Source of the DNA: an uncultured Holophagaceae bacterium
GTDB lineage: Bacteria; Acidobacteriota; Holophagae; Holophagales; Holophagaceae
Direction of reading: 5' to 3'
Length of the DNA stretch: 64,000 nucleotides
Assembly: GCA_903937385.1 (NCBI GenBank)
Contig: CAIZZF010000006.1
Span: 1 to 64,000 of the forward strand
The position numbers and the translations under genes were made by a program. The notes below the pieces were generated by a model, which saw nothing but the letters and a program-made list of their open reading frames with translations, was not told where the DNA came from and did not search any database. Below, one piece after another: positions 1 to 64,000 of this stretch. How positions within the stretch are numbered: the stretch's first letter is position 1; each line of letters opens with the position of its first letter.

Positions 1-1
1 C

Positions 2-1774
2 GACGGCACAGGCACAGAAGCCCGGTTCAACAATCCCCAAGGCGTGGCCGTGGACACGACTGGGAACGTCTACGTGGCGGACGTCAGTGCCCACACCATC
101 CGGAAGATCACCCCGGCAGGTCTGGTGAGCACCCTGGCGGGTCAGGCGGGGGCTTGGGGTTCCACGGACGGCACCTCTGGCGATCCCACGACTGCCCGGT
201 TCAAACAGCCCGCCGCAGTGGCCGTGGACGCGGCTGGCAACATCTATGTGGCAGACAGCAACAACCACACCATTCGCCAGATCACCCCGGCTGGGGTGGT
301 GAGCACCCTGGCGGGATTGGCAGGCACGTCTGGCACTACGAATGGCACGGGTTCGCTCGCCCGGTTCAATGTCCCTTATGGTGTGGCGGTAGACAAGGAT
401 GGGTACGTCTATGTGGCGGACCGCAACAACCACACCATCCGCAAGATCACCATCTCTGCTGGCGTGGGCGCAGTGAGCACCCTGGCGGGCCAAGCGGGAG
501 CTTCTGGTTTCACGGATGGCACGGCCACCGCCGCCAGCTTCTACATGCCCTCCGGCGTGGCCGTGGACGCGGACAGAAACATCTACGTGGTGTGCGCCAA
601 CACCATCCGGAAGATCACTTCCTCGGACGTTGTGAGCACATTTGCGGGATGGGTAGGCACTTCGGGCTCAACAGACGCCACCGGAACGGCCGCCCGGTTC
701 AACGCCCCCTCCGGCGTGGCCGTGGACGCTAGCGGCTACGTCTATGTGGCGGACACCACCAACAACACCATCCGCAAGATCACCCCGGGCGGCGTGGTGA
801 ACACCCTGGCGGGTCTGGCTGTGCAGCAGGGTGCTGCAGACGGTCTTGGCACGGCCGCCCAGTTTTATAACGCCAGGGGCGTGGCGGTAGATAAGGATGG
901 AAACGCCTACGTGGGCGACACCTCCAACCACACCATCCGGAAGATCACCCCGGCTGGGGTGGTGAGCACCCTGGCGGGTCTGGCAGGCAATCCGGGTTCC
1001 ACGGATGGCACGGGTTCGCTCGCCCGGTTCAGTTCCCCCTGGGGCGTGGCCGTGGACGCTACCGGGAACGTCTATGTGGCGGACAAATTTAACTACACCA
1101 TCCGCAAGATCACCCCGGCGGGCGTGGTGACGACCCTGGCGGGTCTGGCTGGGCTTGGAGGAACCACAGACGCCACAGGCACGGACGCCAGGTTCTGGGC
1201 ACCCTTGGGCGTGGCGGTGGACACTGCCGGGAACGTCTATGTGGCGGATAACAACAACCACACCATTCGCAAGATCACCCCGGCGGGCGAGGTGACGACC
1301 CTGGCGGGTCTGGCGGGAACTTGGGGTTCCGCGGACGGCACGGGCACAAGCGCCAAGTTCAAGTACCCCTCCGCCGTGGCCGTGGACACTGGCGGGTATG
1401 TGTATGTGGCAGACCAGAGCAATTACACCATCCGGATGATCACTCCCGGGGGCGTAGTGAGTACCCTGGCCGGGCTGGCGGGCACGTCGGGTTCCACAGA
1501 TGGCACGGGTGCGTCCGCTCGTTTCGACAGCCCCACGGGCGTGGCCGTGGACGCCGGCGGGAACGTCTATGTGGCGGACGTCAACAACTACAGCATCCGC
1601 AAGGTCACCTCGGCGGGGGTGGTGACCACGGTGGTCGGCCGCGTCGGCGTGGTTGGTTTCCAGCCCGGTCCGCTGCCGGGTGTGCTCGGCAGTCCCTTTG
1701 GCGTGGCGCTCACGCCGGACGGTGACCTGGTGATCGTCATGAGCAACGCCGTGGTACAGGTGACGGCGCCGTAG
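2..1774 (+). CDS. NHL-repeat beta-propeller protein, C-terminal part
   Basis: The reading frame is open from base 2, so the true start lies outside the window. The visible 590 residues are about ten tandem copies of a unit of roughly 56 residues. Each copy runs VYVADxxNHTIRKITPAG, then VVSTLAGLAG, a GSTDGTG stretch, ARF and GVAVDxxGN. This is the NHL/SMP-30-like propeller blade pattern of secreted or surface repeat proteins. One copy is degenerate (IYVVCANTIRK) and the last (LVIVMSNAVVQV) closes the array. There is no catalytic motif. The role is unknown; such proteins usually bind other proteins or polysaccharide at the cell surface. The high identity between units at DNA level suggests recent repeat expansion. 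It converges on the end of argC, with 94 bases between them. Confidence 0.85.
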   Translation, partial: DGTGTEARFNNPQGVAVDTTGNVYVADVSAHTIRKITPAGLVSTLAGQAGAWGSTDGTSGDPTTARFKQPAAVAVDAAGNIYVADSNNHTIRQITPAGVVSTLAGLAGTSGTTNGTGSLARFNVPYGVAVDKDGYVYVADRNNHTIRKITISAGVGAVSTLAGQAGASGFTDGTATAASFYMPSGVAVDADRNIYVVCANTIRKITSSDVVSTFAGWVGTSGSTDATGTAARFNAPSGVAVDASGYVYVADTTNNTIRKITPGGVVNTLAGLAVQQGAADGLGTAAQFYNARGVAVDKDGNAYVGDTSNHTIRKITPAGVVSTLAGLAGNPGSTDGTGSLARFSSPWGVAVDATGNVYVADKFNYTIRKITPAGVVTTLAGLAGLGGTTDATGTDARFWAPLGVAVDTAGNVYVADNNNHTIRKITPAGEVTTLAGLAGTWGSADGTGTSAKFKYPSAVAVDTGGYVYVADQSNYTIRMITPGGVVSTLAGLAGTSGSTDGTGASARFDSPTGVAVDAGGNVYVADVNNYSIRKVTSAGVVTTVVGRVGVVGFQPGPLPGVLGSPFGVALTPDGDLVIVMSNAVVQVTAP

Positions 1775-1868
1775 ATCCGGCCCCCCGGAGCTGCGGAGGC
1801 TGCAGGCCGGGCTATCTCCGTGCGCAGGAATCCCCAGCTCCGTGGGCGGCACCCGCGCGGGGGTTGCC

Positions 1869-2870
1869 TCAGGCGGGCCAGCCCCCGGCGCTGCGCAGGC
1901 CGGTCCACTCGGGCAGGCCCAGGCTGAGGTTGAGGTTCTGCACGGCCTGGGTGGCCATGCCCTTGCCCAGGTTGTCCAGGGCCACCAGCACCACCCCGTG
2001 TCCGCCCTTGGCCGCGACGGCGAGATCGGCGAAGGCGCTGCCGAGGGTGGCCGCCACCCGGGGCGTCCCGTCGACGATGCGGACGAAGAATCGGCCCTGA
2101 TAGAAAGCTTCGAAGTGGGCCTTCAGGGCGGCGGTATCCATTCCGGCGGGAAGCGGGAATTGAATGGTCGCAAAGATCCCCCGCACCATGGGCGCACTCT
2201 GCGGCACGAAGCTGAGGGGCGCCTCCCAGCCCGCCGTGGCCAGGGTGCGGAGCACTTCGGCCTCGTGCTGGTGGGACAGGATCTTGTAGGCCTTGAAGTC
2301 GTGGGCGCGGACCGGGTGGTGGGTGGTCTCCGAGAGGGCGGCCCCCGAGCCGCTGGAGCCCGTGGCAGCCGTGACCGCCACGAAGGCGGGCTGCCACTCC
2401 GCCAGGGGCAGCAGGGCCAGCTGCAGGGCCGTGGCGAAGCAGCCGGGGTTGGCGATGCGCTTGGCGCCGGCCATGCGCTCCGGCTGCCAGTCCACCAGGC
2501 CGTAGACCCAAGCGGGATCCAGGCGGAAGTCCGCAGAGAGGTCGATGACGGTGAGCCGCTCCAGCAGGCCTGGGTGGGTCTGGGCGGCTGCTTCCAGCTC
2601 GGGCCAGAGCTTGCCCAGCTCGCCGTGGGGCAGGGCCGAGAAGATCACTGGCGCCGGGCTACTGGCCAGGGCCTGAAAGTCCGGCGTGGCTTCGAAGACG
2701 CCGTCCACCAGGCCGCGCAGGTTCGGGTGCTGGGCGTGGAAGGGCTTGCCCGCGTGGCTGCGGGCCGTGCCCCGCAGCGAGGCCACCGCCGGGTGGTTGG
2801 AGAGCCAGCGCAGCAGCTCGCCCCCGCCGTAGCCGGAGGCACCGAGGATCAGGACATCGACTTGGGTCAT
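1869..2870 (-). CDS. argC: N-acetyl-gamma-glutamyl-phosphate reductase
   Basis: Reduces N-acetylglutamyl phosphate to the semialdehyde with NADPH, the third step of arginine synthesis in the cytoplasm. The 333-residue product has the N-terminal nucleotide-binding loop GASGYGGGELLR (residues 10-21) and the catalytic cysteine in NPGCFATALQ (Cys144). The length fits the short bacterial ArgC type. It is the last gene of the leftward arginine operon, 61 bases after the P-loop protein gene. The start is the ATG that begins MTQVDVLILG, just ahead of the nucleotide-binding strand. Control is expected from the ArgR operators about 7.9 kb upstream in front of argD. Confidence 0.95.
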   Translation of the reverse strand: MTQVDVLILGASGYGGGELLRWLSNHPAVASLRGTARSHAGKPFHAQHPNLRGLVDGVFEATPDFQALASSPAPVIFSALPHGELGKLWPELEAAAQTHPGLLERLTVIDLSADFRLDPAWVYGLVDWQPERMAGAKRIANPGCFATALQLALLPLAEWQPAFVAVTAATGSSGSGAALSETTHHPVRAHDFKAYKILSHQHEAEVLRTLATAGWEAPLSFVPQSAPMVRGIFATIQFPLPAGMDTAALKAHFEAFYQGRFFVRIVDGTPRVAATLGSAFADLAVAAKGGHGVVLVALDNLGKGMATQAVQNLNLSLGLPEWTGLRSAGGWPA

Positions 2871-2931
2871 GGAAGGTCACCTAATAAAAGCAAACCGCAG
2901 AGCACGCAGAGCAAAGGTTGAAAAAGTCTTT

Positions 2932-3984
2932 TCACGCCTTGGCCGCGAGCTTGGCTTCGACGAGGCCGAGGACGAACTTGCCGAGGGCTTCGGCGTCGGC
3001 GCGGGCGTTGCGGGCGGGCAGGCCCAGGGAGGCCACGAAGCGCTCGCCCACGCGGTTGTCCGTGGCGGGGCCGGCGATCAGGTCCGCCCGGATGCCGAAG
3101 GCACTCATGAGCTGATGGACGCCGCCGGCGACGCCCACGGGGTCGTTGGCGCAGAGGACGAAGGCGCCGCCCAGGGCCCGCAGGTCCGGGTCCTGCAGGA
3201 TGGCCTGCACGCCGTACTCGCCCATGATGCCGTCGCCGGTCTCAGCCACGATGACGTCCACGCCGTGGGCCGCCAGCTCCGAGAAGATGATGCGGGAGAC
3301 GCTGGCGGCGCTGCCCGCGTCGGTGCAGACGCAGCCCGCATCCGTGAAGTCCAGGGCCACCTCGGCGCCGTAGTCCCGCATGGCCAGGGCGTCGCGCATG
3401 AGCGAGACCCCCGTGAGCTTGCAGGCGCCCACGCGGTAGCCCGCGCGGCTCAGCTGCCGGATGGCGGCGCAGGCGGCGGCGGTCTTGCCCGCGTTCATGC
3501 AGGTGCCCGCCACGTAGACCACGGGGCAGTGGGGCGAGAGGCTGGTGCCCTGCAGGGCGCCCATGCGGATGTGGGCCGCCTGGCCCGCGCGGCTCTGGAA
3601 CTCGGGGAAGACCTGCACCTGGCCCAGGACTTCCATCTCGAAGGGCTTGCCCAGGTCCGGGTTGTAGGACAGGCAGGTGCCGATGACCCCGCCCATGTTG
3701 AGCAGGTTCACGGTGTCGCCGGTCTTGAGGGAGGTCGGCAGCACACCCTCGTAGCCCTGGAGGGCGTTCCGGTGGCCGAGGGCGCCCACCAGGATGTCCC
3801 CGTCGTGCAGCGTGCTCATGCGGCCGTGGGGATCCTCCAGCTGGTTGTAGGTGGTCTTCTCGCCGCGCAGGCGGCAGGCGATGACCGAGCCCTCCTCCAG
3901 GAGGATCTCGGGTGCCAGGGTGAGCGTCCGCCCCAGCCGCAGGTTGCGGGTGACCGAAGCCAGCTTGTCGACGTGGATTCTCAT
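2932..3984 (-). CDS. P-loop NTPase-like protein embedded in arginine operon
   Basis: A 350-residue protein whose function I cannot name with certainty. The N-terminal 150 residues look like a beta-rich domain. From residue 160 there is a Walker A-like loop (GTCMNAGKTAA, Lys167-Thr168), then a dethiobiotin-synthetase/MobB-like P-loop fold with VIVAETGDG and VLCANDP motifs. The layout (N-terminal domain plus P-loop domain) resembles the DUF1611 group, some members of which are reported to be D-glutamate N-acetyltransferases (DgcN); that resemblance is from memory, not from alignment. The gene lies between argG (13 bases upstream) and argC (61 bases downstream), in the same operon. The operon lacks an N-acetylglutamate synthase, so an acyltransferase role is an attractive guess. 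An ATP-dependent ligase or kinase remains possible. Confidence 0.6.
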   Translation of the reverse strand: MRIHVDKLASVTRNLRLGRTLTLAPEILLEEGSVIACRLRGEKTTYNQLEDPHGRMSTLHDGDILVGALGHRNALQGYEGVLPTSLKTGDTVNLLNMGGVIGTCLSYNPDLGKPFEMEVLGQVQVFPEFQSRAGQAAHIRMGALQGTSLSPHCPVVYVAGTCMNAGKTAAACAAIRQLSRAGYRVGACKLTGVSLMRDALAMRDYGAEVALDFTDAGCVCTDAGSAASVSRIIFSELAAHGVDVIVAETGDGIMGEYGVQAILQDPDLRALGGAFVLCANDPVGVAGGVHQLMSAFGIRADLIAGPATDNRVGERFVASLGLPARNARADAEALGKFVLGLVEAKLAAKA

Positions 3985-3997
3985 GGGTGCCTTCGGA

Positions 3998-5185
3998 TCA
4001 GTTGTTCTTTGCTTTCAACGTCAGGGTCTGCTGGACGCCGAAGATCTTGGCGAAGCCGGCGGCTTCGACGCCGGTCCACAGCCGGTTGGCCTCGCCGTAG
4101 GTGGCGATGCGGGGGTCCATGAGGGAGTAGGGCGACTGGACGCCCTCCACCACGAAGGCCCGGGGGTGCAGGGTGACGCGCACCTCGCCGCTGACGCGGT
4201 CCTGGCTGGAGTCCAGGAAGGCCTCAAGGTCCCGCGCCAGGGGATCGAAGAAGTGGCCCTCGTGCAGGAGGCTGCCGTAGAGGTTGCCCAGGGACTCCTT
4301 CCAGAAGAGCTGCTTGCCGGACAGCACGAGCTTCTCCAGCTCCCGGTGGGCGCCGATGAGCAGGTGCGCGGCGGGGGCCTCGTAGCCCACGCGGCCCTTG
4401 ATGCCGAGGATGGTGTCGCCCAGGTGGACGCCCCGGCCGATGCCGTAGGGGCGGCCCAGGTCGTTGAGGCGGGCGATGAGGGTGACGGGGTCCAGGGACT
4501 GGCCGTCCAGGGACACGGGGACGCCGTGTTCGAAGCCGATGACCAGGGCGGTGGGTTCCGGGTGGCCGATGACGCCGCCGGGGAAGGCCGCCTCGGGCAG
4601 GCTGCTCCAGGGATCCAGGGTCTCCCGGCCGCCCACGCTGGTGCCCCACATGCCTTCGTTGATGGAGTAGTCCTTGGTCTTCTCGGGGAACACCAGGCCG
4701 CGCTGGGCGCAGTAGTCCATCTCCTCGGCCCGGGACAGGTTCAGGTCGCGGATGGGGGTCAGGATCTCCAGGTCTGGCGCCAGGGCGCGGAAGGCCACGT
4801 CGAAGCGCACCTGGTCGTTGCCGGCGCCGGTGGAGCCGTGGGCGATGGCGGTGGCGCCCATGTCCTTGGCCAGCTCCGCCACGGCCCGGGCCTGGCAGAC
4901 CCGCTCGGCGGACACGGACAGGGGATACATCTGGCCACGCAGCACGTTGCCATAGACCAGGTAGCGCAGGTAGCCATCAAAGAGGCCGGCGCGGGCATCC
5001 ACGGTGGTGTGGCTGATGGCGCCCAGCTTCGGCGAGGCCGCCTCGATGCGGGCCAGCTCCGCGGGTGAGAACCCGCCGGTGTTCACCGTGACCGTGGCCA
5101 CGTCGTAGCCCTGCTCCTTCAGGTAGAACACGCAGAAGGACGTATCGAGACCGCCGGAGAAGGCGAGGACAGCGAGCTTGCTCAT
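3998..5185 (-). CDS. argG: Argininosuccinate synthase
   Basis: Joins citrulline and aspartate with ATP to give argininosuccinate. The 395-residue product has the N-type ATP pyrophosphatase P-loop near the N terminus (AFSGGLDTSFCVFYL) and the family signature GSTGAGNDQVRFD. Length is normal for ArgG. The open frame extends about 100 codons further upstream into argH, but that part is argH read in another frame. The ATG at 5185 is preceded by AGG at normal distance and begins MSKLAVLAFSGG. It sits 37 bases after argH and 13 bases before the P-loop gene, so it is operonic. Confidence 0.96.
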   Translation of the reverse strand: MSKLAVLAFSGGLDTSFCVFYLKEQGYDVATVTVNTGGFSPAELARIEAASPKLGAISHTTVDARAGLFDGYLRYLVYGNVLRGQMYPLSVSAERVCQARAVAELAKDMGATAIAHGSTGAGNDQVRFDVAFRALAPDLEILTPIRDLNLSRAEEMDYCAQRGLVFPEKTKDYSINEGMWGTSVGGRETLDPWSSLPEAAFPGGVIGHPEPTALVIGFEHGVPVSLDGQSLDPVTLIARLNDLGRPYGIGRGVHLGDTILGIKGRVGYEAPAAHLLIGAHRELEKLVLSGKQLFWKESLGNLYGSLLHEGHFFDPLARDLEAFLDSSQDRVSGEVRVTLHPRAFVVEGVQSPYSLMDPRIATYGEANRLWTGVEAAGFAKIFGVQQTLTLKAKNN

Positions 5186-5222
5186 GGGAGACCTTTCACG
5201 GAGAGAGCGTCGATCGAATTCC

Positions 5223-6575
5223 CTAAGCCCACAAGGCCTCCTCGGCCTGGGCGTGGGTGTCGGCTTTGGCCTGGATCCAGGCGCGGGCGGCGGCGAGGTC
5301 GGCGGCGAGGTCGTCCAGGGCCAGGTTGCCGGCGCCGCCGAGGTGCGTGGCGGTGAGGGCGCTGCGGTCCGGGGCGAAGGTGCCGTCCTGGAGCTGCTGG
5401 GCCACCTTGCGGTAGGCGTCGCGGAAGGGCAGGCCCCCCTGCACCAGGACGTAGGCCTGATGGGCGGCGTAGAGCTCATCGGACGAGGCCGCGGCGGTGG
5501 CGTCGGCCTGCACCTGCAGCGCGGGCAGCAGGGGCTTCAGCACAGCGAAGAGGTCGTCGGCGCTGCGCAGGGCGGTGACCAGGGGCCGCTTCAGCAGCTG
5601 CAGGTCCCGGTGGTAGCTGGAGGGCAGGCCCGCGGCGAGCTGCTCGAGCAGGCCCGCGGCGCCGCGCAGCTCGCGACAGCGGCCCCGGGCCAGCTCCACG
5701 ACGTCCGGGTTCTTCTTCTGGGGCATGATGCTCGAGCCCGTGGTGTAGGCGTCAGGCAGCTTGAGGAAGCCGAACTCCTCGGTGCTGTAGAGCGACACGT
5801 CCCACAGGAACTTCTCCAGGACACCGCCGGTGGAGGCGGCCCACTGGAGCAGGGCGACCTCGTGGCGGCCTCGGCTGTTCTGCACGTCGATGGGGCTGCG
5901 CTGGACCTTGGAGAAGCCCAGCAGCCGCGCCGTGAGGGCCCGGTCGATGGGCAGGGGCACGCCGAAGCCCGCTGCCGATCCCAGGGGGCAGCGGTCCAGG
6001 CGGCCGTAGACGCCCTGCAGGGCCTCCAGCTCTTCCAGCAGACCCTCGGCAAAGGCCGTGGCCCAGAGGCCGAAGGTGCTCGGCATGGCCCGCCGCAGGT
6101 GGGTGTAGCCGGGCAGGGGGGTGTCGCGGTGGGCTTTGGCGAAGGCCAGGAAGGCCTCGGCCAGGTCTGCGACCCGCAGGCCCAGGCGCACCAGGGCGTC
6201 CCGCTGGTAGAGCCGCAGGGCGAGGATGACCTGGTCGTTGCGGGAGCGGCCCAGGTGGATGCGCGCCCCGGCGGCGCCGAAGCGCTGGGTGAGGTTGGCC
6301 TCGATGGCGGTGTGGCAGTCCTCCATGGCCACCGGGATGGCGAAGCTCCCCGTCCGGGCAGCCGTGGCGATGTCCCGCAGGCCGCCCACCAGGGCCTCGG
6401 CATCCGCCGCGGGGATCAGGCCCGTGGCGGCCAGCATCTTGGCGTGGGCCGCACTGCCCAGGGCGTCCCAGGCCACCAGGGCCAGGTCCGTGTCCGGATC
6501 CTCACCCACGGTGAACTGGTGGATGGCCTCATCCAGAGGCACGTCCTTGGCCCAGAGCCGGCCGGGTTCACTCAT
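5223..6575 (-). CDS. argH: Argininosuccinate lyase
   Basis: Splits argininosuccinate into arginine and fumarate, the last step of the pathway. The 450-residue protein carries the fumarase/aspartase superfamily signature GSSIMPQKKNPD and the substrate-binding segment GRSRNDQV. The ATG at 6575 (MSEPGRLWAK) overlaps the stop of the deacylase gene by 8 bases, indicating translational coupling. Upstream in-frame codons belong to the shadow of the M20 gene and are not conserved in ArgH. Confidence 0.95.
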   Translation of the reverse strand: MSEPGRLWAKDVPLDEAIHQFTVGEDPDTDLALVAWDALGSAAHAKMLAATGLIPAADAEALVGGLRDIATAARTGSFAIPVAMEDCHTAIEANLTQRFGAAGARIHLGRSRNDQVILALRLYQRDALVRLGLRVADLAEAFLAFAKAHRDTPLPGYTHLRRAMPSTFGLWATAFAEGLLEELEALQGVYGRLDRCPLGSAAGFGVPLPIDRALTARLLGFSKVQRSPIDVQNSRGRHEVALLQWAASTGGVLEKFLWDVSLYSTEEFGFLKLPDAYTTGSSIMPQKKNPDVVELARGRCRELRGAAGLLEQLAAGLPSSYHRDLQLLKRPLVTALRSADDLFAVLKPLLPALQVQADATAAASSDELYAAHQAYVLVQGGLPFRDAYRKVAQQLQDGTFAPDRSALTATHLGGAGNLALDDLAADLAAARAWIQAKADTHAQAEEALWA

Positions 6576-7632
6576 GGGGCACCTGCAGGGAGAAGAAGAG
6601 CGTCGCCAGCTGCTGGTAGAAGGCCGCGCCGGCCTCGATCTCAGGCAGGGTGATGTGCTCGTTGGGGCGGTGGCTGCGGAAGGTGTCGCCGGGGCCCACC
6701 TTGACCGTGGGGATGTCGCCCAGGAAGGCCCAGTCCGAGGTGGTGCCAGAGCCCACGGGACCGGCCTTGCCCGCGGCCTGGAGGGCGGCGCGGACGATGG
6801 CTTCCCGGGGGTCCGTGGCCTTGGGCAGGTAGCGCTTGGAGTGGATGGCGACCTGGCTCTCGAGGCGGCCCTGGAAGTCTGCCGCCAGCTCATCGTGGTC
6901 CTGGTCCGGACCCGTGCGCAGGTCGATGAAGAACTCGCAGGCATCGGGCACCTGGTTCCGCCAGAGGCCGCCCTGGATCTGGGTGACCTGGGCCTTCTGG
7001 GAGCCCAGCAGCTGGTGGGGGGGAAACTCCATGGCGGCCACGCGGGTGATGTCCCGGGCGGCCTTGTGGATGGCGTTCTCGGCGCCCAGCATCTGGGCGT
7101 TGGCGACGTGGCCGCTCTGGCCCCGGGCCGTGCACTTCAGCACCAGCAGGCCCCGCTGGGCGGCGCAGACGCGCAGGCCCGTGGGCTCGCCCACCACAGC
7201 GCCATCGAAGTGGCCCAGCTCGCCCAGGATGGTGGCGATGCCGTTGCCGCCGGTCTCTTCCTCGGCGGTGAGGGCCACGGTCACTTCGCCCTCCAGGGAC
7301 TGCTCGGAGAGCTCGAAGGCCGCGAGCAGGATGGAGGCCACCGAGGCCTTGGCGTCGTTGGCGCCCAGGCCCTGGAGGCGGGCTCCGTTCCAGATCGGCG
7401 TGAAGGGATCGCCCTCCCAGCCGGCGCAAGGCGGGACCGTGTCCAGGTGGGAGTTCATGAGCAGGCGCTTGCCGCCGGTGGCCCCGAAGCTGAACCAGAG
7501 GTTGTGGTCCTGCCGGTGCACCTGGAAGCCGCGGGCGGTGAGCAGGTCCTGCAGCAGGTCCGCGATGGCGCCTTCGCCGCCGGACACACTGGGGGTGCCG
7601 ACCAGGAGGGTGATGAGCTCGGCGGGGTTCAT
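6568..7632 (-). CDS. M20 deacylase, probable N-acetylcitrulline/N-acetylornithine deacetylase
   Basis: A 354-residue M20/ArgE-DapE metallohydrolase. Visible metal-site elements are HLDTVPP, GANDAKAS, the catalytic pair in AEEETGG and GEPTGLR. In this operon it lies between argB and argH, and the transcarbamylase works on N-acylated ornithine, so by analogy with the Xanthomonas pathway this enzyme should remove the acyl group from N-acylcitrulline. Its start (MNPAELITLL) overlaps the stop of argB by 4 bases (ATGA) and its own stop overlaps argH by 8. LysK- or DapE-like substrate use cannot be excluded from sequence, but the arginine operon context argues against it. Confidence 0.88.
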   Translation of the reverse strand: MNPAELITLLVGTPSVSGGEGAIADLLQDLLTARGFQVHRQDHNLWFSFGATGGKRLLMNSHLDTVPPCAGWEGDPFTPIWNGARLQGLGANDAKASVASILLAAFELSEQSLEGEVTVALTAEEETGGNGIATILGELGHFDGAVVGEPTGLRVCAAQRGLLVLKCTARGQSGHVANAQMLGAENAIHKAARDITRVAAMEFPPHQLLGSQKAQVTQIQGGLWRNQVPDACEFFIDLRTGPDQDHDELAADFQGRLESQVAIHSKRYLPKATDPREAIVRAALQAAGKAGPVGSGTTSDWAFLGDIPTVKVGPGDTFRSHRPNEHITLPEIEAGAAFYQQLATLFFSLQVPHE

Positions 7633-8546
7633 CCGGCCACCGCCGCGACCGGAGTGGGGATGATCATGGTGCCGCTGCCCTCGTTGGTGAAGACCTCGGC
7701 CAGCAGGGCGTCCGGGAGCAGGCCGCTGACGATGTGGGCGCTGGCCACGCCGCTGGCGAGGGCGGCCCGCACGGCGGTGAGCTTGGGCCGCATGCCGCCG
7801 CTGATGGCACCTTCCTTCTCCAGGACAGCCAGCTCGTCCAGCGTGGCGTGGGGGATCAGGGAGGAGCTCTTGTTGACATCCTTCAGCAGGCCCGGCACCG
7901 AGAGCAGGAAGAAGATCTTCTCGGCAGCCAGGGCCGAGGCCAGGCTGGCGGCGATGGTGTCGGCGTTGGTGTTGTAGATGGCGCCATCGGTGCCACCCGA
8001 GAGGGGCGCCACCACGGGCACGAAGCCACCTTCCAGCAGGTGGGTGAGCACCCGGGGATCCACGGAGTCGATGTCGCCCACCAGGCCGAAGTCCACGAGC
8101 ACGGGCTCGGTGGCGCCATCGGGCACCACGGACACCGGGGGTCGCTTGCTGGCCTTGATCAGGCCCGCGTCCACGCCCGAGAGGCCCACGGCGGGCACGC
8201 CATTGGCCTGGAGCTCGGCGAGGAGGTCCATGTGCACCTGGCCCGCGAAGACCATCTTGGCGGCGTCCAGCACCTCGGGGGTGGTGACCCGGCGTCCCGC
8301 CACCTTCTGGATGGGGATGTCCATGGCCCGGCACACGGCGTCCAGCTCGGGGCCGCCGCCGTGCACCAGCACCACGCGGATGGAGAAGCTCCAGAGCAGG
8401 GCGATCTGCTCGCAGAGGGCCTTGCGCATCTTGGGCTCGGCGATGACCTCGCCGCCCACCTTGATCAGGAAGGTCTTCCCGCGCCAGAGGCGCACGAACT
8501 GGGAGGCTTCCTTGAGGGCGGCGTAGGGATTCGGGGACAGGGGCAT
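7629..8546 (-). CDS. argB: Acetylglutamate kinase
   Basis: Phosphorylates N-acetylglutamate, the second step of arginine synthesis. The 305-residue amino-acid-kinase-fold protein shows KVGGEVI, VLVHGGGPELD, the substrate segment AGRRVTTPEVLD and NTNADTIAASLA, and ends with the GTMI motif typical of ArgB. An N-terminal extension of about 25 residues precedes the first strand; in arginine-sensitive kinases an N-terminal helix mediates hexamer formation, so feedback inhibition by arginine is possible. It is coupled to the downstream M20 gene by an ATGA overlap and follows argF' by 33 bases. Confidence 0.95.
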   Translation of the reverse strand: MPLSPNPYAALKEASQFVRLWRGKTFLIKVGGEVIAEPKMRKALCEQIALLWSFSIRVVLVHGGGPELDAVCRAMDIPIQKVAGRRVTTPEVLDAAKMVFAGQVHMDLLAELQANGVPAVGLSGVDAGLIKASKRPPVSVVPDGATEPVLVDFGLVGDIDSVDPRVLTHLLEGGFVPVVAPLSGGTDGAIYNTNADTIAASLASALAAEKIFFLLSVPGLLKDVNKSSSLIPHATLDELAVLEKEGAISGGMRPKLTAVRAALASGVASAHIVSGLLPDALLAEVFTNEGSGTMIIPTPVAAVAG

Positions 8547-8579
8547 GGGATTCTCGCGGGCGAAAAGCGGGGCTTGGGC

Positions 8580-9572
8580 TCAGGACTGGTTGAGCAGGCT
8601 GGCGATGGTGGCGCGCTGCACATGGAAGCGGTTCTCGGCCTCATCGACCACGCGGCTCCAGGGGCCGTCGAGGACGCTGTCGTGGACCTCGAGGTTGCGG
8701 CGCACGGGCAGGCAGTGCGTGAAGATGGCCTCCTTCGCGGCCTTCTGCATGTGGGCGGCGGTGGGCATCCAGGCGGACAGGTCCGTCATGGGCGCGGCCT
8801 CCAGGCCCGAGCTGGTGGAGGGCCCCCAGGCCTTGGCGTAGACCGCAGCGCTGCCTTCGAGGGCGGCGTCCTGGTCGTGGGTGTAGGTGATCTTCCCGCC
8901 GGTGGCGGCGGCGTAGCGCTCGGCCTCGGCCCGGACCTCGGCGGACAGCTCGTAGCCCTTGGGGTGGGCCACGCGGATCTCGGCGCCGCAGGCGGCGGCG
9001 GTGAGCAGGAAGGAGTTGGGCACAGCCTTGGGCAGGGGCTTCATGTGGGGCGCCCAGGTGAGGGTCACGGGCACTTTTGTCGAGCCGTGGGCTTCCTGGA
9101 TGGTGAGCATGTCGGCGAGGCCCTGGTGGGGATGCTCGCGGGCGCTCTCCATGCTGAGCACGGGCACCGTGGAGAAGCGCCGGAAGGCACTGATGACGGG
9201 ATCGATCTCGTCGGTGGCGTCGCCCTCGCCGCCGCTGAAGGTGCGCACGGCCAGCAGGTCCGCGTAGCGGCCCAGCACAGGCACGCCCTCACGGACGTGC
9301 TCGGCGCGGTCGGCGTTCATGATGGCGCCGTCGCGGTCCTCCAGCTTCCAGGTGCCGGCGCCCACCTCGAGCACGATGGCATGGCCGCCGTGGCGCAGCA
9401 TGGCCGCCTCGAAGCTGGCCCGGGTGCGCAGGCTGGGGTTGAAGAAGATCATGCCGAGGATGCGGTCCGCGAAGATGGCGCCGGGGCGGGTCTTCTTCCA
9501 CTCGGCGGCCACGGCCAGGATCTGCTTGACCCCTTCGGGGCCCAGGTCGGAGATGCGGGTGAAGTGCTTCAT
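8580..9572 (-). CDS. N-acyl-L-ornithine transcarbamylase (acetyl- or succinyl-ornithine type)
   Basis: A 330-residue carbamoyltransferase. It has the carbamoyl-phosphate loop FFNPSLRTRASFE and the C-terminal HCLPVRRN. Unlike ordinary ArgF it carries TWAPHMKPLPKAVPNS, which matches the acylornithine-specific TWTYHPKPL region of Xanthomonas AOTCase and the Bacteroides succinyl enzyme. It should therefore carbamoylate N-acyl-ornithine rather than ornithine. The position that separates acetyl (Glu92 in Xanthomonas) from succinyl (Pro90 in Bacteroides) use appears to be Ala90 here (ADRAEH), so acyl preference is open. An ATGA overlap couples it to argD upstream. Confidence 0.9.
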   Translation of the reverse strand: MKHFTRISDLGPEGVKQILAVAAEWKKTRPGAIFADRILGMIFFNPSLRTRASFEAAMLRHGGHAIVLEVGAGTWKLEDRDGAIMNADRAEHVREGVPVLGRYADLLAVRTFSGGEGDATDEIDPVISAFRRFSTVPVLSMESAREHPHQGLADMLTIQEAHGSTKVPVTLTWAPHMKPLPKAVPNSFLLTAAACGAEIRVAHPKGYELSAEVRAEAERYAAATGGKITYTHDQDAALEGSAAVYAKAWGPSTSSGLEAAPMTDLSAWMPTAAHMQKAAKEAIFTHCLPVRRNLEVHDSVLDGPWSRVVDEAENRFHVQRATIASLLNQS

Positions 9573-10717
9573 GGTTGCTCCGGCACGAAGGCGTGGATGG
9601 CGGCGATGAGGGCATCAAGGGCCGCGTCGCCGAGGTTGAGGGGGGGCATCAGGCGCAGCACCGTGGGGTCGCTGGAGCCGCCCACCAGTATGTGCCTGGC
9701 CAGCAGGTGCTTCTTCAGGGCGGCGGCGGGGGCGCAGCGCAGGCCCAGCAGCAGGCCCTCGCCGAGGACCTCGGTGACGATGGAATCGGCCAGCTCTCGG
9801 CGCAGGCGCGCGGCGGCGGCAGTGGCGTTGGCCAGCATGCCCTCGGTGGTGATGGCGTCGACGGTGGCGATGAGCGCGGCGCAGGCCAGGGGCCCGCCCC
9901 CGAAGGTGCTGCCCAGGTCACCGCCCTTGAGCTTCGCGGCCACCTCGGCGGTCATGAGCAGGGCGCCCATGGGCACGCCGGAGGCCAGGCCCTTGGCGCT
10001 GGTCATGAAGTCCGGCCGGACCCCGTAGAACTGGGCGGCGAAGGGGGTGCCCAGGCGGCCCATGCCGGTCTGGATCTCGTCGAAGATGAGCAGGGTGCCC
10101 GTAGCGTCGCACTTGGCGCGCAGGGCCTGGAACCACTCCCGGGAGGCGGTCTTGATGCCGGCCATGCTCTGGATGGGCTCGACGATGACGCCCGCCACGT
10201 CCGAGAAGTCGGCGGCGGCCAGGGCCGCGAGGTCGCCGAAGGGAATGCGCAGGGTCGGCACCAGCTGGTCCGCGTAGGGCTGGGTGATCTTGGGATCGTC
10301 CGTGACGGACAGGGCCAACAGCGTCCGGCCGTGCCAGCCGCCGTCGAAGGCGCCCAGGTGCTTCCGGCCCGTGAGCAGCAGGGCCAGCTTCAGGGCGTTC
10401 TCGTTGGCCTCGGCGCCGCTGTTGCAGAAGAACACCGAGTCCATGCCGGAGAAGGCGGTGATGCGCTCGGCGGCCACGTCCCGCACGGGCAGAGCGGCGG
10501 CGGCGGAGTAGAACAGCAGCGTCGCCGCCTGATCCGCCACGGCCTTCACCACGGCCGGGTGGCTGTGCCCCGTGGCGCAGACGCAGTGGCCGCCGTAGAA
10601 GTCCCACCAGGCCTGGCCCGCGTCATCAAACACCCGGTCGCCCTCGCCCCGCACCAGGGGAAAGGGATAGGGGGCGTAGGTGGGGAGCAGGGCGGGAATC
10701 GGGGCGGTGGCGGCCAT
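9569..10717 (-). CDS. argD: Acetylornithine aminotransferase
   Basis: PLP-dependent class III aminotransferase, 382 residues, that converts N-acetylglutamate semialdehyde to N-acetylornithine. The cofactor lysine lies in TSAKGLASGVPMG, and FDEIQTGMGR and GWHGRTLLA are the expected PLP-pocket segments. The start is taken as the ATG at 10717 (MAATAPIPALL), preceded by AGGA at suitable distance. An in-frame ATG about 30 bases further up lies in the operator/promoter region and is unlikely. First gene of the operon; its promoter overlaps an ARG-box-like palindrome at 10740-10772. Confidence 0.93.
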   Translation of the reverse strand: MAATAPIPALLPTYAPYPFPLVRGEGDRVFDDAGQAWWDFYGGHCVCATGHSHPAVVKAVADQAATLLFYSAAAALPVRDVAAERITAFSGMDSVFFCNSGAEANENALKLALLLTGRKHLGAFDGGWHGRTLLALSVTDDPKITQPYADQLVPTLRIPFGDLAALAAADFSDVAGVIVEPIQSMAGIKTASREWFQALRAKCDATGTLLIFDEIQTGMGRLGTPFAAQFYGVRPDFMTSAKGLASGVPMGALLMTAEVAAKLKGGDLGSTFGGGPLACAALIATVDAITTEGMLANATAAAARLRRELADSIVTEVLGEGLLLGLRCAPAAALKKHLLARHILVGGSSDPTVLRLMPPLNLGDAALDALIAAIHAFVPEQP

Positions 10718-10739
10718 GGGGAGATCCTGTTCAGAGACG

Positions 10740-10772
10740 TGCATTATCATGCGACAGAACGCATATTATGCA
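10740..10772. promoter_or_regulatory. ARG-box-like operator in front of argD
   Basis: An imperfect palindrome, TGCATTATCATGCG and CGCATATTATGCA separated by six bases. The half-sites share TGCAT/ATGCA with the second operator next to argR. It covers the proposed -10 box of the argD promoter, so ArgR bound here would block the operon. Confidence 0.7.
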
Positions 10773-10792
10773 CCAACCGAAACAGGGCTCAA
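10763..10792 (-). promoter_or_regulatory. Probable argD operon promoter
   Basis: Reading leftward: a -35-like TTGAGC (10787-10792) and a -10-like TAATAT (10763-10768) separated by 18 bases. The -10 is inside the palindromic operator. The predicted transcript starts about 40 bases before the argD ATG. Confidence 0.6.
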
Positions 10793-10833
10793 GCAAAAAT
10801 CCTGCGACTTAATGAGACCATTTTGAATTTCAT

Positions 10834-10862
10834 TTGATGAATTATGCATTTTTATGCATAAT
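10834..10862 (+). promoter_or_regulatory. Probable argR promoter
   Basis: TTGATG (10834-10839), a 17-base spacer and CATAAT (10857-10862). The -10 ends seven bases before the ATG at 10869, so transcription would begin at or next to the start codon and the mRNA could be leaderless. That agrees with the absence of a Shine-Dalgarno sequence. Confidence 0.5.
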
Positions 10863-10866
10863 TCAT
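10837..10866. promoter_or_regulatory. Perfect palindromic ARG-box operator at argR
   Basis: Twelve-base perfect arms, ATGAATTATGCA and TGCATAATTCAT, around a six-base TTTTTA spacer. The arms contain the TGAAT/ATTCA halves of the classical ARG box. It overlaps the proposed argR promoter, so argR is probably autorepressed, and it faces the argD operon 65 bases away, leaving room for cooperative or looped binding by an ArgR hexamer. Confidence 0.75.
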
Positions 10867-10868
10867 GC

Positions 10869-11273
10869 ATGAACGTGGACGCTCTCATCCTCCAGTTGCT
10901 GGCGGACTCCCCCATCTCGGACCAGGGGGACCTGCTGGCGCGGCTGGCCGCGTTGGGTTGCGAGCTCACCCAGTCCACCCTGTCCCGGCGCCTGAAGCGG
11001 CTGGGCGTGCAGAAGATCCAGGGGCAGTACCGCCGGGGGGAGGCCAGTCCCAAGGCCCTGCCCGAGGTCACCCTCCGCGAGGCCCCGCCGAACCTGCTGG
11101 TCCTGCGGACCTCGCCGGGCTTCGCCCAGGCCCTGGGCTTCAGCCTGGACGCGGACCCCATCGAGGGCCAGATGGGCACCCTGGCCGGCGATGACACCGT
11201 GTTCGTGGCCGTGCTGCCCGAGCGCCTCGCCGAGGTGAAGGCGCACCTGCTGCGGGTGCTGGCGGGTCGGTAG
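10869..11273 (+). CDS. argR: Arginine repressor ArgR
   Basis: A 134-residue transcriptional regulator, slightly shorter than the usual 150. The N-terminal winged helix runs from about residue 4 to 65 (helix-turn-helix around LTQSTLSRRLKRLGV). The C-terminal oligomerisation and arginine-binding domain carries QMGTLAGDDTVFVAV, matching the GTIAGDDT hallmark including the acidic pair that contacts arginine. It is divergent from the argD operon. I chose the ATG at 10869; an ATG at 10854 lies inside the operator palindrome and has no ribosome site. Confidence 0.92.
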   Translation: MNVDALILQLLADSPISDQGDLLARLAALGCELTQSTLSRRLKRLGVQKIQGQYRRGEASPKALPEVTLREAPPNLLVLRTSPGFAQALGFSLDADPIEGQMGTLAGDDTVFVAVLPERLAEVKAHLLRVLAGR

Positions 11274-11400
11274 GTATTTCCATGCTCCGAGCGACACCCA
11301 GCGCGCGGCCCGCTGCGACAGGAAGGTAGTGCCATACTCAACCGTCACTGGGCCCCCGACCCACCCCGCCTCCGCAAACCCGACACGCAAAGGAATCACG

Positions 11401-12612
11401 ATGGGGACCTTGAGTGCCACCCGCACGGTGAAGGTGCTGCTGACTCTGGTTGTGATGGTAATGGGGCTGTGCCTTGAGGCCGGAGAGCGGCGCGTCTTCC
11501 GGGGCGATCTGGGTGGAAAGCCCGTGTTGCTTGAGCTTTCTGAGCACCACAAGAAATGGGAAGGGCGCTATTGCTACGAGCAACATGGCGTGGACATCCC
11601 GCTGAAGGGCACCCTGGAGCAGCTCCAGGAACCAGCACCGACCCGGCCCGATGCGCCTAGTCCCGCGCCGGCGGCGATCTGGAAGGGTTCTCTCCTGAAC
11701 AAGCGCTACTCGGGCACCTGGCATGGCAAGCGCTCCCTGGTGTTTCGGCTGGATGAGATCGCCCGCTACGACCCCGATCGCGTAAAGCCCGATTCGGTGC
11801 AGGCCACCACCGAAGCCATCACGCCAGGCATCGGCCTCGGCATCGCCTATGACGCTGAGATATCCCTGGCCAACACACCCTACGACTACCTGAAGCTCAC
11901 TTCGCACCTGGAGGAAGGGCCGGAGGAATCGCGCGGGAGCCTCGCCTTGCGCTGGGTGAAGGAGACCCGCACCAGGATCGCCTATCCGCGCCTGTCGAGG
12001 CATCCCCGATCCGGGGCGGCGACAGCCGCCAATCGCATCCTGGAGCAGCATCATTTCCGATTGGTGCTGGGTGCCCTGGGTTGCGCCGCCACCGTCTACG
12101 ACCTGGAGCCCTCATCCGCCGCGGGAGGCTTCGGCGGCTTCAGCGAGGAACTGATCGCGGTGCCATACCTCTCGGCAGACCTGATGTGCGTCGTGGAAAG
12201 CGGGAGCACCTTCTGTGGCGGCGCCCATCCCGACAACCATTTCGAGCCCTACACCCTGGACCTGCGCAAGGGCGGGTATCTGGACTGGAACCGGTTGTTC
12301 AAGAACCGAAGGATCGACAGGAAGACGGGACGACCCGCATGGCAGGGCCAGCTGATCGCCAGGCTCGGAAGGCGGAAGGCGCCGGTAGATGCGGATTCGG
12401 TGGATTGTCGGTCCCAACTGCCGAACTATCTGGCGCTGCAGTTCGAGCATGATCGCAGGCTTCAGCTCTGCATCTCCGGCATAGGCCACGCTGGAGGGTG
12501 CTGCCTGGGAGTGGAGGCTGAACTGCCGCTGCAGGACTACCGGGAGCTCCTTTCAAAGGAGGGGCAGCGTTACTTGGGAGTGCCTGCCGTGGTGAAGGGG
12601 GCAGAACGATAG
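11401..12612 (+). CDS. Secreted protein of unknown function
   Basis: A 403-residue protein with a clear N-terminal export signal (basic residues, then VKVLLTLVVMVMGLCLEAGE). The start is the ATG at 11401, preceded by AAAGGA at good distance. The N-terminal third has short beta strands and GTWHGKRS/ARYD segments. The C-terminal part contains four to six cysteines (CVVESGSTFCGGAHP, CCLGVEAE), suggesting disulfide bonds outside the cytoplasm. The segment GGAHPDNHFEPYTLDLRKG recalls DUF3298-type periplasmic domains, which often follow a similar CGGAHP motif. No enzyme motif is visible. It lies alone between argR and the membrane protein gene. Confidence 0.7.
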   Translation: MGTLSATRTVKVLLTLVVMVMGLCLEAGERRVFRGDLGGKPVLLELSEHHKKWEGRYCYEQHGVDIPLKGTLEQLQEPAPTRPDAPSPAPAAIWKGSLLNKRYSGTWHGKRSLVFRLDEIARYDPDRVKPDSVQATTEAITPGIGLGIAYDAEISLANTPYDYLKLTSHLEEGPEESRGSLALRWVKETRTRIAYPRLSRHPRSGAATAANRILEQHHFRLVLGALGCAATVYDLEPSSAAGGFGGFSEELIAVPYLSADLMCVVESGSTFCGGAHPDNHFEPYTLDLRKGGYLDWNRLFKNRRIDRKTGRPAWQGQLIARLGRRKAPVDADSVDCRSQLPNYLALQFEHDRRLQLCISGIGHAGGCCLGVEAELPLQDYRELLSKEGQRYLGVPAVVKGAER

Positions 12613-12698
12613 AGCCGCGAGGGCGGTCGTGGAGCGCCGGACGGCCTGGATTCCCGAGGGGCCGGGTTATGATCGGGGAGTCGAACTCGGAGCCTTGC

Positions 12699-13439
12699 AT
12701 GGATCGTTTTGGAAGCTCGAAGCTGCGCATCGGCTGGGTGCTGGTCTGCCTGTTCCTCACGGGGCTGGTGCTCATGGGCATCCGGGGCCAGCAGGGGGAC
12801 GGTGGCTCGCAGATCCTGATCTTCGGCACCGCGGTGCCCCTGGGCGCGGACTCCCTGCGCTCCTACGCCGTGGGCAACCTGCAGGGGATCATGTACTGGA
12901 TGGTGTCCCTGGTGGTCCTGCTGGGCGCCTTCGGCCCCGTGACCCAGTGGACCGCGGCCTCGGCCCGGAGTGAGCGGCTCAAGGGCTTCTTTGCGGGCAC
13001 CGGGCTGGGGTTCGCCCATGGCCTGTTCCTGTCCCAGGTGGCCCTGATCCCGGTGTGGGCCCTGAGCTGGCGGCTGATCGGCGAGGCCTGGCCCCCGGAG
13101 CTGCTGCGGGCCGACCTGCACGGCCTGCTGCTGGGGCTGCAGATGCTGCTCTGGGTCGTGGTGCTCTCCCGGCTGCTGAAGTCCAGCGCGGGCCTGGCGC
13201 TGCTGGTGACGCTGTTGCTGCGGGAGATGGGGCCCCGCCTCAGCTTCTTCCTGGACTTCGGCCAGGACCTGGGCTGGAGTGCGGGCCAGGTGAAGGTGCT
13301 GGAGGTCTTCGTCCGCCTGCTGCCCATGGCGCAGCTGCCCTCGGACCCCTTCTCGCCGCTGGCGCTGCCGCTGTCCATCGGGGGGCCGCTGCTGCTGGGC
13401 GCGCTGGCCATGCTGCTGCCGGCGGGCGGCCGGAAGTAG
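12699..13439 (+). CDS. Polytopic membrane protein, ABC-2-permease-like
   Basis: A protein of 246 residues with about six hydrophobic helices (WVLVCLFLTGLVLMG, MYWMVSLVVLLGAF, FAHGLFLSQVALIPVWAL and further ones). The layout, a first helix followed by an extracytoplasmic loop of about 45 residues, resembles ABC-2 type permeases, but no confident family is seen. It ends 3 bases before the EnvC-like gene and should be co-transcribed with it. The ATG at 12699 follows GGAG; an in-frame ATG at 12669 is possible, but it is part of a TATGAT box that may be the -10 element. Confidence 0.65.
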   Translation: MDRFGSSKLRIGWVLVCLFLTGLVLMGIRGQQGDGGSQILIFGTAVPLGADSLRSYAVGNLQGIMYWMVSLVVLLGAFGPVTQWTAASARSERLKGFFAGTGLGFAHGLFLSQVALIPVWALSWRLIGEAWPPELLRADLHGLLLGLQMLLWVVVLSRLLKSSAGLALLVTLLLREMGPRLSFFLDFGQDLGWSAGQVKVLEVFVRLLPMAQLPSDPFSPLALPLSIGGPLLLGALAMLLPAGGRK

Positions 13440-13442
13440 GCC

Positions 13443-14582
13443 GTGCGCCGCGGCCTGGGCCTGCTGCTGCCGCTGGTCCTCCTGGCCCAGGGCGCGCAGG
13501 ACCCCGCGGAGCTGCGCCAGAAGCTGGCGGCCATCCAGGGCCGGCTGGGCCAGGTGGACCAGCAGCTGGCCTCGCTGAAGAAGCGCCGCAAGGGCGTGCT
13601 GGTGGAGGTCCAGGGCATCTCCCTGCAGCGGGACCGGGCCAAGGCCCAGGTGGACGGCGCCCGCCTGCGCCGGGACCAGGCCCAGAGCGAGGTCCAGGGC
13701 ATCGGCCGCGAGCAGGCGCGGATCCATGGCGAGGTGCTGCGCCTGCAGGGGGACCTGCGCCGGCAGGTGCGCTGGATGCAGGCGCTCGGCCCCCTGGGCG
13801 ACGTGGGCTTCTATTCCACGTTCCGGGATCTGGAGGCCTGGCTGGTGCGCGGGCGCATGCTCGCCTGGGCGCGGCTGCAGGAGCGCAAGCGCCTCGACCT
13901 CATCCACCAGCTGCAGGGTGACCTGGCTACGAAGGAACAGTCGCTGAAGGAAGTGCTCGCGCGGCTGGCCTCGGAGGAGCGGGAGGCCGCCCAGCTCCAG
14001 GCGGCCCTGCGCATCCAGGAAGACCGGCTCAACGCCTTCCTGGACGGCCTCCAGCAGGACGAGACCGCCCAGAAGCAGGCCCAGGCGGAGCTCGCCGAGG
14101 AGGCGGTGCAGCTGGAGCGGCTGCTGGCGGGGCTGCTGAGCAAGCCCCGCGGGGATGCCTATGAGGCGGCCGTGGCCTTTGCCGGCCTGCGCGGAGAGCT
14201 GCCCCAGCCCGTGGAGGGCAGCCTGGCCCAGGGCTTTGGCGAACACCTGCACCCCCGCTTCCGCACGAAGACCCTGCAGAGTGGGCTGCTCATCGCCGCC
14301 ACCGGGGGGGCGCCGGTCAGCGCCGTCGCGGAGGGGAAGGTGGCCTTCGCCGACTACTACCAGAGCTATGGCTCCATGGTGATCCTCGACCACGGCGGCG
14401 GCTGGTTCACGCTCTACACCCACCTGCTGGGGCTGGGCGTGACCAAGGGCCAGGTGCTCAAGGCCGGAGAGGCCGTGGGCGCCGTGGGCGACACCGTGGA
14501 CGGTCCCCGCCTCGGCTTCGAGATCCGCCACCAGGCGCAGCCCCAGGACCCGCAGAAGTGGCTGAAGCAGCGGTATCGCTAA
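13443..14582 (+). CDS. EnvC-like LytM-domain protein with coiled coil, degenerate active site
   Basis: A 379-residue exported protein: signal peptide (LGLLLPLVLLAQGAQ), a long coiled coil (about residues 20-240, rich in Q, R, E and L), then an M23/LytM domain (about 255-375). The zinc ligands of active M23 peptidases are lost: the first HxGxD motif is QSGLL and the HLH motif is RLG. The fold core (YGSMVILDHGGG, LYTHL, FEIRHQ) is intact. This is the EnvC pattern, in which the domain activates amidases rather than cutting peptidoglycan. EnvC normally works with FtsEX; here the co-transcribed partner is the polytopic membrane protein just upstream. The start is a GTG. Confidence 0.85.
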   Translation: MRRGLGLLLPLVLLAQGAQDPAELRQKLAAIQGRLGQVDQQLASLKKRRKGVLVEVQGISLQRDRAKAQVDGARLRRDQAQSEVQGIGREQARIHGEVLRLQGDLRRQVRWMQALGPLGDVGFYSTFRDLEAWLVRGRMLAWARLQERKRLDLIHQLQGDLATKEQSLKEVLARLASEEREAAQLQAALRIQEDRLNAFLDGLQQDETAQKQAQAELAEEAVQLERLLAGLLSKPRGDAYEAAVAFAGLRGELPQPVEGSLAQGFGEHLHPRFRTKTLQSGLLIAATGGAPVSAVAEGKVAFADYYQSYGSMVILDHGGGWFTLYTHLLGLGVTKGQVLKAGEAVGAVGDTVDGPRLGFEIRHQAQPQDPQKWLKQRYR

Positions 14583-14585
14583 GGC

Positions 14586-15773
14586 TCAGTGCACCACGCT
14601 GCTGGCGTTGAACAGGGGCACGTAGATGGCCAGCAGGAGGGCGAGGACGACCACGCCCATGAAGAGGATCATGACCGGCCCGATGAGGCTGGTGACGGCG
14701 GTGGTGGCCTTCTCTACTTCCTGGTCGAAGAAGTCGGCCACATGGTTGAGCATCTCGGGCAGGGCGCTGCTCTGCTCGCCCACGCGCACCATCTCGACGG
14801 CCAGGGGATCCAGGACCTTGGCCTGCTCCAGGGCCAGGTGCAGGCTGCTGCCCGCGCGCACCTGGTTGGTGATGGTGACCAGGCTGGCCTTCATGCGCTC
14901 GCTGGGGCTGGTGCGCTGCACCACCTCCAGGGCCTGCACGGCGGGCAGGCCGCCGGAGAGCAGCACGCCCAGGGTGCGGGCGAAGACGCTGGAGTGGTAC
15001 ATGCGGTAGAGGGTGCCGACCTTGGGCACCATCAGCAGCATGCGCTCGGCCAGCTTGCGACCGGCTTCGGAAGAGGCCATCCAGCGGATCAGCACGATCA
15101 GCCCGATGGTGGCGATGCCCTGCAGCCAGAGGGTGGAGCTGACCACCTTCCCGGCGCCCAGGAGCATCCGGGTGAAGAAGGGCATCTCGACGTCGCCCCC
15201 GGCGTAGAACTCGGCAAAGCGGGGCAGCACGACGTTGAAGATCACGCCCAGGGCCAGCACCATCACGAGCATCAGGAAGGCAGGGTAGAAGAGGGCCTCG
15301 GTGATGCGGCGGCGGCTGGTCTGGGAGAACTTCTGGAAGGCCAGCCAGCGGGCCAGCACCTCCGGCAGGGTGCCGCTGCGCTCACCGGCCACCACGTTGC
15401 TGCGGTAGATCGGCGGGAAGCTGCCGGCCTGCTCCAGGGCATCGGAGAACGACATGCCCTCGCGGACCAGCTCTACGACCTGGGCGAGGCTGCGGCGCAG
15501 CTGGGGATCCTTGCCGTGTCCCACCAGCAGCTCGAGGGACTGCAGCAGGGGGATGCCCGCCTTCAGCAGGGCCAGCAGCTCCTGATTGAAGAGCACCAGG
15601 GACTCGGTCTTCAGCTGATTCCGGCTCCGGAAGGCTGTGTCCGTGCGCTTGACCTCGAGCGGGAACCCGCCCTCGGCCAGGACGCGGGCCTGGAGGGCCT
15701 CGGCGCTGTCCGCCTCATACTCGCGCACCAGCACGTCGCCGTTCGCATGGGTGAGCCGGACCGTGAATCTCAT
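14586..15773 (-). CDS. Type II secretion/type IV pilus inner-membrane protein, GspF/PilC family
   Basis: A 395-residue platform protein with two copies of the GspF domain (about 65-190 and 270-390). The first begins at LVLFNQELLALLKAGIPLLQSLE and the second at VFARTLGVLLSGGLPAVQALE. Three membrane helices are visible (YPAFLMLVMVLALGVIFN, LQGIATIGLIVLIRW, MILFMGVVVLALLLAIYVPLF). It would anchor the assembly ATPase of a pilus or secretion machine. No other pilus gene is next to it, so it is a detached member of a system encoded elsewhere. The start is the ATG at 15773 with AAGG just upstream; a far longer open frame upstream is the shadow of the divergent gene. Confidence 0.9.
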   Translation of the reverse strand: MRFTVRLTHANGDVLVREYEADSAEALQARVLAEGGFPLEVKRTDTAFRSRNQLKTESLVLFNQELLALLKAGIPLLQSLELLVGHGKDPQLRRSLAQVVELVREGMSFSDALEQAGSFPPIYRSNVVAGERSGTLPEVLARWLAFQKFSQTSRRRITEALFYPAFLMLVMVLALGVIFNVVLPRFAEFYAGGDVEMPFFTRMLLGAGKVVSSTLWLQGIATIGLIVLIRWMASSEAGRKLAERMLLMVPKVGTLYRMYHSSVFARTLGVLLSGGLPAVQALEVVQRTSPSERMKASLVTITNQVRAGSSLHLALEQAKVLDPLAVEMVRVGEQSSALPEMLNHVADFFDQEVEKATTAVTSLIGPVMILFMGVVVLALLLAIYVPLFNASSVVH

Positions 15774-15845
15774 AGCCCTTGAGAATACCTGATAACCCAG
15801 CCGACCCGGTCCCTGCGCTAGGCTCGGGGAAGTTTTGGAGGCTCC

Positions 15846-18332
15846 TTGCGGCGTGCCCTGGTCCTGATCCCTGCCTTCTCTCTGGTCCTGGTGGGCCAGG
15901 AAACCCCGACGCCGCTGCTTCGGGTAGGAGCGACCCTGCCCGTGGACCTGGACCTGACCGGGGCCGAGCCGGCGGCCCTGCTGCCCCGCGACAACCGGGA
16001 CGCGGCCCAGGTCGAGGCCGCGCGCCAGCGCTGGACCGCCCTGGTCGCTGGCCTGAAGGAGGCCCCGGCGGTGCGGCTGAGGCTGCCCCTCGGTGGGTCC
16101 CGCCTGCCGCTGCTGCTGGCGGCCGCCCAGGCCCTGAAGGCCCAGTCCCAGGGCCAGCGTCTCTATCTGGCCCATGACCCCGGTGCGGCCCCGCTCCTGG
16201 AAGAGACCGCCTGGGGGGCCCTGGATGGCGGGGCCCTGCTGCCTGCGGACCTGAGCCTGGACCCCGGCGCCTGGCGCGCCCAGCTGGCCCAGGCCCAGGG
16301 CACCTTCCCCGGGCGTCCCTGGACCCTGTGGCTGCCGAAGGACCCAGGCCCCCTGGCCTCGGCACTCCTGGGCGATGGGGGACGGCTGGTGGTGCCCGCG
16401 GGAGGACCTGCGGCCGACCTGGCCCGGCAGCTCCCTCCGGGCTTCACGGAGGTGGAGGGGGGCCTGGCTGACCTGACCGTGCGCCACCGGGGGGGCGAGG
16501 CCCGCCGCTGGACCTACGCCGGCGGCGCCTGGTCGGCCGCGGCCCTGCCGGGACCGCGCACGGAAGTGTCCGTGACCGGGGCCGAGGCCTACGACGTGGG
16601 CGCCCTGCTGGCCCGGGTCCGGGCGGCCCAGCTCCGGGGCCGGGCCGGGGTGCGCACCCTGCAGGCCAAGGCGGATCTGGACCTGCACATCCAGGGCCAG
16701 AGCGGGCGCGGCGGGGACCTCGGCTTCAGCTTCCGCTACTTCGAGCAGGCCGGGGAGTGGCCCGAGCTGCTGCAGAAGGAGGTCCGCCTGAACGGCGTGA
16801 AGGCCAAGCTCGAGGGCGAGGTGCAGCTGCCCCTCATCGAGAGCCGCCGCTCCGTGTCCCTGCCGGTGGCCCTGGCCCTGACCGAGGGCTACCGCTACCG
16901 CGACGGCGGTCCGGCGGGACCGGGTCGGCGGCTCCTGCGCTTCGAGCCCGTGAGCCCCGATCCGCTGGCCTACACCGGCGAGCTGGAGGTGGAAGAGGCC
17001 ACGGGCAAGCTGCTGCTCGAGCGCCGGGAGCGCTCGGATATGCCGGGCACCGTGAAGAGCGAGCGCGAGATCCTGACTTACGGCGAGGTGGCTCCCGGGG
17101 TGCGGCGGCCCGTCACGGTGCAGGCCTTCGAGCGCTGGGTGAGCGCCGGGGGCGTGATCCAGGTCCAGCGCCGCTTCACGTATCGCGACTTCGAGGTCAA
17201 CGGCGAGCGCTTCGAGGCCGAGCGAGGGGCAGCCCGGACCTCGAAGGCCACCATGCTCAAGGTGACACCCGAGGGGGCGCGCTACTTCACGCGCCAGGAG
17301 GACGGCACCCGCAAGGTCGAGGAGAAGCCCCGCAGCAGCGGCCGGGCCCTGGCGGGCGTGGTGCTGGTGGACCCGGGACTGACCCCGCCCGTGATGCCCC
17401 TGGGGGGCCTCCTCTACTTCGACTACGATGCCTTCGGCAAGGGCGTCCAGCTGAACGCCCTCACGGCGGTGGTGTTCAACACGGCCAGCATCGCCATCCC
17501 GCGGGCGCTGGGCAGCTTCGACTTCGGCGCCAACGCCACGGCCCTGTTGCTGAAGACCACCGAGCGCCCCGTGGTGAAGGGCGGCCTGTCGGACCACGAC
17601 GGCGTGGGTCGTCGCTTCGGCCAGCTGGGCCTGGAGCTGGGCCGAGATCTGGGCCTCGGCTTCCGCCTCGAGGGGCGCGGGGACTTCGAGCTTGACGACT
17701 ACAGTCAGGGCGACAGCAAGTACCGCACATCGGGCTATGTCCTGCCGCCCTCGGGGCTCACCCGGGTGGGAACGCTCCAGGGCTCCTGGCTGTTCCGGGG
17801 CTTCCAGGTGCGGGCCTACCACGGCTGGGGGAAGCGGCCCGAGGGCAGCTACGGCACCCCCGCGAACCCCCAGCAGGTGCCCGAGAATGGCGACTTCCGG
17901 CGCTGGGGCGGCAGCCTCAGCCTGGACCGGGAGGCCGCCCCGGGGGTCTGGCTCCGGGGCGAGGCTGGGTGGGCCGGGGGACATGCCTTCGACCGCTTCA
18001 AGGCCCTGGATGTGGGCGGCATGGGGGGCAGCGTCCGGGTTGCGGGCATCCGCGCCAACGCCATCGCCGCGGACCAGGTCACCTACGCCAAGACCGGCCT
18101 GGCCTTCCCCACGGGGCCGAGCCTGCGCCTGTCCCTGGACCTGGAATACGCTCGCTCCCGCAGCCTGGATGACCGGAAGACCTACGGCGTGAGCGGCCTG
18201 GGCATCACCGGCGACCTGCCGGGGTTCTGGTGGTTCACCGCCGTGCGGGTGGACCTCGGCGTGGGCCTCCACAGCGACATCGCCGGCGTGAAAGGCGTGA
18301 ACGGCTACGTGGCGCTGCTGCGGGTCTTTTGA
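15846..18332 (+). CDS. Large exported protein with C-terminal outer-membrane beta-barrel character
   Basis: An 828-residue protein of no recognised family. The start is a TTG at 15846, closely preceded by GGAGG, followed by an export signal (RRALVLIPAFSLVLVGQE). Residues 20-240 are low in charge and repetitive in alanine and leucine. Residues 250-500 resemble an outer-membrane-lipoprotein-sorting type beta region (YTGELEVEEATGKLLLERR). Residues 550-828 show alternating strands ending in VALLRVF with a terminal Phe, the usual barrel signal. A role in lipid or polymer handling at the outer membrane is only a guess. It is divergent from the GspF/PilC gene, with 72 bases between them. Confidence 0.7.
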   Translation: MRRALVLIPAFSLVLVGQETPTPLLRVGATLPVDLDLTGAEPAALLPRDNRDAAQVEAARQRWTALVAGLKEAPAVRLRLPLGGSRLPLLLAAAQALKAQSQGQRLYLAHDPGAAPLLEETAWGALDGGALLPADLSLDPGAWRAQLAQAQGTFPGRPWTLWLPKDPGPLASALLGDGGRLVVPAGGPAADLARQLPPGFTEVEGGLADLTVRHRGGEARRWTYAGGAWSAAALPGPRTEVSVTGAEAYDVGALLARVRAAQLRGRAGVRTLQAKADLDLHIQGQSGRGGDLGFSFRYFEQAGEWPELLQKEVRLNGVKAKLEGEVQLPLIESRRSVSLPVALALTEGYRYRDGGPAGPGRRLLRFEPVSPDPLAYTGELEVEEATGKLLLERRERSDMPGTVKSEREILTYGEVAPGVRRPVTVQAFERWVSAGGVIQVQRRFTYRDFEVNGERFEAERGAARTSKATMLKVTPEGARYFTRQEDGTRKVEEKPRSSGRALAGVVLVDPGLTPPVMPLGGLLYFDYDAFGKGVQLNALTAVVFNTASIAIPRALGSFDFGANATALLLKTTERPVVKGGLSDHDGVGRRFGQLGLELGRDLGLGFRLEGRGDFELDDYSQGDSKYRTSGYVLPPSGLTRVGTLQGSWLFRGFQVRAYHGWGKRPEGSYGTPANPQQVPENGDFRRWGGSLSLDREAAPGVWLRGEAGWAGGHAFDRFKALDVGGMGGSVRVAGIRANAIAADQVTYAKTGLAFPTGPSLRLSLDLEYARSRSLDDRKTYGVSGLGITGDLPGFWWFTAVRVDLGVGLHSDIAGVKGVNGYVALLRVF

Positions 18333-18371
18333 TGATTGAGAAGGGTTAGTCCGAAAGGTCTATATCAATAA

Positions 18372-18389
18372 TTGATTGATGTTAATCAA
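18372..18389. promoter_or_regulatory. Palindrome in AT-rich leader of lipoprotein gene
   Basis: TTGATT and AATCAA arms with a six-base spacer, inside an unusually AT-rich 60-base stretch about 80 bases ahead of the lipoprotein start. The position suits an operator or promoter element. Confidence 0.4.
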
Positions 18390-18466
18390 ATTTTTTGCTT
18401 GCGTGCACCACACCGCTGACCGACCCTTTTCTTCGATCCTTGCTCTCGGGGTCTTTTGAGGTGGTC

Positions 18467-19621
18467 ATGCGCGTTACTCGAACCCCGAAACTCTTTTTGG
18501 CCGGTCTCCTGCTTGCCTTTCTGGCGGCCTGTAGCGGCTCCTCCAGCTCGTCCACCGGCCCCGGCGCCATGAATGTGCACCTGGTGGATGGACCTCTGGC
18601 GGGCTACCTGGAACTCAATGTCCACATTGTCAGCGTGGAGATCCTCGGGAGCGGCGGCTGGATCACCCTGGGAACCCCGGACCGGACCATCAACCTGCTC
18701 AAGCTGGTGGGCGGCGTGGACGAGTCCCTGGTGAGTGGCGCCACCCTACCCGTGGGGCACTATGGCCAGATGCGGCTCATCCTGGGCGCGGGCAACACCG
18801 TGAAGCTGGCGGATGGCTCGATTCAGCCGCTCACGGTGCCCTCGGGCCTCCAGACGGGCATCAAGCTGGTGGTCAGTTTTGACGTGGCACCGGGCACCAC
18901 GAAGGATGTGTGGATCGACTTCGATGCCGCCCACTCCCTCCTGGTGGTGCAAGCGGGCGCCTCAGGCCAGTACCACCTCCGGCCCACGGTGTGGGCCTTC
19001 GACAAGCTGGTCACGGGCTCCATCCACGGCACCCTGACTGATGCCGCGGGTGCCACGCCGCTGGCTGGCGCCACCGTCTTTGCGGAGACCCTGGATCCGA
19101 CCGGCAACCCGGTCCTGGCCCGGAGCACCGTCACGGATGCGACCGGTGCTTACACCCTCGATCTCCTACCCACGGGGAGCACCTACTACGTGGTGAGCCA
19201 GCCCGTGACGGGCGCGACCACCCTCAAAGCCTACGGAACCAAGGCCAGCGAGGGCTTTGCCCTGAGCACCGCCACGTCGGTGTTCACCTACAGCGCGGCC
19301 TTCACAGCGGTGCCTGCAACGGGTGGTCTTGCGGGGGCCATCACGCCCCAGGCCAGCGGCACTCAGAGTGATCAGGTGCAGCTCCTCCAGAGTCTGACGA
19401 CGGCTTCGGGCAGCCACCCCTTTATCGTTCGCACGGCCATGGCCACCCAGGGCACCACCACCGAGACCTATGCCTTTGACCTGGTGCCTCCCGGGGCCTA
19501 CACCCTTCGCGGCCTGCGGACGACGCTGGCCCTTGATGGGACCACGAGCATCCGCACTTCGGCGGCGCAAGCGGCCACGGTCGCGGCGGGCGCCACGGCC
19601 ACGGCCAACTTGGCGCTCTGA
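18467..19621 (+). CDS. DUF4382 lipoprotein with carboxypeptidase-regulatory-like domain
   Basis: A 384-residue lipoprotein. The signal peptide ends in a clear lipobox (LLLAFLAAC, Cys23) followed by a serine-rich linker. Residues 33-165 match the DUF4382 pattern (MNVHLVDGPLAGYLELNVHI, YGQMRLIL, VSFDVAPGTTKDVWIDFDA). Residues 180-260 form a carboxypeptidase-regulatory-like beta sandwich (GSIHGTLTDAAGATPLAGATV). The remainder is a further beta-rich domain. No enzyme residues are seen; such proteins are surface or periplasmic binding modules. The ATG at 18467 has GAGGTGG upstream. Confidence 0.85.
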   Translation: MRVTRTPKLFLAGLLLAFLAACSGSSSSSTGPGAMNVHLVDGPLAGYLELNVHIVSVEILGSGGWITLGTPDRTINLLKLVGGVDESLVSGATLPVGHYGQMRLILGAGNTVKLADGSIQPLTVPSGLQTGIKLVVSFDVAPGTTKDVWIDFDAAHSLLVVQAGASGQYHLRPTVWAFDKLVTGSIHGTLTDAAGATPLAGATVFAETLDPTGNPVLARSTVTDATGAYTLDLLPTGSTYYVVSQPVTGATTLKAYGTKASEGFALSTATSVFTYSAAFTAVPATGGLAGAITPQASGTQSDQVQLLQSLTTASGSHPFIVRTAMATQGTTTETYAFDLVPPGAYTLRGLRTTLALDGTTSIRTSAAQAATVAAGATATANLAL

Positions 19622-19796
19622 GCGAAGGCTCAATCCGGCTCAGAGCCTGAATCCGGAGCCTCCTGAGGTCGGGTTCTTGTGCCGGTGGATCTGAGCTTGA
19701 AATCCCTCCACGCCTGCACCCGTGGGGCTCTTTTGTGGGAAGGCCTTGTTCTTCAAGGAGGCAGGAGGTCACGGCTGGGGCTAGACTCGGGTGGAG

Positions 19797-21758
19797 ATGC
19801 AAGACATCACCCTCATACTCGCGGCGGCGGGGTGCTGGATGGCTGCGGCCTTCCTACCCCTGGTTCCCCCTTTGAATGAGGGCCGGTTCAGCACCTTGCT
19901 GGGCGCCCTGGGCTCCCTGCTCGCCTTCCTTGCGGCTGCCCACGCCCTGCTGGGTGGGGTGCCTTCTCACCTCGATTTCCACTTCTGGCAGGGGCCCGCG
20001 CGCCTCGAGCTGGATGCCCTCTCCGCGGCCTTCCTGCTGCCGCTGCATCTCGTCGCGGGGCTGGGCATCGTCTACGGGGCGGAGTACTGGCCCATCACCC
20101 TCAGCAAGGGCTTCGGCCGCTCCCTGCGGTTCTTCTTCGGGTTCCTGGTCACCGCGATGACGCTGCTGTTCGTGACGCGGAACGGCCTGCTCTTCCTGGT
20201 GGCCTGGGAGATCATGGCCGTCTCGGCCTTCTTCCTGGTGAACACCGAGCACCACCGGCCCGAGGTCCGCCGGGCCAGCTGGGTCTATCTCGTCTGCACC
20301 CACACGGGCACTCTGGCCATCACCGCCTCGGTGATCCTGCTGGCGCACCGGCTGGGGGGCTTCGCCTGGTCGCCGCTGCCCCCGGGCGCCCTGGGGTCCC
20401 TGGATGTCTGGATCCTGGTGCTGGCGGTCCTCGGCTTCGCCTTCAAGGCGGGGCTGCTGCCCCTCCACTTCTGGCTGCCGGCTGCCCATGCCAGTGCCCC
20501 CAGCCATGTGTCTGCCATCCTGTCCGCCGTCATGCTGAAGACGGGCATCTACGGTCTGCTCCGGGTCTCCAGCCTGCTGCCCGGCGTGCCCGCCTGGATG
20601 GGGGGAGGCCTGCTCACGCTCGGGGCCCTGAGCGCGGTCTACGGCGTCTGGAACGCCCTGGCGCAGCGGGACTACAAGCGGCTGCTCGCCTACTCCAGCA
20701 TCGAGAACCTGGGGATCATCACCATGGGAGTGGGCCTGGGCTGGACCGGCCGCGCCCTCGGCGATCCCTGGCTCACGACCCTGGGCTTTGGCGGCGCGAT
20801 CTTCCACGTCTGGAACCACGCGATCTTCAAGAGCCTACTCTTCTTTGGCTCGGGCGCCCTGCTGCACGCGACGGGCACCCGGGACATGGAGGGCCTGGGC
20901 GGCCTGGCGGCGCGCATGCCCCGGACGGCAATGATCCTGCTGCCGGGAGTTCTTGCCGTCACCGCCCTGCCGCCCTTCAACGGTTTTCTCAGCGAGTGGT
21001 TCATCTATCGGGGGCTCTTCGCCTCCCTGCGGGGCGGTGATGCCTGGTCCTCGGGGCTGGCGCTGCTGGCCCTGGTCTTCACCGGGGGCCTCGCTGCCGT
21101 GGCCTTCGCCCGGTTCTACGGCGTGATCTTCCTGGGGACGTCCCGCTCCGAGGCCGGGGCCCACGCCCATGACCCCTCGCGGCTCATGCTGGTGCCCATG
21201 GGAATCCTGGCCGCCCTAACTCTGGGCATCGGCTTCCTCAGCCTCCCCCTGCTGCCGGTCCTGGATCGGGTCGTCCGTGTGGTGGCACCGGGGCAGGGGC
21301 TGCCCCTGGCCACCCTGGTGGGCCGGGACTTCCGGCTGCTCCTGCTACTGGAAGGGCTCCTGCTGGTCTTCGGCGGGCTGGCCCTGGCCTGGCTGCGCCC
21401 GGGGACCCGGGCCGCCGAGGCCCCGCCCACCTGGGACTGCGGCTACGCGGCGCCCACGGCCCGGATGCAGTACACGGGCAGCTCCTTCGCGGAGGGATGG
21501 TCGGTGTTCCTGCCGGGGGTGACCCAGCGGGTGCGTTCCATCCGGGCCCTCTTTCCGCGGGCCCACTCCTTTCACACTCGGGTGCTGGACGCGGTGGGCG
21601 ACGGCCTCCTGGCGCCCTGGCTGGAGCGGGTGGCCGCCCGGCTGTTCCGGTTCCACCGGTTCCAGACGGGCTACCTCTCGGTCTACATCCTCTACGTGCT
21701 GGTGACCCTCCTGGGCGTCTTCCTCTGGCTGCTGCTGCGGGCGAGGCTGCCCCTATGA
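19797..21758 (+). CDS. Ehr complex antiporter-like subunit, HyfB type (first copy)
   Basis: A 653-residue NuoL/Mrp-antiporter-like proton channel of the group 4 hydrogenase superfamily. It has about 16 membrane helices. The residues needed for ion pumping are present: Glu in LFLVAWEIMAVSAF, Lys in FAFKAGLLPLHFW and Lys in VMLKTGIYG. The C-terminal PTWDCGYAAPTARMQYT motif is typical of HyfB/HycC. It is the first gene of the operon. I chose ATG 19797; a GTG six bases earlier is an alternative. I see no clear promoter in the 175 bases upstream. It ends with an ATGA overlap with the second copy. Confidence 0.92.
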   Translation: MQDITLILAAAGCWMAAAFLPLVPPLNEGRFSTLLGALGSLLAFLAAAHALLGGVPSHLDFHFWQGPARLELDALSAAFLLPLHLVAGLGIVYGAEYWPITLSKGFGRSLRFFFGFLVTAMTLLFVTRNGLLFLVAWEIMAVSAFFLVNTEHHRPEVRRASWVYLVCTHTGTLAITASVILLAHRLGGFAWSPLPPGALGSLDVWILVLAVLGFAFKAGLLPLHFWLPAAHASAPSHVSAILSAVMLKTGIYGLLRVSSLLPGVPAWMGGGLLTLGALSAVYGVWNALAQRDYKRLLAYSSIENLGIITMGVGLGWTGRALGDPWLTTLGFGGAIFHVWNHAIFKSLLFFGSGALLHATGTRDMEGLGGLAARMPRTAMILLPGVLAVTALPPFNGFLSEWFIYRGLFASLRGGDAWSSGLALLALVFTGGLAAVAFARFYGVIFLGTSRSEAGAHAHDPSRLMLVPMGILAALTLGIGFLSLPLLPVLDRVVRVVAPGQGLPLATLVGRDFRLLLLLEGLLLVFGGLALAWLRPGTRAAEAPPTWDCGYAAPTARMQYTGSSFAEGWSVFLPGVTQRVRSIRALFPRAHSFHTRVLDAVGDGLLAPWLERVAARLFRFHRFQTGYLSVYILYVLVTLLGVFLWLLLRARLPL

Positions 21759-23701
21759 CCCTCTACCTCCTCTCCCTGCTGCTGGCGGCGGGCTCCGGGC
21801 TTCCGGGCCTGTTCCTGCGGCGCCGCGGGGCGGAGGTGTCGGCGGGCCTGATGACGGCCTCTGCGCTCCTTGGCATCGGGGCGGCCCTGGGGGTGCTGGC
21901 GGGCGGACCTGTGCCGAGCTTCCGCCTGCCGGCTCTGGCCCTGACCTCCCCCAGCCTGCTGGTTCTCGATGCCATCGCCGCCTGGTTCCTGATCCCTGTG
22001 CTGCTGCTCGCCGCCTGCGGCGCCTGGTACGGGGTCCGCTACTGGGAGGACGCGCATGGTCACCCCCGCTGGGTGCGCCTGGTCTTCGGGGGGCTGACCG
22101 CCGCCCTGGTGCTGCTGGTCGCCGCGGCCCATACCTGGCTGTTCCTGCTGGCCTGGGAGGCCATGGCCATCGGGGCCTTCCTCCTGGTGAGCACCGAGGA
22201 CCGCCTGCCGGAGACCCGCCGGGCGGCCTGGATCTATCTGGTGTCCACGCACACGGGGACGCTCTGTCTGATCGGCGCCTTCGCGCTCCTGGCCGGGGTG
22301 GCTGGAACCTGGGACCTGGGGGCGCTGCCCCGGGGCTTCGCCGCGTCCAGGCTGGGCACGCAGACCTTCCTGCTGTTCATGGTCGGGTTTGGCCTGAAGG
22401 CGGGGGTGATGCCGCTCCACATCTGGCTGCCCCCGGCCCACGCGGCGGCCCCGAGCCACGTGTCCTCGCTGATGTCCGGTGTGCTGATCAAGATGGGGAT
22501 CCTGGGCATGGTGCGCCTCATTGCCTGGATCCCGGATCCTCCCCTCTGGTGGGGGGCGCTGTTCCTGGGGCTGGGCGGGGTGTCCGGCATCCTGGGGGTG
22601 GCCTTCGCCCTGGGGCAGCATGACCTGAAGCGCCTGCTGGCCTACCACTCCATCGAGAACATCGGCATCATCCTGCTGGGCCTGGGGCTCGGGCTGATCG
22701 GCAAGAGCACGGGCCAGACCGCCCTGGCCGCCCTGGGCTTCGCGGGGGCCCTGCTGCACGTGCTGAACCACAGCCTCTTCAAGGGGCTGCTCTTCCTGGC
22801 GGGCGGGTCCGTGGTGCACGCCACGGGCACCCGGAACCTGGAGCAGCTGGGCGGCCTCGCCAAGGCCATGCCCTGGACCTCCGCCGCCTTCCTGACCGGC
22901 TCCTGGGCCATCTGCGGCCTGCCGCCCCTCAATGGCTTCGTGAGCGAGTGGTTCATCTACCTGGGTGCCTTCCGCGCCATGGCGGGGGCCCGCTGGCCCT
23001 GGTCCGTGGGGGTGCTGGCGGCGCTGGCGCTCATCGGGGCCCTGGCCCTGGCCTGCTTTGCCAAGGCCTTCGGGACCGCCTTCCTGGGGACGCCCCGGAC
23101 CGCCGCCGCCGCCGCGGCCCACGAGGCTCCCCGCACCATGCTGCTGCCCATGGCGGTGCTGGCGGGGGCCTGTGTCCTGATCGGCGTGTTCCCCATGGGG
23201 ATCGCCCCGGCCCTGGATCGGGCCATCGCCGGGCTGGGCGAGGGTCTGCCGGCCAGCTCCCGGCTGGCGCACCTGCCCCTGGTGACGGTGCTGGCCCTGA
23301 CCCTGGCGCTGCTGGCCCTGGGCCTGACCCGCTGGGTTTGGGCGGGGCGCCGCTCCGAGCCCGTCCCGCCGGAGCTGCCCACCTGGGACTGTGGTTATGC
23401 GGAAGCACTGCCCAGGGCGCAGTACACGGCGTCCTCCTTCGCGGATGGCCTGGTCACCGGCGCCCGCTGGGCTCTGTTCCCGAAGGTCCATGAGGCCCAG
23501 GTGCGCGGGTCCTTTCCGGAGCCCGCCCGCTTCGAGAGCCATGTGCCTGATCCCGTGCTGGACCGGGTCCTGGATCCCGCCTTCCGCTTGGGCTCCCGGG
23601 GCCTCGCGCTTCTGCACGTCTTCCAGACGGGCCAGCTCCCCGTCTACCTGCTCTACGTGCTGCTCACGCTCCTCTTCCTGCTGATCTGGATGGTGGTCTG
23701 A
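21755..23701 (+). CDS. Ehr complex antiporter-like subunit, HyfB/HyfD type (second copy)
   Basis: A 648-residue paralogue of the preceding gene, with the same helix plan. The pump residues are Glu in FLLAWEAMAIGAF, Lys in FGLKAGVMPLHIW and Lys in VLIKMGILG. The same C-terminal motif is kept (PTWDCGYAEALPRAQYT). The two copies probably arose by tandem duplication, giving a membrane arm with an extra ion channel as in hydrogenase 4 and complex I. The start overlaps the previous stop (ATGA); the HyfC-like gene follows after one base. Confidence 0.92.
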   Translation: MTLYLLSLLLAAGSGLPGLFLRRRGAEVSAGLMTASALLGIGAALGVLAGGPVPSFRLPALALTSPSLLVLDAIAAWFLIPVLLLAACGAWYGVRYWEDAHGHPRWVRLVFGGLTAALVLLVAAAHTWLFLLAWEAMAIGAFLLVSTEDRLPETRRAAWIYLVSTHTGTLCLIGAFALLAGVAGTWDLGALPRGFAASRLGTQTFLLFMVGFGLKAGVMPLHIWLPPAHAAAPSHVSSLMSGVLIKMGILGMVRLIAWIPDPPLWWGALFLGLGGVSGILGVAFALGQHDLKRLLAYHSIENIGIILLGLGLGLIGKSTGQTALAALGFAGALLHVLNHSLFKGLLFLAGGSVVHATGTRNLEQLGGLAKAMPWTSAAFLTGSWAICGLPPLNGFVSEWFIYLGAFRAMAGARWPWSVGVLAALALIGALALACFAKAFGTAFLGTPRTAAAAAAHEAPRTMLLPMAVLAGACVLIGVFPMGIAPALDRAIAGLGEGLPASSRLAHLPLVTVLALTLALLALGLTRWVWAGRRSEPVPPELPTWDCGYAEALPRAQYTASSFADGLVTGARWALFPKVHEAQVRGSFPEPARFESHVPDPVLDRVLDPAFRLGSRGLALLHVFQTGQLPVYLLYVLLTLLFLLIWMVV

Positions 23702-23702
23702 G

Positions 23703-24632
23703 ATGTCCCAAGCCCTGCTGCCCACCCTGCTGAACATCCTCTTCCGCGCCTTCGTGGTACTCCTGCTGCCCCCGCTCATTCCCGGCATCATCACCAAGAT
23801 CAAGGCCTGGATGGCCGGCCGCTCCGGGCCGCCGGTGCTGCAGCTCTACTACGATCTGGCCAAGCTGGCCCGCAAGCAGGCGGTCTTCAGCCGGACCACC
23901 ACCTGGGTCTTCCTCGCGGGTCCCGTGGGCACCGTGGCGGCGCTGCTGGTGGCCTCGCTGCTGATCCCGCTGGGGCACACCGCGCCGCTGCTCGCCTTCG
24001 AGGGCGACGTGATCCTCTTCGCCTACCTGCTTGGACTTGGGCGGTTCCTCACGGTGCTGTCGGCCCTGGACACAGGCTCTGCCTTCGAGGGCATGGGCGC
24101 TGCCCGGGAAGTCTCCTTCAGCGCCCTGGCTGAGCCGGCGCTGTTCTTCGGCTTCGCGGCCCTGGCCCGGGCCACGGGCAGCTTGTCGCTCACTCCCATG
24201 CTCCAGTCCCACGGCATGTGGACCGCCGGGCACCTCTCGGGGCCGCTGATGCTGATCCTGGCCGGGTGGGGCATCGTCTTCCTCGCCGAGAACTCCCGCA
24301 TCCCGGTGGATGACCCCAACACGCACCTGGAGCTGACCATGATCCACGAGGTCATGGTGCTTGATCACTCAGGGCGGCCCCTGGCGCTGATCCTCTACGG
24401 GGCCAGCCTCAAGCTGGTGGTGCTGGGGGCCCTGCTGGTGGATCCCCTGCTGCCGGTACTGAGCAAGGGCTGGCTGAACGGCTTGGCCCTCCTCGGCGGG
24501 CTCGCCCTGCTCGCGGTGGTGGTGGGCCTGGTGGAGAGCACCACGGCCCGCTTCCGCATGAACAAGGTGCCCCAGTTCCTGGTGGCGGGGGTGCTGGCTT
24601 CGGCCTTCGCCTTCCTGCTGCTGCTGGTCTAG
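23703..24632 (+). CDS. Ehr complex membrane subunit, HyfC/NuoH-like
   Basis: A 309-residue membrane protein with eight predicted helices. It carries the family motifs for the subunit that links the peripheral redox module to the membrane arm: YYDLAKLARKQAVFS in the first cytoplasmic loop, EFS-like AAREVSFSALAEP, and PVDDPNTHLELTMIHEVM. The last motif is characteristic of HyfC/HycD/EchB rather than NuoH. The acidic residues in this segment are part of the proton or quinone pathway in the superfamily. Confidence 0.92.
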   Translation: MSQALLPTLLNILFRAFVVLLLPPLIPGIITKIKAWMAGRSGPPVLQLYYDLAKLARKQAVFSRTTTWVFLAGPVGTVAALLVASLLIPLGHTAPLLAFEGDVILFAYLLGLGRFLTVLSALDTGSAFEGMGAAREVSFSALAEPALFFGFAALARATGSLSLTPMLQSHGMWTAGHLSGPLMLILAGWGIVFLAENSRIPVDDPNTHLELTMIHEVMVLDHSGRPLALILYGASLKLVVLGALLVDPLLPVLSKGWLNGLALLGGLALLAVVVGLVESTTARFRMNKVPQFLVAGVLASAFAFLLLLV

Positions 24633-24641
24633 GAGGATCAG

Positions 24642-25277
24642 ATGTCCCCGGATTTCCTCATCGCCCTCACCATGCTCACCAACTTCACCCTGGTGGCCAC
24701 CAGCCGCGTCAACAAGGCCATCCAGCTGGCGGTCTTCCAGGGCATCCTCATGGGCCTCATCCCCCTGGCCATGGGCCTCGGGAAGCACACGCACATCCTG
24801 CTGCTGGCCCTGGTCGCCATCGCGGTGAAGGGCGGCTTCATCCCCTACCTGTTCCGGCGCGCCCTGCGCCAAGTAAAGATCCGCCGCGAGGTGGATCCCT
24901 ACGTCGGCTACACCGTGTCCCTCATGCTCTGCGCTGCCGGGACGGGCCTGAGCCTGGTGCTCGCCCATGCCCTGCCGCTCAAGGCCGGGACGACCCCCAC
25001 CTTCCTGGTGCCCGCCGCCCTTGCCACGCTGTTCACGGGCTTCCTGCTGCTGGTCTCGCGGCGGACGGCCCTCACCCAGGTGGTGGGCTACCTGGTGTTG
25101 GAGAACGGCATCTACCTCTTCGGCCTGCTGCTGGTGGAGGAGATGCCGGTGCTGGTGGAGACGGGCATCCTGCTGGACCTCTTCGTGGGGGTGTTCGTGA
25201 TGGGGATCGTGATCAACCACATCCACATGACTTTCGACTCCACGGACACGGGGTTCCTGGCTGAGCTGAAGGACTGA
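24642..25277 (+). CDS. Ehr complex membrane subunit, HyfE-like
   Basis: A 211-residue polytopic protein with six hydrophobic helices, matching HyfE, a NuoK-containing subunit. It starts MSPDFLIALTMLTNF after a good AGGAGG-like site. The conserved basic loop VKGGFIPYLFRRALRQ and a buried Glu in GYLVLENGIYLFGLLLVEE are visible; the latter is the NuoK-type proton-path glutamate. It sits between the HyfC-like and HyfF-like genes, the usual order. Confidence 0.9.
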   Translation: MSPDFLIALTMLTNFTLVATSRVNKAIQLAVFQGILMGLIPLAMGLGKHTHILLLALVAIAVKGGFIPYLFRRALRQVKIRREVDPYVGYTVSLMLCAAGTGLSLVLAHALPLKAGTTPTFLVPAALATLFTGFLLLVSRRTALTQVVGYLVLENGIYLFGLLLVEEMPVLVETGILLDLFVGVFVMGIVINHIHMTFDSTDTGFLAELKD

Positions 25278-25280
25278 CCC

Positions 25281-26777
25281 ATGGCCCTGCTGCTCATCCT
25301 TCTTCCTCTGCTGGCGGCCGCGCTCGCCGTGTTCATCAAGGTGCCGGTGATCCGGGTGCGCGTGCTGCCGGTGACGGCCCTGGTGCACCTCGGGCTGCTG
25401 CTGGTGGTGCTGCGCGGCTGGCGGGAGCTGCCTCTCAACGCCTGGCTCGGCCTGGACGCCCTGGGGGGCTGGGTGCTGCTGGTGATCAGCGTGCTGTTCA
25501 CCATCTGCGCGCTCTACGCGCCGTCCTACCTGGCCCTGCGGCCCGACCGCGACCACCGGGTCTTCACCGTCTGCCTCCTCGCCTTTCTGGGCCTGGCCTC
25601 GCTGCTCTGTCTGGCCCGGCACCCCGGGGTGGCCTGGGTGGCCCTGGAGACCATGACCCTCACGACGGCCCCTTTGATCTATTTCAACCACAACCGCCAC
25701 TCGGTCGAGGCCACCTGGAAGTACCTCGTGCTCGGCTCCGTGGGCATCGCCCTGGCGCTGCTGGGCACGCTCTTCGTGGCCTATGCGGCCCACATGGGCA
25801 ACCTAGAGGAGCCCCTCCACTACACCCGCCTCATGGCGGAGGGGGAGCGGCTCTCGCGGCCCTGGCTCCGCGCGGGCTTTGTCCTGACCCTGGTGGGCTA
25901 CGGCACCAAGATGGGCCTGGCCCCGCTGCACAGCTGGAAGCCCGATGCCTACGGCGAGACGCCGGGCATCGTGGGAGCCCTGCTGGCGGGCGGGGTCACG
26001 AGCTGCGCCTTCCTGGCCCTGCTCCGCATCTACGGGGTGGTGGCTGCCGCAGGGGAGGGGGCCTTCGCCCGGGAGCTCTTCCTGGGCTTCGGGATCCTCT
26101 CCATGGCCTGGGCCCTGGTCTTCATGGTGGGGCAGCTGGACTTCAAGCGGCTGCTGGCCTACTCCAGCGTCGAGCACATGGGCATCCTCGTCTTTGGCAT
26201 CGGGATCGGCGGCCTGGCCGCCCGCTTCGCGCTGTTCCACCTGGCGGCGAACGCCCTGGTCAAGAGCGTGCTCTTCCTGTCCGCAGGCAACATCCACCGC
26301 AGCTATGCCAGCAAGCAGCTGCCCCAGGTGACGGGCGCCATCCGGCGCACGCCGGTATCGGCGGGTCTCTTCTTCCTGGGCTTCCTCGCCATCACGGGGC
26401 TGCCACCCTTCGCGCCGTTCATCAGCGAGTTCAACATCGCCTCCGCCGCCCTCACCCTGGGGCACCCCCTCGCCGGCACCCTGTTCCTGCTCCTGCTGGG
26501 CGGCATCTTCCTGACCATGAGCGACACGGTGATGCAGGTGGTCTTTGGGGTCCCCAGCCCCCAGCGGGTACGGACCCCCTACAAGGACACCTTCGCCACC
26601 ACGGCGCCCCTGGTGGTCGCCATGGTGCTGGCGCTGGGCCTGGGCCTCCACCTGCCAGCGCCCCTGCGGGCGATGCTGGAGGCCGCTTCCCAGACGATTG
26701 AGGGAGGTCCCCCCGCCACAACCGTGAAGGCGGTCGAGGTCCCGCGGGGTCTGGCTCTGACGGAGGTGCGCCCATGA
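25281..26777 (+). CDS. Ehr complex antiporter-like subunit, HyfF-like
   Basis: A 498-residue NuoN/HyfF-type ion channel subunit, the third antiporter-like protein of the operon. Its pump residues are Glu in WVALETMTLTTAP and Lys in GYGTKMGLAPLHSWKPDAYGE; the latter string is typical of HyfF. It starts three bases after the previous stop and ends with an ATGA overlap with the catalytic-subunit gene. The C-terminal tail is short and variable. Confidence 0.92.
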   Translation: MALLLILLPLLAAALAVFIKVPVIRVRVLPVTALVHLGLLLVVLRGWRELPLNAWLGLDALGGWVLLVISVLFTICALYAPSYLALRPDRDHRVFTVCLLAFLGLASLLCLARHPGVAWVALETMTLTTAPLIYFNHNRHSVEATWKYLVLGSVGIALALLGTLFVAYAAHMGNLEEPLHYTRLMAEGERLSRPWLRAGFVLTLVGYGTKMGLAPLHSWKPDAYGETPGIVGALLAGGVTSCAFLALLRIYGVVAAAGEGAFARELFLGFGILSMAWALVFMVGQLDFKRLLAYSSVEHMGILVFGIGIGGLAARFALFHLAANALVKSVLFLSAGNIHRSYASKQLPQVTGAIRRTPVSAGLFFLGFLAITGLPPFAPFISEFNIASAALTLGHPLAGTLFLLLLGGIFLTMSDTVMQVVFGVPSPQRVRTPYKDTFATTAPLVVAMVLALGLGLHLPAPLRAMLEAASQTIEGGPPATTVKAVEVPRGLALTEVRP

Positions 26778-28279
26778 CCCGCCGCGCCTTGAAGGCTGTG
26801 AAGAACGGCCAGCCCCTGGCCCTGGCCGAGCTGGCCCCGCTGTCCGTCGCCGACTTCCGGGATGCGATCCTCGCGGCGGTGCACGAGGGGGATCGCCTGG
26901 CCTGTCTCTGCGCGGATGGCCAGCTCCGGCTCTTCGCGGTGCTGGCGGACGATGCGGGCAAGACCCTGCGCGTGGCCTGCACCCAGCTGGACCAGCCCCG
27001 GTATCCGGCCCTGACGCCGGCCTGCCCCCAGGCCCACCTCTTTGAGCGGGAGCTGGCGGAGCAGTACGGCATCGTCCCTGAGGGGCATCCCTGGCTCAAG
27101 CCCGTGCGCTACCACCGCCCCTGGACCGGTGGCGAGTCCCAGCCGCTGCCCCTGCCCGGGGTGATGGACTTCTACCGGGTGGAGGGCGACGAGGTGCATG
27201 AGGTCGCCGTGGGCCCGGTGCATGCGGGTGTCATCGAGCCCGGGCACTTCCGCTTCCAGTGCCACGGCGAGACGGTCTTCCACCTGGAGATCGCCCTGGG
27301 CTACCAGCACCGCGGCGTGGAGCAGGCCCTGGAGGGCGGCCCCCATCCTCTCAGCCTCAAGCAGGCGGAGACCGCCGCCGGGGACACCAGCATCGCCCAT
27401 GTCTGGGCCTACTGCCGGAACCTCGAGGGCCTGGCTGGTGTGCCGGTGTCTGCCCGGGCCGACCGGGTGCGCGGCGTGGCGCTGGAGCTGGAGCGGGCCG
27501 CGAATCATGTGGGTGACCTGGGGGCGCTCTCGGGGGATGTGGGCTTCCTGCCCACGGCCTCCTTCTGCGGCCGTCTCCGGGGTGACTGGCTGAACCTGAG
27601 CGCCGAGGTCTGCGGCAGCCGCCTCGGCCGGAACTGGCTGCGGCCCGGGGGCCTCCAGCACGACGTGGACCACGCCCTGGCCCAACGCCTGCTGCCCCGA
27701 TTGGAGAAGGCCTGGGCCGAGACCCAGGATGCCCTGGAGCTGCTCTGGGGCGCCGCCTCGGCCATGATCCGGTTCGAGGTGGCAGGGCACCTGACGCCGG
27801 TCCAGGCCCGGGAGATCGGGCTGGTGGGAGTCCCGGCCCGGGCCTGCGGGATCTCCCTGGACGTGCGCCATGACCATCCCTTCGGTCCCTACCGGGACCA
27901 TGCGGTGGTGCCGGTGCTGGCTGAGAGCGGCAACGTCCACAGCCGGGCCTGGGTGCGCTGGCGGGAGCTCTCCGAGAGCCACCGCTACCTGGCCTCGGCC
28001 CTGACGGACCTGGGCCACAAGCCCTGCGAGCCCCGACCGGGGCCCCTGCCCGGGCTGGCTGCGGACAGCCTCTGCGTCTCCCTGGTCGAAGGCTGGCGCG
28101 GCGAGGTGTTGCACTTGGCGCTCACGGATGCCGAGGGGCGCTTCGCGCGCTACAAGATCGTGGACCCCTCCTTCCACAACTGGTTCGGGCTGGCGCTGGC
28201 CCTGCGGGGCGAGCAGATCTCGGATTTCCCCCTCTGCAACAAGAGCTTCAACCTGTCCTACTGCGGCCACGACCTGTGA
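26774..28279 (+). CDS. Ehr complex large subunit, HyfG-like, without [NiFe]-site cysteines
   Basis: A 501-residue fusion of a NuoC-like domain (residues 1-115, FERELAEQYGIVPEGHPWLKP) and a hydrogenase large-subunit/NuoD-like domain (about 145-501, beginning GPVHAGVIEPGHFRF). In true group 4 hydrogenases the N-terminal motif is RVCGICGFAH; here residues 198-209 read AETAAGDTSIAH. The C-terminal DPCYSC motif is replaced by FNLSYC (residues 492-497), and the cleavable tail is missing. All four metal-ligand cysteine positions are therefore lost and the subunit cannot hold a [NiFe] centre. This is the mark of Ehr complexes. Its substrate is unknown. Confidence 0.9.
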   Translation: MTRRALKAVKNGQPLALAELAPLSVADFRDAILAAVHEGDRLACLCADGQLRLFAVLADDAGKTLRVACTQLDQPRYPALTPACPQAHLFERELAEQYGIVPEGHPWLKPVRYHRPWTGGESQPLPLPGVMDFYRVEGDEVHEVAVGPVHAGVIEPGHFRFQCHGETVFHLEIALGYQHRGVEQALEGGPHPLSLKQAETAAGDTSIAHVWAYCRNLEGLAGVPVSARADRVRGVALELERAANHVGDLGALSGDVGFLPTASFCGRLRGDWLNLSAEVCGSRLGRNWLRPGGLQHDVDHALAQRLLPRLEKAWAETQDALELLWGAASAMIRFEVAGHLTPVQAREIGLVGVPARACGISLDVRHDHPFGPYRDHAVVPVLAESGNVHSRAWVRWRELSESHRYLASALTDLGHKPCEPRPGPLPGLAADSLCVSLVEGWRGEVLHLALTDAEGRFARYKIVDPSFHNWFGLALALRGEQISDFPLCNKSFNLSYCGHDL

Positions 28280-28286
28280 GGAAGCC

Positions 28287-29057
28287 ATGATGCACATCCT
28301 GCTTTCCCGCTGGCGCCAGGGTCACCGCACGCTCCCCTATCCCAAGGAGCTGCCGAGCCTCCCGGCCCGCTTCCAGGGCCTGCCCCGGATCGAGGCGGCG
28401 AAGTGTCCGGAGGCGTGTCGCCTCTGCGCGGAGGCCTGTCCCGTGGCGGCCATCGGCTTCGGCCCCGGCGGACCCAGTCTGGACCTGGGCCGCTGTGTGT
28501 TCTGTCCCGCCTGTGTGGAGGCCTGCCCCGAAGGCGCCATCGCGTTCACCGGGGACCACCGCCTGGCCACCACCAGCCGCGAGGCCCTGGTCACGACTGG
28601 GGCTGACCGCTACGCCCGCGCCGAGGCCCTGGGCGCGGAGCTCAAGCGGGTGCTGGGGCGGTCTCTGAAGCTGCGGGTGGTGAGCGCCGGCGGCTGCAAC
28701 GGCTGTGAGGTCGACGTGAACGTGCTGGGGACACTGGCCTGGGATCTCGGCCGCTTCGGCATCCAGTACGTGGCCTCGCCGCGGCACGCCGATGGCCTGC
28801 TGGTCACGGGGCCGGTCACCCGCAACATGGAGCTGGCCCTGCGGAAGACCTACGACGCGGTGCCCGGACCCAAGATCGTCATCGCCGTGGGCGCCTGCGC
28901 CATCCAGGGCGGCCCCTACTGCCACCGGGAGGAGCAGCTGGGCGGCGTCGGCAGCGTGCTGCCCGTGGACCTCTACATCCCTGGCTGTCCGCCCCATCCG
29001 CTGACCATCCTGGATGGGCTGCTGCGGCTGCTCGGAAAACTGAACGAGCCCCGCTGA
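28287..29057 (+). CDS. Ehr complex small subunit with fused two-cluster ferredoxin domain (HyfH-HyfI type)
   Basis: A 256-residue protein combining two subunits that are separate in E. coli hydrogenase 4. Residues 40-51 (C-x3-C-x2-C-x3-CP) and 70-81 (C-x2-C-x2-C-x3-CP) bind two [4Fe-4S] clusters. From residue 130 the NuoB/HyfI-like part follows, with GGCNGCEVDVN (Cys137, Cys140), VGACAIQGG and PGCPPHP supplying the proximal cluster. The electron path up to the catalytic subunit is thus intact although the [NiFe] site is gone. The ATG at 28287 follows GAGGAAG and is seven bases after the previous stop. Confidence 0.9.
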   Translation: MMHILLSRWRQGHRTLPYPKELPSLPARFQGLPRIEAAKCPEACRLCAEACPVAAIGFGPGGPSLDLGRCVFCPACVEACPEGAIAFTGDHRLATTSREALVTTGADRYARAEALGAELKRVLGRSLKLRVVSAGGCNGCEVDVNVLGTLAWDLGRFGIQYVASPRHADGLLVTGPVTRNMELALRKTYDAVPGPKIVIAVGACAIQGGPYCHREEQLGGVGSVLPVDLYIPGCPPHPLTILDGLLRLLGKLNEPR

Positions 29058-29072
29058 GGCGGGGCTCGTTCA
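29041..29072. terminator. Bidirectional hairpin terminator
   Basis: A perfect 14-base stem (TGAACGAGCCCCGC with its complement, loop TGAG) that includes the stop codon of the small-subunit gene. It lies between two convergent genes. Read leftward it is followed by GTTTTCC, so it should end the glutamate dehydrogenase side at least as well as the rightward operon. Confidence 0.75.
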
Positions 29073-29088
29073 GCACTGAGAAAGCGGA

Positions 29089-30342
29089 CTAGGCGTAGAA
29101 TCCGCGATACTTCATGGCCTGGGCGACCCGGTCGAGGGCCAGGATGTAGGCGCCGATGCGAGGGTTCGTCTTGTACTTGTCGGTGGTGGCGAAGGTGGCC
29201 TGGAAGGCGTGGGTCATGTAGTCCACCAGCCGCTCGTTGACCTCGCGCTCACGCCAGTAGAAGCCCTGGCGGTTCTGCACCCACTCGAAGTAGCTGACGG
29301 TGACGCCGCCCGCATTGGCAAGGATGTCAGGCACCACGAGGACGCCGTTCTCCTGCAGGATCGGGTCGGCGGCGGGGGCGGTGGGCCCGTTGGCGCCTTC
29401 GACGATGATCTTGGCGCGGACCTTGGGGGCGTTGTCCTCGGTGATCTGGTTCTCGGTGGCGGCGGGCACCAGGATGTCCACGGGATGGGTGAGCAGGGCG
29501 GAGGGGTCCATGGCTTCGGCGCCCTTGAAGCCCGTGACGGTCTTGGTCTCGGACACGTGCTTGAGCAGCGCGTGGATGTCCAGGCCGCGGTCGTTCTTGA
29601 TGGCGCCCTTGGAGTCACTGACGGCGATGATGCGGGCTCCGGCTTCGTGTAGGAGGCGAGTGGCCTGGCTGCCCACGTTCCCGAAGCCTTGCACGGCGAC
29701 GGTGGCGCCGGCCAGGGGCTTGCCCAGGCGCTGCATGGCCTCGCGGGCGGTGATGAGGACGCCACGGCCGGTGGCTTCATTGCGGCCAAGGCTGCCGCCC
29801 AGGCTGAGGGGCTTGCCCGTGACGACGGCGTTCTCGGTGCGGCGGACATGCATGTTGTAGGTGTCGAGCACCCAGGCCATGGTCTGCGCGTCTGTGCCCA
29901 TGTCCTGGGCCGGCACGTCCCGATCGGGGCCGATGATGTCCATGATCTCAGCGATGTAGCGGCGGGTGAGCCGTTCCTTCTCGCCCATGCTCAAGCGGTT
30001 GGGGTCACAGACGATGCCCCCCTTGCCGCCGCCAAAGGGTACGTCCACCACGGCGGTCTTCCAGGTCATCCAGGCGGCCATGGCCTTCACTTCGTCCAGG
30101 GTGACGTTCATGTCGTAGCGGATGCCGCCCTTGGCGGGGCCCCGGGTGAGGTTATGCTGGACGCGGTAGCCCGTGAAGACCTCCCACTGGCCGTTGTCCA
30201 TGAGCACTGGCAGGCTCACGATCATGGAGCGGGTGGGCGCCATGAACACCTTGAAGAGGGCATCGTCCAGACCGTAGAGCTCCGAGGCGACGCGGAGGCT
30301 GGCCTGCATGGCCTCATAGGGGTTGATCTGGGCATTCGACAT
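29089..30342 (-). CDS. Glutamate dehydrogenase (Glu/Leu/Phe/Val family)
   Basis: Oxidative deamination of glutamate to 2-oxoglutarate, or the reverse. The 417-residue protein has the substrate-binding segments GPAKGGIRYD and VDVPFGGGKGGI (catalytic Lys region) and the nucleotide loop VQGFGNVGSQA. The length matches hexameric GDH of the GdhA/RocG type; the coenzyme is not certain from sequence. I chose the ATG at 30342 because AGGAG lies nine bases upstream; an ATG nine bases earlier touches that site. It lies 12 bases after rsfS and may be co-transcribed with the ribosomal-GTPase block. Confidence 0.92.
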   Translation of the reverse strand: MSNAQINPYEAMQASLRVASELYGLDDALFKVFMAPTRSMIVSLPVLMDNGQWEVFTGYRVQHNLTRGPAKGGIRYDMNVTLDEVKAMAAWMTWKTAVVDVPFGGGKGGIVCDPNRLSMGEKERLTRRYIAEIMDIIGPDRDVPAQDMGTDAQTMAWVLDTYNMHVRRTENAVVTGKPLSLGGSLGRNEATGRGVLITAREAMQRLGKPLAGATVAVQGFGNVGSQATRLLHEAGARIIAVSDSKGAIKNDRGLDIHALLKHVSETKTVTGFKGAEAMDPSALLTHPVDILVPAATENQITEDNAPKVRAKIIVEGANGPTAPAADPILQENGVLVVPDILANAGGVTVSYFEWVQNRQGFYWREREVNERLVDYMTHAFQATFATTDKYKTNPRIGAYILALDRVAQAMKYRGFYA

Positions 30343-30354
30343 CGACGTCATCTC

Positions 30355-30711
30355 CTAGGGGTGAGTCTCAGCGGGCAGTTCCAGCTCCTGGCCCGCGCTC
30401 CACAGCCCTTCCAGGTTGTAGTGGCGGCGAGTCTCCTCATCCATGACGTGCACGACCAGGTTGCCGTAGTCCAGGAGGACCCAGTTGCCATTTGCTTCGC
30501 CTTCGCGGGAGATGGGGCGCTCCCCGGTCTCCTTGAGGGCGTCCTCGACGGCCTCGGCGATGGCGCGGTTCTGGCGGTCGCTGCCACCGCTCATGAAGGC
30601 GAAGGTGTCCGTAAAGCTGGCGATGGCCCCGACGTCCACGAGGCGGATCCGGGAAGCTTTCTTGGACCGGGCGGCCTCTACGACGGTGGCGAGCCGGGAA
30701 TCAAGGGTCAT
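30355..30711 (-). CDS. rsfS: Ribosome silencing factor
   Basis: A 118-residue RsfS/Iojap/YbeB protein that binds L14 on the large subunit and blocks subunit joining when nutrients are scarce. The family segments IRLVDVGAIASFTDTFAFMSG and GNWVLLDYGNLVVHVMD are present. It follows nadD by 16 bases, the usual pairing. The ATG at 30711 has GGAGA in front; longer upstream reading is shadow of nadD. Confidence 0.93.
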   Translation of the reverse strand: MTLDSRLATVVEAARSKKASRIRLVDVGAIASFTDTFAFMSGGSDRQNRAIAEAVEDALKETGERPISREGEANGNWVLLDYGNLVVHVMDEETRRHYNLEGLWSAGQELELPAETHP

Positions 30712-30727
30712 GCGGTCTCCAGAGCAG

Positions 30728-31342
30728 CTAACGATACAGTTTTTCGGCGGAAATGGTGCGGAGAACTTGCGGGGGCAGACCACCGGGGTCGTCCTGGGGC
30801 GCGGCCTGGAGCCGGTGGCGGAGCTCTGTGGAGGCCAGGTCCAGGGCCGTGGAGGGCAGGGCCACCAGCTCACCCGCCGCCCCGCTCCAGCGGTCCTTGA
30901 TGGAAAGTCCCGGCAGTCCCGGCACCTCGAAGGGGGCTCCGGGGCGCAGCGCCACGGCCGCGGAGGCCAGCTGAAAGACCCGCTCCACCCGGCGCCACTC
31001 GGGCAGGCCCGGCAGCTGATCGCTGCCCATGATGAGGATCCAGGCGTTGCCGGGTTCCCGCAGGCCCAGGGCCTCCAGGGTATCCACGGTGTAGCTTGAG
31101 CCGCCGCGCTCGAGCTCGAGCGTCTCCACGTGGCAACGGCGATCGAAGCCTTCCAGGGCCTGGGTCAGCAAGCGGTAGCGGGCCTCCGGGACGGGGCCGC
31201 CCGGGTCCGGCTTGTGGGGGCTCAGGGCCGTGGGCACGAAGCGCAGCTCGTCGAGCTCCAGGTGATCGAGGGCCAGGCGGGCGAGCTTGAGGTGACCGTC
31301 ATGCGGCGGATTGAAGGCTCCGCCGAGCAGTCCGATGCGCAC
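30728..31342 (-). CDS. nadD: Nicotinate-nucleotide adenylyltransferase
   Basis: Adenylates nicotinate mononucleotide in NAD synthesis. The 204-residue protein opens with the nucleotidyltransferase motif GGAFNPPHDGH and has LIMGSDQLPGLPEW and, near the end, STELRHRL in place of the usual ISSTxIR. The start is a GTG that overlaps the obg stop by one base (TAGTG), indicating translational coupling in the obg-nadD-rsfS unit. Confidence 0.93.
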   Translation of the reverse strand: MRIGLLGGAFNPPHDGHLKLARLALDHLELDELRFVPTALSPHKPDPGGPVPEARYRLLTQALEGFDRRCHVETLELERGGSSYTVDTLEALGLREPGNAWILIMGSDQLPGLPEWRRVERVFQLASAAVALRPGAPFEVPGLPGLSIKDRWSGAAGELVALPSTALDLASTELRHRLQAAPQDDPGGLPPQVLRTISAEKLYR

Positions 31343-32409
31343 TACCGGCCCTGTCCTGTGGAGTCCCAGGTGTCCGGGTTCGGATCGATCGTGTAGCCGA
31401 GGCCACCCTTCAGCGCCGCGTCCACGGCGAAGGTAAGCTCGCGGAGGCCCTCGCCGGTGACGCCGGAGATGAAGATGGGCTGCTGGCCGCGCTCGGCGCA
31501 GAGGGCCTCAAAGGCCTCCCGGCGGCTCTCGTCCTGCAGGGCGTCGAGCTTGGTGCCGACCAGCCAGCGGGGCTTGGCGGCCAACACGGGGCTGAAGCCG
31601 CTGACCTCGGCTTCGATGACGCGGATCGCTTCCTCAGGCTCTGTGACGGGGTCCGAGAGGTCCACCAGGTGCAGCAGCATGCGGGTGCGCTCGACGTGGC
31701 GCAGGAACTGGATGCCCAGGCCCGCCCCGCCCGCGGCGCCTTCGATGAGGCCCGGGATGTCGGCGATGACCCAGCTGTCGAGGATGTCGCCGCCGAAGCG
31801 GTCCAGGCTGACCACGCCGAGCTGGGGCTCCAGGGTGGTGAAGGGATAGTCGGCGATCTTGGGGCGGGCGGCGCTGAGGCGGCTCACCAGGGTGCTCTTG
31901 CCGGCATTGGGGTAGCCCACCAGGCCCACATCCGCGATGAGCTTCAGCTCGAGGTCGAGGGTGCGCTCCTCGCCATCCTCACCGGGCTGGTGGTGGCGGG
32001 GGGTGCGGTTGGTGGAGCTCTTGAAGTTGGTGTTGCCGAGGCCGCCGCGGCCGCCCCGGGCCAGGCAGACGCTCAGGCCGTCCTCGAGCAGCTCGGCCAG
32101 GACCTCGCCGGAGTCGGCATCCTTCACCACGGTGCCCAGGGGCACCTCCAGCAGCACGTCGAGGCCGTCCTTGCCCTGGCGCATGCCGCCCTCGCCCTGA
32201 CGGCCGTTCCCAGCGGCGAAGTCACGCTTGTGGCGGTAGGGGTTGAGGGTGTTCAGAGCCCGATTGGCCCGCAGGAAGATGGAGCCGCCCTTGCCGCCAT
32301 CGCCCCCATCCGGCCCGCCCTCGGCGGCAAACTTCTCCCGCCGGAAGCTCATGGCACCGGGGCCGCCATGGCCGGCGGCGATGCGGAGCTGGATGTGGTC
32401 AAGGAACAT
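31342..32409 (-). CDS. obg: Obg/CgtA family GTPase
   Basis: A 355-residue ribosome-associated GTPase for large-subunit assembly and stress response. It has the glycine-rich Obg fold at the N terminus (residues 1-158, GGPGAMSFRREKFAAEGGPDGG) and the GTPase domain with G1 GYPNAGKSTL, G3 DIPGLIEGA and G4 GTKLD. It lacks the extra C-terminal OCT domain. It follows rpmA by 110 bases that contain a strong hairpin. Confidence 0.96.
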   Translation of the reverse strand: MFLDHIQLRIAAGHGGPGAMSFRREKFAAEGGPDGGDGGKGGSIFLRANRALNTLNPYRHKRDFAAGNGRQGEGGMRQGKDGLDVLLEVPLGTVVKDADSGEVLAELLEDGLSVCLARGGRGGLGNTNFKSSTNRTPRHHQPGEDGEERTLDLELKLIADVGLVGYPNAGKSTLVSRLSAARPKIADYPFTTLEPQLGVVSLDRFGGDILDSWVIADIPGLIEGAAGGAGLGIQFLRHVERTRMLLHLVDLSDPVTEPEEAIRVIEAEVSGFSPVLAAKPRWLVGTKLDALQDESRREAFEALCAERGQQPIFISGVTGEGLRELTFAVDAALKGGLGYTIDPNPDTWDSTGQGR

Positions 32410-32441
32410 GGAGGGCCTTCAAGCGATGGGGCGCAGGAATA

Positions 32442-32472
32442 AGCACAGGCCGGGCTTTGCCCGGCCTGTGCT
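32442..32472 (-). terminator. Intergenic hairpin between rpmA and obg
   Basis: A perfect 14-base stem, AGCACAGGCCGGGC and its complement, with a three-base loop. Read leftward it is followed by TTATTCC, a weak T stretch. It probably acts as a partial terminator or processing site that lowers obg expression relative to the ribosomal proteins. Confidence 0.55.
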
Positions 32473-32519
32473 CGGGGGTTCTGGGGGTGTGCGCTCAGCG
32501 CGGAACCCCCGCACAGTCG

Positions 32520-32780
32520 CTACTCTTCGACGGGATCGATGTGGATGAAGCGGCCGGAGCGGCCCTTGTCCTGGAAGCGCACCTTGCCCAGGGTGAGGGC
32601 GAACAGGGTGTGGTCCTTGCCCATGCCGACGTTGATGCCAGCCTTGAACTTGGTGCCGCGCTGACGGACGAGGATGGAGCCGCCGGTGACGAGCTCACCG
32701 CCGAACTCCTTCACGCCGAGACGCTGGGAGTGGGAATCGCGACCGTTGCGGCTTGAACCAACGCCTTTTTTATGTGCCAT
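32520..32780 (-). CDS. rpmA: 50S ribosomal protein L27
   Basis: An 86-residue ribosomal protein at the peptidyl transferase centre. It starts directly with [16 protein letters not shown], the mature form, without the cleavable N-terminal extension of Firmicutes. [13 protein letters not shown] and GKDHTLFAL are conserved. It lies between rplU and obg as usual. Confidence 0.97.
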
Positions 32781-32834
32781 GGGAATACCTCTTCAGCTTG
32801 AATATCGAGTTGATCAACAGGGTTCTTTTTTAAT

Positions 32835-32862
32835 CTAGTTTTTTCGCGAGCGAAAAAACTAG
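32835..32862. repeat. Perfect inverted repeat over the rplU stop codon
   Basis: CTAGTTTTTTCG and CGAAAAAACTAG with a CGAG loop. It contains the rplU stop codon and lies about 55 bases before the rpmA start. Read leftward the downstream flank is A-rich rather than T-rich, so simple termination is doubtful; attenuation or RNA processing is more likely. Confidence 0.55.
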
Positions 32863-33170
32863 GCCTTGATCGCCTTGATGCGGACTTCAGTGAAGTACTG
32901 GCGGTGGCCCTGGGTGCGCTGGTAGGTGGTGGTCTTCTTCTTCTTGAAGATGATGACCTTCTTGGCGCGGTCATGGGTGATGACCTCGGCCTCGACCGTG
33001 GCGCCGGCGACGATGGGCTGACCCACCTTCAGGTCCCCGTCGTTGTCGATGAGCAGCACCTGGTCAAACGTGAAGAGCTGCTTGGGCTCCACTTCCAGGG
33101 TCTCGACCCGGAGGACATCGCCCTCGGCGACGCGATACTGCTTTCCGCCGGTCTTGATGATTGCGTACAT
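32859..33170 (-). CDS. rplU: 50S ribosomal protein L21
   Basis: A 103-residue protein of the large ribosomal subunit. It begins MYAIIKTGGKQYRV and contains VGQPIVAGATVEAEV and the basic KKKKTTTYQRTQGHRQYFTEV end, all typical of L21. First gene of the leftward rplU-rpmA-obg-nadD-rsfS block. A promoter-like pair of boxes lies about 80 bases upstream. Confidence 0.97.
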   Translation of the reverse strand: MYAIIKTGGKQYRVAEGDVLRVETLEVEPKQLFTFDQVLLIDNDGDLKVGQPIVAGATVEAEVITHDRAKKVIIFKKKKTTTYQRTQGHRQYFTEVRIKAIKA

Positions 33171-33249
33171 GAAAACCTCATTGGTTGGGGCGCATGGGCG
33201 GCGGTCGATTGGACGCACTTGGGAGCCCACGGCCAGGGCAAGGCCCATC

Positions 33250-33278
33250 AGTATGCCGCAGAAGCCCAGTCCTCTCAA
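33250..33278 (-). promoter_or_regulatory. Probable rplU promoter
   Basis: Reading leftward: TTGAGA (33273-33278), a 17-base spacer and CATACT (33250-33255). It would give a leader of roughly 70 bases before the rplU ATG at 33170. Confidence 0.5.
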
Positions 33279-33322
33279 GGGAAATTCCCTGGAGTGGGGC
33301 TGTGGCCACGGGGAAGCGGGGC

Positions 33323-35449
33323 TCACCAGGTCAGGCTGAGGCCCGCGACCAGGATCCGGCGGCTGAAATAGCTCTCGTTGACCCGGCGTGTGCTGAAGTC
33401 GGGTGTGTAGGCATAGGAGGCCGCGTTGTGGCGGCCCAGCAGGTTCATGACCTCGCCGAAGACGACCCAGTTCCCCCCCCAGCGGCTGAACAGGTGGGTC
33501 AGGCGGATGTCCACCCGGTGGTAGACGGGCAGCTGGTCGGAATACTGGGGGCCCTGGACGGGATCCCAGCCACCGCCGGAGTTCGGGGTCGCGCCCAGCA
33601 CCTGCGTGACCGGAGCTCCGCTGGCATAGCGGAAGGTGCCCGCCAGCTCCCAGCCGGGGGCGAGGGTGTGGCTGGAGACGGCGGTGAGGTTGTGCGGGAC
33701 GCTGGTGGGCGCGGGACCCAGGGTGGTCTGCAGGTCCTCCTTCCGCTGGGTGTCCAGGTAGCCGTAGCCGATCCAGCCCCGCCAGCCCGAGGTGGCGGCC
33801 TTGACCAGCAGGTCCGCCCCCTGGGCGTAGCCCCGGCCGGAGGAGACAAACCGCAGCACCGGGTCCTGCACCACGAGATGATCGTAGTCCTTGCGGTAGA
33901 TCTCCATCCGCAGGTTCCAGGCCACGGGTCCCTTCCAGGCCGCGTCGAGGGAGGCCAGGGCATGGGTGGCCCGCATGATCTTCAGGTCGGGGTTGCCCGC
34001 GTGGGGATCCACCTGGGTGAGCAGGGGCGCCTGGTGGAAGGTGCCGCCCGCCAGGCGGAAGGTCATGCCCTCCCGGATCAGCCAGGAGAGGGTGGCCCGA
34101 AGGTCCCGGGTGGTCTCCTGCTCTAGGCCGTAGTGGTCCTGCCGTCCCCCCACGGAGAGGCCCCAGCTGGGGTTCAATAGCAGGCGGGCGGTCAGGTAGG
34201 TGCCGGTGCGGGTGGCGTCGAAGCCGTAGGCGAAGGTCCGAGCGGCGGCCACCGGATTCCAGTTCGCCAAACTGAAGGGCACCTGGCCCTGGGGATCGGC
34301 ATGGGTCCGGTCCAGGTCCCCGCCCCCTTCCAGGGTCAGGCGGTCTCCCAGGGGCAAGGTCACTTCGGCGCGCGCGGATCGGCTCCGCTCCTGCTGGTCG
34401 ATGCCCCAACGGTTGAAGGTCCAGGTGATGTGCGACTGGCCCTCGGAGGCCGCCAGGGTGAGGCCGGCCTGGCCGAACAGGGTGCCCGCCCACTGGAGGC
34501 CGCCGAACCGGGTCTCGCTGCGGTTGTGGTAGCTGTCCTTGAGGTTGGCGATGGTCACGTCCGTGGCCAGGTGATCCTGGGAGTAGAGCCCCGTGGCGAC
34601 GAGCCGACCGCTCCCCAGGGGCTGCTGCCAGTTCAGCTGGGCATCGTGGGACAGCGGCGATTCCTCGAAGGTCTGGGCCAGGCCGTACCACTTGTCCAGC
34701 AGGGTCGTGTCGGACCTTCGCACCGAGGCCCGGAGCAGGCCCTGGCCCACAGGGCGCTCGGCGGCGAAGCCCTGGGTGGGGATGGTCACCAGCAGGGTGT
34801 TCGAGGCCACCGGGGTGGCCTGCTCCGTGGAGATGTCGAGCACCGCGGACAGGGCGTCGCCGTAGCGGGCCGAGAAGGCGCCGGGCACGAAGTCCACCCG
34901 GGTGACCAGGGCCGTGTCCACGGCCGAGAAGATCCCGCCCTGGGTGCTGGGGTGGTGGAAGGGGCGGGACAGGCGACCGCCGTTGAGCCAAATGCCGACC
35001 TCCTCGGGCTTGCCGCCCCGGACGAACAGCTCCGCGCCCTCGCTGGCGTTGCTCACCCCCGGCAGGCCCTTGGCCGCCTGCATCACATCCGCCGCTGCGC
35101 CGGGCGTGGTGTAGATCTCCAGCCGGGAGAGGGTGGAGGTGTTGCCTTCCTGGCTGCTGTAGCCGCTGCCTTCCACCACCTCGACCATGGCGCCCTGCAC
35201 AGCGGGGCTCAGCAGCACCAGCAGGGCTTCGCCGGGCTTGCCTGAGCGGCTCTGCGCCTCCATGCCCGGGGCGCTGATGCGGACCTCGACAGGACCGGGG
35301 ACGTCGAGGGCCAGGGTGAACGTTCCCTTGGCATCGGCCTGGGTCCGGCGCCCCGCGGCCTCCACCTGGGCTCCGGGCAGCGGCTTGCCGCCGGGGCCCA
35401 GGACCACGCCGCTGAGTTCCAGGGCGGCCTGCAGCAGGACGGCCAGCAT
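33323..35449 (-). CDS. TonB-dependent receptor with N-terminal carboxypeptidase-regulatory domain
   Basis: A 708-residue outer-membrane receptor. After a short signal (LAVLLQAALELSG) comes a carboxypeptidase-regulatory-like beta sandwich (residues 15-85), then the plug (about 90-200; AELFVRGGKPEEVGIWLNGG, GAFSARYGDALSAVLDIST), then the barrel ending in VAGLSLTW. The C-terminal aromatic residue is the barrel assembly signal. The ligand is unknown. The ATG at 35449 overlaps the upstream gene stop (ATGA), with AGGGG before it; a GTG one codon earlier is possible. It is the last gene downstream of a two-component system that may control it. Confidence 0.9.
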   Translation of the reverse strand: MLAVLLQAALELSGVVLGPGGKPLPGAQVEAAGRRTQADAKGTFTLALDVPGPVEVRISAPGMEAQSRSGKPGEALLVLLSPAVQGAMVEVVEGSGYSSQEGNTSTLSRLEIYTTPGAAADVMQAAKGLPGVSNASEGAELFVRGGKPEEVGIWLNGGRLSRPFHHPSTQGGIFSAVDTALVTRVDFVPGAFSARYGDALSAVLDISTEQATPVASNTLLVTIPTQGFAAERPVGQGLLRASVRRSDTTLLDKWYGLAQTFEESPLSHDAQLNWQQPLGSGRLVATGLYSQDHLATDVTIANLKDSYHNRSETRFGGLQWAGTLFGQAGLTLAASEGQSHITWTFNRWGIDQQERSRSARAEVTLPLGDRLTLEGGGDLDRTHADPQGQVPFSLANWNPVAAARTFAYGFDATRTGTYLTARLLLNPSWGLSVGGRQDHYGLEQETTRDLRATLSWLIREGMTFRLAGGTFHQAPLLTQVDPHAGNPDLKIMRATHALASLDAAWKGPVAWNLRMEIYRKDYDHLVVQDPVLRFVSSGRGYAQGADLLVKAATSGWRGWIGYGYLDTQRKEDLQTTLGPAPTSVPHNLTAVSSHTLAPGWELAGTFRYASGAPVTQVLGATPNSGGGWDPVQGPQYSDQLPVYHRVDIRLTHLFSRWGGNWVVFGEVMNLLGRHNAASYAYTPDFSTRRVNESYFSRRILVAGLSLTW

Positions 35450-36159
35450 CACTTCCCCTTGCCCTGGAGGTGCGGCAGCACCATGCGGGTGACGAAGCCG
35501 TTGCCGGGATCAAGGGTGAGCACCCGGTTCACGGTCTGCTGGGCGGCAGGCAGCTGCTGGGCTTCCACCTGGGCCAGGGCCAGCCAGCCCAGGCTCTCGA
35601 TCAGGCCCCAGCTGGGCAGCCAGGGGTCTGCCGGTTTGGCCTCAGCTTCGGCCAGCCGCACGGCCGCTTCCATGAGGGGCAGCGCCACCTTCACGCCACC
35701 CCCCACGAAGGCTGGCGTATGCAGGAGGTGGATGGCCCGCAGCAGGGCGATGCGCGGACTCCCGGGGCGCAGGGCGAGCGCCTTGTCCAGGATGCCGACG
35801 GCCTGGGGACCGAGGGTCATCCCGGACATGGGAGCGAAGCCGATCTTGAGGCCCAGCAGCCCCGCGACGAGGGCACGTGACTCGGGATCTGGCGCCGCTT
35901 CGAAGGTCTTCAGGGTCCGGTCCACCAAGGCCTTGCTGGCCTTGGGGTCCTCCGTGCTGAGGCGACTGGCCAGGACGTAGGCGGCGTGGAGCTGGTGGTA
36001 GGCCTTCTTGTCGGCAGGGGCGGGATCCACGGCCAGCCGGGCCTCGAGTGAGCGCACCTGGTCGGTGGGCAGGCGCTGGAGCCGGGCCAGCTGGGCGGGC
36101 AGGTCGGACTCCTGGGCGAAGCACAGGACTGCGGGTAGGGCGGCGAACAGGACTCGCAT
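35449..36159 (-). CDS. Exported helical-repeat protein upstream of TonB receptor
   Basis: A 236-residue exported protein (signal RVLFAALPAVLCFAQE) made almost entirely of amphipathic helices with a TPR-like spacing (LDKALALRPGSPRIALLRAIHLL, LAQVEAQQLPAAQQTVNRVLTLDPGN). No catalytic residues. It overlaps the TonB receptor start by 4 bases and should be made together with it, perhaps as a periplasmic partner. It follows the response regulator by 104 bases. Confidence 0.75.
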   Translation of the reverse strand: MRVLFAALPAVLCFAQESDLPAQLARLQRLPTDQVRSLEARLAVDPAPADKKAYHQLHAAYVLASRLSTEDPKASKALVDRTLKTFEAAPDPESRALVAGLLGLKIGFAPMSGMTLGPQAVGILDKALALRPGSPRIALLRAIHLLHTPAFVGGGVKVALPLMEAAVRLAEAEAKPADPWLPSWGLIESLGWLALAQVEAQQLPAAQQTVNRVLTLDPGNGFVTRMVLPHLQGKGK

Positions 36160-36263
36160 GAAACCTCCAGAGGGCGCAGGGTGGCCAGCCCCAACATCAC
36201 CCGGTCTCGGGGGGATCGCGAGGCCAAGCGCACGAACGGTCGGGAATCCAGGACGGACCGGGC

Positions 36264-37020
36264 TCAGAGGGTCCCGAGCCGGGCGCGCAGCTCCGGCATG
36301 CGGTCCCGGCTCACGGGCAGGCGGGTCCCATCCTGGAGGCGGATCTCTCCGGTGCCGCCGGGATCCGGCAGGAGCTCCCGGATCTCGTCTATCGACGCCA
36401 TGGCCGAGCGGTGGGTGCGGAAGAATCGCGGCGCCAGCAGGCTCTCCAGCTCATCGAGGGTCCGGTCCAGGACCAAGCGGCCCTCCGGGGTGTGGACGAA
36501 GAGCAGCCGGTTCTCCGTGCGGAGGTGGGTCACCTGCGCCCAGGCCAGGACCCGGATCCGGCCCTTCACCAGCACCGTGAACCGCTCCGGCATCGCCTTG
36601 CGCTGCGTGGCCCTCCAGGGCCTGCAGGAGCAGGCCGAGGTCGAGGCCGGCCCTCTGGGGCTGGATCCGGCTGAGCGTTTCGGCCAGGCGCTCGCGGGCG
36701 ACGGGCTTCAGCAGGTAGTCGCAGGCCGCCCAGCGGAAGGCCTCGAGGGCGTGCTGGTCGAAGGCGGTCACGAAGGCGATGGGCGGCAGAGTCAGGCCCG
36801 CTTCCCGGGCTCGCCGGAGCAGGCCGAAGGCGCCCTCGGGGGGAAACTCGATGTCCAGGAACAGCAGGTCCAGGCCCGCTGTCTCAAGCAGGGCCAGACC
36901 TGAGAGGCCATCCTCCGCTTCGGCCACGCACTCGGCCGTGGGGTCCAGCTCGGCCACCAGGCGCTTCAGGCGCGCTCGGGCCGGGGGCTCATCCTCGATG
37001 AGGGCGTAGCGGAGCGTCAC
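36264..37020 (-). pseudogene. LytTR response regulator broken by a one-base frameshift
   Basis: A receiver domain and a LytTR DNA-binding domain lie in two different frames. From the GTG at 37020, TLRYALIEDEPPARARL and LLFLDIEFP (phospho-acceptor Asp) to DYLLKPVARERL form a complete receiver, down to about 36615. The LytTR domain (MPERFTVLVKGRIRVLAW, FFRTHRSAMASIDEI) is in the next frame from about 36600 to 36264. Removing one base from the CCC run at 36611-36613 joins them smoothly (LEATQRKAMPERF). It is either a sequencing error or a genuine mutation. The LytTR part could also start at its own ATG (36593). The GTG start overlaps the kinase stop by 4 bases. Confidence 0.85.
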
Positions 37021-38015
37021 GGGAGCCTCAGTTCGACGACACAGCCCCGCTCTACCACCGGCCACCGCAGGTCGCCCCCGGTGGCCAGCAGGCGCTCGCG
37101 CACGGTGCGGAGACCCACGCCCTCGGGCGCGTCAGGCTGTCGTCCCACCCCGTCGTCCTCGATTCGGATGCGGCCAGCCTCCGCTTCGACCCGCAGGTGG
37201 CAGGGGCCGACCTTGGCCCGGAAGCCGTGCTTGAGGGCGTTCTCGACCAGGGGCAGCAGCAGGAGGGGCTGCACGTGAACCTGGGCCATGGCAGGATCGA
37301 GCCGCAGGTCGAAGGTGAGCCGGTCCCCGAAGCGGAGTTCCTCCAGTCGGAGCAGGTGGAGCAGCAGCTGGAACTCGTCCTCGAGAGGCCACTCCGGGCG
37401 TTCCAGCGCGCCCAGGATCTGCCGCAGCAGCGCCGACAGCCGTTCGGTGGCCTCCTCCGCCAGGCCGGGGTCCTGGGGAATCAGGGCGGCAATGGTGTTC
37501 AGGGCGTTGAACAGGGTGTGCGGCTGCAGCTGGGCCTGAAGGCCGAGGAAGCTTGCCCGCGCCTCGGCCTGGGCCAGGGAGCGTTCCGCCCGAACATGGT
37601 GTTCAACGGTCTCCTTCAGCCCGATGATGCCCGAAGCCGCCAGCCCGGCCAGGGCGCTGAAGGTCAGGATGGCGCGGAGGTGCAGGAAGTTGATCCCCGT
37701 GGTGAGCCGGACCAGCCCGACGGCAAGGGCCAGCAGGACCAGGTAGAGCAGGAGCAGCCAGGCCACGGAAAACAGGCCGATGCGGGCCGCGGACCAGTGT
37801 CGGGGCAGGCGCTCCATGGGGGTGTGCAGGAGGTCGAAGCCGCCCCACATCACCAGACTGAAGATGACGCCGATCTGCACGGACTTGAGGGGGTCCCAGA
37901 GCGGTCCGCCCAGAGCCACATGGACTCCCAGGCCGATGAGCGCGCCCAGGAGGCAGGCCTGGACCAGCCACTTCAGGGGCGATTGGAGGAGCAAGCTTGC
38001 GCGGGCCATGCCCAA
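37017..38015 (-). CDS. LytS-type sensor histidine kinase (His_kinase family)
   Basis: A 332-residue membrane kinase. It has four N-terminal membrane helices (about residues 10-135), then the His_kinase domain with LQAQLQPHTLFNALNTI (phospho-accepting His in QPHTLFN; the more usual form is NPHFLFN) and an HATPase part with VENALKHGF and EDDGVGRQ. It pairs with the overlapping LytTR response regulator downstream. The signal is unknown and there is no periplasmic sensor domain. It is divergent from ubiD. Confidence 0.9.
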   Translation of the reverse strand: MGMARASLLLQSPLKWLVQACLLGALIGLGVHVALGGPLWDPLKSVQIGVIFSLVMWGGFDLLHTPMERLPRHWSAARIGLFSVAWLLLLYLVLLALAVGLVRLTTGINFLHLRAILTFSALAGLAASGIIGLKETVEHHVRAERSLAQAEARASFLGLQAQLQPHTLFNALNTIAALIPQDPGLAEEATERLSALLRQILGALERPEWPLEDEFQLLLHLLRLEELRFGDRLTFDLRLDPAMAQVHVQPLLLLPLVENALKHGFRAKVGPCHLRVEAEAGRIRIEDDGVGRQPDAPEGVGLRTVRERLLATGGDLRWPVVERGCVVELRLP

Positions 38016-38099
38016 GGATCGGTCTGGATTCCTCCCGCGGTCCAGGGTTTTGGACGAACGGCGGCTTCCGTCGCACCAATGGGGATGGGATCATGGCGC

Positions 38100-39569
38100 A
38101 TGAGCCACGATTTCCAGACCTTCCTGAAGAAACTTGAGAGCCTCGGCGAGCTGAGCCGGGTGGCTCCCGAGGTGGACCCGGTCCTGGAGATGGGCGCCAT
38201 CGCCGACCGTGTCTCCAAGCAGCCGGGGGGTGGGAAGGCCCTGCTGTTCGAGCGACCCACGGGCAAGACCATGCCCGTGGCCATGAATGTGTTCGGCAGC
38301 TTAAAGCGAATGGAGATGGCTCTGGGCGTGGACCAGGAGCCCCGGGGCTTGGATGCCCTGGCCGACCGCATCGAGGCCTTGGTGCAGAAGGCCATGCCCA
38401 AGCCCGGCGCCACCCTCTTCGAGAAGCTGTCCAAGTTGATGTCCCTGGTGGAAGTGGGCTCCTGGCTGCCCAAGACCGTGCGGAAGGGGCTCTGCCAGGA
38501 GGTCATCCTGACGGGCGACCAGATCCGCCTCACAGATCTGCCGGTGCTCACCACCTGGCCCGAGGACGGCGGCCCCTTCATCACCCTGGGCATGAGCCAC
38601 ACCCGCAACAAGGAAACCGGCCACCGCAACATGGGGCTCTACCGCTTGCAGGTCTACGACGACCGCACCCTGGGTTTCCATACCCAGCTCCACCACGACG
38701 GCGCCCGCAACCGGCACGGCTACGACGCCACCGAGCGCATGCCCGTGGCGGTGACCTTCGGCGGCGACCCGGCGCTGACCTACGCCGCGACGGCACCCCT
38801 GCCGCCCTTCATCAGCGAGGTCATGTTCGCGGGCTTCCTGCGGGGCGAGGGCATCGAGACCGTCCGCTGCATCACGAACGACCTGGAAGTGCCCGCGGAC
38901 TCGGAGCTTGTCATCGAGGGCTACGTGAACCCCGGCGAGCTGCGCCGCGAGGGACCCTTCGGCGACCACACGGGCTACTACTCCCTGGCGGATGACTACC
39001 CGGTGCTGCACGTGGAAGCCATCACCATGCGGAAGCACCCGGTGTTCCCGGCCACCATCGTGGGCCGCCCGCCCCAGGAGGACGCCTACCTGGGCCTGGC
39101 CACGGAGCGCATCTTCCTGCCGCTGCTGCGCATGGTGCTGCCCGAGATCCGCGACATGCACCTGCCCGCCGCCGGGGCCTTCCACAACCTGGTGATCCTG
39201 AGCATGAAGAAGGAATACCCCGGGCACCCGCAGAAGGTGATGAGCGCGATCTGGGGCACGGGCCAGATCATGTTCACCAAGGGCATCGTGATCGTGGACG
39301 AGGACATCGATCCCCATGACCTCACGGAGGTGCTCTTCCGCCTCACCAGCAACGTGGATCCGAAGCGCGACCTGCTCTTCACGGAAGGGCCCCTGGACGT
39401 GCTCGACCACGCTGCGGACCGCTTCGCCTATGGCAGCAAGGTGGGCGTTGACGCCACCCGCAAGAACAAGCCCTGGGACGGCTACCCGCGCGAGTGGCCG
39501 CGGGATCTGGCCTTCCCCGAGGAGATCCTGGCGCGCGTCGGGAAGCGCTGGCAGGACTATGGGCTCTAG
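38100..39569 (+). CDS. ubiD: UbiD family decarboxylase
   Basis: A 489-residue prenyl-FMN-dependent decarboxylase, of the type acting on 4-hydroxy-3-polyprenylbenzoate or a menaquinone-pathway acid. Typical segments are FLKKLESLGELSRV at the N terminus, EDGGPFITLGMSHTRN, GAFHNLVILSMKK and, near the end, IVDEDIDPHDLTEV. Length fits UbiD. No ubiX flavin prenyltransferase is adjacent. I chose the ATG at 38100; an in-frame ATG at 38079 is possible. Confidence 0.9.
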   Translation: MSHDFQTFLKKLESLGELSRVAPEVDPVLEMGAIADRVSKQPGGGKALLFERPTGKTMPVAMNVFGSLKRMEMALGVDQEPRGLDALADRIEALVQKAMPKPGATLFEKLSKLMSLVEVGSWLPKTVRKGLCQEVILTGDQIRLTDLPVLTTWPEDGGPFITLGMSHTRNKETGHRNMGLYRLQVYDDRTLGFHTQLHHDGARNRHGYDATERMPVAVTFGGDPALTYAATAPLPPFISEVMFAGFLRGEGIETVRCITNDLEVPADSELVIEGYVNPGELRREGPFGDHTGYYSLADDYPVLHVEAITMRKHPVFPATIVGRPPQEDAYLGLATERIFLPLLRMVLPEIRDMHLPAAGAFHNLVILSMKKEYPGHPQKVMSAIWGTGQIMFTKGIVIVDEDIDPHDLTEVLFRLTSNVDPKRDLLFTEGPLDVLDHAADRFAYGSKVGVDATRKNKPWDGYPREWPRDLAFPEEILARVGKRWQDYGL

Positions 39570-39586
39570 GCGCTCAGCGCCGCAGG

Positions 39587-40117
39587 TCAGAGCCGGACGG
39601 TGACGCCCAGCTGCAGGGCATCGCCCTTGAAGTCGCTCTGGATGCGGGTGTGAGTGAAGCGCAGCTCCGTGCCCAGGGTGGCGCTCCACTGGTAGCCCAC
39701 GCCGCCAGTCAGGCCAACCTTCGTGGTGCTGCTGGTGACGGTGGCGGGGCCGCCGGTGTTGCCGAAGGACCAGCGCGAGCCCGCTGCGCCGAGGGTGAGG
39801 TAGAGGCCCTCAGGCTTCCCGGCGATGAAGAAGAGGTAGTCTCCGCCCAGGCTGAGGCTGGAGGCCTTCCGCTTGATGCTGCCGAAGGCGGCTTCGGGGT
39901 AGGCCGTGTAGTCCAGGCGGGGGCGCAGCATGTGGCCGTCTCCCAGGTCGTAGGTCCCATGGACGCCGAGGCCCGGGCCGGGCTTGCTGTCCACGTAGTC
40001 CTTGAGGCTCGTGAGCGGGAGATTCACCGCGCCCTGCAGTCCGTAGTGCCAGGACTGCGCCTGCAGGGACAGGGCCGCGGCCAGGATGGTCAGGGTCGTG
40101 AGGACTCGGGTCTTCAT
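39587..40117 (-). CDS. Small outer-membrane beta-barrel protein
   Basis: A 176-residue exported protein: signal peptide TRVLTTLTILAAALSLQAQ, then alternating beta strands (YGLQGAVNLPLTSL, GLGVHGTYDLG, KVGLTGGVGYQWSATLGTELRFT) ending LQLGVTVRL. This is the shape of an eight-stranded OmpA-like/OprF-like barrel without a periplasmic domain. Its role is unknown. The ATG at 40117 has GGGAGG upstream; a longer reading upstream has no ribosome site. Confidence 0.8.
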   Translation of the reverse strand: MKTRVLTTLTILAAALSLQAQSWHYGLQGAVNLPLTSLKDYVDSKPGPGLGVHGTYDLGDGHMLRPRLDYTAYPEAAFGSIKRKASSLSLGGDYLFFIAGKPEGLYLTLGAAGSRWSFGNTGGPATVTSSTTKVGLTGGVGYQWSATLGTELRFTHTRIQSDFKGDALQLGVTVRL

Positions 40118-40204
40118 GGCGCCTCCCGGGTGCTGCCGGTTTGGGAAGGTTGACGGCAGGCCCGCTTCGATTTTCACACAGACGGGGCCTTCGGCCGGAC
40201 ATGA

Positions 40205-40228
40205 GAAAGCGCCCTGGCGGGCGCTTTC
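40205..40228 (-). terminator. Terminator downstream of rplS
   Basis: A perfect 10-base stem GAAAGCGCCC with its complement and a four-base loop, 19 bases after the rplS stop. Read leftward the stem ends in CGCTTTC followed by TC, a short T-rich end. Confidence 0.65.
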
Positions 40229-40246
40229 AGGACTTGGGGTTGGCGC

Positions 40247-40600
40247 CTACTCGATGACGCGACGCTCTTTGAGGCGACCGGCCTTGCCGAGCTTGTCGCG
40301 CAGGAAGTAGAGCTTGGCGCGACGGACCTTGCCGTGGCGGATGACTTCCAGCTTGTCGATGGTGGGGCTGTTGAGGGGGAAGATGCGCTCCACGCCGATG
40401 CCGCTCGCGACCTTGCGGACGGTGAAGGAGGTGCGCATGCCGCCGCCCTTGATGCCGATGACGATGCCCTGGAAGAGCTGGATGCGCTCCTTCTCGCCTT
40501 CCTTCACCTTGACGTGCACCTTGACGGTGTCGCCGGGCTGGATGCGGGGGAGGTCAGAGCGAAGCAGGGTGGCTTCGAGACGATCGATGATGCTGGTCAT
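40247..40600 (-). CDS. rplS: 50S ribosomal protein L19
   Basis: A 117-residue large-subunit protein at the subunit interface. It has [50 protein letters not shown] and RRAKLYFLR, all L19 hallmarks. It lies downstream of trmD as usual but is separated from it by 148 bases, so it may have its own promoter. The rpsP and rimM genes that normally precede trmD are not here. Confidence 0.97.
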
Positions 40601-40748
40601 GGTGGGCTCCTGGGCCAGCGGTCCCGAGCCGAAGCGGCGGACATGGCACGATGGTCCCCATACGGGGAGTCCACCAGTCTAGCGGAAAGGCCTGGAAAGG
40701 GAAGGCCAAAGTCCTGAGCCGGCCTCCCGGGGGTGGCCCCTCAGTCTC

Positions 40749-41540
40749 TCAGCGGGACGGGGCCCACCGCCAGCCCTTGGGCTTGGGGCGCTCCCAGTCC
40801 TGGGGGTGCTCCACCTGCCAGGCGCACCACTGGGCGGGGCGATCCAGCTCCGGCAGGCGGTCCCGCAGGAAGACCGTCCAGAGCTCCGGGCGGAGGGCCT
40901 TGGTGCGGGCCATGGCCTCCCGCAGGCGCCAGAGCCGGATGGCGCCGTGGTTGCCGCCCTGGAGCACCGCTGGCACTTCCAGCCCCTCGAAGACCGCGGG
41001 CCGGGTGTAGTGCGGGTGATCCAGCAGGCCCGTGGCGAAGCTGTCCTGGTCGGCGGAGGCCTCGTTGCCCAGCACCCCGGGGAGCCAGCGGCAGACCGCG
41101 TCGATGAGGAAGAGGGCGGGCAGCTCGCCGCCGCTGAGGACGGCCTCCCCCACGCTGAGCTCCTCGTCGATGCAGTGCTCCACGGCCCGCTGGTCCAGGC
41201 CCTCATAGCGGGTGCAGACCAGGATCAGCTGATCCAGCCGCGCCAGCTCCAGGACCTTCGCGTGGGTGAGGGGCGGGGCCGCCGGGCTGAAGTGGATGAT
41301 GCGGGTGGCGCCGGAGCGTGGCACCGAAGTCAGCGTATCCCGCAGGACTTCAGGTCGGAGCACCATGCCAGGGCCGCCGCCGAAGGGACTGTCGTCCACG
41401 TGGCCGAAAGTGTTGTCCGCGAAGGCCCGGTAGCTGTGGGTGTGCAGGGCGTGGCCCAGCTCCCGGAAGGCCCGGCCTGTGACGCCCAGCCGGGCGGTCT
41501 CGAAGAACTCGGGGAAGAGGGTGAGGGCGTCGAAGCGCAT
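40749..41540 (-). CDS. trmD: tRNA (guanine37-N1)-methyltransferase
   Basis: A 263-residue SPOUT methyltransferase that methylates G37 next to the anticodon and prevents frameshifting. The trefoil-knot SAM site SVGEAVLSGGELPALF and DAVCRWLPGVLGN are present, together with the catalytic-loop region SADQDSFATGLLDHPHYTRP. The ATG at 41540 (MRFDALTLFPEFF) overlaps the exoD-like stop by one base (TGATG). Confidence 0.96.
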   Translation of the reverse strand: MRFDALTLFPEFFETARLGVTGRAFRELGHALHTHSYRAFADNTFGHVDDSPFGGGPGMVLRPEVLRDTLTSVPRSGATRIIHFSPAAPPLTHAKVLELARLDQLILVCTRYEGLDQRAVEHCIDEELSVGEAVLSGGELPALFLIDAVCRWLPGVLGNEASADQDSFATGLLDHPHYTRPAVFEGLEVPAVLQGGNHGAIRLWRLREAMARTKALRPELWTVFLRDRLPELDRPAQWCAWQVEHPQDWERPKPKGWRWAPSR

Positions 41541-42142
41541 CACCGCACCAGGGCGTGGAAGGCTTTCACCGAGGTCCTGGCGATGAACCCGAGGGAGGAA
41601 GCGAAGTAGAGGGTATTGGCCAGGGCACCGGCCGCGCCGATCCAGGCCCAGGTGGGACGTTCTTCCAGCAGGGCTGCGCCCACCAGGCAGAGGATGGCGG
41701 CCGGCAGCTGGTTGCCGAAGGGCAGCGGCACGGGAACGGCGAGCAGGAAGCCGGTCCACGAGATACAAGCGCCGATCCAGCGACGGTTGAGGGGGCGTCG
41801 CTCGGCCCCGCTCCAGCGGAACCGTTCGAGCTGGGTCTCAAGCTTGGCCAAGGCGTCCTTGATCCGGCCCTTGTGGATGGGCTGGGCCTGGACCTTGCGG
41901 GGAATCCAGGGATGCGGCGTGCCCCAGGCCAGCTGGGCCCCGAGGCCGATGAGTCCGATGCCGCCGATCGGGGCCAGGCCCACATTCAGCCCCGGGATGA
42001 GGTTCGGCAGGGACAGCAGCAGCACCAACAGGCCATAGGTCTGCTCGCCCGCAGCGTCCAGCAGCTCGCCGAGGGTGATCTCCCCTTCCGCGTCCAGGAG
42101 GGCGTGGAGGGTCTCAAAAAAGGGCTTCGGGGAGGGTTGCAC
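41540..42142 (-). CDS. ExoD-family membrane protein
   Basis: A 200-residue inner-membrane protein of the ExoD (exopolysaccharide synthesis) family. It begins with the typical cytoplasmic segment (GEITLGELLDAAGEQTYGLL) followed by LLLSLPNLIPG, then further helices (ISWTGFLLAVPVPLPFGNQLPAAILCLVGAALLEE). Its biochemical role is not established; rhizobial exoD mutants are affected in exopolysaccharide and alkali tolerance. Its stop overlaps trmD by one base, so they may be co-transcribed. Confidence 0.85.
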   Translation of the reverse strand: MQPSPKPFFETLHALLDAEGEITLGELLDAAGEQTYGLLVLLLSLPNLIPGLNVGLAPIGGIGLIGLGAQLAWGTPHPWIPRKVQAQPIHKGRIKDALAKLETQLERFRWSGAERRPLNRRWIGACISWTGFLLAVPVPLPFGNQLPAAILCLVGAALLEERPTWAWIGAAGALANTLYFASSLGFIARTSVKAFHALVR

Positions 42143-42175
42143 CCCTCAAGCATGACTGAAACAAGGCCGAGAGCT

Positions 42176-43282
42176 TCAGTCTTGATCCCTGGAAGGAGTC
42201 GTTCGCGAGGATTTCTGGCGGACCAGCTGGCCGCAGGCACCTGCCACGTCCTGACCTCGGCTGCGCCGGACACTCACGGTGATTCCCGCGTCGGCAAGCA
42301 GGCCGCAGAGGGCCCGGATGCGGGCCTCGTCGGGTGCCAGGAAGCCCGAGCCTTCGTGCGAGTTGAAGGGGATGAGGTTCACCTTGGAGGGGAAGCGGCG
42401 GGCGTAGGCCGCGAGGCGCCGGCCATCCTCCAGGCTGTCGGTGACGCCCTTCAGCAGCACGTACTCCAGGGTGATGCGCTCCCCGGACTGCAGGGGAAAG
42501 CGGGCCAGGGCTTCGGCCAGGGCCTCCAGGTTCCACACCCGGTTCACGGGCATGATCCGTGAGCGGTGCTCGTCGGTGGTGGCGTTCAGGCTGAGGGCCA
42601 GCCGGGGCCGCCGGGGATAGCTGGCCAGGCGGTCGATGCCGCTCACCAGGCCGGACGTGGACACCGTGATGCGCCGGGGCGGGATGGCCAGGCCCTCGGG
42701 ATCAGTCAGCACCTCGAAGGCGGTCATGAGGTGGTCGAGGTTGTGCAGGGGCTCGCCCATGCCCATGAACACCAGGTTGACGGGGCGCTCGGCGGGGTGC
42801 CCGTGGTGGTTCAGCATGGCCACCACCTGGCCCACGATCTCGGCGGCGCTGAGGTTGCGGAGGATGCCCATCTGGCCCGTCGCACAGAACGTGCACCCCA
42901 TCGCGCAGCCCACCTGGCTCGACAGGCAGAGCGTGACGCGGTCCTCGTAGGGCATATGTACGCCCTCTACCTGCCGACTATCGCCCAACTCGAAGAGGTG
43001 CTTGGTGGAGCCGTCCGCGGAGGCCTGGCTCTGGACGATGGCCGGCCAGTGAAGATCCACCTCGGCTTCCAGCCGCGCTCGCAGGGGCTTGGACAGGTTC
43101 GAGAAGGCCTCCCAGCGGGTCCACCGCTGGCGCAGCAGTCCCGTGAAGAGCTGCTTGCCGCGCCAGGCCGGTTCCCCGAGGCTGACAAGCAAGTCGCCCA
43201 GGGCCGCCCGGGTCAGGCCCGCCGCATTGGGTCGCGACGCGGGACCGGCTTCGGGAGCCGGGGCATCCCACCGTGGGGACAA
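42176..43282 (-). CDS. rlmN: Dual-specificity RNA methyltransferase RlmN
   Basis: A 368-residue radical SAM enzyme that methylates C2 of A2503 in 23S rRNA and A37 in some tRNAs. The radical SAM motif is CAMGCTFC, with VFMGMGEPLHN and the C-terminal CGQL cysteine for the methyl transfer intermediate (DVAGACGQL). The tail is extended by about 15 basic and serine-rich residues. It starts 2 bases after the stop of the small upstream gene. Confidence 0.95.
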   Translation of the reverse strand: MSPRWDAPAPEAGPASRPNAAGLTRAALGDLLVSLGEPAWRGKQLFTGLLRQRWTRWEAFSNLSKPLRARLEAEVDLHWPAIVQSQASADGSTKHLFELGDSRQVEGVHMPYEDRVTLCLSSQVGCAMGCTFCATGQMGILRNLSAAEIVGQVVAMLNHHGHPAERPVNLVFMGMGEPLHNLDHLMTAFEVLTDPEGLAIPPRRITVSTSGLVSGIDRLASYPRRPRLALSLNATTDEHRSRIMPVNRVWNLEALAEALARFPLQSGERITLEYVLLKGVTDSLEDGRRLAAYARRFPSKVNLIPFNSHEGSGFLAPDEARIRALCGLLADAGITVSVRRSRGQDVAGACGQLVRQKSSRTTPSRDQD

Positions 43283-43284
43283 GG

Positions 43285-43545
43285 TCAGTCCACCCGGATC
43301 TTGAAGGACTTCATTAGGCGCAGGTCATCCTCGGAGAAGGGCGCGGCAGACTCCGCGTCTTCGTGCTCAGAGGCTTCCTGGGGCCCGGCGCTGTGGGGCG
43401 CGGCCTCGAGGATCAGCATCAGCGCATAGCCCTTGGCCTGGATCTGGAAGGCCAGGTCGCGGCAGTGGTCATCCTCGGACAGAGCCTTCACAAGGGAATC
43501 CCCCAGCTCGCTCACCAGGTTGTGCAAGTGCTCTGGCAAGTCCAT
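43285..43545 (-). CDS. Small acidic hypothetical protein
   Basis: An 86-residue protein with no family I recognise. It is acidic, with an N-terminal helix-rich part (LPEHLHNLVSELGDSLVKAL) and a likely C-terminal helix (SEDDLRLMKSFKIRVD). GGAGG lies seven bases before the ATG at 43545, and the coding region sits 2 bases before rlmN, so it is very probably translated. Any link to RNA methylation is guesswork from context. Confidence 0.7.
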   Translation of the reverse strand: MDLPEHLHNLVSELGDSLVKALSEDDHCRDLAFQIQAKGYALMLILEAAPHSAGPQEASEHEDAESAAPFSEDDLRLMKSFKIRVD

Positions 43546-43577
43546 GGCGCCTCCGCGCCCCCATGATACCAGCGGGC

Positions 43578-45011
43578 TCAGCTGGGTCCCGCAAGCCCGA
43601 ACCAGGCCCGGACTTGACGGGTCCAGTGGGCCCGGCGGCTCTCTCTCGGGGCCATCGCCTCGGACACCTCCTGGCCGCGCTGCTCCATGAGGTCCACCAG
43701 CCGCTCCAGCCACTCCGGCTCCCGCTTCAGGGCGGCTTCGAAGGCGGCCTTGGGCAGCTCGAGCACCTCGGCCTCGGTGAGGGCGACCACGGTGGCGCTG
43801 CGCGGCGCGCCCGTGAGCAGGCTCGCCTCGCCGAACCACGCCCCGGGGCCAAGCTCCGCCAGCGGCTTCCAGAACAGCCCGGTGTAGGGCTCCAGACGCT
43901 CCTCGGCCCGCACCACCTGCAGGGTGCCGCGGTGCACGGCGAAGAGAGAGTCCCCTGGATCTCCTTCCCGGATGACCCCCTCGCCCGGAGCCAGGGTGCG
44001 CCGCCGAAGGTGGCTGCGCAACTCCCCGGCCCAGTGGTCTGGCAGACCGAACTGGCGGACGAGCTCCTCCATGAGCGAGGCGCTGGGGGCGGGCTCCGGG
44101 CTGACCACCAGGGGGGTCGGACCGTGGGGCCCCATGAGCCGGAAGCCTTCCCGGGTCAGCACAGTGGCCGCCAGCCGCGTGGCCTGGAAGACTCCCTGGC
44201 GCCCGTGGCGGAAGCCCAGGGCCCAGAAGCGCAGCTCCAGGACCGCACCGCCCAGGTCAGAGCTGTGGACCACGACCTCGGGGGCGTGCTGGGGCAGGTG
44301 GGGCAGACCCGCCAAGGCCAGGCTGAGCTTCTCCATGCCCTGGTGCAGGTCGGGGCGGGGCTCAACCACGACTCTGGTGGTGCGGCGGTGGAGGCCCGAG
44401 GGCACGTAGAGGTTGGTCACCACGGCCTGCGCGATGAGCCGGTTCGGCAGGATGTCCATGTCACCGTTCTCGGTGCGCAGCTGGACGGTCCGCCACGTCA
44501 TCGCCTCCACCTGACCGATGAGGGTCTCCCGGCCAGGGCCGCCGCGGAGGGTACCCGTGATCTCCACCCAGTCCCCTTCCTGGAAGGCGGGATCCAGGTG
44601 GAGGGAGATGCCCGCGAACAGGTTGCCCAGCACTTCCTGGAGGCTGAGGCCGACGACTGCGGCGGCGATGGCACCGGTGCCCAGCAGCTGGCCCAGCCCC
44701 ACCTGCAGCACCTCGCGGAGGATGCCGCCGGCAGCCAGGAGGTAGAGAGCCACCATGAGGAGGTCCCGCGCGAAGCCCGGCGTGGCGGTCTTGCGCTGGC
44801 TCAGCAGCGGGTCCAGCAGCAGGAAGGCGATCAGCCGAATGGCGCCATAGCAGACGAGGGACCAGAGGAGCGCATCCCGGGTGAGCCGGAGCAGGGGGTG
44901 GGGGGACAGGCGGGGCAGGAGGAAGGCCGTGGCTGCCAGGAGCAGACCCAGGGCGGCCCAGGCCACCACCCGCCGCGGCGTGCTCACCTTCTCTCGCAAG
45001 TCCCGGAACAT
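43578..45011 (-). CDS. Mechanosensitive-channel-like protein with C-terminal cyclic-nucleotide-binding domain
   Basis: A 477-residue inner-membrane protein. Three or four helices (residues 15-135) lead into the MscS pore and beta domain (TGAIAAAVVGLSLQEVLGNLFAG, VEITGTLRG, TENGDMDILPN). From about 335 to 450 there is a cNMP-binding domain with GDSLFAVHRGTLQVV and the phosphate-cassette-like FGEASLLTGAPRSATVVAL. The arrangement matches the bacterial cyclic-nucleotide-gated MscS subfamily. Gating by cAMP or cGMP would be the inference. No operon partner is obvious. Confidence 0.9.
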   Translation of the reverse strand: MFRDLREKVSTPRRVVAWAALGLLLAATAFLLPRLSPHPLLRLTRDALLWSLVCYGAIRLIAFLLLDPLLSQRKTATPGFARDLLMVALYLLAAGGILREVLQVGLGQLLGTGAIAAAVVGLSLQEVLGNLFAGISLHLDPAFQEGDWVEITGTLRGGPGRETLIGQVEAMTWRTVQLRTENGDMDILPNRLIAQAVVTNLYVPSGLHRRTTRVVVEPRPDLHQGMEKLSLALAGLPHLPQHAPEVVVHSSDLGGAVLELRFWALGFRHGRQGVFQATRLAATVLTREGFRLMGPHGPTPLVVSPEPAPSASLMEELVRQFGLPDHWAGELRSHLRRRTLAPGEGVIREGDPGDSLFAVHRGTLQVVRAEERLEPYTGLFWKPLAELGPGAWFGEASLLTGAPRSATVVALTEAEVLELPKAAFEAALKREPEWLERLVDLMEQRGQEVSEAMAPRESRRAHWTRQVRAWFGLAGPS

Positions 45012-45048
45012 AGGGGAAGCATACGCTCAAGCCCGCCATGAAATATCC

Positions 45049-45063
45049 GATAGGTTTCCTATC
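45049..45063. repeat. Short palindrome ahead of the PAS gene
   Basis: GATAGG and CCTATC arms around TTT, ending 14 bases before the ATG of the PAS protein. It may be an operator or may shield the ribosome site. Confidence 0.35.
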
Positions 45064-45077
45064 TTTCGGAGCTGGTT

Positions 45078-45716
45078 ATGAATGGTGGAGAGGCGCATCT
45101 TTCGTTGCCTGAATATGCGCTGCTGGTGGAGCAGGCGCCCATCTTAATCTGGCGGGCCGGCACCGACTCTCTCTGCAACTACTTTAATGAGCGGTGGCTG
45201 GCCTTCACGGGCCGGACCCTGGCCCAGGAGGTCGGCAATGGCTGGGCCGAGGGGGTCCACCCCGAGGACCTTCAGCGCTGCGTGGACTACTACCTCGAGC
45301 ACTTCCGCCGACATGAGACGTTCGAGATGGAATACCGTCTGCGTCGGCATGATGGTGCCTGGCGGTGGATCTTCGACCGGGGCGTGGCCGCCTTCGATGC
45401 CTCCGGCGAATTCCTCGGCTTCGTGGGCAGCTGCATAGATGTCACCGACCGTGTGGAGGCCCAGGAGGCCCTGGCCAAGGCCAGGGAGAGGCAGATTCAG
45501 ACCCTCCACGGGCTCCTCCCCATCTGCATGATGTGCAAGAAGATCAAGAACGATAAGGGCTACTGGGAAGTGCTGGAGCGCTATATCTCGGATCACTCCG
45601 CGGCCGACTTCAGCCACGGGCTCTGCCCCAGCTGCGCTCCCGGCTATCTCGAATCCCTTAAACAGGAAGCTGGGGCCTATCTCTCGAATAAGCGTTCGGC
45701 ATCTGGAAACACATAG
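45078..45716 (+). CDS. PAS-domain protein with C-terminal cysteine pair motif
   Basis: A 212-residue cytoplasmic protein. Residues 10-130 form a PAS/PAC fold (LVEQAPILIWRAGTDSLCNYFN, YRLRRHDGAWRWIFDRGV, FLGFVGSCIDVTD). A short coiled linker leads to a C-terminal module PICMMCKKIKNDKGYW ... SHGLCPSC, with two CxxC pairs that could bind zinc. This small module is seen at the end of many PAS and receiver proteins, and its function is not established. There is no kinase, cyclase or DNA-binding domain, so it may be an adaptor. It is flanked by divergent and convergent genes and stands alone. Confidence 0.8.
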   Translation: MNGGEAHLSLPEYALLVEQAPILIWRAGTDSLCNYFNERWLAFTGRTLAQEVGNGWAEGVHPEDLQRCVDYYLEHFRRHETFEMEYRLRRHDGAWRWIFDRGVAAFDASGEFLGFVGSCIDVTDRVEAQEALAKARERQIQTLHGLLPICMMCKKIKNDKGYWEVLERYISDHSAADFSHGLCPSCAPGYLESLKQEAGAYLSNKRSASGNT

Positions 45717-45754
45717 GAGGGTGCGAAAAGAGGTCGGCCGAAGCCTTCAGGGAG

Positions 45755-46333
45755 TCACAGTCCAGGAGAAGGCTGAGTCCCTGCCTGGCGGAACGCTGAG
45801 ACCACCCGCTCGGGTGCGCCATCCCAGAAGGGCCGGATGGCGGCAAATCCGCCGAGGCGGGGGTGGCTGATGGAAGCGGCGTTGGCCGGTTCCACGCCGC
45901 CCAGGGCCAGCAGCCGGGGACCTGCAGGGGGCAGGCTGTCCAGGAACCGCCGCAGCCGCCCGGGGCCCCAGGGGGCGCCCTTGCCAGGGCTGCTGAACAC
46001 TGGGGATACCAGCAGCTGTGCCACGGCGCTGCGATCGGCCCACTGGCTCTCCGCGTGGAGGGGCCGGGAGAGCGGCACTTGGCCAGTCTCCAGGTCCGGG
46101 TAGGCCTCGGGTGCGTGGAGACCGCAGCCCGCCGCCCAGGCCACGTCCAGCCGCCCCGCCACCCAGAGCGCCACCTCGGGCGCCGTGTCCTGGCACCAGC
46201 GGGCCGCCGCCAGCAGCTGCCGCGTGGGCAGCTCCTTCTCGCGAATCAGGAACGCGTCCACGCCGGAGCGCAGGACAGACTTCCAGCGGCCGGCATCGAA
46301 GCCGGTCCCCGGGGTGATGGCCAGGAGGATCAT
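45755..46333 (-). CDS. ThiE/TenI-like protein with degenerate active site
   Basis: A 192-residue TIM-barrel protein of the thiamine-phosphate synthase/TenI group. The FLIREKELPTRQLL strand-loop and GGVEPANAASI phosphate loop are clear. The metal and pyrophosphate motifs are altered: the usual ND is AG (WVAGRLDVA) and HLGQED is HAPEAY. Thiamine phosphate synthase activity is therefore doubtful; a TenI-like tautomerase or a repurposed protein is more likely. Its start overlaps the aldo/keto reductase stop (ATGA), at the end of the hydrolase-bamD operon. Confidence 0.75.
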   Translation of the reverse strand: MILLAITPGTGFDAGRWKSVLRSGVDAFLIREKELPTRQLLAAARWCQDTAPEVALWVAGRLDVAWAAGCGLHAPEAYPDLETGQVPLSRPLHAESQWADRSAVAQLLVSPVFSSPGKGAPWGPGRLRRFLDSLPPAGPRLLALGGVEPANAASISHPRLGGFAAIRPFWDGAPERVVSAFRQAGTQPSPGL

Positions 46334-47319
46334 CCGAACAGGCTCGCCAGCGCCACGGGATCCACCTTGGGGAGGCGCAGCACGGCGGCGTTCTCCACCA
46401 CGTGGGCCCGCTGGCCCATGCCGCAGAGGGCCACGGTGACGCCGGGACAGGAGCGGACGAACTGCAGCGCCCCCTGGGCCGGAGTGGCGCCGCCCAGGGC
46501 CTCGGCGAGGCCGTCCGGCAGCTGATTCAGGATGCGGGCCTGCATGAGGGAGGCGGAGGTCTGCACGGACAGGCCCGCCGCCTGGGCGGCCTGCAGGGCC
46601 GTGAGGCGCTCGCCCCCGAAGGGCTGGGTCCGCAGCAGGAAGGCTTCGGGCAGGGCCAGGTTCAGGGGCAGCTGGAGCCAGCGGAAGTGGTGGTCCTTCC
46701 CGCCGGCGGCGGTGGCCAGGGCCAGCAGGCGCTCGAGGCTCAGGTGCTCAGCCTGGTCTGGGGTCACGCGGAAGCCGTTCCAGGTGGCTAGGCCGTAGCT
46801 GCGGATCTTTCCGGCTGCGGCGAAGCCCTCGCAGGCCTCGAAGGCGCGGCCCACGGCTTCATAGAATGCATCGACGCCCAGGTGGACGAGCTGGTGTTCC
46901 GGGTTGTGCAGGTGGAACAGGTCCAGGGTCTCGACGCCCAGGGCTTCGAGGCTCACCTCGAGCTGATGGGCCAGGTACTTCGGCGTCATGGCGTGGCAGC
47001 CATCCACCAGATCCTCCACCGCGAGGATGCCGGGTCCCTCCAGCACCCGGTGGAACCAGGCTCGGGGATTCTCGTCAGGGTCGGGCTCAGGCATGGGGAT
47101 GTAGCCCGCCTTGGTGGAGATGAAGAACGCCTCCCGGGGCTGCACGCGGAAGACCTGGCCCAGGGCGCGCTCGGAGCGGCCGCCGCGATAGTTGGCGGCG
47201 GTGTCGAAAACAGTTCCCCCGGCGGCGAGAAAGGTCTCCGCCGCCTCCTGGAGGGCGCTGTCGGCCACGTCGGAAGTCGGGCCCAGATAGGTGCCGAGCC
47301 CCAGGCTGCTGAGCTCCAT
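46330..47319 (-). CDS. Aldo/keto reductase
   Basis: A 329-residue NADPH-dependent oxidoreductase-like TIM barrel. It begins SSLGLGTYLG, has the Asp and Tyr of the catalytic set in FDTAANYRGGRSE and the Lys in FISTKAGYI, and DLFHLHNPEHQ. Near the end, VTVALCGMGQRAHVVEN replaces the usual IPG-type cofactor segment. The substrate is unknown. The ATG at 47319 is 5 bases after bamD; a GTG start at 47349 would overlap it. Confidence 0.88.
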   Translation of the reverse strand: MELSSLGLGTYLGPTSDVADSALQEAAETFLAAGGTVFDTAANYRGGRSERALGQVFRVQPREAFFISTKAGYIPMPEPDPDENPRAWFHRVLEGPGILAVEDLVDGCHAMTPKYLAHQLEVSLEALGVETLDLFHLHNPEHQLVHLGVDAFYEAVGRAFEACEGFAAAGKIRSYGLATWNGFRVTPDQAEHLSLERLLALATAAGGKDHHFRWLQLPLNLALPEAFLLRTQPFGGERLTALQAAQAAGLSVQTSASLMQARILNQLPDGLAEALGGATPAQGALQFVRSCPGVTVALCGMGQRAHVVENAAVLRLPKVDPVALASLFG

Positions 47320-47323
47320 GGGG

Positions 47324-48253
47324 TTAGCTGTCCAGCTCTTCTTTGACACCGCTGGTGCCCATGGTGATCAGGCGGTCTGCGGCACGGCGGGACCACTCGG
47401 AGCCGGGATAGCTCTCCACCAGCTTCTGGAAGTAGCTCTTGGCTTCACCACGGTAGACCTTGACCCGCTCCGCGCTGTAGGCCGTGACGTCCTTGGTGTA
47501 CTGGGCGATCTCCTCCTTGTTGAGGCTCTTCAGATCCTCCTTCTGGAGCTTGGCCGCATGGTCCTTGGCGAACTGGTTCAGCTCCTCCTCGGACAGGAGG
47601 CGCAGGCGCATGGCCTCGCCCAGGTAGAAGTAGGCGCGCTCCCGGTCCACGAAGTCGGGATAAGTCTCCAGCAGGTTCTTGAGCCTCCGCTCGGCGCCGA
47701 TGTAGTAGTAGGTGTTCACATAGAAGACCGCCACGACCAGCTCGTGTTCGGCGATGCGGCGCCAGCACTGCAGGATCTTGGCGCGGGTCTCGCGGGCGTA
47801 GGGACTGCCGGGGGCTTCCGTCAGCAGCTGCTGGAAGCCCTCGAGGGCCTTCCGGGTCTCGGCCTGGTCCCGCTCGGCGCTCTCGATGGACGAGAAGTGG
47901 CAGAGGGCGCGGTGATAGAGGGCGTAGTCCCGCAGCTCGTGGCGGGGGAAGTAGTTCAGGAAGCTGGCGTATTCGACCTCAGCTTCGGGGAAGCTCGGAC
48001 TCGGCTGGAAGAAGTAGCTGTCGCCGAGCATGAGCTTGGCCTTGGGGAACTCCGGGGAGCCCGGCAGATACTGCTCCAGGTGCCGCAGGGTCAGGCGGGC
48101 CTCATTGAAGTTGCCCTGCTTCATCTGCTTGTCGGCGGTGGTCATCAGCTCTTCAGCCGAGATGCCCTTCTCCACGGCCTTGGGTTTGCGGCAGCCCAGG
48201 CCGAGACCCGCCAGGACGGCGATCAGGGTGAGGGCGGTGAGGATGCGCTTCAT
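47324..48253 (-). CDS. bamD: Outer-membrane assembly lipoprotein BamD-like
   Basis: A 309-residue lipoprotein: signal with lipobox LAGLGLGC (Cys21), then TPR-like helices (ADKQMKQGNFNEARLTLRHLEQYLPGSP, AEVEYASFLNYFPRHELRDYALY). This is the YfiO/BamD pattern of the machine that inserts outer-membrane barrels, though about 60 residues longer at the C terminus than in E. coli. It overlaps the hydrolase stop upstream by 4 bases. The nearby genes are not otherwise envelope genes. Confidence 0.85.
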   Translation of the reverse strand: MKRILTALTLIAVLAGLGLGCRKPKAVEKGISAEELMTTADKQMKQGNFNEARLTLRHLEQYLPGSPEFPKAKLMLGDSYFFQPSPSFPEAEVEYASFLNYFPRHELRDYALYHRALCHFSSIESAERDQAETRKALEGFQQLLTEAPGSPYARETRAKILQCWRRIAEHELVVAVFYVNTYYYIGAERRLKNLLETYPDFVDRERAYFYLGEAMRLRLLSEEELNQFAKDHAAKLQKEDLKSLNKEEIAQYTKDVTAYSAERVKVYRGEAKSYFQKLVESYPGSEWSRRAADRLITMGTSGVKEELDS

Positions 48254-49230
48254 GCAGACTCCATAGACAGCACTTCAGTCATGACGGGACGGTGGGAAGG
48301 GTTCCATGCCTGGGCCAGCTTCTCGAGCCAGGGCTCGACGAGGGCCTGGGCCTGGGCCCGGTGCCGGTCATGGAAGATCTCGTGGAAGACCTCGGGCAGT
48401 CGGTGGCGTTCCAGGATCTCCGGACGCACGGCAGACCACAACTGTTCCGAGGCATCGGGGTCGACGACGGTATCCATCCCCGAGTCCAGCAGCAGGATGG
48501 GGCGGTCCAGTTCCTGTCCCAGGGGCAGGAGCTCGGCGCGTCCCTCGTCCAGGGCCGCAGCGAAGGCGGCGGTGGCTAGGCGGTGGCAGAGGGGGTCCAG
48601 CTCGTAGCGCTGGACCAGGACGGGATCCGAGCAGACGCGGCTCTTGTCGCCATGCAGGTGGATGGGCCAGTGGGGCAGCAGCCAGCGCAGCAGGCGGGCC
48701 ATGACCACCAGGGCCTTGGAGTTCGAATGCAGGGCCACGGCGGGGCTCGACAGGATCAGGCCGTCGAGGGTGTCCGCATGCCAGAGCAGGGCCAGCAGGG
48801 CGACCAGCCCGCCGAAGCTGTGGCCCAGCACCACTTGGGGGCAGACTGGCAGGGGCGGCATGGGGACGCCCTCCACGAGGCGGGCGGTGGCGCCCAGGCG
48901 CTGGGCGTCGAAGCGGCGCTCCTGGCGCAGGAAGAGGGCGAGGTCATCCACGAAGGGCCGGATGCCCGTGGCATCGCCCCGGACGCCCCCGGACCGGCCG
49001 AACCCGCTGTGGTCCAGGCTCGAGACGGACCAGCCGAGGCCCTTCAGCCAGTGGGCGGTGTGGCGGTAGCGCTCGCCATGTTCTCCGTAGCCATGGGAGA
49101 TGACCACGCGGCCCTTGGGTTGGGGGTGCTCCCAGCGGGCCCAGGCGAGGGGAATGCCCCCATGACCGGTCAGGACCCCACGGGTGGTGGGCTCCAGGTC
49201 GGCAGGGATCACTGGGACGAATCCGGGCAT
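48250..49230 (-). CDS. Alpha/beta hydrolase, monoacylglycerol-lipase-like
   Basis: A 326-residue serine hydrolase of the Hydrolase_4 type. It has the oxyanion segment VVISHGYGEHGERYRHTAHWL, SSLDHSGFGRS, the nucleophile elbow VLGHSFGGLVA, the acid in LLLDSGMDTVVDP and the His in EVFHEIFHD. It could be a lysophospholipase or monoglyceride lipase. The start at 49230 is supported by homology to the first strand rather than by a strong ribosome site. First gene of the leftward operon with bamD, aldo/keto reductase and the ThiE-like gene. Confidence 0.88.
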   Translation of the reverse strand: MPGFVPVIPADLEPTTRGVLTGHGGIPLAWARWEHPQPKGRVVISHGYGEHGERYRHTAHWLKGLGWSVSSLDHSGFGRSGGVRGDATGIRPFVDDLALFLRQERRFDAQRLGATARLVEGVPMPPLPVCPQVVLGHSFGGLVALLALLWHADTLDGLILSSPAVALHSNSKALVVMARLLRWLLPHWPIHLHGDKSRVCSDPVLVQRYELDPLCHRLATAAFAAALDEGRAELLPLGQELDRPILLLDSGMDTVVDPDASEQLWSAVRPEILERHRLPEVFHEIFHDRHRAQAQALVEPWLEKLAQAWNPSHRPVMTEVLSMESA

Positions 49231-49327
49231 CCCATCAGAATAGCGTGGGGACTCGGCCTCCCGGTTTGCTTTAAACTCAAAGGTTCCCCCTGCCGGTCCC
49301 CCGGCGCCGGGGCCTGAGAGGCAGACG

Positions 49328-50434
49328 ATGGATTTCGACACCCTGGTGCGGGCCAAGAACGAGCTGGAGCCCCGGGTCCAGCAGCTGGTCGCCCATCTGG
49401 ACCCCGAACGCAAAGCCCTGGAACTGGAACAAATCGAAGAGCGCACCACGGTCCCCGGCTTCTGGGACGACCCGGAGGCGGCCAAGCCCCTTTTGCAGAA
49501 GCGGGGTGCCCTCAGCAACGACATCACCCTGGCCAAGCGTCTGAGCGGCGCCATCGAGGATCTGGAGACCGGCCTCGAGCTGGCCCGGGATGACGCAGAG
49601 ATGCTCGCCGAGGTGGAGGCCGTCGAAGGGGACCTGCGCAAGGCCCTGGAGGATGCGGAGCTGCGGATGATGCTCAGCGGCGACCTCGACGGCAGCCACG
49701 CCATCGTGGCCATCGCCCCCGGGGCCGGCGGCACCGAGAGCCAGGACTGGGCGGCCATGCTGCTGCGCATGTACCTCCGGTTCTGCGAGGCCAAGGGCTG
49801 GGCCACGGAGATGATCGACTACCAGGACGGCGAGGAGGCGGGCATCAAGGGCGCCACCTTCATCGTCGACGCCCCCTTCTCATACGGCTACCTGCGGGCC
49901 GAGGCTGGCGTGCACCGGCTGGTGCGCATCAGCCCCTTCGACTCCGCCAAGCGGCGCCACACCAGCTTCGCGGCAGTCTATGTGAGCCCCGAGCTGGACG
50001 ACACCATCGACCTCGAGATCCCTGACAAGGACCTGAAGATCGACGTCTTCCGGGCCAGCGGCGCTGGCGGCCAGCACGTGAACCGCACCGAGTCTGCCGT
50101 GCGCTTCACCCACCTGCCCACGGGCATCGTGGTGAGCTGCCAGAACGAGCGCAGCCAGATCAAGAACCGGGCCACCGCCCTCAAGGTGCTCAAGGGCCGC
50201 CTCTACGAAGTGGAGCTGCGCAAGTTCCAGGACAAGGTCGCCGCCGCCAGTGGCGAGAAGTCCGACGTGGCCTGGGGCAGTCAGATCCGCAGCTACGTGC
50301 TCCAGCCCTACCAGATGGTGAAGGACCACCGCACCGGCGAAGAGACCAGCCAGACCCAGAAGGTGCTCGACGGCGACATCGACGCCTTCATCCGGACTCA
50401 GCTCCTGGCCAAGAGCCTCAAGCCCGAAGGCTGA
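49328..50434 (+). CDS. prfB: Peptide chain release factor 2
   Basis: A 368-residue release factor for UGA and UAA stops. The SPF specificity tripeptide (VRISPFDSAKRRHTSF) and the catalytic GASGAGGQHVNRTESA loop identify RF2. The codon where many bacteria have the autoregulatory UGA frameshift (after about 25 residues) reads through as CTGGAC, in-frame, so the gene is uninterrupted. A 14-base palindrome CCCCGGCGCCGGGG ends 15 bases before the ATG. Its stop abuts the stop of the convergent gene with no base between. Confidence 0.96.
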   Translation: MDFDTLVRAKNELEPRVQQLVAHLDPERKALELEQIEERTTVPGFWDDPEAAKPLLQKRGALSNDITLAKRLSGAIEDLETGLELARDDAEMLAEVEAVEGDLRKALEDAELRMMLSGDLDGSHAIVAIAPGAGGTESQDWAAMLLRMYLRFCEAKGWATEMIDYQDGEEAGIKGATFIVDAPFSYGYLRAEAGVHRLVRISPFDSAKRRHTSFAAVYVSPELDDTIDLEIPDKDLKIDVFRASGAGGQHVNRTESAVRFTHLPTGIVVSCQNERSQIKNRATALKVLKGRLYEVELRKFQDKVAAASGEKSDVAWGSQIRSYVLQPYQMVKDHRTGEETSQTQKVLDGDIDAFIRTQLLAKSLKPEG

Positions 50435-52480
50435 TCACTTCAGGATCCGGAAGAGGTTGCTGAAGTCGTCGGTCCAGGTGAGGACGGACCCCTCAAGGCG
50501 GCTCACGTCCTGGTTGTCCTGGAAGGCTGGCCGGTCGAAGAAGGCGTGGTCGGCCGTGAGCAGGAGCCAGGTGGAGCCGTAGGCGCCGGTGGCCTCGTCC
50601 GACTCCGTGTCCACCACCCGGGCGCCCTGGTGGAAGTGGTCTGCGGCGGCCTTCACCACGGGGTGCAGGTTCAGGTAGCGGTTGGAGACGTGCACCGCGA
50701 GGACCCCGCCGGGCCGGAGGTGCTGGAGGTAGACCCCGAAGGCCTCCCGGGTGAGCAGGTGCACGGGGATGGCGTCGCTGGAGAAGGCATCGATGGCCAG
50801 CAGGTCATAGGCCTGCGGGGCCTCCCGCTCGAGGCTCAGGCGGGCGTCCCCCATGACCACCTCGACCCGGGCCGGGGAGTCCTTCAGGAAGGTGAAGTAG
50901 CGGCGGGCGTAGTCCTCCACCAGCGGGTTGATGTCGTAGTAGCGGATGAGGTCTCCCGGGCGCCCGTAGGCCGCGAGGCTCCCGGTGCCGAGGCCCACCA
51001 CGCCCACTTTACGGGGGCCCTCCGGCAGACTCGCGAGGGCCAGGCCCACGCCGGAATCCGGGCTGTAGTAGGTCACAGGTTTCCGGGCCCTCGCGGGGTC
51101 CAGAAACTGGCCGCCGTGGGTGATGGTGCCGTGGGCCAGGGTGCGCCAGTGGCGTCCCTCGTCATCGAAGACCGAGAGGGTGCCGTAGAAGTTGCGGCCC
51201 TGGGCCAGCACGACACCGTCGGCAGAGAGCCCCAGGTAGAGGGTGTGGGCGCCGATGCCCAGGATCAGGAGCAGGAACAGGGTCTGGGCGCCCCGCAGCC
51301 AGAGCTGCTTCAGCGGTCCCGGATTGCGGCTGAGGGTCAGCAGCGCCGCGGCGGCGCAGGCCGCGAGCCCCAGGGGCAGCTCGAGGTAGCTGCGGAAGAT
51401 CCGCGGCGCCACCCAGGCGACGAAGAGACCGCCCAGGGCGCCGCCCAGGCTGAGGCGGAGGTAGAACCCTGTGAGGAAGCGGGGGTGGGGCCGGAGGCGC
51501 GCCAGCTCGCCATGGGCCACCATGCAGCCAAGGAAGAGGCCGCCGGCGAACACCAGGATCTGGAGCTGTACGGCCAAGTGCCGGTAGCCCGGTGTGAGGA
51601 AGAACGTCATGGCCGCGAGACCCAGGGGCAGCAGCCCCAGGAAGACACCGCGGTGATACCAGCGGTCCGCCTCGAAACAGAGGATGAACGTGAGCAGATA
51701 CAGGGCCAGAGGCAGCACCCAGAGGAACGGGATGGGGGCCACATTGGTGCTGAGGTGGCTCGTCACCGCCATGAGCAGCACCGAAGGCACCGCCGCCAGG
51801 AGGATCCAGAGTGTCTTGGTGGTGAGGGTGGGGGCCTCCTCCTCGAGGGCTTCCGCGGGGAGGGTCGGCAGATCCGGATGGCTCCGTAGCGCCAGGCTGA
51901 GGATCAGGCCGCCGAAGAGCAAGAATCCGGCCGACCAGCTCCAGGACTGCACCCGCAGGCTGAGCCAGGGCTCCACCAGCAGGGGGTAGGAGAGCAGGGC
52001 CACCATCGAGGCGGCATTGGACAGCGCGAAGAGGCGGTAGGGAACGTGCCCCTTTCGGGCCACCCAGGCCTGCACCAGGGGGCCGGTGGTGGAGAGCAGC
52101 AGGTAGGGGAGCCCTACTGTGGTGCCCAGCAGCGCCAGCAGCTGCAGCACCGGGTCCCCCGTGCCGCCGGGTTTGAAGGCCGCATGCAGGCGGAGGGGCA
52201 GGGCCAGGGCCGCCAGTGCCAGGAGCGTGCCGTGCAGCTGAATCTGGCGGCGGTGGGGCAGGTGGCGGATCACCAGGTGTGCGTAGAGGTAGCCCAGCAG
52301 CAGCAGCACCTGGAAGAAGAGCAGGCAGGTGGTCCAGACCCCGGCGCTGCCGCCGAACCAGGGAAGGGTGAGCTTCCCCACCAGGGGCTGCACCTGGAAG
52401 AGCAGGAAGGCGCTGAGGAAGATGGTGGCCGCGGCCAGCCCCAGGGGAACCTTCGGGGCCTCGGCGTCGGTGGGGGTCAA
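50435..52480 (-). CDS. Membrane-anchored spermidine-synthase-like protein
   Basis: A 681-residue protein with about 12 membrane helices (residues 10-425) fused to a cytoplasmic SAM-binding domain (about 440-665). The second part has VGVVGLGTGSLAAYG, RYYDINPLVEDYARRYF and DLLAIDAFSSDAIPVHLLT, which are spermidine-synthase-like. The membrane part is a permease-like bundle of unknown role. Whether it makes polyamines or modifies something else is not known. The ATG at 52480 begins MTPTDAEAPKVPLG, and the downstream end touches prfB. Confidence 0.85.
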   Translation of the reverse strand: MTPTDAEAPKVPLGLAAATIFLSAFLLFQVQPLVGKLTLPWFGGSAGVWTTCLLFFQVLLLLGYLYAHLVIRHLPHRRQIQLHGTLLALAALALPLRLHAAFKPGGTGDPVLQLLALLGTTVGLPYLLLSTTGPLVQAWVARKGHVPYRLFALSNAASMVALLSYPLLVEPWLSLRVQSWSWSAGFLLFGGLILSLALRSHPDLPTLPAEALEEEAPTLTTKTLWILLAAVPSVLLMAVTSHLSTNVAPIPFLWVLPLALYLLTFILCFEADRWYHRGVFLGLLPLGLAAMTFFLTPGYRHLAVQLQILVFAGGLFLGCMVAHGELARLRPHPRFLTGFYLRLSLGGALGGLFVAWVAPRIFRSYLELPLGLAACAAAALLTLSRNPGPLKQLWLRGAQTLFLLLILGIGAHTLYLGLSADGVVLAQGRNFYGTLSVFDDEGRHWRTLAHGTITHGGQFLDPARARKPVTYYSPDSGVGLALASLPEGPRKVGVVGLGTGSLAAYGRPGDLIRYYDINPLVEDYARRYFTFLKDSPARVEVVMGDARLSLEREAPQAYDLLAIDAFSSDAIPVHLLTREAFGVYLQHLRPGGVLAVHVSNRYLNLHPVVKAAADHFHQGARVVDTESDEATGAYGSTWLLLTADHAFFDRPAFQDNQDVSRLEGSVLTWTDDFSNLFRILK

Positions 52481-52484
52481 GGGC

Positions 52485-52991
52485 CTACTCGGCCTTGGTC
52501 AGCTGAGCCTGCTCATCTTTCGGCAACCGGAACACCCAGCGGCCCGTGATGCGGTCCCACAGGTCAAAGCAGCAGAGCCAGTTCAGGAGGCCCGCCACCA
52601 TCACGTAGGTGGCGCCGTACTCCTGGGTGAGGGTCCGCACGGGCTCCGTGCCGGTGCCGCCGAAGGTCCAGGCGAAGATGCCGTAGACCGGTCCGATGCC
52701 TGCGGTGGCCAGGGCCCCGAGGGTGGGCAGCCAGGCTCCGAACACGGGCACCAGGATGCCGCCCTTGACGCCGTCCACAGCGCCGAACTGCATCTGGAAC
52801 GCTCCCAGCAGACAGAACGCCGCCCACACCGAAACAAAGGCCTTGGCCCGGCCTTTCTCGCCGATCAGCCAGTAGCCGGCCCCGGGCACCAGCCACTGCA
52901 GCAGCAGCGGCTTCCAGGCGGCCTGGACGGCCTTCTGCTTGCGCAGCGGCAGGGGGAGCCTGGGGGTTGGCGTGGGCGTGGATTCGGACAT
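52485..52991 (-). CDS. Small membrane protein, DUF6677-like
   Basis: A 168-residue protein. A proline-rich, cytosolic N terminus is followed by four or so helices, beginning with LLLQWLVPGAGYWLIGEKGRAKAFV. That segment (WLVPGAGxxxxGxxxRG) resembles the DUF6677/TM2-type proteins of Acidobacteriota; the assignment is from memory. Function is unknown. It precedes the spermidine-synthase-like gene by 4 bases and may be co-transcribed. Confidence 0.7.
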   Translation of the reverse strand: MSESTPTPTPRLPLPLRKQKAVQAAWKPLLLQWLVPGAGYWLIGEKGRAKAFVSVWAAFCLLGAFQMQFGAVDGVKGGILVPVFGAWLPTLGALATAGIGPVYGIFAWTFGGTGTEPVRTLTQEYGATYVMVAGLLNWLCCFDLWDRITGRWVFRLPKDEQAQLTKAE

Positions 52992-53008
52992 GCCTTAGCT
53001 TAAAGGAA

Positions 53009-53036
53009 AAACGCGGAGGCCGAAGCCCCCGCGTTT
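53009..53036 (-). terminator. Terminator downstream of heme-type TonB receptor
   Basis: Stem AAACGCGG/CCGCGTTT extended by GGC/GCC around a CGAA loop, followed leftward by TTTTTCCTTT. It lies 18 bases after the receptor stop and is a convincing intrinsic terminator. Confidence 0.85.
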
Positions 53037-53054
53037 GGGTGAAAAGGGATGGGC

Positions 53055-55352
53055 CTACTTCCAGCTGTAGGTCAGGCTCACACTGAAGTTGCGGCCGGGC
53101 TGCGAGAACCGGGGAAGGTAGGAGTCGCCCTGGTACAGGTTGCGCACTTCCTCCCAGCGCCAGTAGGTGCGGTTCAGCACGTTGAACACCCCGCCCTGCA
53201 GACGCCAGCTGCCCTTCCACTTTAGGGAGGTGAAGGCCAGCACGTCCAGCTTGCTGAACCCGGGGGCCAGGAAGTGAGGCTTGGGGTTGTAGCTGCTGTC
53301 GAGTAGGTCCTGGTCCACGGCGCTGCCGGCCTTGGCGGTCACGGTGGTCATGGTGGCGTCCACACCCCAGGCGTCGCCCTTGTGGTAGCCGATGCCAAGC
53401 ACGCTCTTGAGGGGTGCGATGCTGTTGATGGGCTTCCCGGTGTTCAGGTTCTCACCCTTGGCGTAGGCCACGCTCACGTTGGAGCGCCAGCCTTCCAGGA
53501 ATACGCAGCCCGCGCGCAGCTCCGCGCCCTGGACCTTGGCATCCTGCACGTTCTGATACTGGAACTGCTGCAGGCCATAGATGGGGTCCGGGTCCGGCAG
53601 GATCACGTCGGTGATGAAGTTGCGGTAGCGGTTGTGGTAGGCCGCGACGCTGGCGCTCCAGGAGCTGCCCTCGCCGCGCATCCCGAGCTCGAGGCTCGTG
53701 CTGCGCTCCGGCTTCAGGTTGGGGTTGGGGATGATCACGTAGCCCGAGGATGGGGAGAACATCGTGAAATTGGTGTAGTCGTAGGGCGGGTTGCGGAAGC
53801 CCTGGGCGAATTGGGCGTAGCTGCTCCAGGTGTCATTCCACTTGCCGACAACGCCCAGCTTGGGCGTGACCACGGAGTTGGTGATTTCGGCCGGCTTTGA
53901 ATTGAGGGCATTGCCGAGCAGGTAGTCCGCATCAGGGTGGGGGGTCAAGGAATAGCGATCGAAGCGCAAGCCGGGCACCACGGACCACATGCCATCGGGG
54001 CTCAGGACTTCCGCCTGGAGGAAGGCACCGGTGGTGGAGGTGGTGGAATCAGGAATGAGCTTGATGGGATAGAGCTGCCCGACAACGTTCTTGGTGCTGG
54101 TGCCCGCGGTGGGGCCACTCAGGGTTACCTGGGTGCGGTCATAGGGCTCCTTGACTTCTGTGCGGTTCAGGTCGAAGCCGAAGAGCAGGCGATGGGCCCA
54201 GCCGCCGAGGCTGAAGCGCCGCTCCGCCTGGGAGCGGAAGCCCCACTGGGTCTGGTCGAAGGTGTAGTCGCTGTAGCGCACCGTCTCAAGGAAGGGGAGG
54301 GGCGTGCGGCGCTCCCGGAACTCATCCGTGTGCTCCAGGCTCTTGGCGGTCTGATAGAAGGCGCGCCACTCGACCCGCTGCAGGAAGGCGGAGTCATCCT
54401 CGAACACATGCTCGATGTTGACCTGGTCGCGCTTGTTGTTGTCCTTGGCGCGGTCATCGATGATCCAGGTGGTCGTACTGCCCAAAGCCAGTGCGCGCAG
54501 GCTCAGCAGGTTGGTTTCCGCATCGCGGCGGTAGCTCTGGAAGCCCAGGCGCAGCTGGTTGGCCTCGTTGGGCTTCCAGCCCAGCTTGGCCAGCACGCTC
54601 TTGGTCTCCAGGTTGAGGGGGTTCGGGGTGCCCAGGATCGGGGTGTACTCGTTGCCCTGACGCCGCGTGGCCACCACGATGCCGTCCAGGTTGCCGGAGC
54701 GTCCCGCAACAGTCGCCGTGGTGGATTTCTGGTTGTCGACGCTTGCGTAGCCGACCTTCAGGCCGCCGCCGAAGCGCCCCTCGGGGCTCAGCACATCCGA
54801 GGCATCCTTGGTGGTGTAGGTCACCACGCCGGCCAAGGCATCGCTGCCATAGAGGGCGGAGCCCCCACCGCGCAGGATCTCCACGCGCTTGAGGGCATCC
54901 ACATCCACGTAGTCCCGGCTCATGCCGCGCCCAGCTTCGGCGCCATCCGGAAGGGTCACGCCATCCACCTGGATCAGCACGCGGTTGCCGCCGATGCCGC
55001 GGATGCTGTAGGTGGAGGCCCCCTTGCGGCTGGGATCGTTGCCCACTTCCACACCCGCCTCGAAGCGGGTCAGGTCGATGATGTTGCCCACCAGCTGCCG
55101 CTCCAGCTCTTTTTCCGTGTTCACGGTCACGGTGGTGGTGGTCTCCTTCTCGGCGCGTTCCGTGCGGGTGGCGGAGACGACGACCACGGCGGAGGGGATG
55201 TCCTCCTTCTTGGGCTTCTTGGCTTTCTCGGCCGCTTTCTTGGGGGCCGGTTCCGCCTTCTTGGGGGCGGGATCTTCGGCGTGGAGGCCGGCGGACGCCA
55301 TCACGAGGGCGAGGCCGGAGAGCAGGGCGGGAAGGGTGGAGTGTCGGCGCAT
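53055..55352 (-). CDS. TonB-dependent receptor, heme/hemoglobin-receptor type
   Basis: A 765-residue outer-membrane receptor. The signal peptide (LPALLSGLALVMASAGLHA) is followed by an unusual Lys/Pro/Ala-rich stretch (residues 27-50), then the plug from SAVVVVSATRTERAEKET, with TYSIRGIGGNRVLIQVDGV and EILRGGGSALYGSDALAGVV, and a barrel ending in FSVSLTYSWK. The plug wording is close to the hemin/hemoglobin receptor family (HmuR/TbpA type), so an iron or heme ligand is likely but unproven. A palindrome GTTGATC/GATCAAC lies 65 bases upstream. It has its own terminator. Confidence 0.9.
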   Translation of the reverse strand: MRRHSTLPALLSGLALVMASAGLHAEDPAPKKAEPAPKKAAEKAKKPKKEDIPSAVVVVSATRTERAEKETTTTVTVNTEKELERQLVGNIIDLTRFEAGVEVGNDPSRKGASTYSIRGIGGNRVLIQVDGVTLPDGAEAGRGMSRDYVDVDALKRVEILRGGGSALYGSDALAGVVTYTTKDASDVLSPEGRFGGGLKVGYASVDNQKSTTATVAGRSGNLDGIVVATRRQGNEYTPILGTPNPLNLETKSVLAKLGWKPNEANQLRLGFQSYRRDAETNLLSLRALALGSTTTWIIDDRAKDNNKRDQVNIEHVFEDDSAFLQRVEWRAFYQTAKSLEHTDEFRERRTPLPFLETVRYSDYTFDQTQWGFRSQAERRFSLGGWAHRLLFGFDLNRTEVKEPYDRTQVTLSGPTAGTSTKNVVGQLYPIKLIPDSTTSTTGAFLQAEVLSPDGMWSVVPGLRFDRYSLTPHPDADYLLGNALNSKPAEITNSVVTPKLGVVGKWNDTWSSYAQFAQGFRNPPYDYTNFTMFSPSSGYVIIPNPNLKPERSTSLELGMRGEGSSWSASVAAYHNRYRNFITDVILPDPDPIYGLQQFQYQNVQDAKVQGAELRAGCVFLEGWRSNVSVAYAKGENLNTGKPINSIAPLKSVLGIGYHKGDAWGVDATMTTVTAKAGSAVDQDLLDSSYNPKPHFLAPGFSKLDVLAFTSLKWKGSWRLQGGVFNVLNRTYWRWEEVRNLYQGDSYLPRFSQPGRNFSVSLTYSWK

Positions 55353-55416
55353 GATCCTCTCGCAGGTTTGGGGGTGAAGGCGGGGCCAGATTGAGCAAAG
55401 CGGCAGACTGGTCGGG

Positions 55417-55433
55417 GTTGATCAGCGATCAAC
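55417..55433. promoter_or_regulatory. Palindrome upstream of the TonB receptor
   Basis: GTTGATC and GATCAAC with a three-base AGC spacer, 65 bases ahead of the receptor ATG. The location suits a repressor operator; it is not a canonical Fur box. Confidence 0.45.
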
Positions 55434-55610
55434 AGCGTCCTTCCTTGTGCTTTCAGGAAGACCCAGGGGCTTCGAGTAATAGAACAGAAACGGGTCATCA
55501 ATGTCTACTAAATGCTGTCATGGTAGATTTTGTGACATTTTTATGACAATCGGATGGACCACAGCCGATGCTGGACCCTTCCCGGGAGCCCGCGGCTCCT
55601 CCTGAAAAGC

Positions 55611-55636
55611 GAAAAGCCGCCCGGAGGCGGCTTTTC
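55611..55636 (-). terminator. Terminator downstream of rpsR
   Basis: An 11-base perfect stem GAAAAGCCGCC with its complement around CGGA, 18 bases after the rpsR stop. Read leftward the stem ends in GGCTTTTC followed by GCTTTTC, a good T-rich end. Confidence 0.8.
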
Positions 55637-55654
55637 GGAGCGTGCCAGCGGAGA

Positions 55655-55921
55655 CTAGTCCGTGGCGAAGGGCAGCAGCGCGATGTTGCGGGCGCGCTTG
55701 ATGGCTTCCACGAGCTCGCGCTGGTGGATGGCACAGACACCGCTGGTGCGGCGGGGCAGCACCTTGCCGCGCTCGGGGGTGAAGGCCTGGAGGGTCTTCA
55801 CGTCCTTGTAGTCGATCATGAGGGACTTCTCGACGCAGAACTTGCAGAACTTGGCGCGTCGTCCCCCAAAAGCCTTCTTCTTCTTGGGCTTGCCCTTCTT
55901 GGCATCGGCGCGGCGCTTCAT
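55655..55921 (-). CDS. rpsR: 30S ribosomal protein S18
   Basis: An 88-residue small-subunit protein. It has the basic N terminus [18 protein letters not shown] and a CKFC pair that may bind zinc, then [25 protein letters not shown] and [20 protein letters not shown]. Its ATG overlaps the rpsF stop by 4 bases. Confidence 0.97.
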
Positions 55922-56307
55922 CCCATCACCTCTTCAGCGGAACGTTCCTTGATCCCGGCCTGGGCCTTGCGCTTGGCCTCACGCTCGATGCGCTGCTTGG
56001 TGCGGCCGGCAGACTTCTCGGCCTCGTCCAGGCGAACGCTCATGTACTTGATGACCGCGTCGTTGTTACGGAAGCGGCGCTCGAGCTCGGCGATGAGGGT
56101 GGGGCCCGCGTTCATTTCGAACAGGGTGTAGTAGCCCTCGCTGAACTTCTGGACTTCGTAGGCCAGCTTCTTGCGGCCCCACTTGTCGGTCTTGAGTAGC
56201 TCGCCACCCTGCTCGGCGATGATCCCCTCGTACTGCTTGACGAGCTCATCCGATTGCTCGTCCGTCAGCGTAGGGGAGGCGATGAAGATGGTCTCGTAGT
56301 GACGCAT
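55918..56307 (-). CDS. rpsF: 30S ribosomal protein S6
   Basis: A 129-residue protein that forms a heterodimer with S18 on the platform of the small subunit. It begins [18 protein letters not shown], with [23 protein letters not shown] and an extended lysine/arginine-rich C terminus. AGGAGGA stands 2-8 bases before the ATG. First gene of rpsF-rpsR; the usual ssb gene is not between them and rplI is not downstream. Confidence 0.96.
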
Positions 56308-56360
56308 CTGTCCTCCTTGTGGATGTGAAGCCCCCATTGGATTCCGGGAGCAAGGAAGAG

Positions 56361-56400
56361 CCCTCCAGCGGAGGACGCGAAGGACCAGTTTCGCGCGAAA
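56361..56400. promoter_or_regulatory. Structured leader upstream of rpsF
   Basis: Two perfect hairpins in the 160-base region before rpsF: CCTCC/GGAGG with an AGC loop (56362-56374) and the palindrome TTTCGCGCGAAA (56389-56400). The S6-S18 dimer binds its own leader in many bacteria; I cannot confirm the conserved motif here. Confidence 0.4.
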
Positions 56401-56466
56401 GGGCTTGTAGATCAACACAAAGTAATGGGCTAGAGGGTTGGCGTCCCCTGCGTTCCGGTGCTTCGA

Positions 56467-58560
56467 CTACTTGAGTCCGCGCTTCTCCAGCAGGGGGCCC
56501 ACCTTGGGGTCGGCCCCCCGGAACCGCCGGTAGAGCAGGGCCGGGTCCTCTGTGCCCCCCCGGGAGAGCACCTCGGCCCGGAACTTCGCCGCAGTCGCGG
56601 GGTCGAACAGGTTCCCCTTCTCCTTGAAGGCCTGGAAGGCGTCGCTGTCCAGCACCGCACTCCAGATGTAGCTGTAATAGCCCGCCGCGTAGCCACCCAT
56701 GATGTGGTTGAAGTAGGGGCTGCGGTAGCGGGGCGGGATCTCGGCGAGGAGGCCCCACTTGGCCAAGGAGGCCTTCTCGAAGGCGGCGGTGTCCTGGGGT
56801 TTGGTGTCGGTGAGGGTGTGCCAGTCCATGTCCAGGAGGGAGGCTGCCATGTACTCCACGGTGGCGAAACCCTGCCCGAAAGTGGCCGCCCGGCGCATCT
56901 TCGCGACCAGGGCATCCGGGATCACCTCGCCGGTCTGGTGGTGCTTGGCATAGAGCCGCAGCACCTCGGGCTCCATGGCCCAGTTCTCCATGACCTGGCT
57001 GGGCAGCTCCACGAAGTCCCGGGGAGTGCCTTCCGTGGCCCGGTAGCGGCCGGCATAGAAGAGGCCGTGGAGGGCGTGGCCGAACTCGTGGAAGAGCGTG
57101 GTGACCTCATCGGAGGTGAGCAGTGCCGGCCGGTCGCCCGAGGGGGCCGTGAAGTTGCAGACGTTCACGATCACGGGATCCACCCGCGTGCCGTCCTTCA
57201 CCCAGCTGGACCGGTAGCTGCTCTTCCAGGCCCCGCCTCGCTTGCCGGGTCGCGGGTGGTAGTCCAGATAGAGCAGGCCCAGGTGGCGCCCATCGGCCTC
57301 CTTCACCTCGAAGCAGCGGACATCCTTCTGGTAGACAGGGATGTCCTTCACCTCGCTGAAGGAGAGGCCGTAGAGCTTCGTCGCCACGGTGAAGGCGCCC
57401 CGGCGCACGCCGTCGAGGGCGAAGTAGGGCTTCACCGACTCCTCGTCAAAGTCGTACTTGGCCTGCTTGACCTTCTCGGCGTAGTAGCGCCAGTCCCAGG
57501 GCTCCAGCTTCTGGCCCGGGAGGTCCTTCGCCATCATGGCCTGGAGCTCAGCGCGCTCCCGCTTGGCCACCTCCAGGGCGGGCTTCCAGATCTGGTCCAG
57601 CAGGCCGTAGACGCCCTTGGCGTCCTTGGCCATGTTCTCCTCGAGCACGAAGTCGGCCCAGGTGCGGTAGCCCAGCAGCTTGGCCTTCTCCGCGCGAAGA
57701 GCGGCCACGCGGCCGACAATGGCGTTGGTGTCCATGTCCCCGCCCTGGTTGCAGCGCTCCAGGTAGCCCGTGAGCAGGCGCCGGCGCAGCTCCCGGTTCT
57801 GGGCGTATTCCAGGAAGGGCCAGATGCTGGGGCCATCCAGGGTGAACAGCCACTTGCCCGCCTGCCCTGCCTTCTTTGCGGCTCCGGCAGCGGCCATGCG
57901 GGTGCCCTCTGGCAGGCCCGCCAGATCTTTGGGATCCTCCACCACCAGTTGGAAGCTCTTGGTGGCCTTGAGAAGGCGGTCACCGAAGTCCACGCCGAGC
58001 CGGCTGAGCTCATGGTTGATGGCCCGTATGCGGGTCTGGGCCGGGGCATCCAGGGCCGCCCCGGAGCGGACGAAGCCCTTGTAGGTGCGCTCCAGGAGCC
58101 GGGCCTGGTCCGGCTCCAGCTTCAGGTCGGTCCGGGCTTCCCAGACGGCCTTGACCCGCTTGAAGAGCATGGGGTCGAGCTGGATGTCATCGCGGTGGGC
58201 CGACAGGAGAGGCATGGCCTCCCGGTTCACGGCTTGCAGCTTGGGGGTGGTCTCGGCGCCCACCAGGTTCGAGAAGACCGACATCACCCGCTCGGAGAAC
58301 TGGCCGGTCTGGTCCAGGGCGACCAGGGTGTTCGGGAAGGTCGGAGCCTCCTGGGAGGCCGTGATGGCCGCCACTTCCCGCTTCTGGCGGGCCATGCCTT
58401 CCTTGAGGGCCGGCAGGAAGTGCTCCTCCTGGATCGCAGCGAAGGGGGGCACACCAAAGGGGGTCTTCCACTCCGTGAAGAACGGGTTGGGGACGGGGGA
58501 AGGATCGGCGGCGAGGACAGGCAGGGTCATGAGGGCAACCAGCAGGGCACGGGAGGCCAT
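56467..58560 (-). CDS. M3-family oligopeptidase, exported (Dcp/OpdA type)
   Basis: A 697-residue zinc metallopeptidase with a signal peptide (SRALLVALMTLPVLAADPSP). The catalytic HEFGH (His491 to His495) begins the zinc site. The following helical and GYYSYIWSAVLDSDAFQAF segments match Dcp and oligopeptidase A. It would trim dipeptides or degrade short peptides in the periplasm. Length is right for the family. It starts ATG with GGAGTTCCC upstream and stands alone. Confidence 0.92.
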   Translation of the reverse strand: MASRALLVALMTLPVLAADPSPVPNPFFTEWKTPFGVPPFAAIQEEHFLPALKEGMARQKREVAAITASQEAPTFPNTLVALDQTGQFSERVMSVFSNLVGAETTPKLQAVNREAMPLLSAHRDDIQLDPMLFKRVKAVWEARTDLKLEPDQARLLERTYKGFVRSGAALDAPAQTRIRAINHELSRLGVDFGDRLLKATKSFQLVVEDPKDLAGLPEGTRMAAAGAAKKAGQAGKWLFTLDGPSIWPFLEYAQNRELRRRLLTGYLERCNQGGDMDTNAIVGRVAALRAEKAKLLGYRTWADFVLEENMAKDAKGVYGLLDQIWKPALEVAKRERAELQAMMAKDLPGQKLEPWDWRYYAEKVKQAKYDFDEESVKPYFALDGVRRGAFTVATKLYGLSFSEVKDIPVYQKDVRCFEVKEADGRHLGLLYLDYHPRPGKRGGAWKSSYRSSWVKDGTRVDPVIVNVCNFTAPSGDRPALLTSDEVTTLFHEFGHALHGLFYAGRYRATEGTPRDFVELPSQVMENWAMEPEVLRLYAKHHQTGEVIPDALVAKMRRAATFGQGFATVEYMAASLLDMDWHTLTDTKPQDTAAFEKASLAKWGLLAEIPPRYRSPYFNHIMGGYAAGYYSYIWSAVLDSDAFQAFKEKGNLFDPATAAKFRAEVLSRGGTEDPALLYRRFRGADPKVGPLLEKRGLK

Positions 58561-58665
58561 GGGAACTCCGGGGTCAGGTAGAGGACCATCCTCTCATCTT
58601 TGGGCCAGCGCTTCCTGTCCCAACGGATTCCTGGCAGGTATCATCCAACCTCAAACGGGGGTCCT

Positions 58666-59121
58666 GTGCTGAAACGGATGCTGGAAAGCAGTCGCTACCT
58701 GGTGGTGCTGGGGGTGCTTTCGTCCCTGGCGGCTTCCCTGGCGGTCTTCCTCTGGGGCATGGCCAAGACCGGGGTGGTAATCCTGGGCCTGGTCCAGACC
58801 GGGGGGAAGGACCCCCTGACCGTGGTGCGGCTGATCGAGCTCATGGACAAGTTCCTGATCGCTGTGGGGCTCTACATCTTTGCCGTGGGCCTCTATGAGC
58901 TGTTCATCGGGAACCTGGAGCTGCCGGGCTGGCTGGTGATCCATGACCTGCACGACATCAAGAGCCGCCTGAGCCAGATCCTGATCCTCTTCATGGCCGT
59001 CACGTTCCTGGAGCACCTGGTGGAGTGGAAGGATCCCCTCGCCACCCTGTACTTCGCCCTGGCCATCACCCTGGTGATGGGGGCGCTGATTTTCTTCAAC
59101 CGCAGCGTGGGGGAAGACTAA
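58666..59121 (+). CDS. YqhA/UPF0114 family membrane protein
   Basis: A 151-residue inner-membrane protein with four helices (LVVLGVLSSLAASLAVFLWGM, FLIAVGLYIFAVGLYELFIG, ILILFMAVTFLEHLVEW, TLYFALAITLVMGALIFF). The typical linker GNLELPGWLVIHDLHDIKSRL between the second and third helix identifies the UPF0114 family, whose function is not known. I chose the GTG at 58666 (LKRMLESSRYLV) with GGGG upstream; an earlier ATG adds unconserved residues. Confidence 0.85.
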   Translation: MLKRMLESSRYLVVLGVLSSLAASLAVFLWGMAKTGVVILGLVQTGGKDPLTVVRLIELMDKFLIAVGLYIFAVGLYELFIGNLELPGWLVIHDLHDIKSRLSQILILFMAVTFLEHLVEWKDPLATLYFALAITLVMGALIFFNRSVGED

Positions 59122-59393
59122 CCCTGGGGCCGGGGGTGGCAGGGGCTCGGATCCGAAGGGGGAGTGAAAGTCGTCACGTTGGGCCGTTCCAGGACCTTCG
59201 CCACGCCGACCAGCATGTGTGCTGTCGGGCTGATCCGAATCTTGTAACAGGCTTTTCTGCCTAATATTTCAGATCAACAGAGTGATCGTTGGCATTTTTT
59301 GCCCAATAAGAGCAGAGGCCTGCTGCGACGGCCTCCCCCAGCGCCCTGGGTCGGACCCTTCAAGTGATCACCCGCATCTTGAATAGCCGGGCA
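59122..59393. other. Gene-free interval between yqhA-like and pth
   Basis: 272 bases between two converging ends. It includes AGGC/GCCT around a TTTTCT loop near 59249 and an imperfect TTGGC/GCCCAA stem (59289-59306). The AT-rich middle differs from the surrounding GC-rich DNA. No open frame with a ribosome site and no tRNA is visible. Confidence 0.4.
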
Positions 59394-59975
59394 TCAACTC
59401 CTTATTTCGTCGCCCCAGAACTGCGCACCGTTGACCTGGTTCGCGATCCCGTCGAGGGTCTCCGCGGCGCCGAGCAGTTCCAGGAACCGGGCGAAGGGGG
59501 TGTCCATCTCTCCGATGACCGCCCACTCGGGGTCGGTCCAGGGCTCAAGCACGAAGTCCACCAAGGGGCGCTGGAAGGGGCCGATGCCCAGGCGCAGGCG
59601 GGCGAGGTCCGGGGTGCCGAGGCAGTCGAAGATCGAGCGCAGCCCGTTGTGGCCGCCGTCGGAGCCATTCAGGCGGAAGCGGCCGGTGCCCAGGGGCAGG
59701 TCCTTGTCGTCGTGGAGCAGCACCAGGCGGCGGGGGTAGATCCCTGCGGCTTCGGCCTGGGCGCAGACCTCGCCAGAGAGGTTCATGTAGGTGCTCGGCA
59801 CCAGTGCCTGCAGGTTCGGCGCCAGCGGGTAGAGCGTGCCGGAGGGGAAGCGCTTGCGGGGGGTCGGCACAAGGTTCCGCTCCGCCATCCAGCGCTGGAG
59901 CAGCAGCCGGCCAAGGTTGTGGCGGGTGTCCTGGTATTCAGGACCGGGATTGCCTAGAGGTACCAGAGTCCACAT
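59394..59975 (-). CDS. pth: Peptidyl-tRNA hydrolase
   Basis: A 193-residue enzyme that frees tRNA from peptidyl-tRNA dropped by ribosomes. Catalytic and binding elements are GNPGPEYQDTRHNLG (the essential His and Asn), HDDKDLPLGTGRFR and GGHNGLRSI. The opening MWTLVPLGNPGP is standard. It follows rplY in the usual order, with a nested inverted repeat between them. Confidence 0.95.
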   Translation of the reverse strand: MWTLVPLGNPGPEYQDTRHNLGRLLLQRWMAERNLVPTPRKRFPSGTLYPLAPNLQALVPSTYMNLSGEVCAQAEAAGIYPRRLVLLHDDKDLPLGTGRFRLNGSDGGHNGLRSIFDCLGTPDLARLRLGIGPFQRPLVDFVLEPWTDPEWAVIGEMDTPFARFLELLGAAETLDGIANQVNGAQFWGDEIRS

Positions 59976-59984
59976 GGCTTTTTA

Positions 59985-60064
59985 AGCTATCAGCTGTCAG
60001 CGGTCGGCTGTCAGTAAATGCAGAGCGGGCGCCCTTCGGCGCCCGCTTCTGACAGCTGATAGCT
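59985..60064. repeat. Nested long inverted repeat between rplY and pth
   Basis: Outer arms AGCTATCAGCTGTCAG (59985-60000) and its exact complement (60049-60064). They enclose TCAGCGGTCGGCTGTCAG-like sequence and a second, inner 10-base hairpin. The whole could fold as a cruciform or be a REP-like palindrome. Confidence 0.75.
60024..60047 (-). terminator. Inner GC-rich hairpin after rplY
   Basis: AGCGGGCGCC and its complement with a CTTC loop, inside the longer inverted repeat, 25 bases after the rplY stop. It is not followed by a run of T, so termination may be partial. Confidence 0.5.
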
Positions 60065-60071
60065 AAAAGTG

Positions 60072-60710
60072 CTACTTCTTGTCTTCCTTCTTGCCCTTCT
60101 TGGCAACCTCGGGCTCGGCTGCGGCGACGGCTGCGACCTCTTCCTCGGCGACCTTGCCGTGGACGGAGCAGACCACCTGGTGCGCATCGCCGGTGATGGT
60201 GACATTGGGGCCGAGGTTGATCTGCTCGAAGCGGACGCTGTCACCCACGGCCAAGCTGGTGATGTCCACGTCGATGTGGGCAGGGATCATGCTGGGCAGG
60301 CACTCGAGCTCGATCTCGCGGTGAGCGAAGTCAAGCACGCCGCCCATGGCCTTGACGCCGATGGAAGTGCCGATGAGACGCACGGGCACCTTCACGCGGA
60401 CTTTGAGGGTCATGTCGACACGCATGAAGTCCACGTGGCGCAGGCGGGAGGTGATGGGGTCGCGCTGCAGGTCCTTGATGATGACGTGGCGCTTGATGTC
60501 GGTACCCTCGCGCTGGAGGAACATCACGGAGTTCATGCCGGTGTCGCTGGCCAGCACCCGGGCCACGACCTTCGGGCTGATGGCGATGGCGACGGGGGGC
60601 TCATTGAGGCCGTAGACCACGGCGGGGATCATGCCGCTGGCCTTGAGGTCGCGGATGGCGGCCTTGCCGAAAGACTCGCGCTTGGGAACGATCAGGGTTT
60701 CCTGGGACAT
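60072..60710 (-). CDS. rplY: 50S ribosomal protein L25/general stress protein Ctc
   Basis: A 212-residue long-form L25 (Ctc) that binds 5S rRNA. It has the L25 domain (residues 5-95; RESFGKAAIRDLKASGMIPAVVYG) and a TL5-type beta domain (96-190), followed by an acidic then lysine-rich tail. The ATG at 60710 has GAGGA at proper distance. The 5' leader carries three hairpins. It is followed by pth. Confidence 0.94.
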   Translation of the reverse strand: MSQETLIVPKRESFGKAAIRDLKASGMIPAVVYGLNEPPVAIAISPKVVARVLASDTGMNSVMFLQREGTDIKRHVIIKDLQRDPITSRLRHVDFMRVDMTLKVRVKVPVRLIGTSIGVKAMGGVLDFAHREIELECLPSMIPAHIDVDITSLAVGDSVRFEQINLGPNVTITGDAHQVVCSVHGKVAEEEVAAVAAAEPEVAKKGKKEDKK

Positions 60711-60726
60711 TTGGTTCCTCCTACCT

Positions 60727-60794
60727 GGCAGCGTCGGCTGCCCTCTCGTTGGGATGGGTCCGGGCGGACCGGTCGTGCCCTCCCGATGGAGGGC
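60727..60794 (-). promoter_or_regulatory. Three-hairpin leader of rplY
   Basis: Three perfect stems in line: GGCAGC/GCTGCC (60727-60742), GGTCCG/CGGACC (60757-60770) and GCCCTCC/GGAGGGC (60777-60794). The first lies 16 bases ahead of the rplY ATG. This is a plausible translational control region. Confidence 0.5.
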
Positions 60795-60804
60795 CGAACC
60801 CGTG

Positions 60805-60832
60805 ATTCTGCCCGAAAAACCCTTGGAATCAA
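60805..60832 (-). promoter_or_regulatory. Possible rplY promoter
   Basis: Reading leftward: TTGATT (60827-60832), a 16-base spacer and CAGAAT (60805-60810). It would place the transcript start just before the three leader hairpins. Confidence 0.4.
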
Positions 60833-60917
60833 AGGAAGATCTTCGTGCCGGCCGATGGGTAAGGCGTACCATCAGTTTGTTACAGCAGGTGGTTACCATT
60901 CGGCCAAGAGGACTCCC

Positions 60918-63050
60918 GTGTTCCATCCCATCCCCCGCCCCGAGGAACTGCTCAACCGCGAGCTGAGCTGGCTGGACTTCAACGCCCGGGTCATGGAAGA
61001 GGCCGAGGACCCCACAGTGCCCCTCCTGGAGCGGGTGAAGTTCCTCAGCATCGTCTCCAGCAACTGGGACGAGTTCTTCATGGTGCGGGTGGCCGGGATC
61101 TGGCGGCAGATCGACGCAGGCATCACCCAGCCGGGCCATGACGGCCTGACCCCCCGGCAGCTCCTGGAGCGGGTGTCCTCCAAGATCCACGCCTACTCCG
61201 CCCGCCAGCACGAGCTCTTCCACGCCATCCTCGAGCCCCAGCTGGAGGCCCAGGGCATCCAGATCCTGAACCCCCGGAACCTGGACGAGGCCCAGGCCAC
61301 CTTCCTGCTCGACTACTTCGAGCGAAGCCTCCTGCCCCTCATCACGCCCCTGGCCGTGGACACGGGCCATCCCTTCCCTCGCCTGGGCAACCGGGCCCTG
61401 GTGCTGGTGGTGGAGCTGGAGCCGGACGAGGACCAGCTGGATGGGCACCTGCCGTCCTCGGAGCTGTCCTTCATCCACGTGCCCACGGGCCAGGCCTCCC
61501 GCTTCCTGCGGGTGCCCTCGACGCCGGGCACGCAGGCCTTCGTGATGCTCGAGGATGTGGTCCAGCACCACCTTTCCCGCCTCTTCCTGGGCTACACCGT
61601 GAAGAGCTGTCACGCCATCCGCGTCACCCGCGACTCGGACCTGCCGGTGGAGGAAGATCCCTCGGAAGACCTGCTGAAGACGGTGGAGGAGGGCCTCCGG
61701 GATCGTCGGCGGGGTGCGGTGGTGCGCCTCCAGTACGAGCAGGGCATCTCCGCCAAGGTGCTGGATATGCTCATCGAGGAGATGGACCTGAGCCCGGAGG
61801 ATCTCTATCCCACCAAGGGACTCACGGCCTTCTCGGACCTGATGCAGCTCTACGGCCAGCTGGACTTCCCTCGGCTGAAGGACTCGCCCCTGCCACCCCT
61901 GCCTGCGCCCCAGCTGGATCACGGCGGCAGCATCTTCGAGGCCATCGCCAAGAACGACATCCTGCTGCACCACCCGTACCAGAGCTTCGACGACAGCGTC
62001 GTGCGCTTCGTGCGCGAGGCGGCGGAAGATCCCAAGGTCCTCGCCATCAAGATGACCCTCTACCGCGTGACCGCCCACAGCCCCGTGGCGGCGGCTCTGG
62101 AGCGGGCCGCCGAGCGGGGCAAGCAAGTGGCGGCCATCGTGGAGCTGCGGGCGCGCTTCGATGAGGCCGCCAACATCGCCTGGGCGCGCCGCCTGGAGCT
62201 GACCGGCGTCCACGTGGTCTACGGCCTGCCCAACCACAAGATCCACTGCAAGGCCTGCCTCGTGGTGCGGCAGGAAGGTGGCGTCATCAAGCGCTACTGC
62301 CACCTCGGCACGGGCAACTACAACGAGCGCACCAGCCGCCTCTACTCTGACCTGGGCCTGCTGACGGCCCGGCCGGAGTACGGCGAGGATCTCTCGAACC
62401 TGTTCAACATGCTCACGGGCTACACCCGGCCGCCCCGGTTCCACCGGCTGCTGCTGGCGCCCCAGTACCTGAAGAAGGCCCTCAGGGTCCGCATCCAGCG
62501 GGAGATCGCCCACGCCCGGGAGGGCCGCCCCGCCCGCATGGTGCTCAAGATGAATGCGCTGGTGGATCCGCAAGTGATCCAGCTGCTCTACGAAGCCAGC
62601 CGCGAGGGCGTCAAGGTGGACCTCATCGTGCGGGGCACCTGCTGCCTGCGTCCCGGCGTTCCGGGGCTGTCCGAGAACATCCGCGCGATCTCGATCATCG
62701 ACCGCTTCCTGGAGCACGCCCGCATCTACCACTTCGCCAACGATGGCCAGCCGGAGACCCTGCTATCCAGCGCAGACCTCATGCCGCGGAACCTGGAGCG
62801 CCGGGTGGAGCTGGCCTTCCCCCTGACGGACCCCCTCCTGGCGGCCCAGGTGGTGGAGATGCTGGAGCTGCAGCTGCACGACACCCTCAAGGGCCGGGTC
62901 ATTGGCGAGGACGGCGCGGTCCTCCGCCGGGGTCTGGACCTGCAGGACCCGCCCCTGCGCAGCCAGCTCCGCATCTACGAGCACACCCTGCTCGCCAGTG
63001 GCGTCGGCAACCTTACGCAGAAACTGGGACCGCTGGATTCGGATATCTAA
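60918..63050 (+). CDS. ppk1: Polyphosphate kinase 1
   Basis: A 710-residue enzyme that polymerises the gamma phosphate of ATP into polyphosphate. All four domains are visible: an N-terminal helical part (ELLNRELSWLDFNARVMEEAED), the head, and the two phospholipase-D-like catalytic halves with HKIHCKACLVV (the autophosphorylated His region), GTGNYNERTSRLYSDLGL and SSADLMPRNLERRVE. The GTG at 60918 has AGAGGA upstream; an ATG at 60855 would add 21 unconserved residues. It is divergent from rplY. Confidence 0.94.
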   Translation: MFHPIPRPEELLNRELSWLDFNARVMEEAEDPTVPLLERVKFLSIVSSNWDEFFMVRVAGIWRQIDAGITQPGHDGLTPRQLLERVSSKIHAYSARQHELFHAILEPQLEAQGIQILNPRNLDEAQATFLLDYFERSLLPLITPLAVDTGHPFPRLGNRALVLVVELEPDEDQLDGHLPSSELSFIHVPTGQASRFLRVPSTPGTQAFVMLEDVVQHHLSRLFLGYTVKSCHAIRVTRDSDLPVEEDPSEDLLKTVEEGLRDRRRGAVVRLQYEQGISAKVLDMLIEEMDLSPEDLYPTKGLTAFSDLMQLYGQLDFPRLKDSPLPPLPAPQLDHGGSIFEAIAKNDILLHHPYQSFDDSVVRFVREAAEDPKVLAIKMTLYRVTAHSPVAAALERAAERGKQVAAIVELRARFDEAANIAWARRLELTGVHVVYGLPNHKIHCKACLVVRQEGGVIKRYCHLGTGNYNERTSRLYSDLGLLTARPEYGEDLSNLFNMLTGYTRPPRFHRLLLAPQYLKKALRVRIQREIAHAREGRPARMVLKMNALVDPQVIQLLYEASREGVKVDLIVRGTCCLRPGVPGLSENIRAISIIDRFLEHARIYHFANDGQPETLLSSADLMPRNLERRVELAFPLTDPLLAAQVVEMLELQLHDTLKGRVIGEDGAVLRRGLDLQDPPLRSQLRIYEHTLLASGVGNLTQKLGPLDSDI

Positions 63051-63077
63051 AAAATTGGAATCCCTACCGTTGGGCGG

Positions 63078-63905
63078 TCAACTCGTCCAAGCAGGGGCGG
63101 CCGCAAGACAGATGCCTTCGGCGGTCCCGCCAATGACCGGGCCGACAGGTACGTAGGGTGGGGCGAAAGCCGGGATGGGTCCCTTGCCCAGCACCAACAT
63201 CACCTGGGCGGAGGCGGCGAAGATGTAGAACTTCGCTGCAAACTCGCGCGCGAACCGATCGATGGCCTGGGCCGCGCCAGGGTCATTGGCGCGCGCACCC
63301 AGACCGGCACGGACGGCGGCGGCGAGGTTCGGGGGGAGGATCGGGGTGGGGTCGAACCACAGCGTGAGAAACGGCATCGGGACATTCGGCATCGGCGGGG
63401 CCTGGGGTCCTGGGAAGGCCGCAAAGGCTGGATACCAGGGCAGGCCAGGGACCTTCACGCTGGCGGCCAGGCGGTCCCAGGCGGTGGCAGCGGCGTTCTG
63501 AAAGGCCGCAATCAAGGGCTGCACGGAGGGCGACTGGGCCGGCACGGCGAACAGGCCCGCCAGCGAAGGACCGTCGAGACGACCCCCGAAGGCCTGGATT
63601 CCCATGACCGTGACGCCGGTGAAACGGGCTTGAAGTCTGTACCTGTTGTGCGCGTTGACCATGCCATCAAGCACGGCCCGCGCCGCGATATCGGCATCGG
63701 TGTGCGGCCCCGTGGGGAGCTTCTGGGGGGCGGGCGTGCCGGCCGCTTTTACCTGGGGACCGACGACCTGGGCTGCGGTCAGGGAGGTTCCCATGAATCC
63801 GGCCGCCAGCGCGGCCAGAGTGGCCAGGGCTTCCCGCCGGGCAATGGATTCGGGAGCGTCTTCGGAGGGAATGCCGTAGTCGGGAGGGGTCGTGTGCGGG
63901 CTCAT
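63078..63905 (-). CDS. Exported protein with Tat-like signal, unknown function
   Basis: A 275-residue protein. The N terminus has a twin-arginine-type signal (ARREALATLAALAAGFMG) after a 22-residue lead. The rest is alanine- and proline-rich with conserved-looking blocks ADIAARAVLDGMVNAHNRYRLQARFTGV and PMPFLTLWFDPTPILPP. I recognise no family. GAGG precedes the ATG at 63905. It follows the partial gene at the window end by 7 bases and probably shares its transcript. Confidence 0.65.
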   Translation of the reverse strand: MSPHTTPPDYGIPSEDAPESIARREALATLAALAAGFMGTSLTAAQVVGPQVKAAGTPAPQKLPTGPHTDADIAARAVLDGMVNAHNRYRLQARFTGVTVMGIQAFGGRLDGPSLAGLFAVPAQSPSVQPLIAAFQNAAATAWDRLAASVKVPGLPWYPAFAAFPGPQAPPMPNVPMPFLTLWFDPTPILPPNLAAAVRAGLGARANDPGAAQAIDRFAREFAAKFYIFAASAQVMLVLGKGPIPAFAPPYVPVGPVIGGTAEGICLAAAPAWTS

Positions 63906-63912
63906 GGCTGCC

Positions 63913-64000
63913 TCACTTGAGGTTCTGGATGGCGCGGATCTGCGCGTCTTGGACGGCCTTCGTGACCTGAGTGAGTGCAGCCGTGGCCTGAGTGACCTTC
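63913..64000 (-). CDS. C-terminal fragment of an upstream gene
   Basis: An open frame from the window edge to TGA at 63913. The 28 residues seen (KVTQATAALTQVTKAVQDAQ and on) form a regular amphipathic helix with T/V/A in heptad-like positions, so a coiled-coil or helical-repeat end. It is 7 bases upstream of the Tat-type gene, so it belongs to the same leftward operon. Confidence 0.55.
   Translation of the reverse strand, partial: KVTQATAALTQVTKAVQDAQIRAIQNLK

Follow-up and report, generated by a model that had tools for sequence, protein, structure and literature searches.

Gene Content of the Locus

The window, i.e., the whole 64,000-nt stretch of DNA that was analysed, covers positions 1–64000 of its contig within a 3.68-Mb genome of 97.8% completeness. 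In it argD (minus strand) and argR (plus strand) are divergent, with a control region between them (10740–10879), and the other genes of the arg run lie on the argD strand (Table 1). One of these encodes an N-acetylornithine carbamoyltransferase, an enzyme which we take to belong to the Xanthomonas-type arginine route; for the same frame, the ornithine carbamoyltransferase models of NCBIfam stayed below their own cut-offs and the N-acetylornithine carbamoyltransferase model was above its own. The ORF at 2932–3984 (minus strand), between argG and argC, gave a sub-threshold match to the DUF1611 P-loop domain of Pfam (15.8 bits, cut-off 25). For the small subunit of carbamoyl phosphate synthase, a possible second ArgR target, the best score in the genome was 54.5 bits, below the family cut-off that was exceeded in all 14 control genomes. 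The plasmid search returned no record spanning 80% of the query; the five matches listed were all partial matches to argD.

Table 1. Coordinates of genes and predicted control elements at the argD–argR locus.
Feature	Positions	Strand	Basis
Remaining arg gene run: N-acetylornithine carbamoyltransferase, argB, M20 deacylase (argE-like), argH, argG, unknown ORF, argC	1869–9572	−	
N-acetylornithine carbamoyltransferase	8580–9572	−	NF003384, 392 bits (cut-off 288)
argD	9569–10717	−	Aminotran_3, 284.7 bits (scored with the longer frame, start at 10750)
argD Shine-Dalgarno site, CAGGAT	10724–10729	−	Sequence; genus conservation
Second predicted argD ARG box, downstream of its predicted transcription start	10740–10753		1 mismatch
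Main predicted ARG box of argD, covering its −10; 13 bp with a 3-nt centre	10760–10772		Found in 33/33 genus loci
Predicted argD promoter: −35 TTGAGC (10792–10787), −10 CATAAT (10770–10765) or TAATAT (10768–10763)	10763–10792	−	
argR −35, TTGATG	10834–10839	+	TT 33/33, TTG 32/33 genus sequences
Perfect palindrome, 13-nt arms, 4-nt centre	10837–10866		Inverted-repeat search
Main predicted ARG box of argR, palindrome core, halves TGCAT and ATGCA around TTTT	10845–10858		Exact match
argR −10, CATAAT; overlaps the right ARG-box half	10857–10862	+	A2/T6 invariant, 33/33
Possible second ARG box of argR, weak, spanning the start codon, TGCATGAACGTGGA	10866–10879		2 mismatches
Predicted argR transcription start, A of ATG	10869	+	Inferred, T6 as −7
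argR, arginine repressor, 134 aa from ATG 10869	10869–11273	+	Pfam domains; invariant Met

The ArgR Protein and Its Start Residue

Both domains of the ArgR/AhrC family, the N-terminal DNA-binding and the C-terminal arginine-binding domain, are present in the argR product, with Pfam scores above the cut-offs (Arg_repressor, 39.5 bits; Arg_repressor_C, 48.3 bits). The GT-x-x-GDDT motif is a hallmark of this family. It is found in the product as well: in an alignment of 15 rows, G108, G112, D113, D114, and T115 are invariant and T109 is almost so. The score against the NCBIfam equivalog TIGR01529 was 75 bits at a cut-off of 130.45, and the protein is a divergent member of the ArgR domain family rather than a strict equivalog. 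It is 78–95% identical to its counterparts in named Holophagaceae relatives, a Geothrix sp. among these. Two further genomes of the same family (G127 and G180) each contain two argR-like genes, and one of the copies in G127 (L159) has a Shine-Dalgarno-like AGGA. No argR match was found in three genomes of the same genus, G010, G011, and G284.

The Met encoded at 10869 is invariant in all 15 aligned rows, which come from two families, whereas the Met at 10854 is confined to the rows of the genus and is missing in relatives of the other family. The start of argR was therefore placed at 10869.

Predicted Operator Boxes of argR and argD

Conservation was followed in 33 distinct sequences of the same genus. 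They were left from 34 collected rows after L046, whose upstream DNA is identical to that of L136, had been dropped; L045, L048, and further loci of genomes already sampled had been excluded beforehand as repeats. In the first-pass annotation, the argR side was described as a perfect palindrome with 12-base arms and TGAAT/ATTCA halves. The palindrome is indeed perfect and its arms are one base longer than stated. The TGAAT/ATTCA elements form only its outer arms, 18 nt apart, which are not conserved as a pair, the left one varying freely among the 33 sequences. The conserved halves are TGCAT and ATGCA, exact ARG-box half-sites with four bases between them, and positions 10844–10847 and 10854–10858 are invariant in all 33 sequences. 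The TGAATN4ATTCA pattern fits the argR region only with two mismatches, at the palindrome and at 10824–10837; the latter, a weak TGAATTTCATTTGA placed 21 bp upstream of the argR box, is not conserved in the genus.

The conservation of the core provides evidence for an operator that is independent of the chance statistics of palindromes. As for those statistics, perfect repeats with arms of at least 12 and a spacer of 0–8 were absent from 15 of 20 first-order Markov copies of the 64-kb window and gave 1–3 overlapping matches in the rest, while the real window has 11 overlapping matches from five places, the argR palindrome being one of them. When Markov copies were made of the 115-bp AT-rich region, 12 of 4000 contained any perfect repeat (arms of at least 10, spacer 3–8). 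The window has four more perfect inverted repeats whose arms reach at least 12 nt, at 29041–29072, 32442–32472, 32835–32862, and 55610–55637.

A second ARG box is suggested over the argR start codon. Its TGCAT (10866–10870) follows the first TGCAT of the argR box by exactly 21 bp, which is also the centre-to-centre spacing of the pair, and the TGC preceding the ATG is kept (T in 31, G in 33, and C in 32 of the 33 sequences) although these bases would be untranscribed in a leaderless gene. The box may be put no higher than this because its other half overlaps codons 3–4 and fits poorly.

On the argD side, the TGCAT-based palindrome that had been noticed over the −10 recurs at every genus locus and was thus borne out. 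The TGCAT half of the neighbouring box at 10740–10753 is kept in 29–32 of the 33 sequences at each base, and the two boxes are 19.5 bp apart from centre to centre; in many relatives another TGCAT was seen by eye ~21 bp beyond the outer box. The idea of ArgR-type operators in this divergent region hence stands, with the correction that, instead of two single operators, two sets comprising three or four boxes in all are probably present. Of the 33 genus loci, 32 have AGGA or GAGG and 26 have CAGGAT ahead of an ATG; the ATG at 10717 comes seven bases after the AGGA. Because the Shine-Dalgarno site and the start are kept in the relatives, the ATG at 10717–10715 is the more likely start of argD than the longer frame from 10750. 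The argD mRNA would then have a leader of ~40 nt with a Shine-Dalgarno site.

A genome search for the same palindrome, proposed in the first-pass annotation, yielded little. The argR box is the sole exact WTGCATNNNNATGCRW in the genome, and allowing up to one mismatch gave 10 forward and 7 reverse places compared with 6 and 6 for the reversed-pattern control, so that the near-match count hardly exceeds the control. At least three further exact TGCATN4ATGCA cores, among the places listed, lie inside frames of more than 100 codons. Fourteen loci, i.e., these three and the 11 one-mismatch places besides argR/argD, were inspected, and all but one (L266) fall within a frame exceeding 100 codons, the coding status of another (L257) being ambiguous. 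At L266, near position 1500 (G000:C25:59869), the ARG-box-like site lies in AT-rich DNA, and the ORF ~330 bp downstream of it has, by eye, the look of a transporter. A broader search of the TGCATN4ATGCA type yielded 55 places and 17 in the reversed control; this excess was rejected as evidence for operators, as the reversed pattern has different dinucleotides.

Predicted Promoter and Transcription Start of argR

The first-pass annotation had the argR −10 ending seven bases before the ATG, with no ribosome site and a possibly leaderless mRNA. The −10 does abut the start codon, at a distance of six bases; the spacing between −35 and −10 is 17 bp, and none of the 33 genus sequences has a gap between the −35 and ATG 10869. 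None of the Shine-Dalgarno motifs AGGA, GGAG, GAGG, and AAGG occurs in bases −22 to −3 of argR in any of the 33 rows, in keeping with the earlier description. Positions 3–5 of the −10 vary. Its A2 doubles as the final ARG-box base, and only T6 is −10 evidence independent of the box; the invariance of T6, lying outside the box, points to a −10 function. With T6 taken as −7 in the standard sigma70 numbering, the ungapped spacing puts +1 at the A of ATG 10869. The hexamer is of the CANNNT type, which is weaker than TANNNT. The promoter model gave a mean of 4.64 over the 33 loci at this −10 site against 2.46 at the next place, and ranked the site first in 13 loci and among the top two in 23; in 14 loci the best place was neither this site nor the hexamer seven bases upstream of it. 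The locus hence has the layout of a leaderless gene, i.e., a −10 ending ~6 nt before the start, a fixed spacing in all 33 sequences, and no Shine-Dalgarno motif, and the earlier suggestion of a leaderless argR is upheld in so far as the mRNA probably starts at ATG 10869.

Alternative Readings

Three other accounts of the argR start region were weighed. A very short leader of ~7 nt, again without a Shine-Dalgarno site, would result if the hexamer seven bases upstream (TTTTAT here and TTTCAT in relatives) served as the −10. This is unlikely, even though the promoter model places the best −10 there in 6 of the 33 loci and gives it the second-best mean, as the hexamer at 10850–10855 has no A at its second position, and its use would leave unexplained both the invariant T6 (10862) and the TTG 17 bp upstream of CATAAT. 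Translation might also begin at ATG 10854 within the operator, on a transcript from farther upstream, giving a protein longer by five residues. In all 33 genus loci these five codons form an open frame headed by ATG; nevertheless, that ATG belongs to the ARG box, residue 2 of the product would be H or Q and residues 3–4 vary widely, the extension is missing in the other family, where the Met aligns at 10869, and neither a Shine-Dalgarno motif (in −22 to −3 of 10869) nor a well-conserved upstream promoter is seen, which makes this start very improbable. The perfect 13-nt arms would suit a hairpin within the argR transcript. Such a role would be most improbable, given that the palindrome is upstream of the predicted transcription start and that the ARG-box core, not the outer pair of arms, is conserved.

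On the side of DNA binding, the first-pass annotation had envisaged looping by the ArgR hexamer, so that one hexamer would bridge both operator sets. The distance between the boxes is 85.5 bp in this genome, or 8.1 helical turns, and 82.5–88.5 bp in 31 of the 33 loci, as a loop would favour, and the full set of 33 gives a raw phase clustering of 0.65–0.76, albeit among close relatives. However, the distances spread over more than half a helical turn, two outliers have 187.5 and 208.5 bp, and over the eight distinct distances the clustering was non-significant (p ~0.11–0.84) for every helical repeat tried. As the set-to-set distance is not tightly kept, a loop is neither required nor supported; adjacent boxes at each promoter would be enough, and we regard looping as quite improbable. 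In L015 and L023, the operator sets between argD and argR are separated by an additional ~100–120 bp, in which GAACACAGAGGAC-like repeats occur.

Proposed Control of the Divergent Pair

We infer from the boxes and their conservation that 10740–10879 would be a pair of divergent promoters under ArgR control. At high arginine levels, an ArgR hexamer, as expected from the family, would bind the TGCAT/ATGCA ARG boxes. The argD set covers the −10 and the leader, and its occupation would shut off the arginine synthesis run; the argR set covers the −10 and probably the start codon, and would bring about negative autoregulation. The argR mRNA would start at the A of ATG 10869 and be translated by initiation at a 5′-terminal AUG, while the argD mRNA, with its ~40-nt leader, would use Shine-Dalgarno initiation. 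Taken as a whole, this explanation of an autorepressed leaderless argR opposite a Shine-Dalgarno argD appears likely. A wider proposition is more tentative and somewhat less than evenly balanced: that throughout the genus argR would be expressed only from leaderless mRNA, with promoter, start point, and start codon under one operator, so that the level of ArgR would be set jointly by autorepression and the capacity for leaderless translation, argD being read by the Shine-Dalgarno route.

The repressor and its main target, with one control region and seemingly different translation starts, offer a conserved natural case in which one can ask whether leaderless initiation keeps the repressor low or ties it to the state of the ribosome. 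Moreover, TGCAT emerges as the likely half-site of ArgR in the genus, an aid to predicting arginine regulation in a phylum that has received little study.

Comparison with Known Systems

The operator is of a known kind, and the conserved, probably leaderless layout is a modest twist on it. In excerpts of two papers, the E. coli ArgR boxes overlap the promoter −10 (PMC6640053) and the operators consist of two 18-bp boxes 3 bp apart, or 2 bp at argR (PMC6640053, PMC3293853). A hexamer on adjacent boxes is the known mode of ArgR, for which looping is unnecessary. The present locus resembles E. coli in boxes that overlap the promoter. Paired ARG boxes are ~20–21 bp apart from centre to centre; here the argD pair is at 19.5 bp, and the argR pair would be at 21 bp, its second box being weak. 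The DNA upstream of argR in E. coli K-12 contains TGCATAAAAATTCA ~45–60 bases before the argR start. By the positions of the E. coli argR promoter, this placement leaves room for a leader there, whereas the promoter here abuts the ATG.

The best PDB sequence match of ArgR was 3ere ('Arginine repressor'), which we take to be the M. tuberculosis protein. The ARG box of M. tuberculosis has TGCAT-type half-sites, and its argR lies within the arg operon; the organism belongs to another phylum than the present host. A search of open-licence PubMed Central papers for the M. tuberculosis TGCAT half-sites gave nothing usable.

The lambda cI repressor is self-regulated. It shares with ArgR, as read here, a repressor made from leaderless mRNA, and differs as an unrelated phage protein with no amino-acid co-repressor. 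In an excerpt of PMC9031893, lambda cI is named as leaderless. Among open-licence PubMed Central papers, the search for leaderless ArgR turned up one unrelated paper, none was found on arginine biosynthesis with a transcription start site, and the excerpt of PMC10783764 held nothing further on argR.

Spread of Predicted Leaderless Starts

Leaderless genes were predicted genome-wide in three Acidobacteria at a mean of 13.3% (9.7–19.4%) in the excerpt of PMC3160421, so that a leaderless argR would not be foreign to the organism; that set differs from the present case in being a genome-wide prediction, and the excerpt does not mention argR. Within 464 kb of the present genome (302 genes), TANNNT ended 5, 6, and 7 nt before an in-frame start 8, 10, and 5 times, 23 in all, whereas other positions averaged 3.7 each (range 0–11); the second-highest total for three adjacent positions, at 19–21 nt, was 20. 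From this, a leaderless excess of ~12–16 genes, or 4–5%, is estimated, which is no more than suggestive.

Across the phylum, an argR match was found in 192 of 297 genomes among the matches listed, from which 80 stretches of 78 genomes, mostly one per genus and from other genera, were picked. Two stretches ending at contig ends (L173 and L186) and one with no start call (L181) were dropped, and for the remaining 77 the starts were chosen by rule, some of them possibly wrongly. The best promoter was 5–8 nt before the argR start in 8 of the 77. In the 70 loci outside the family, TANNNT occurred four times at 5–8 nt, with no peak there and a peak at 17–22 nt. A phylum-wide leaderless argR, which had been suggestive by eye, was rejected on this systematic survey. 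In the seven other loci of the family, the best promoter was 5–6 nt from the argR start in three (L156, L158, and L160), and in a fourth (L155) a promoter at 5–6 nt ranked third. A leaderless argR looks like a property of the genus, and perhaps of part of the family.
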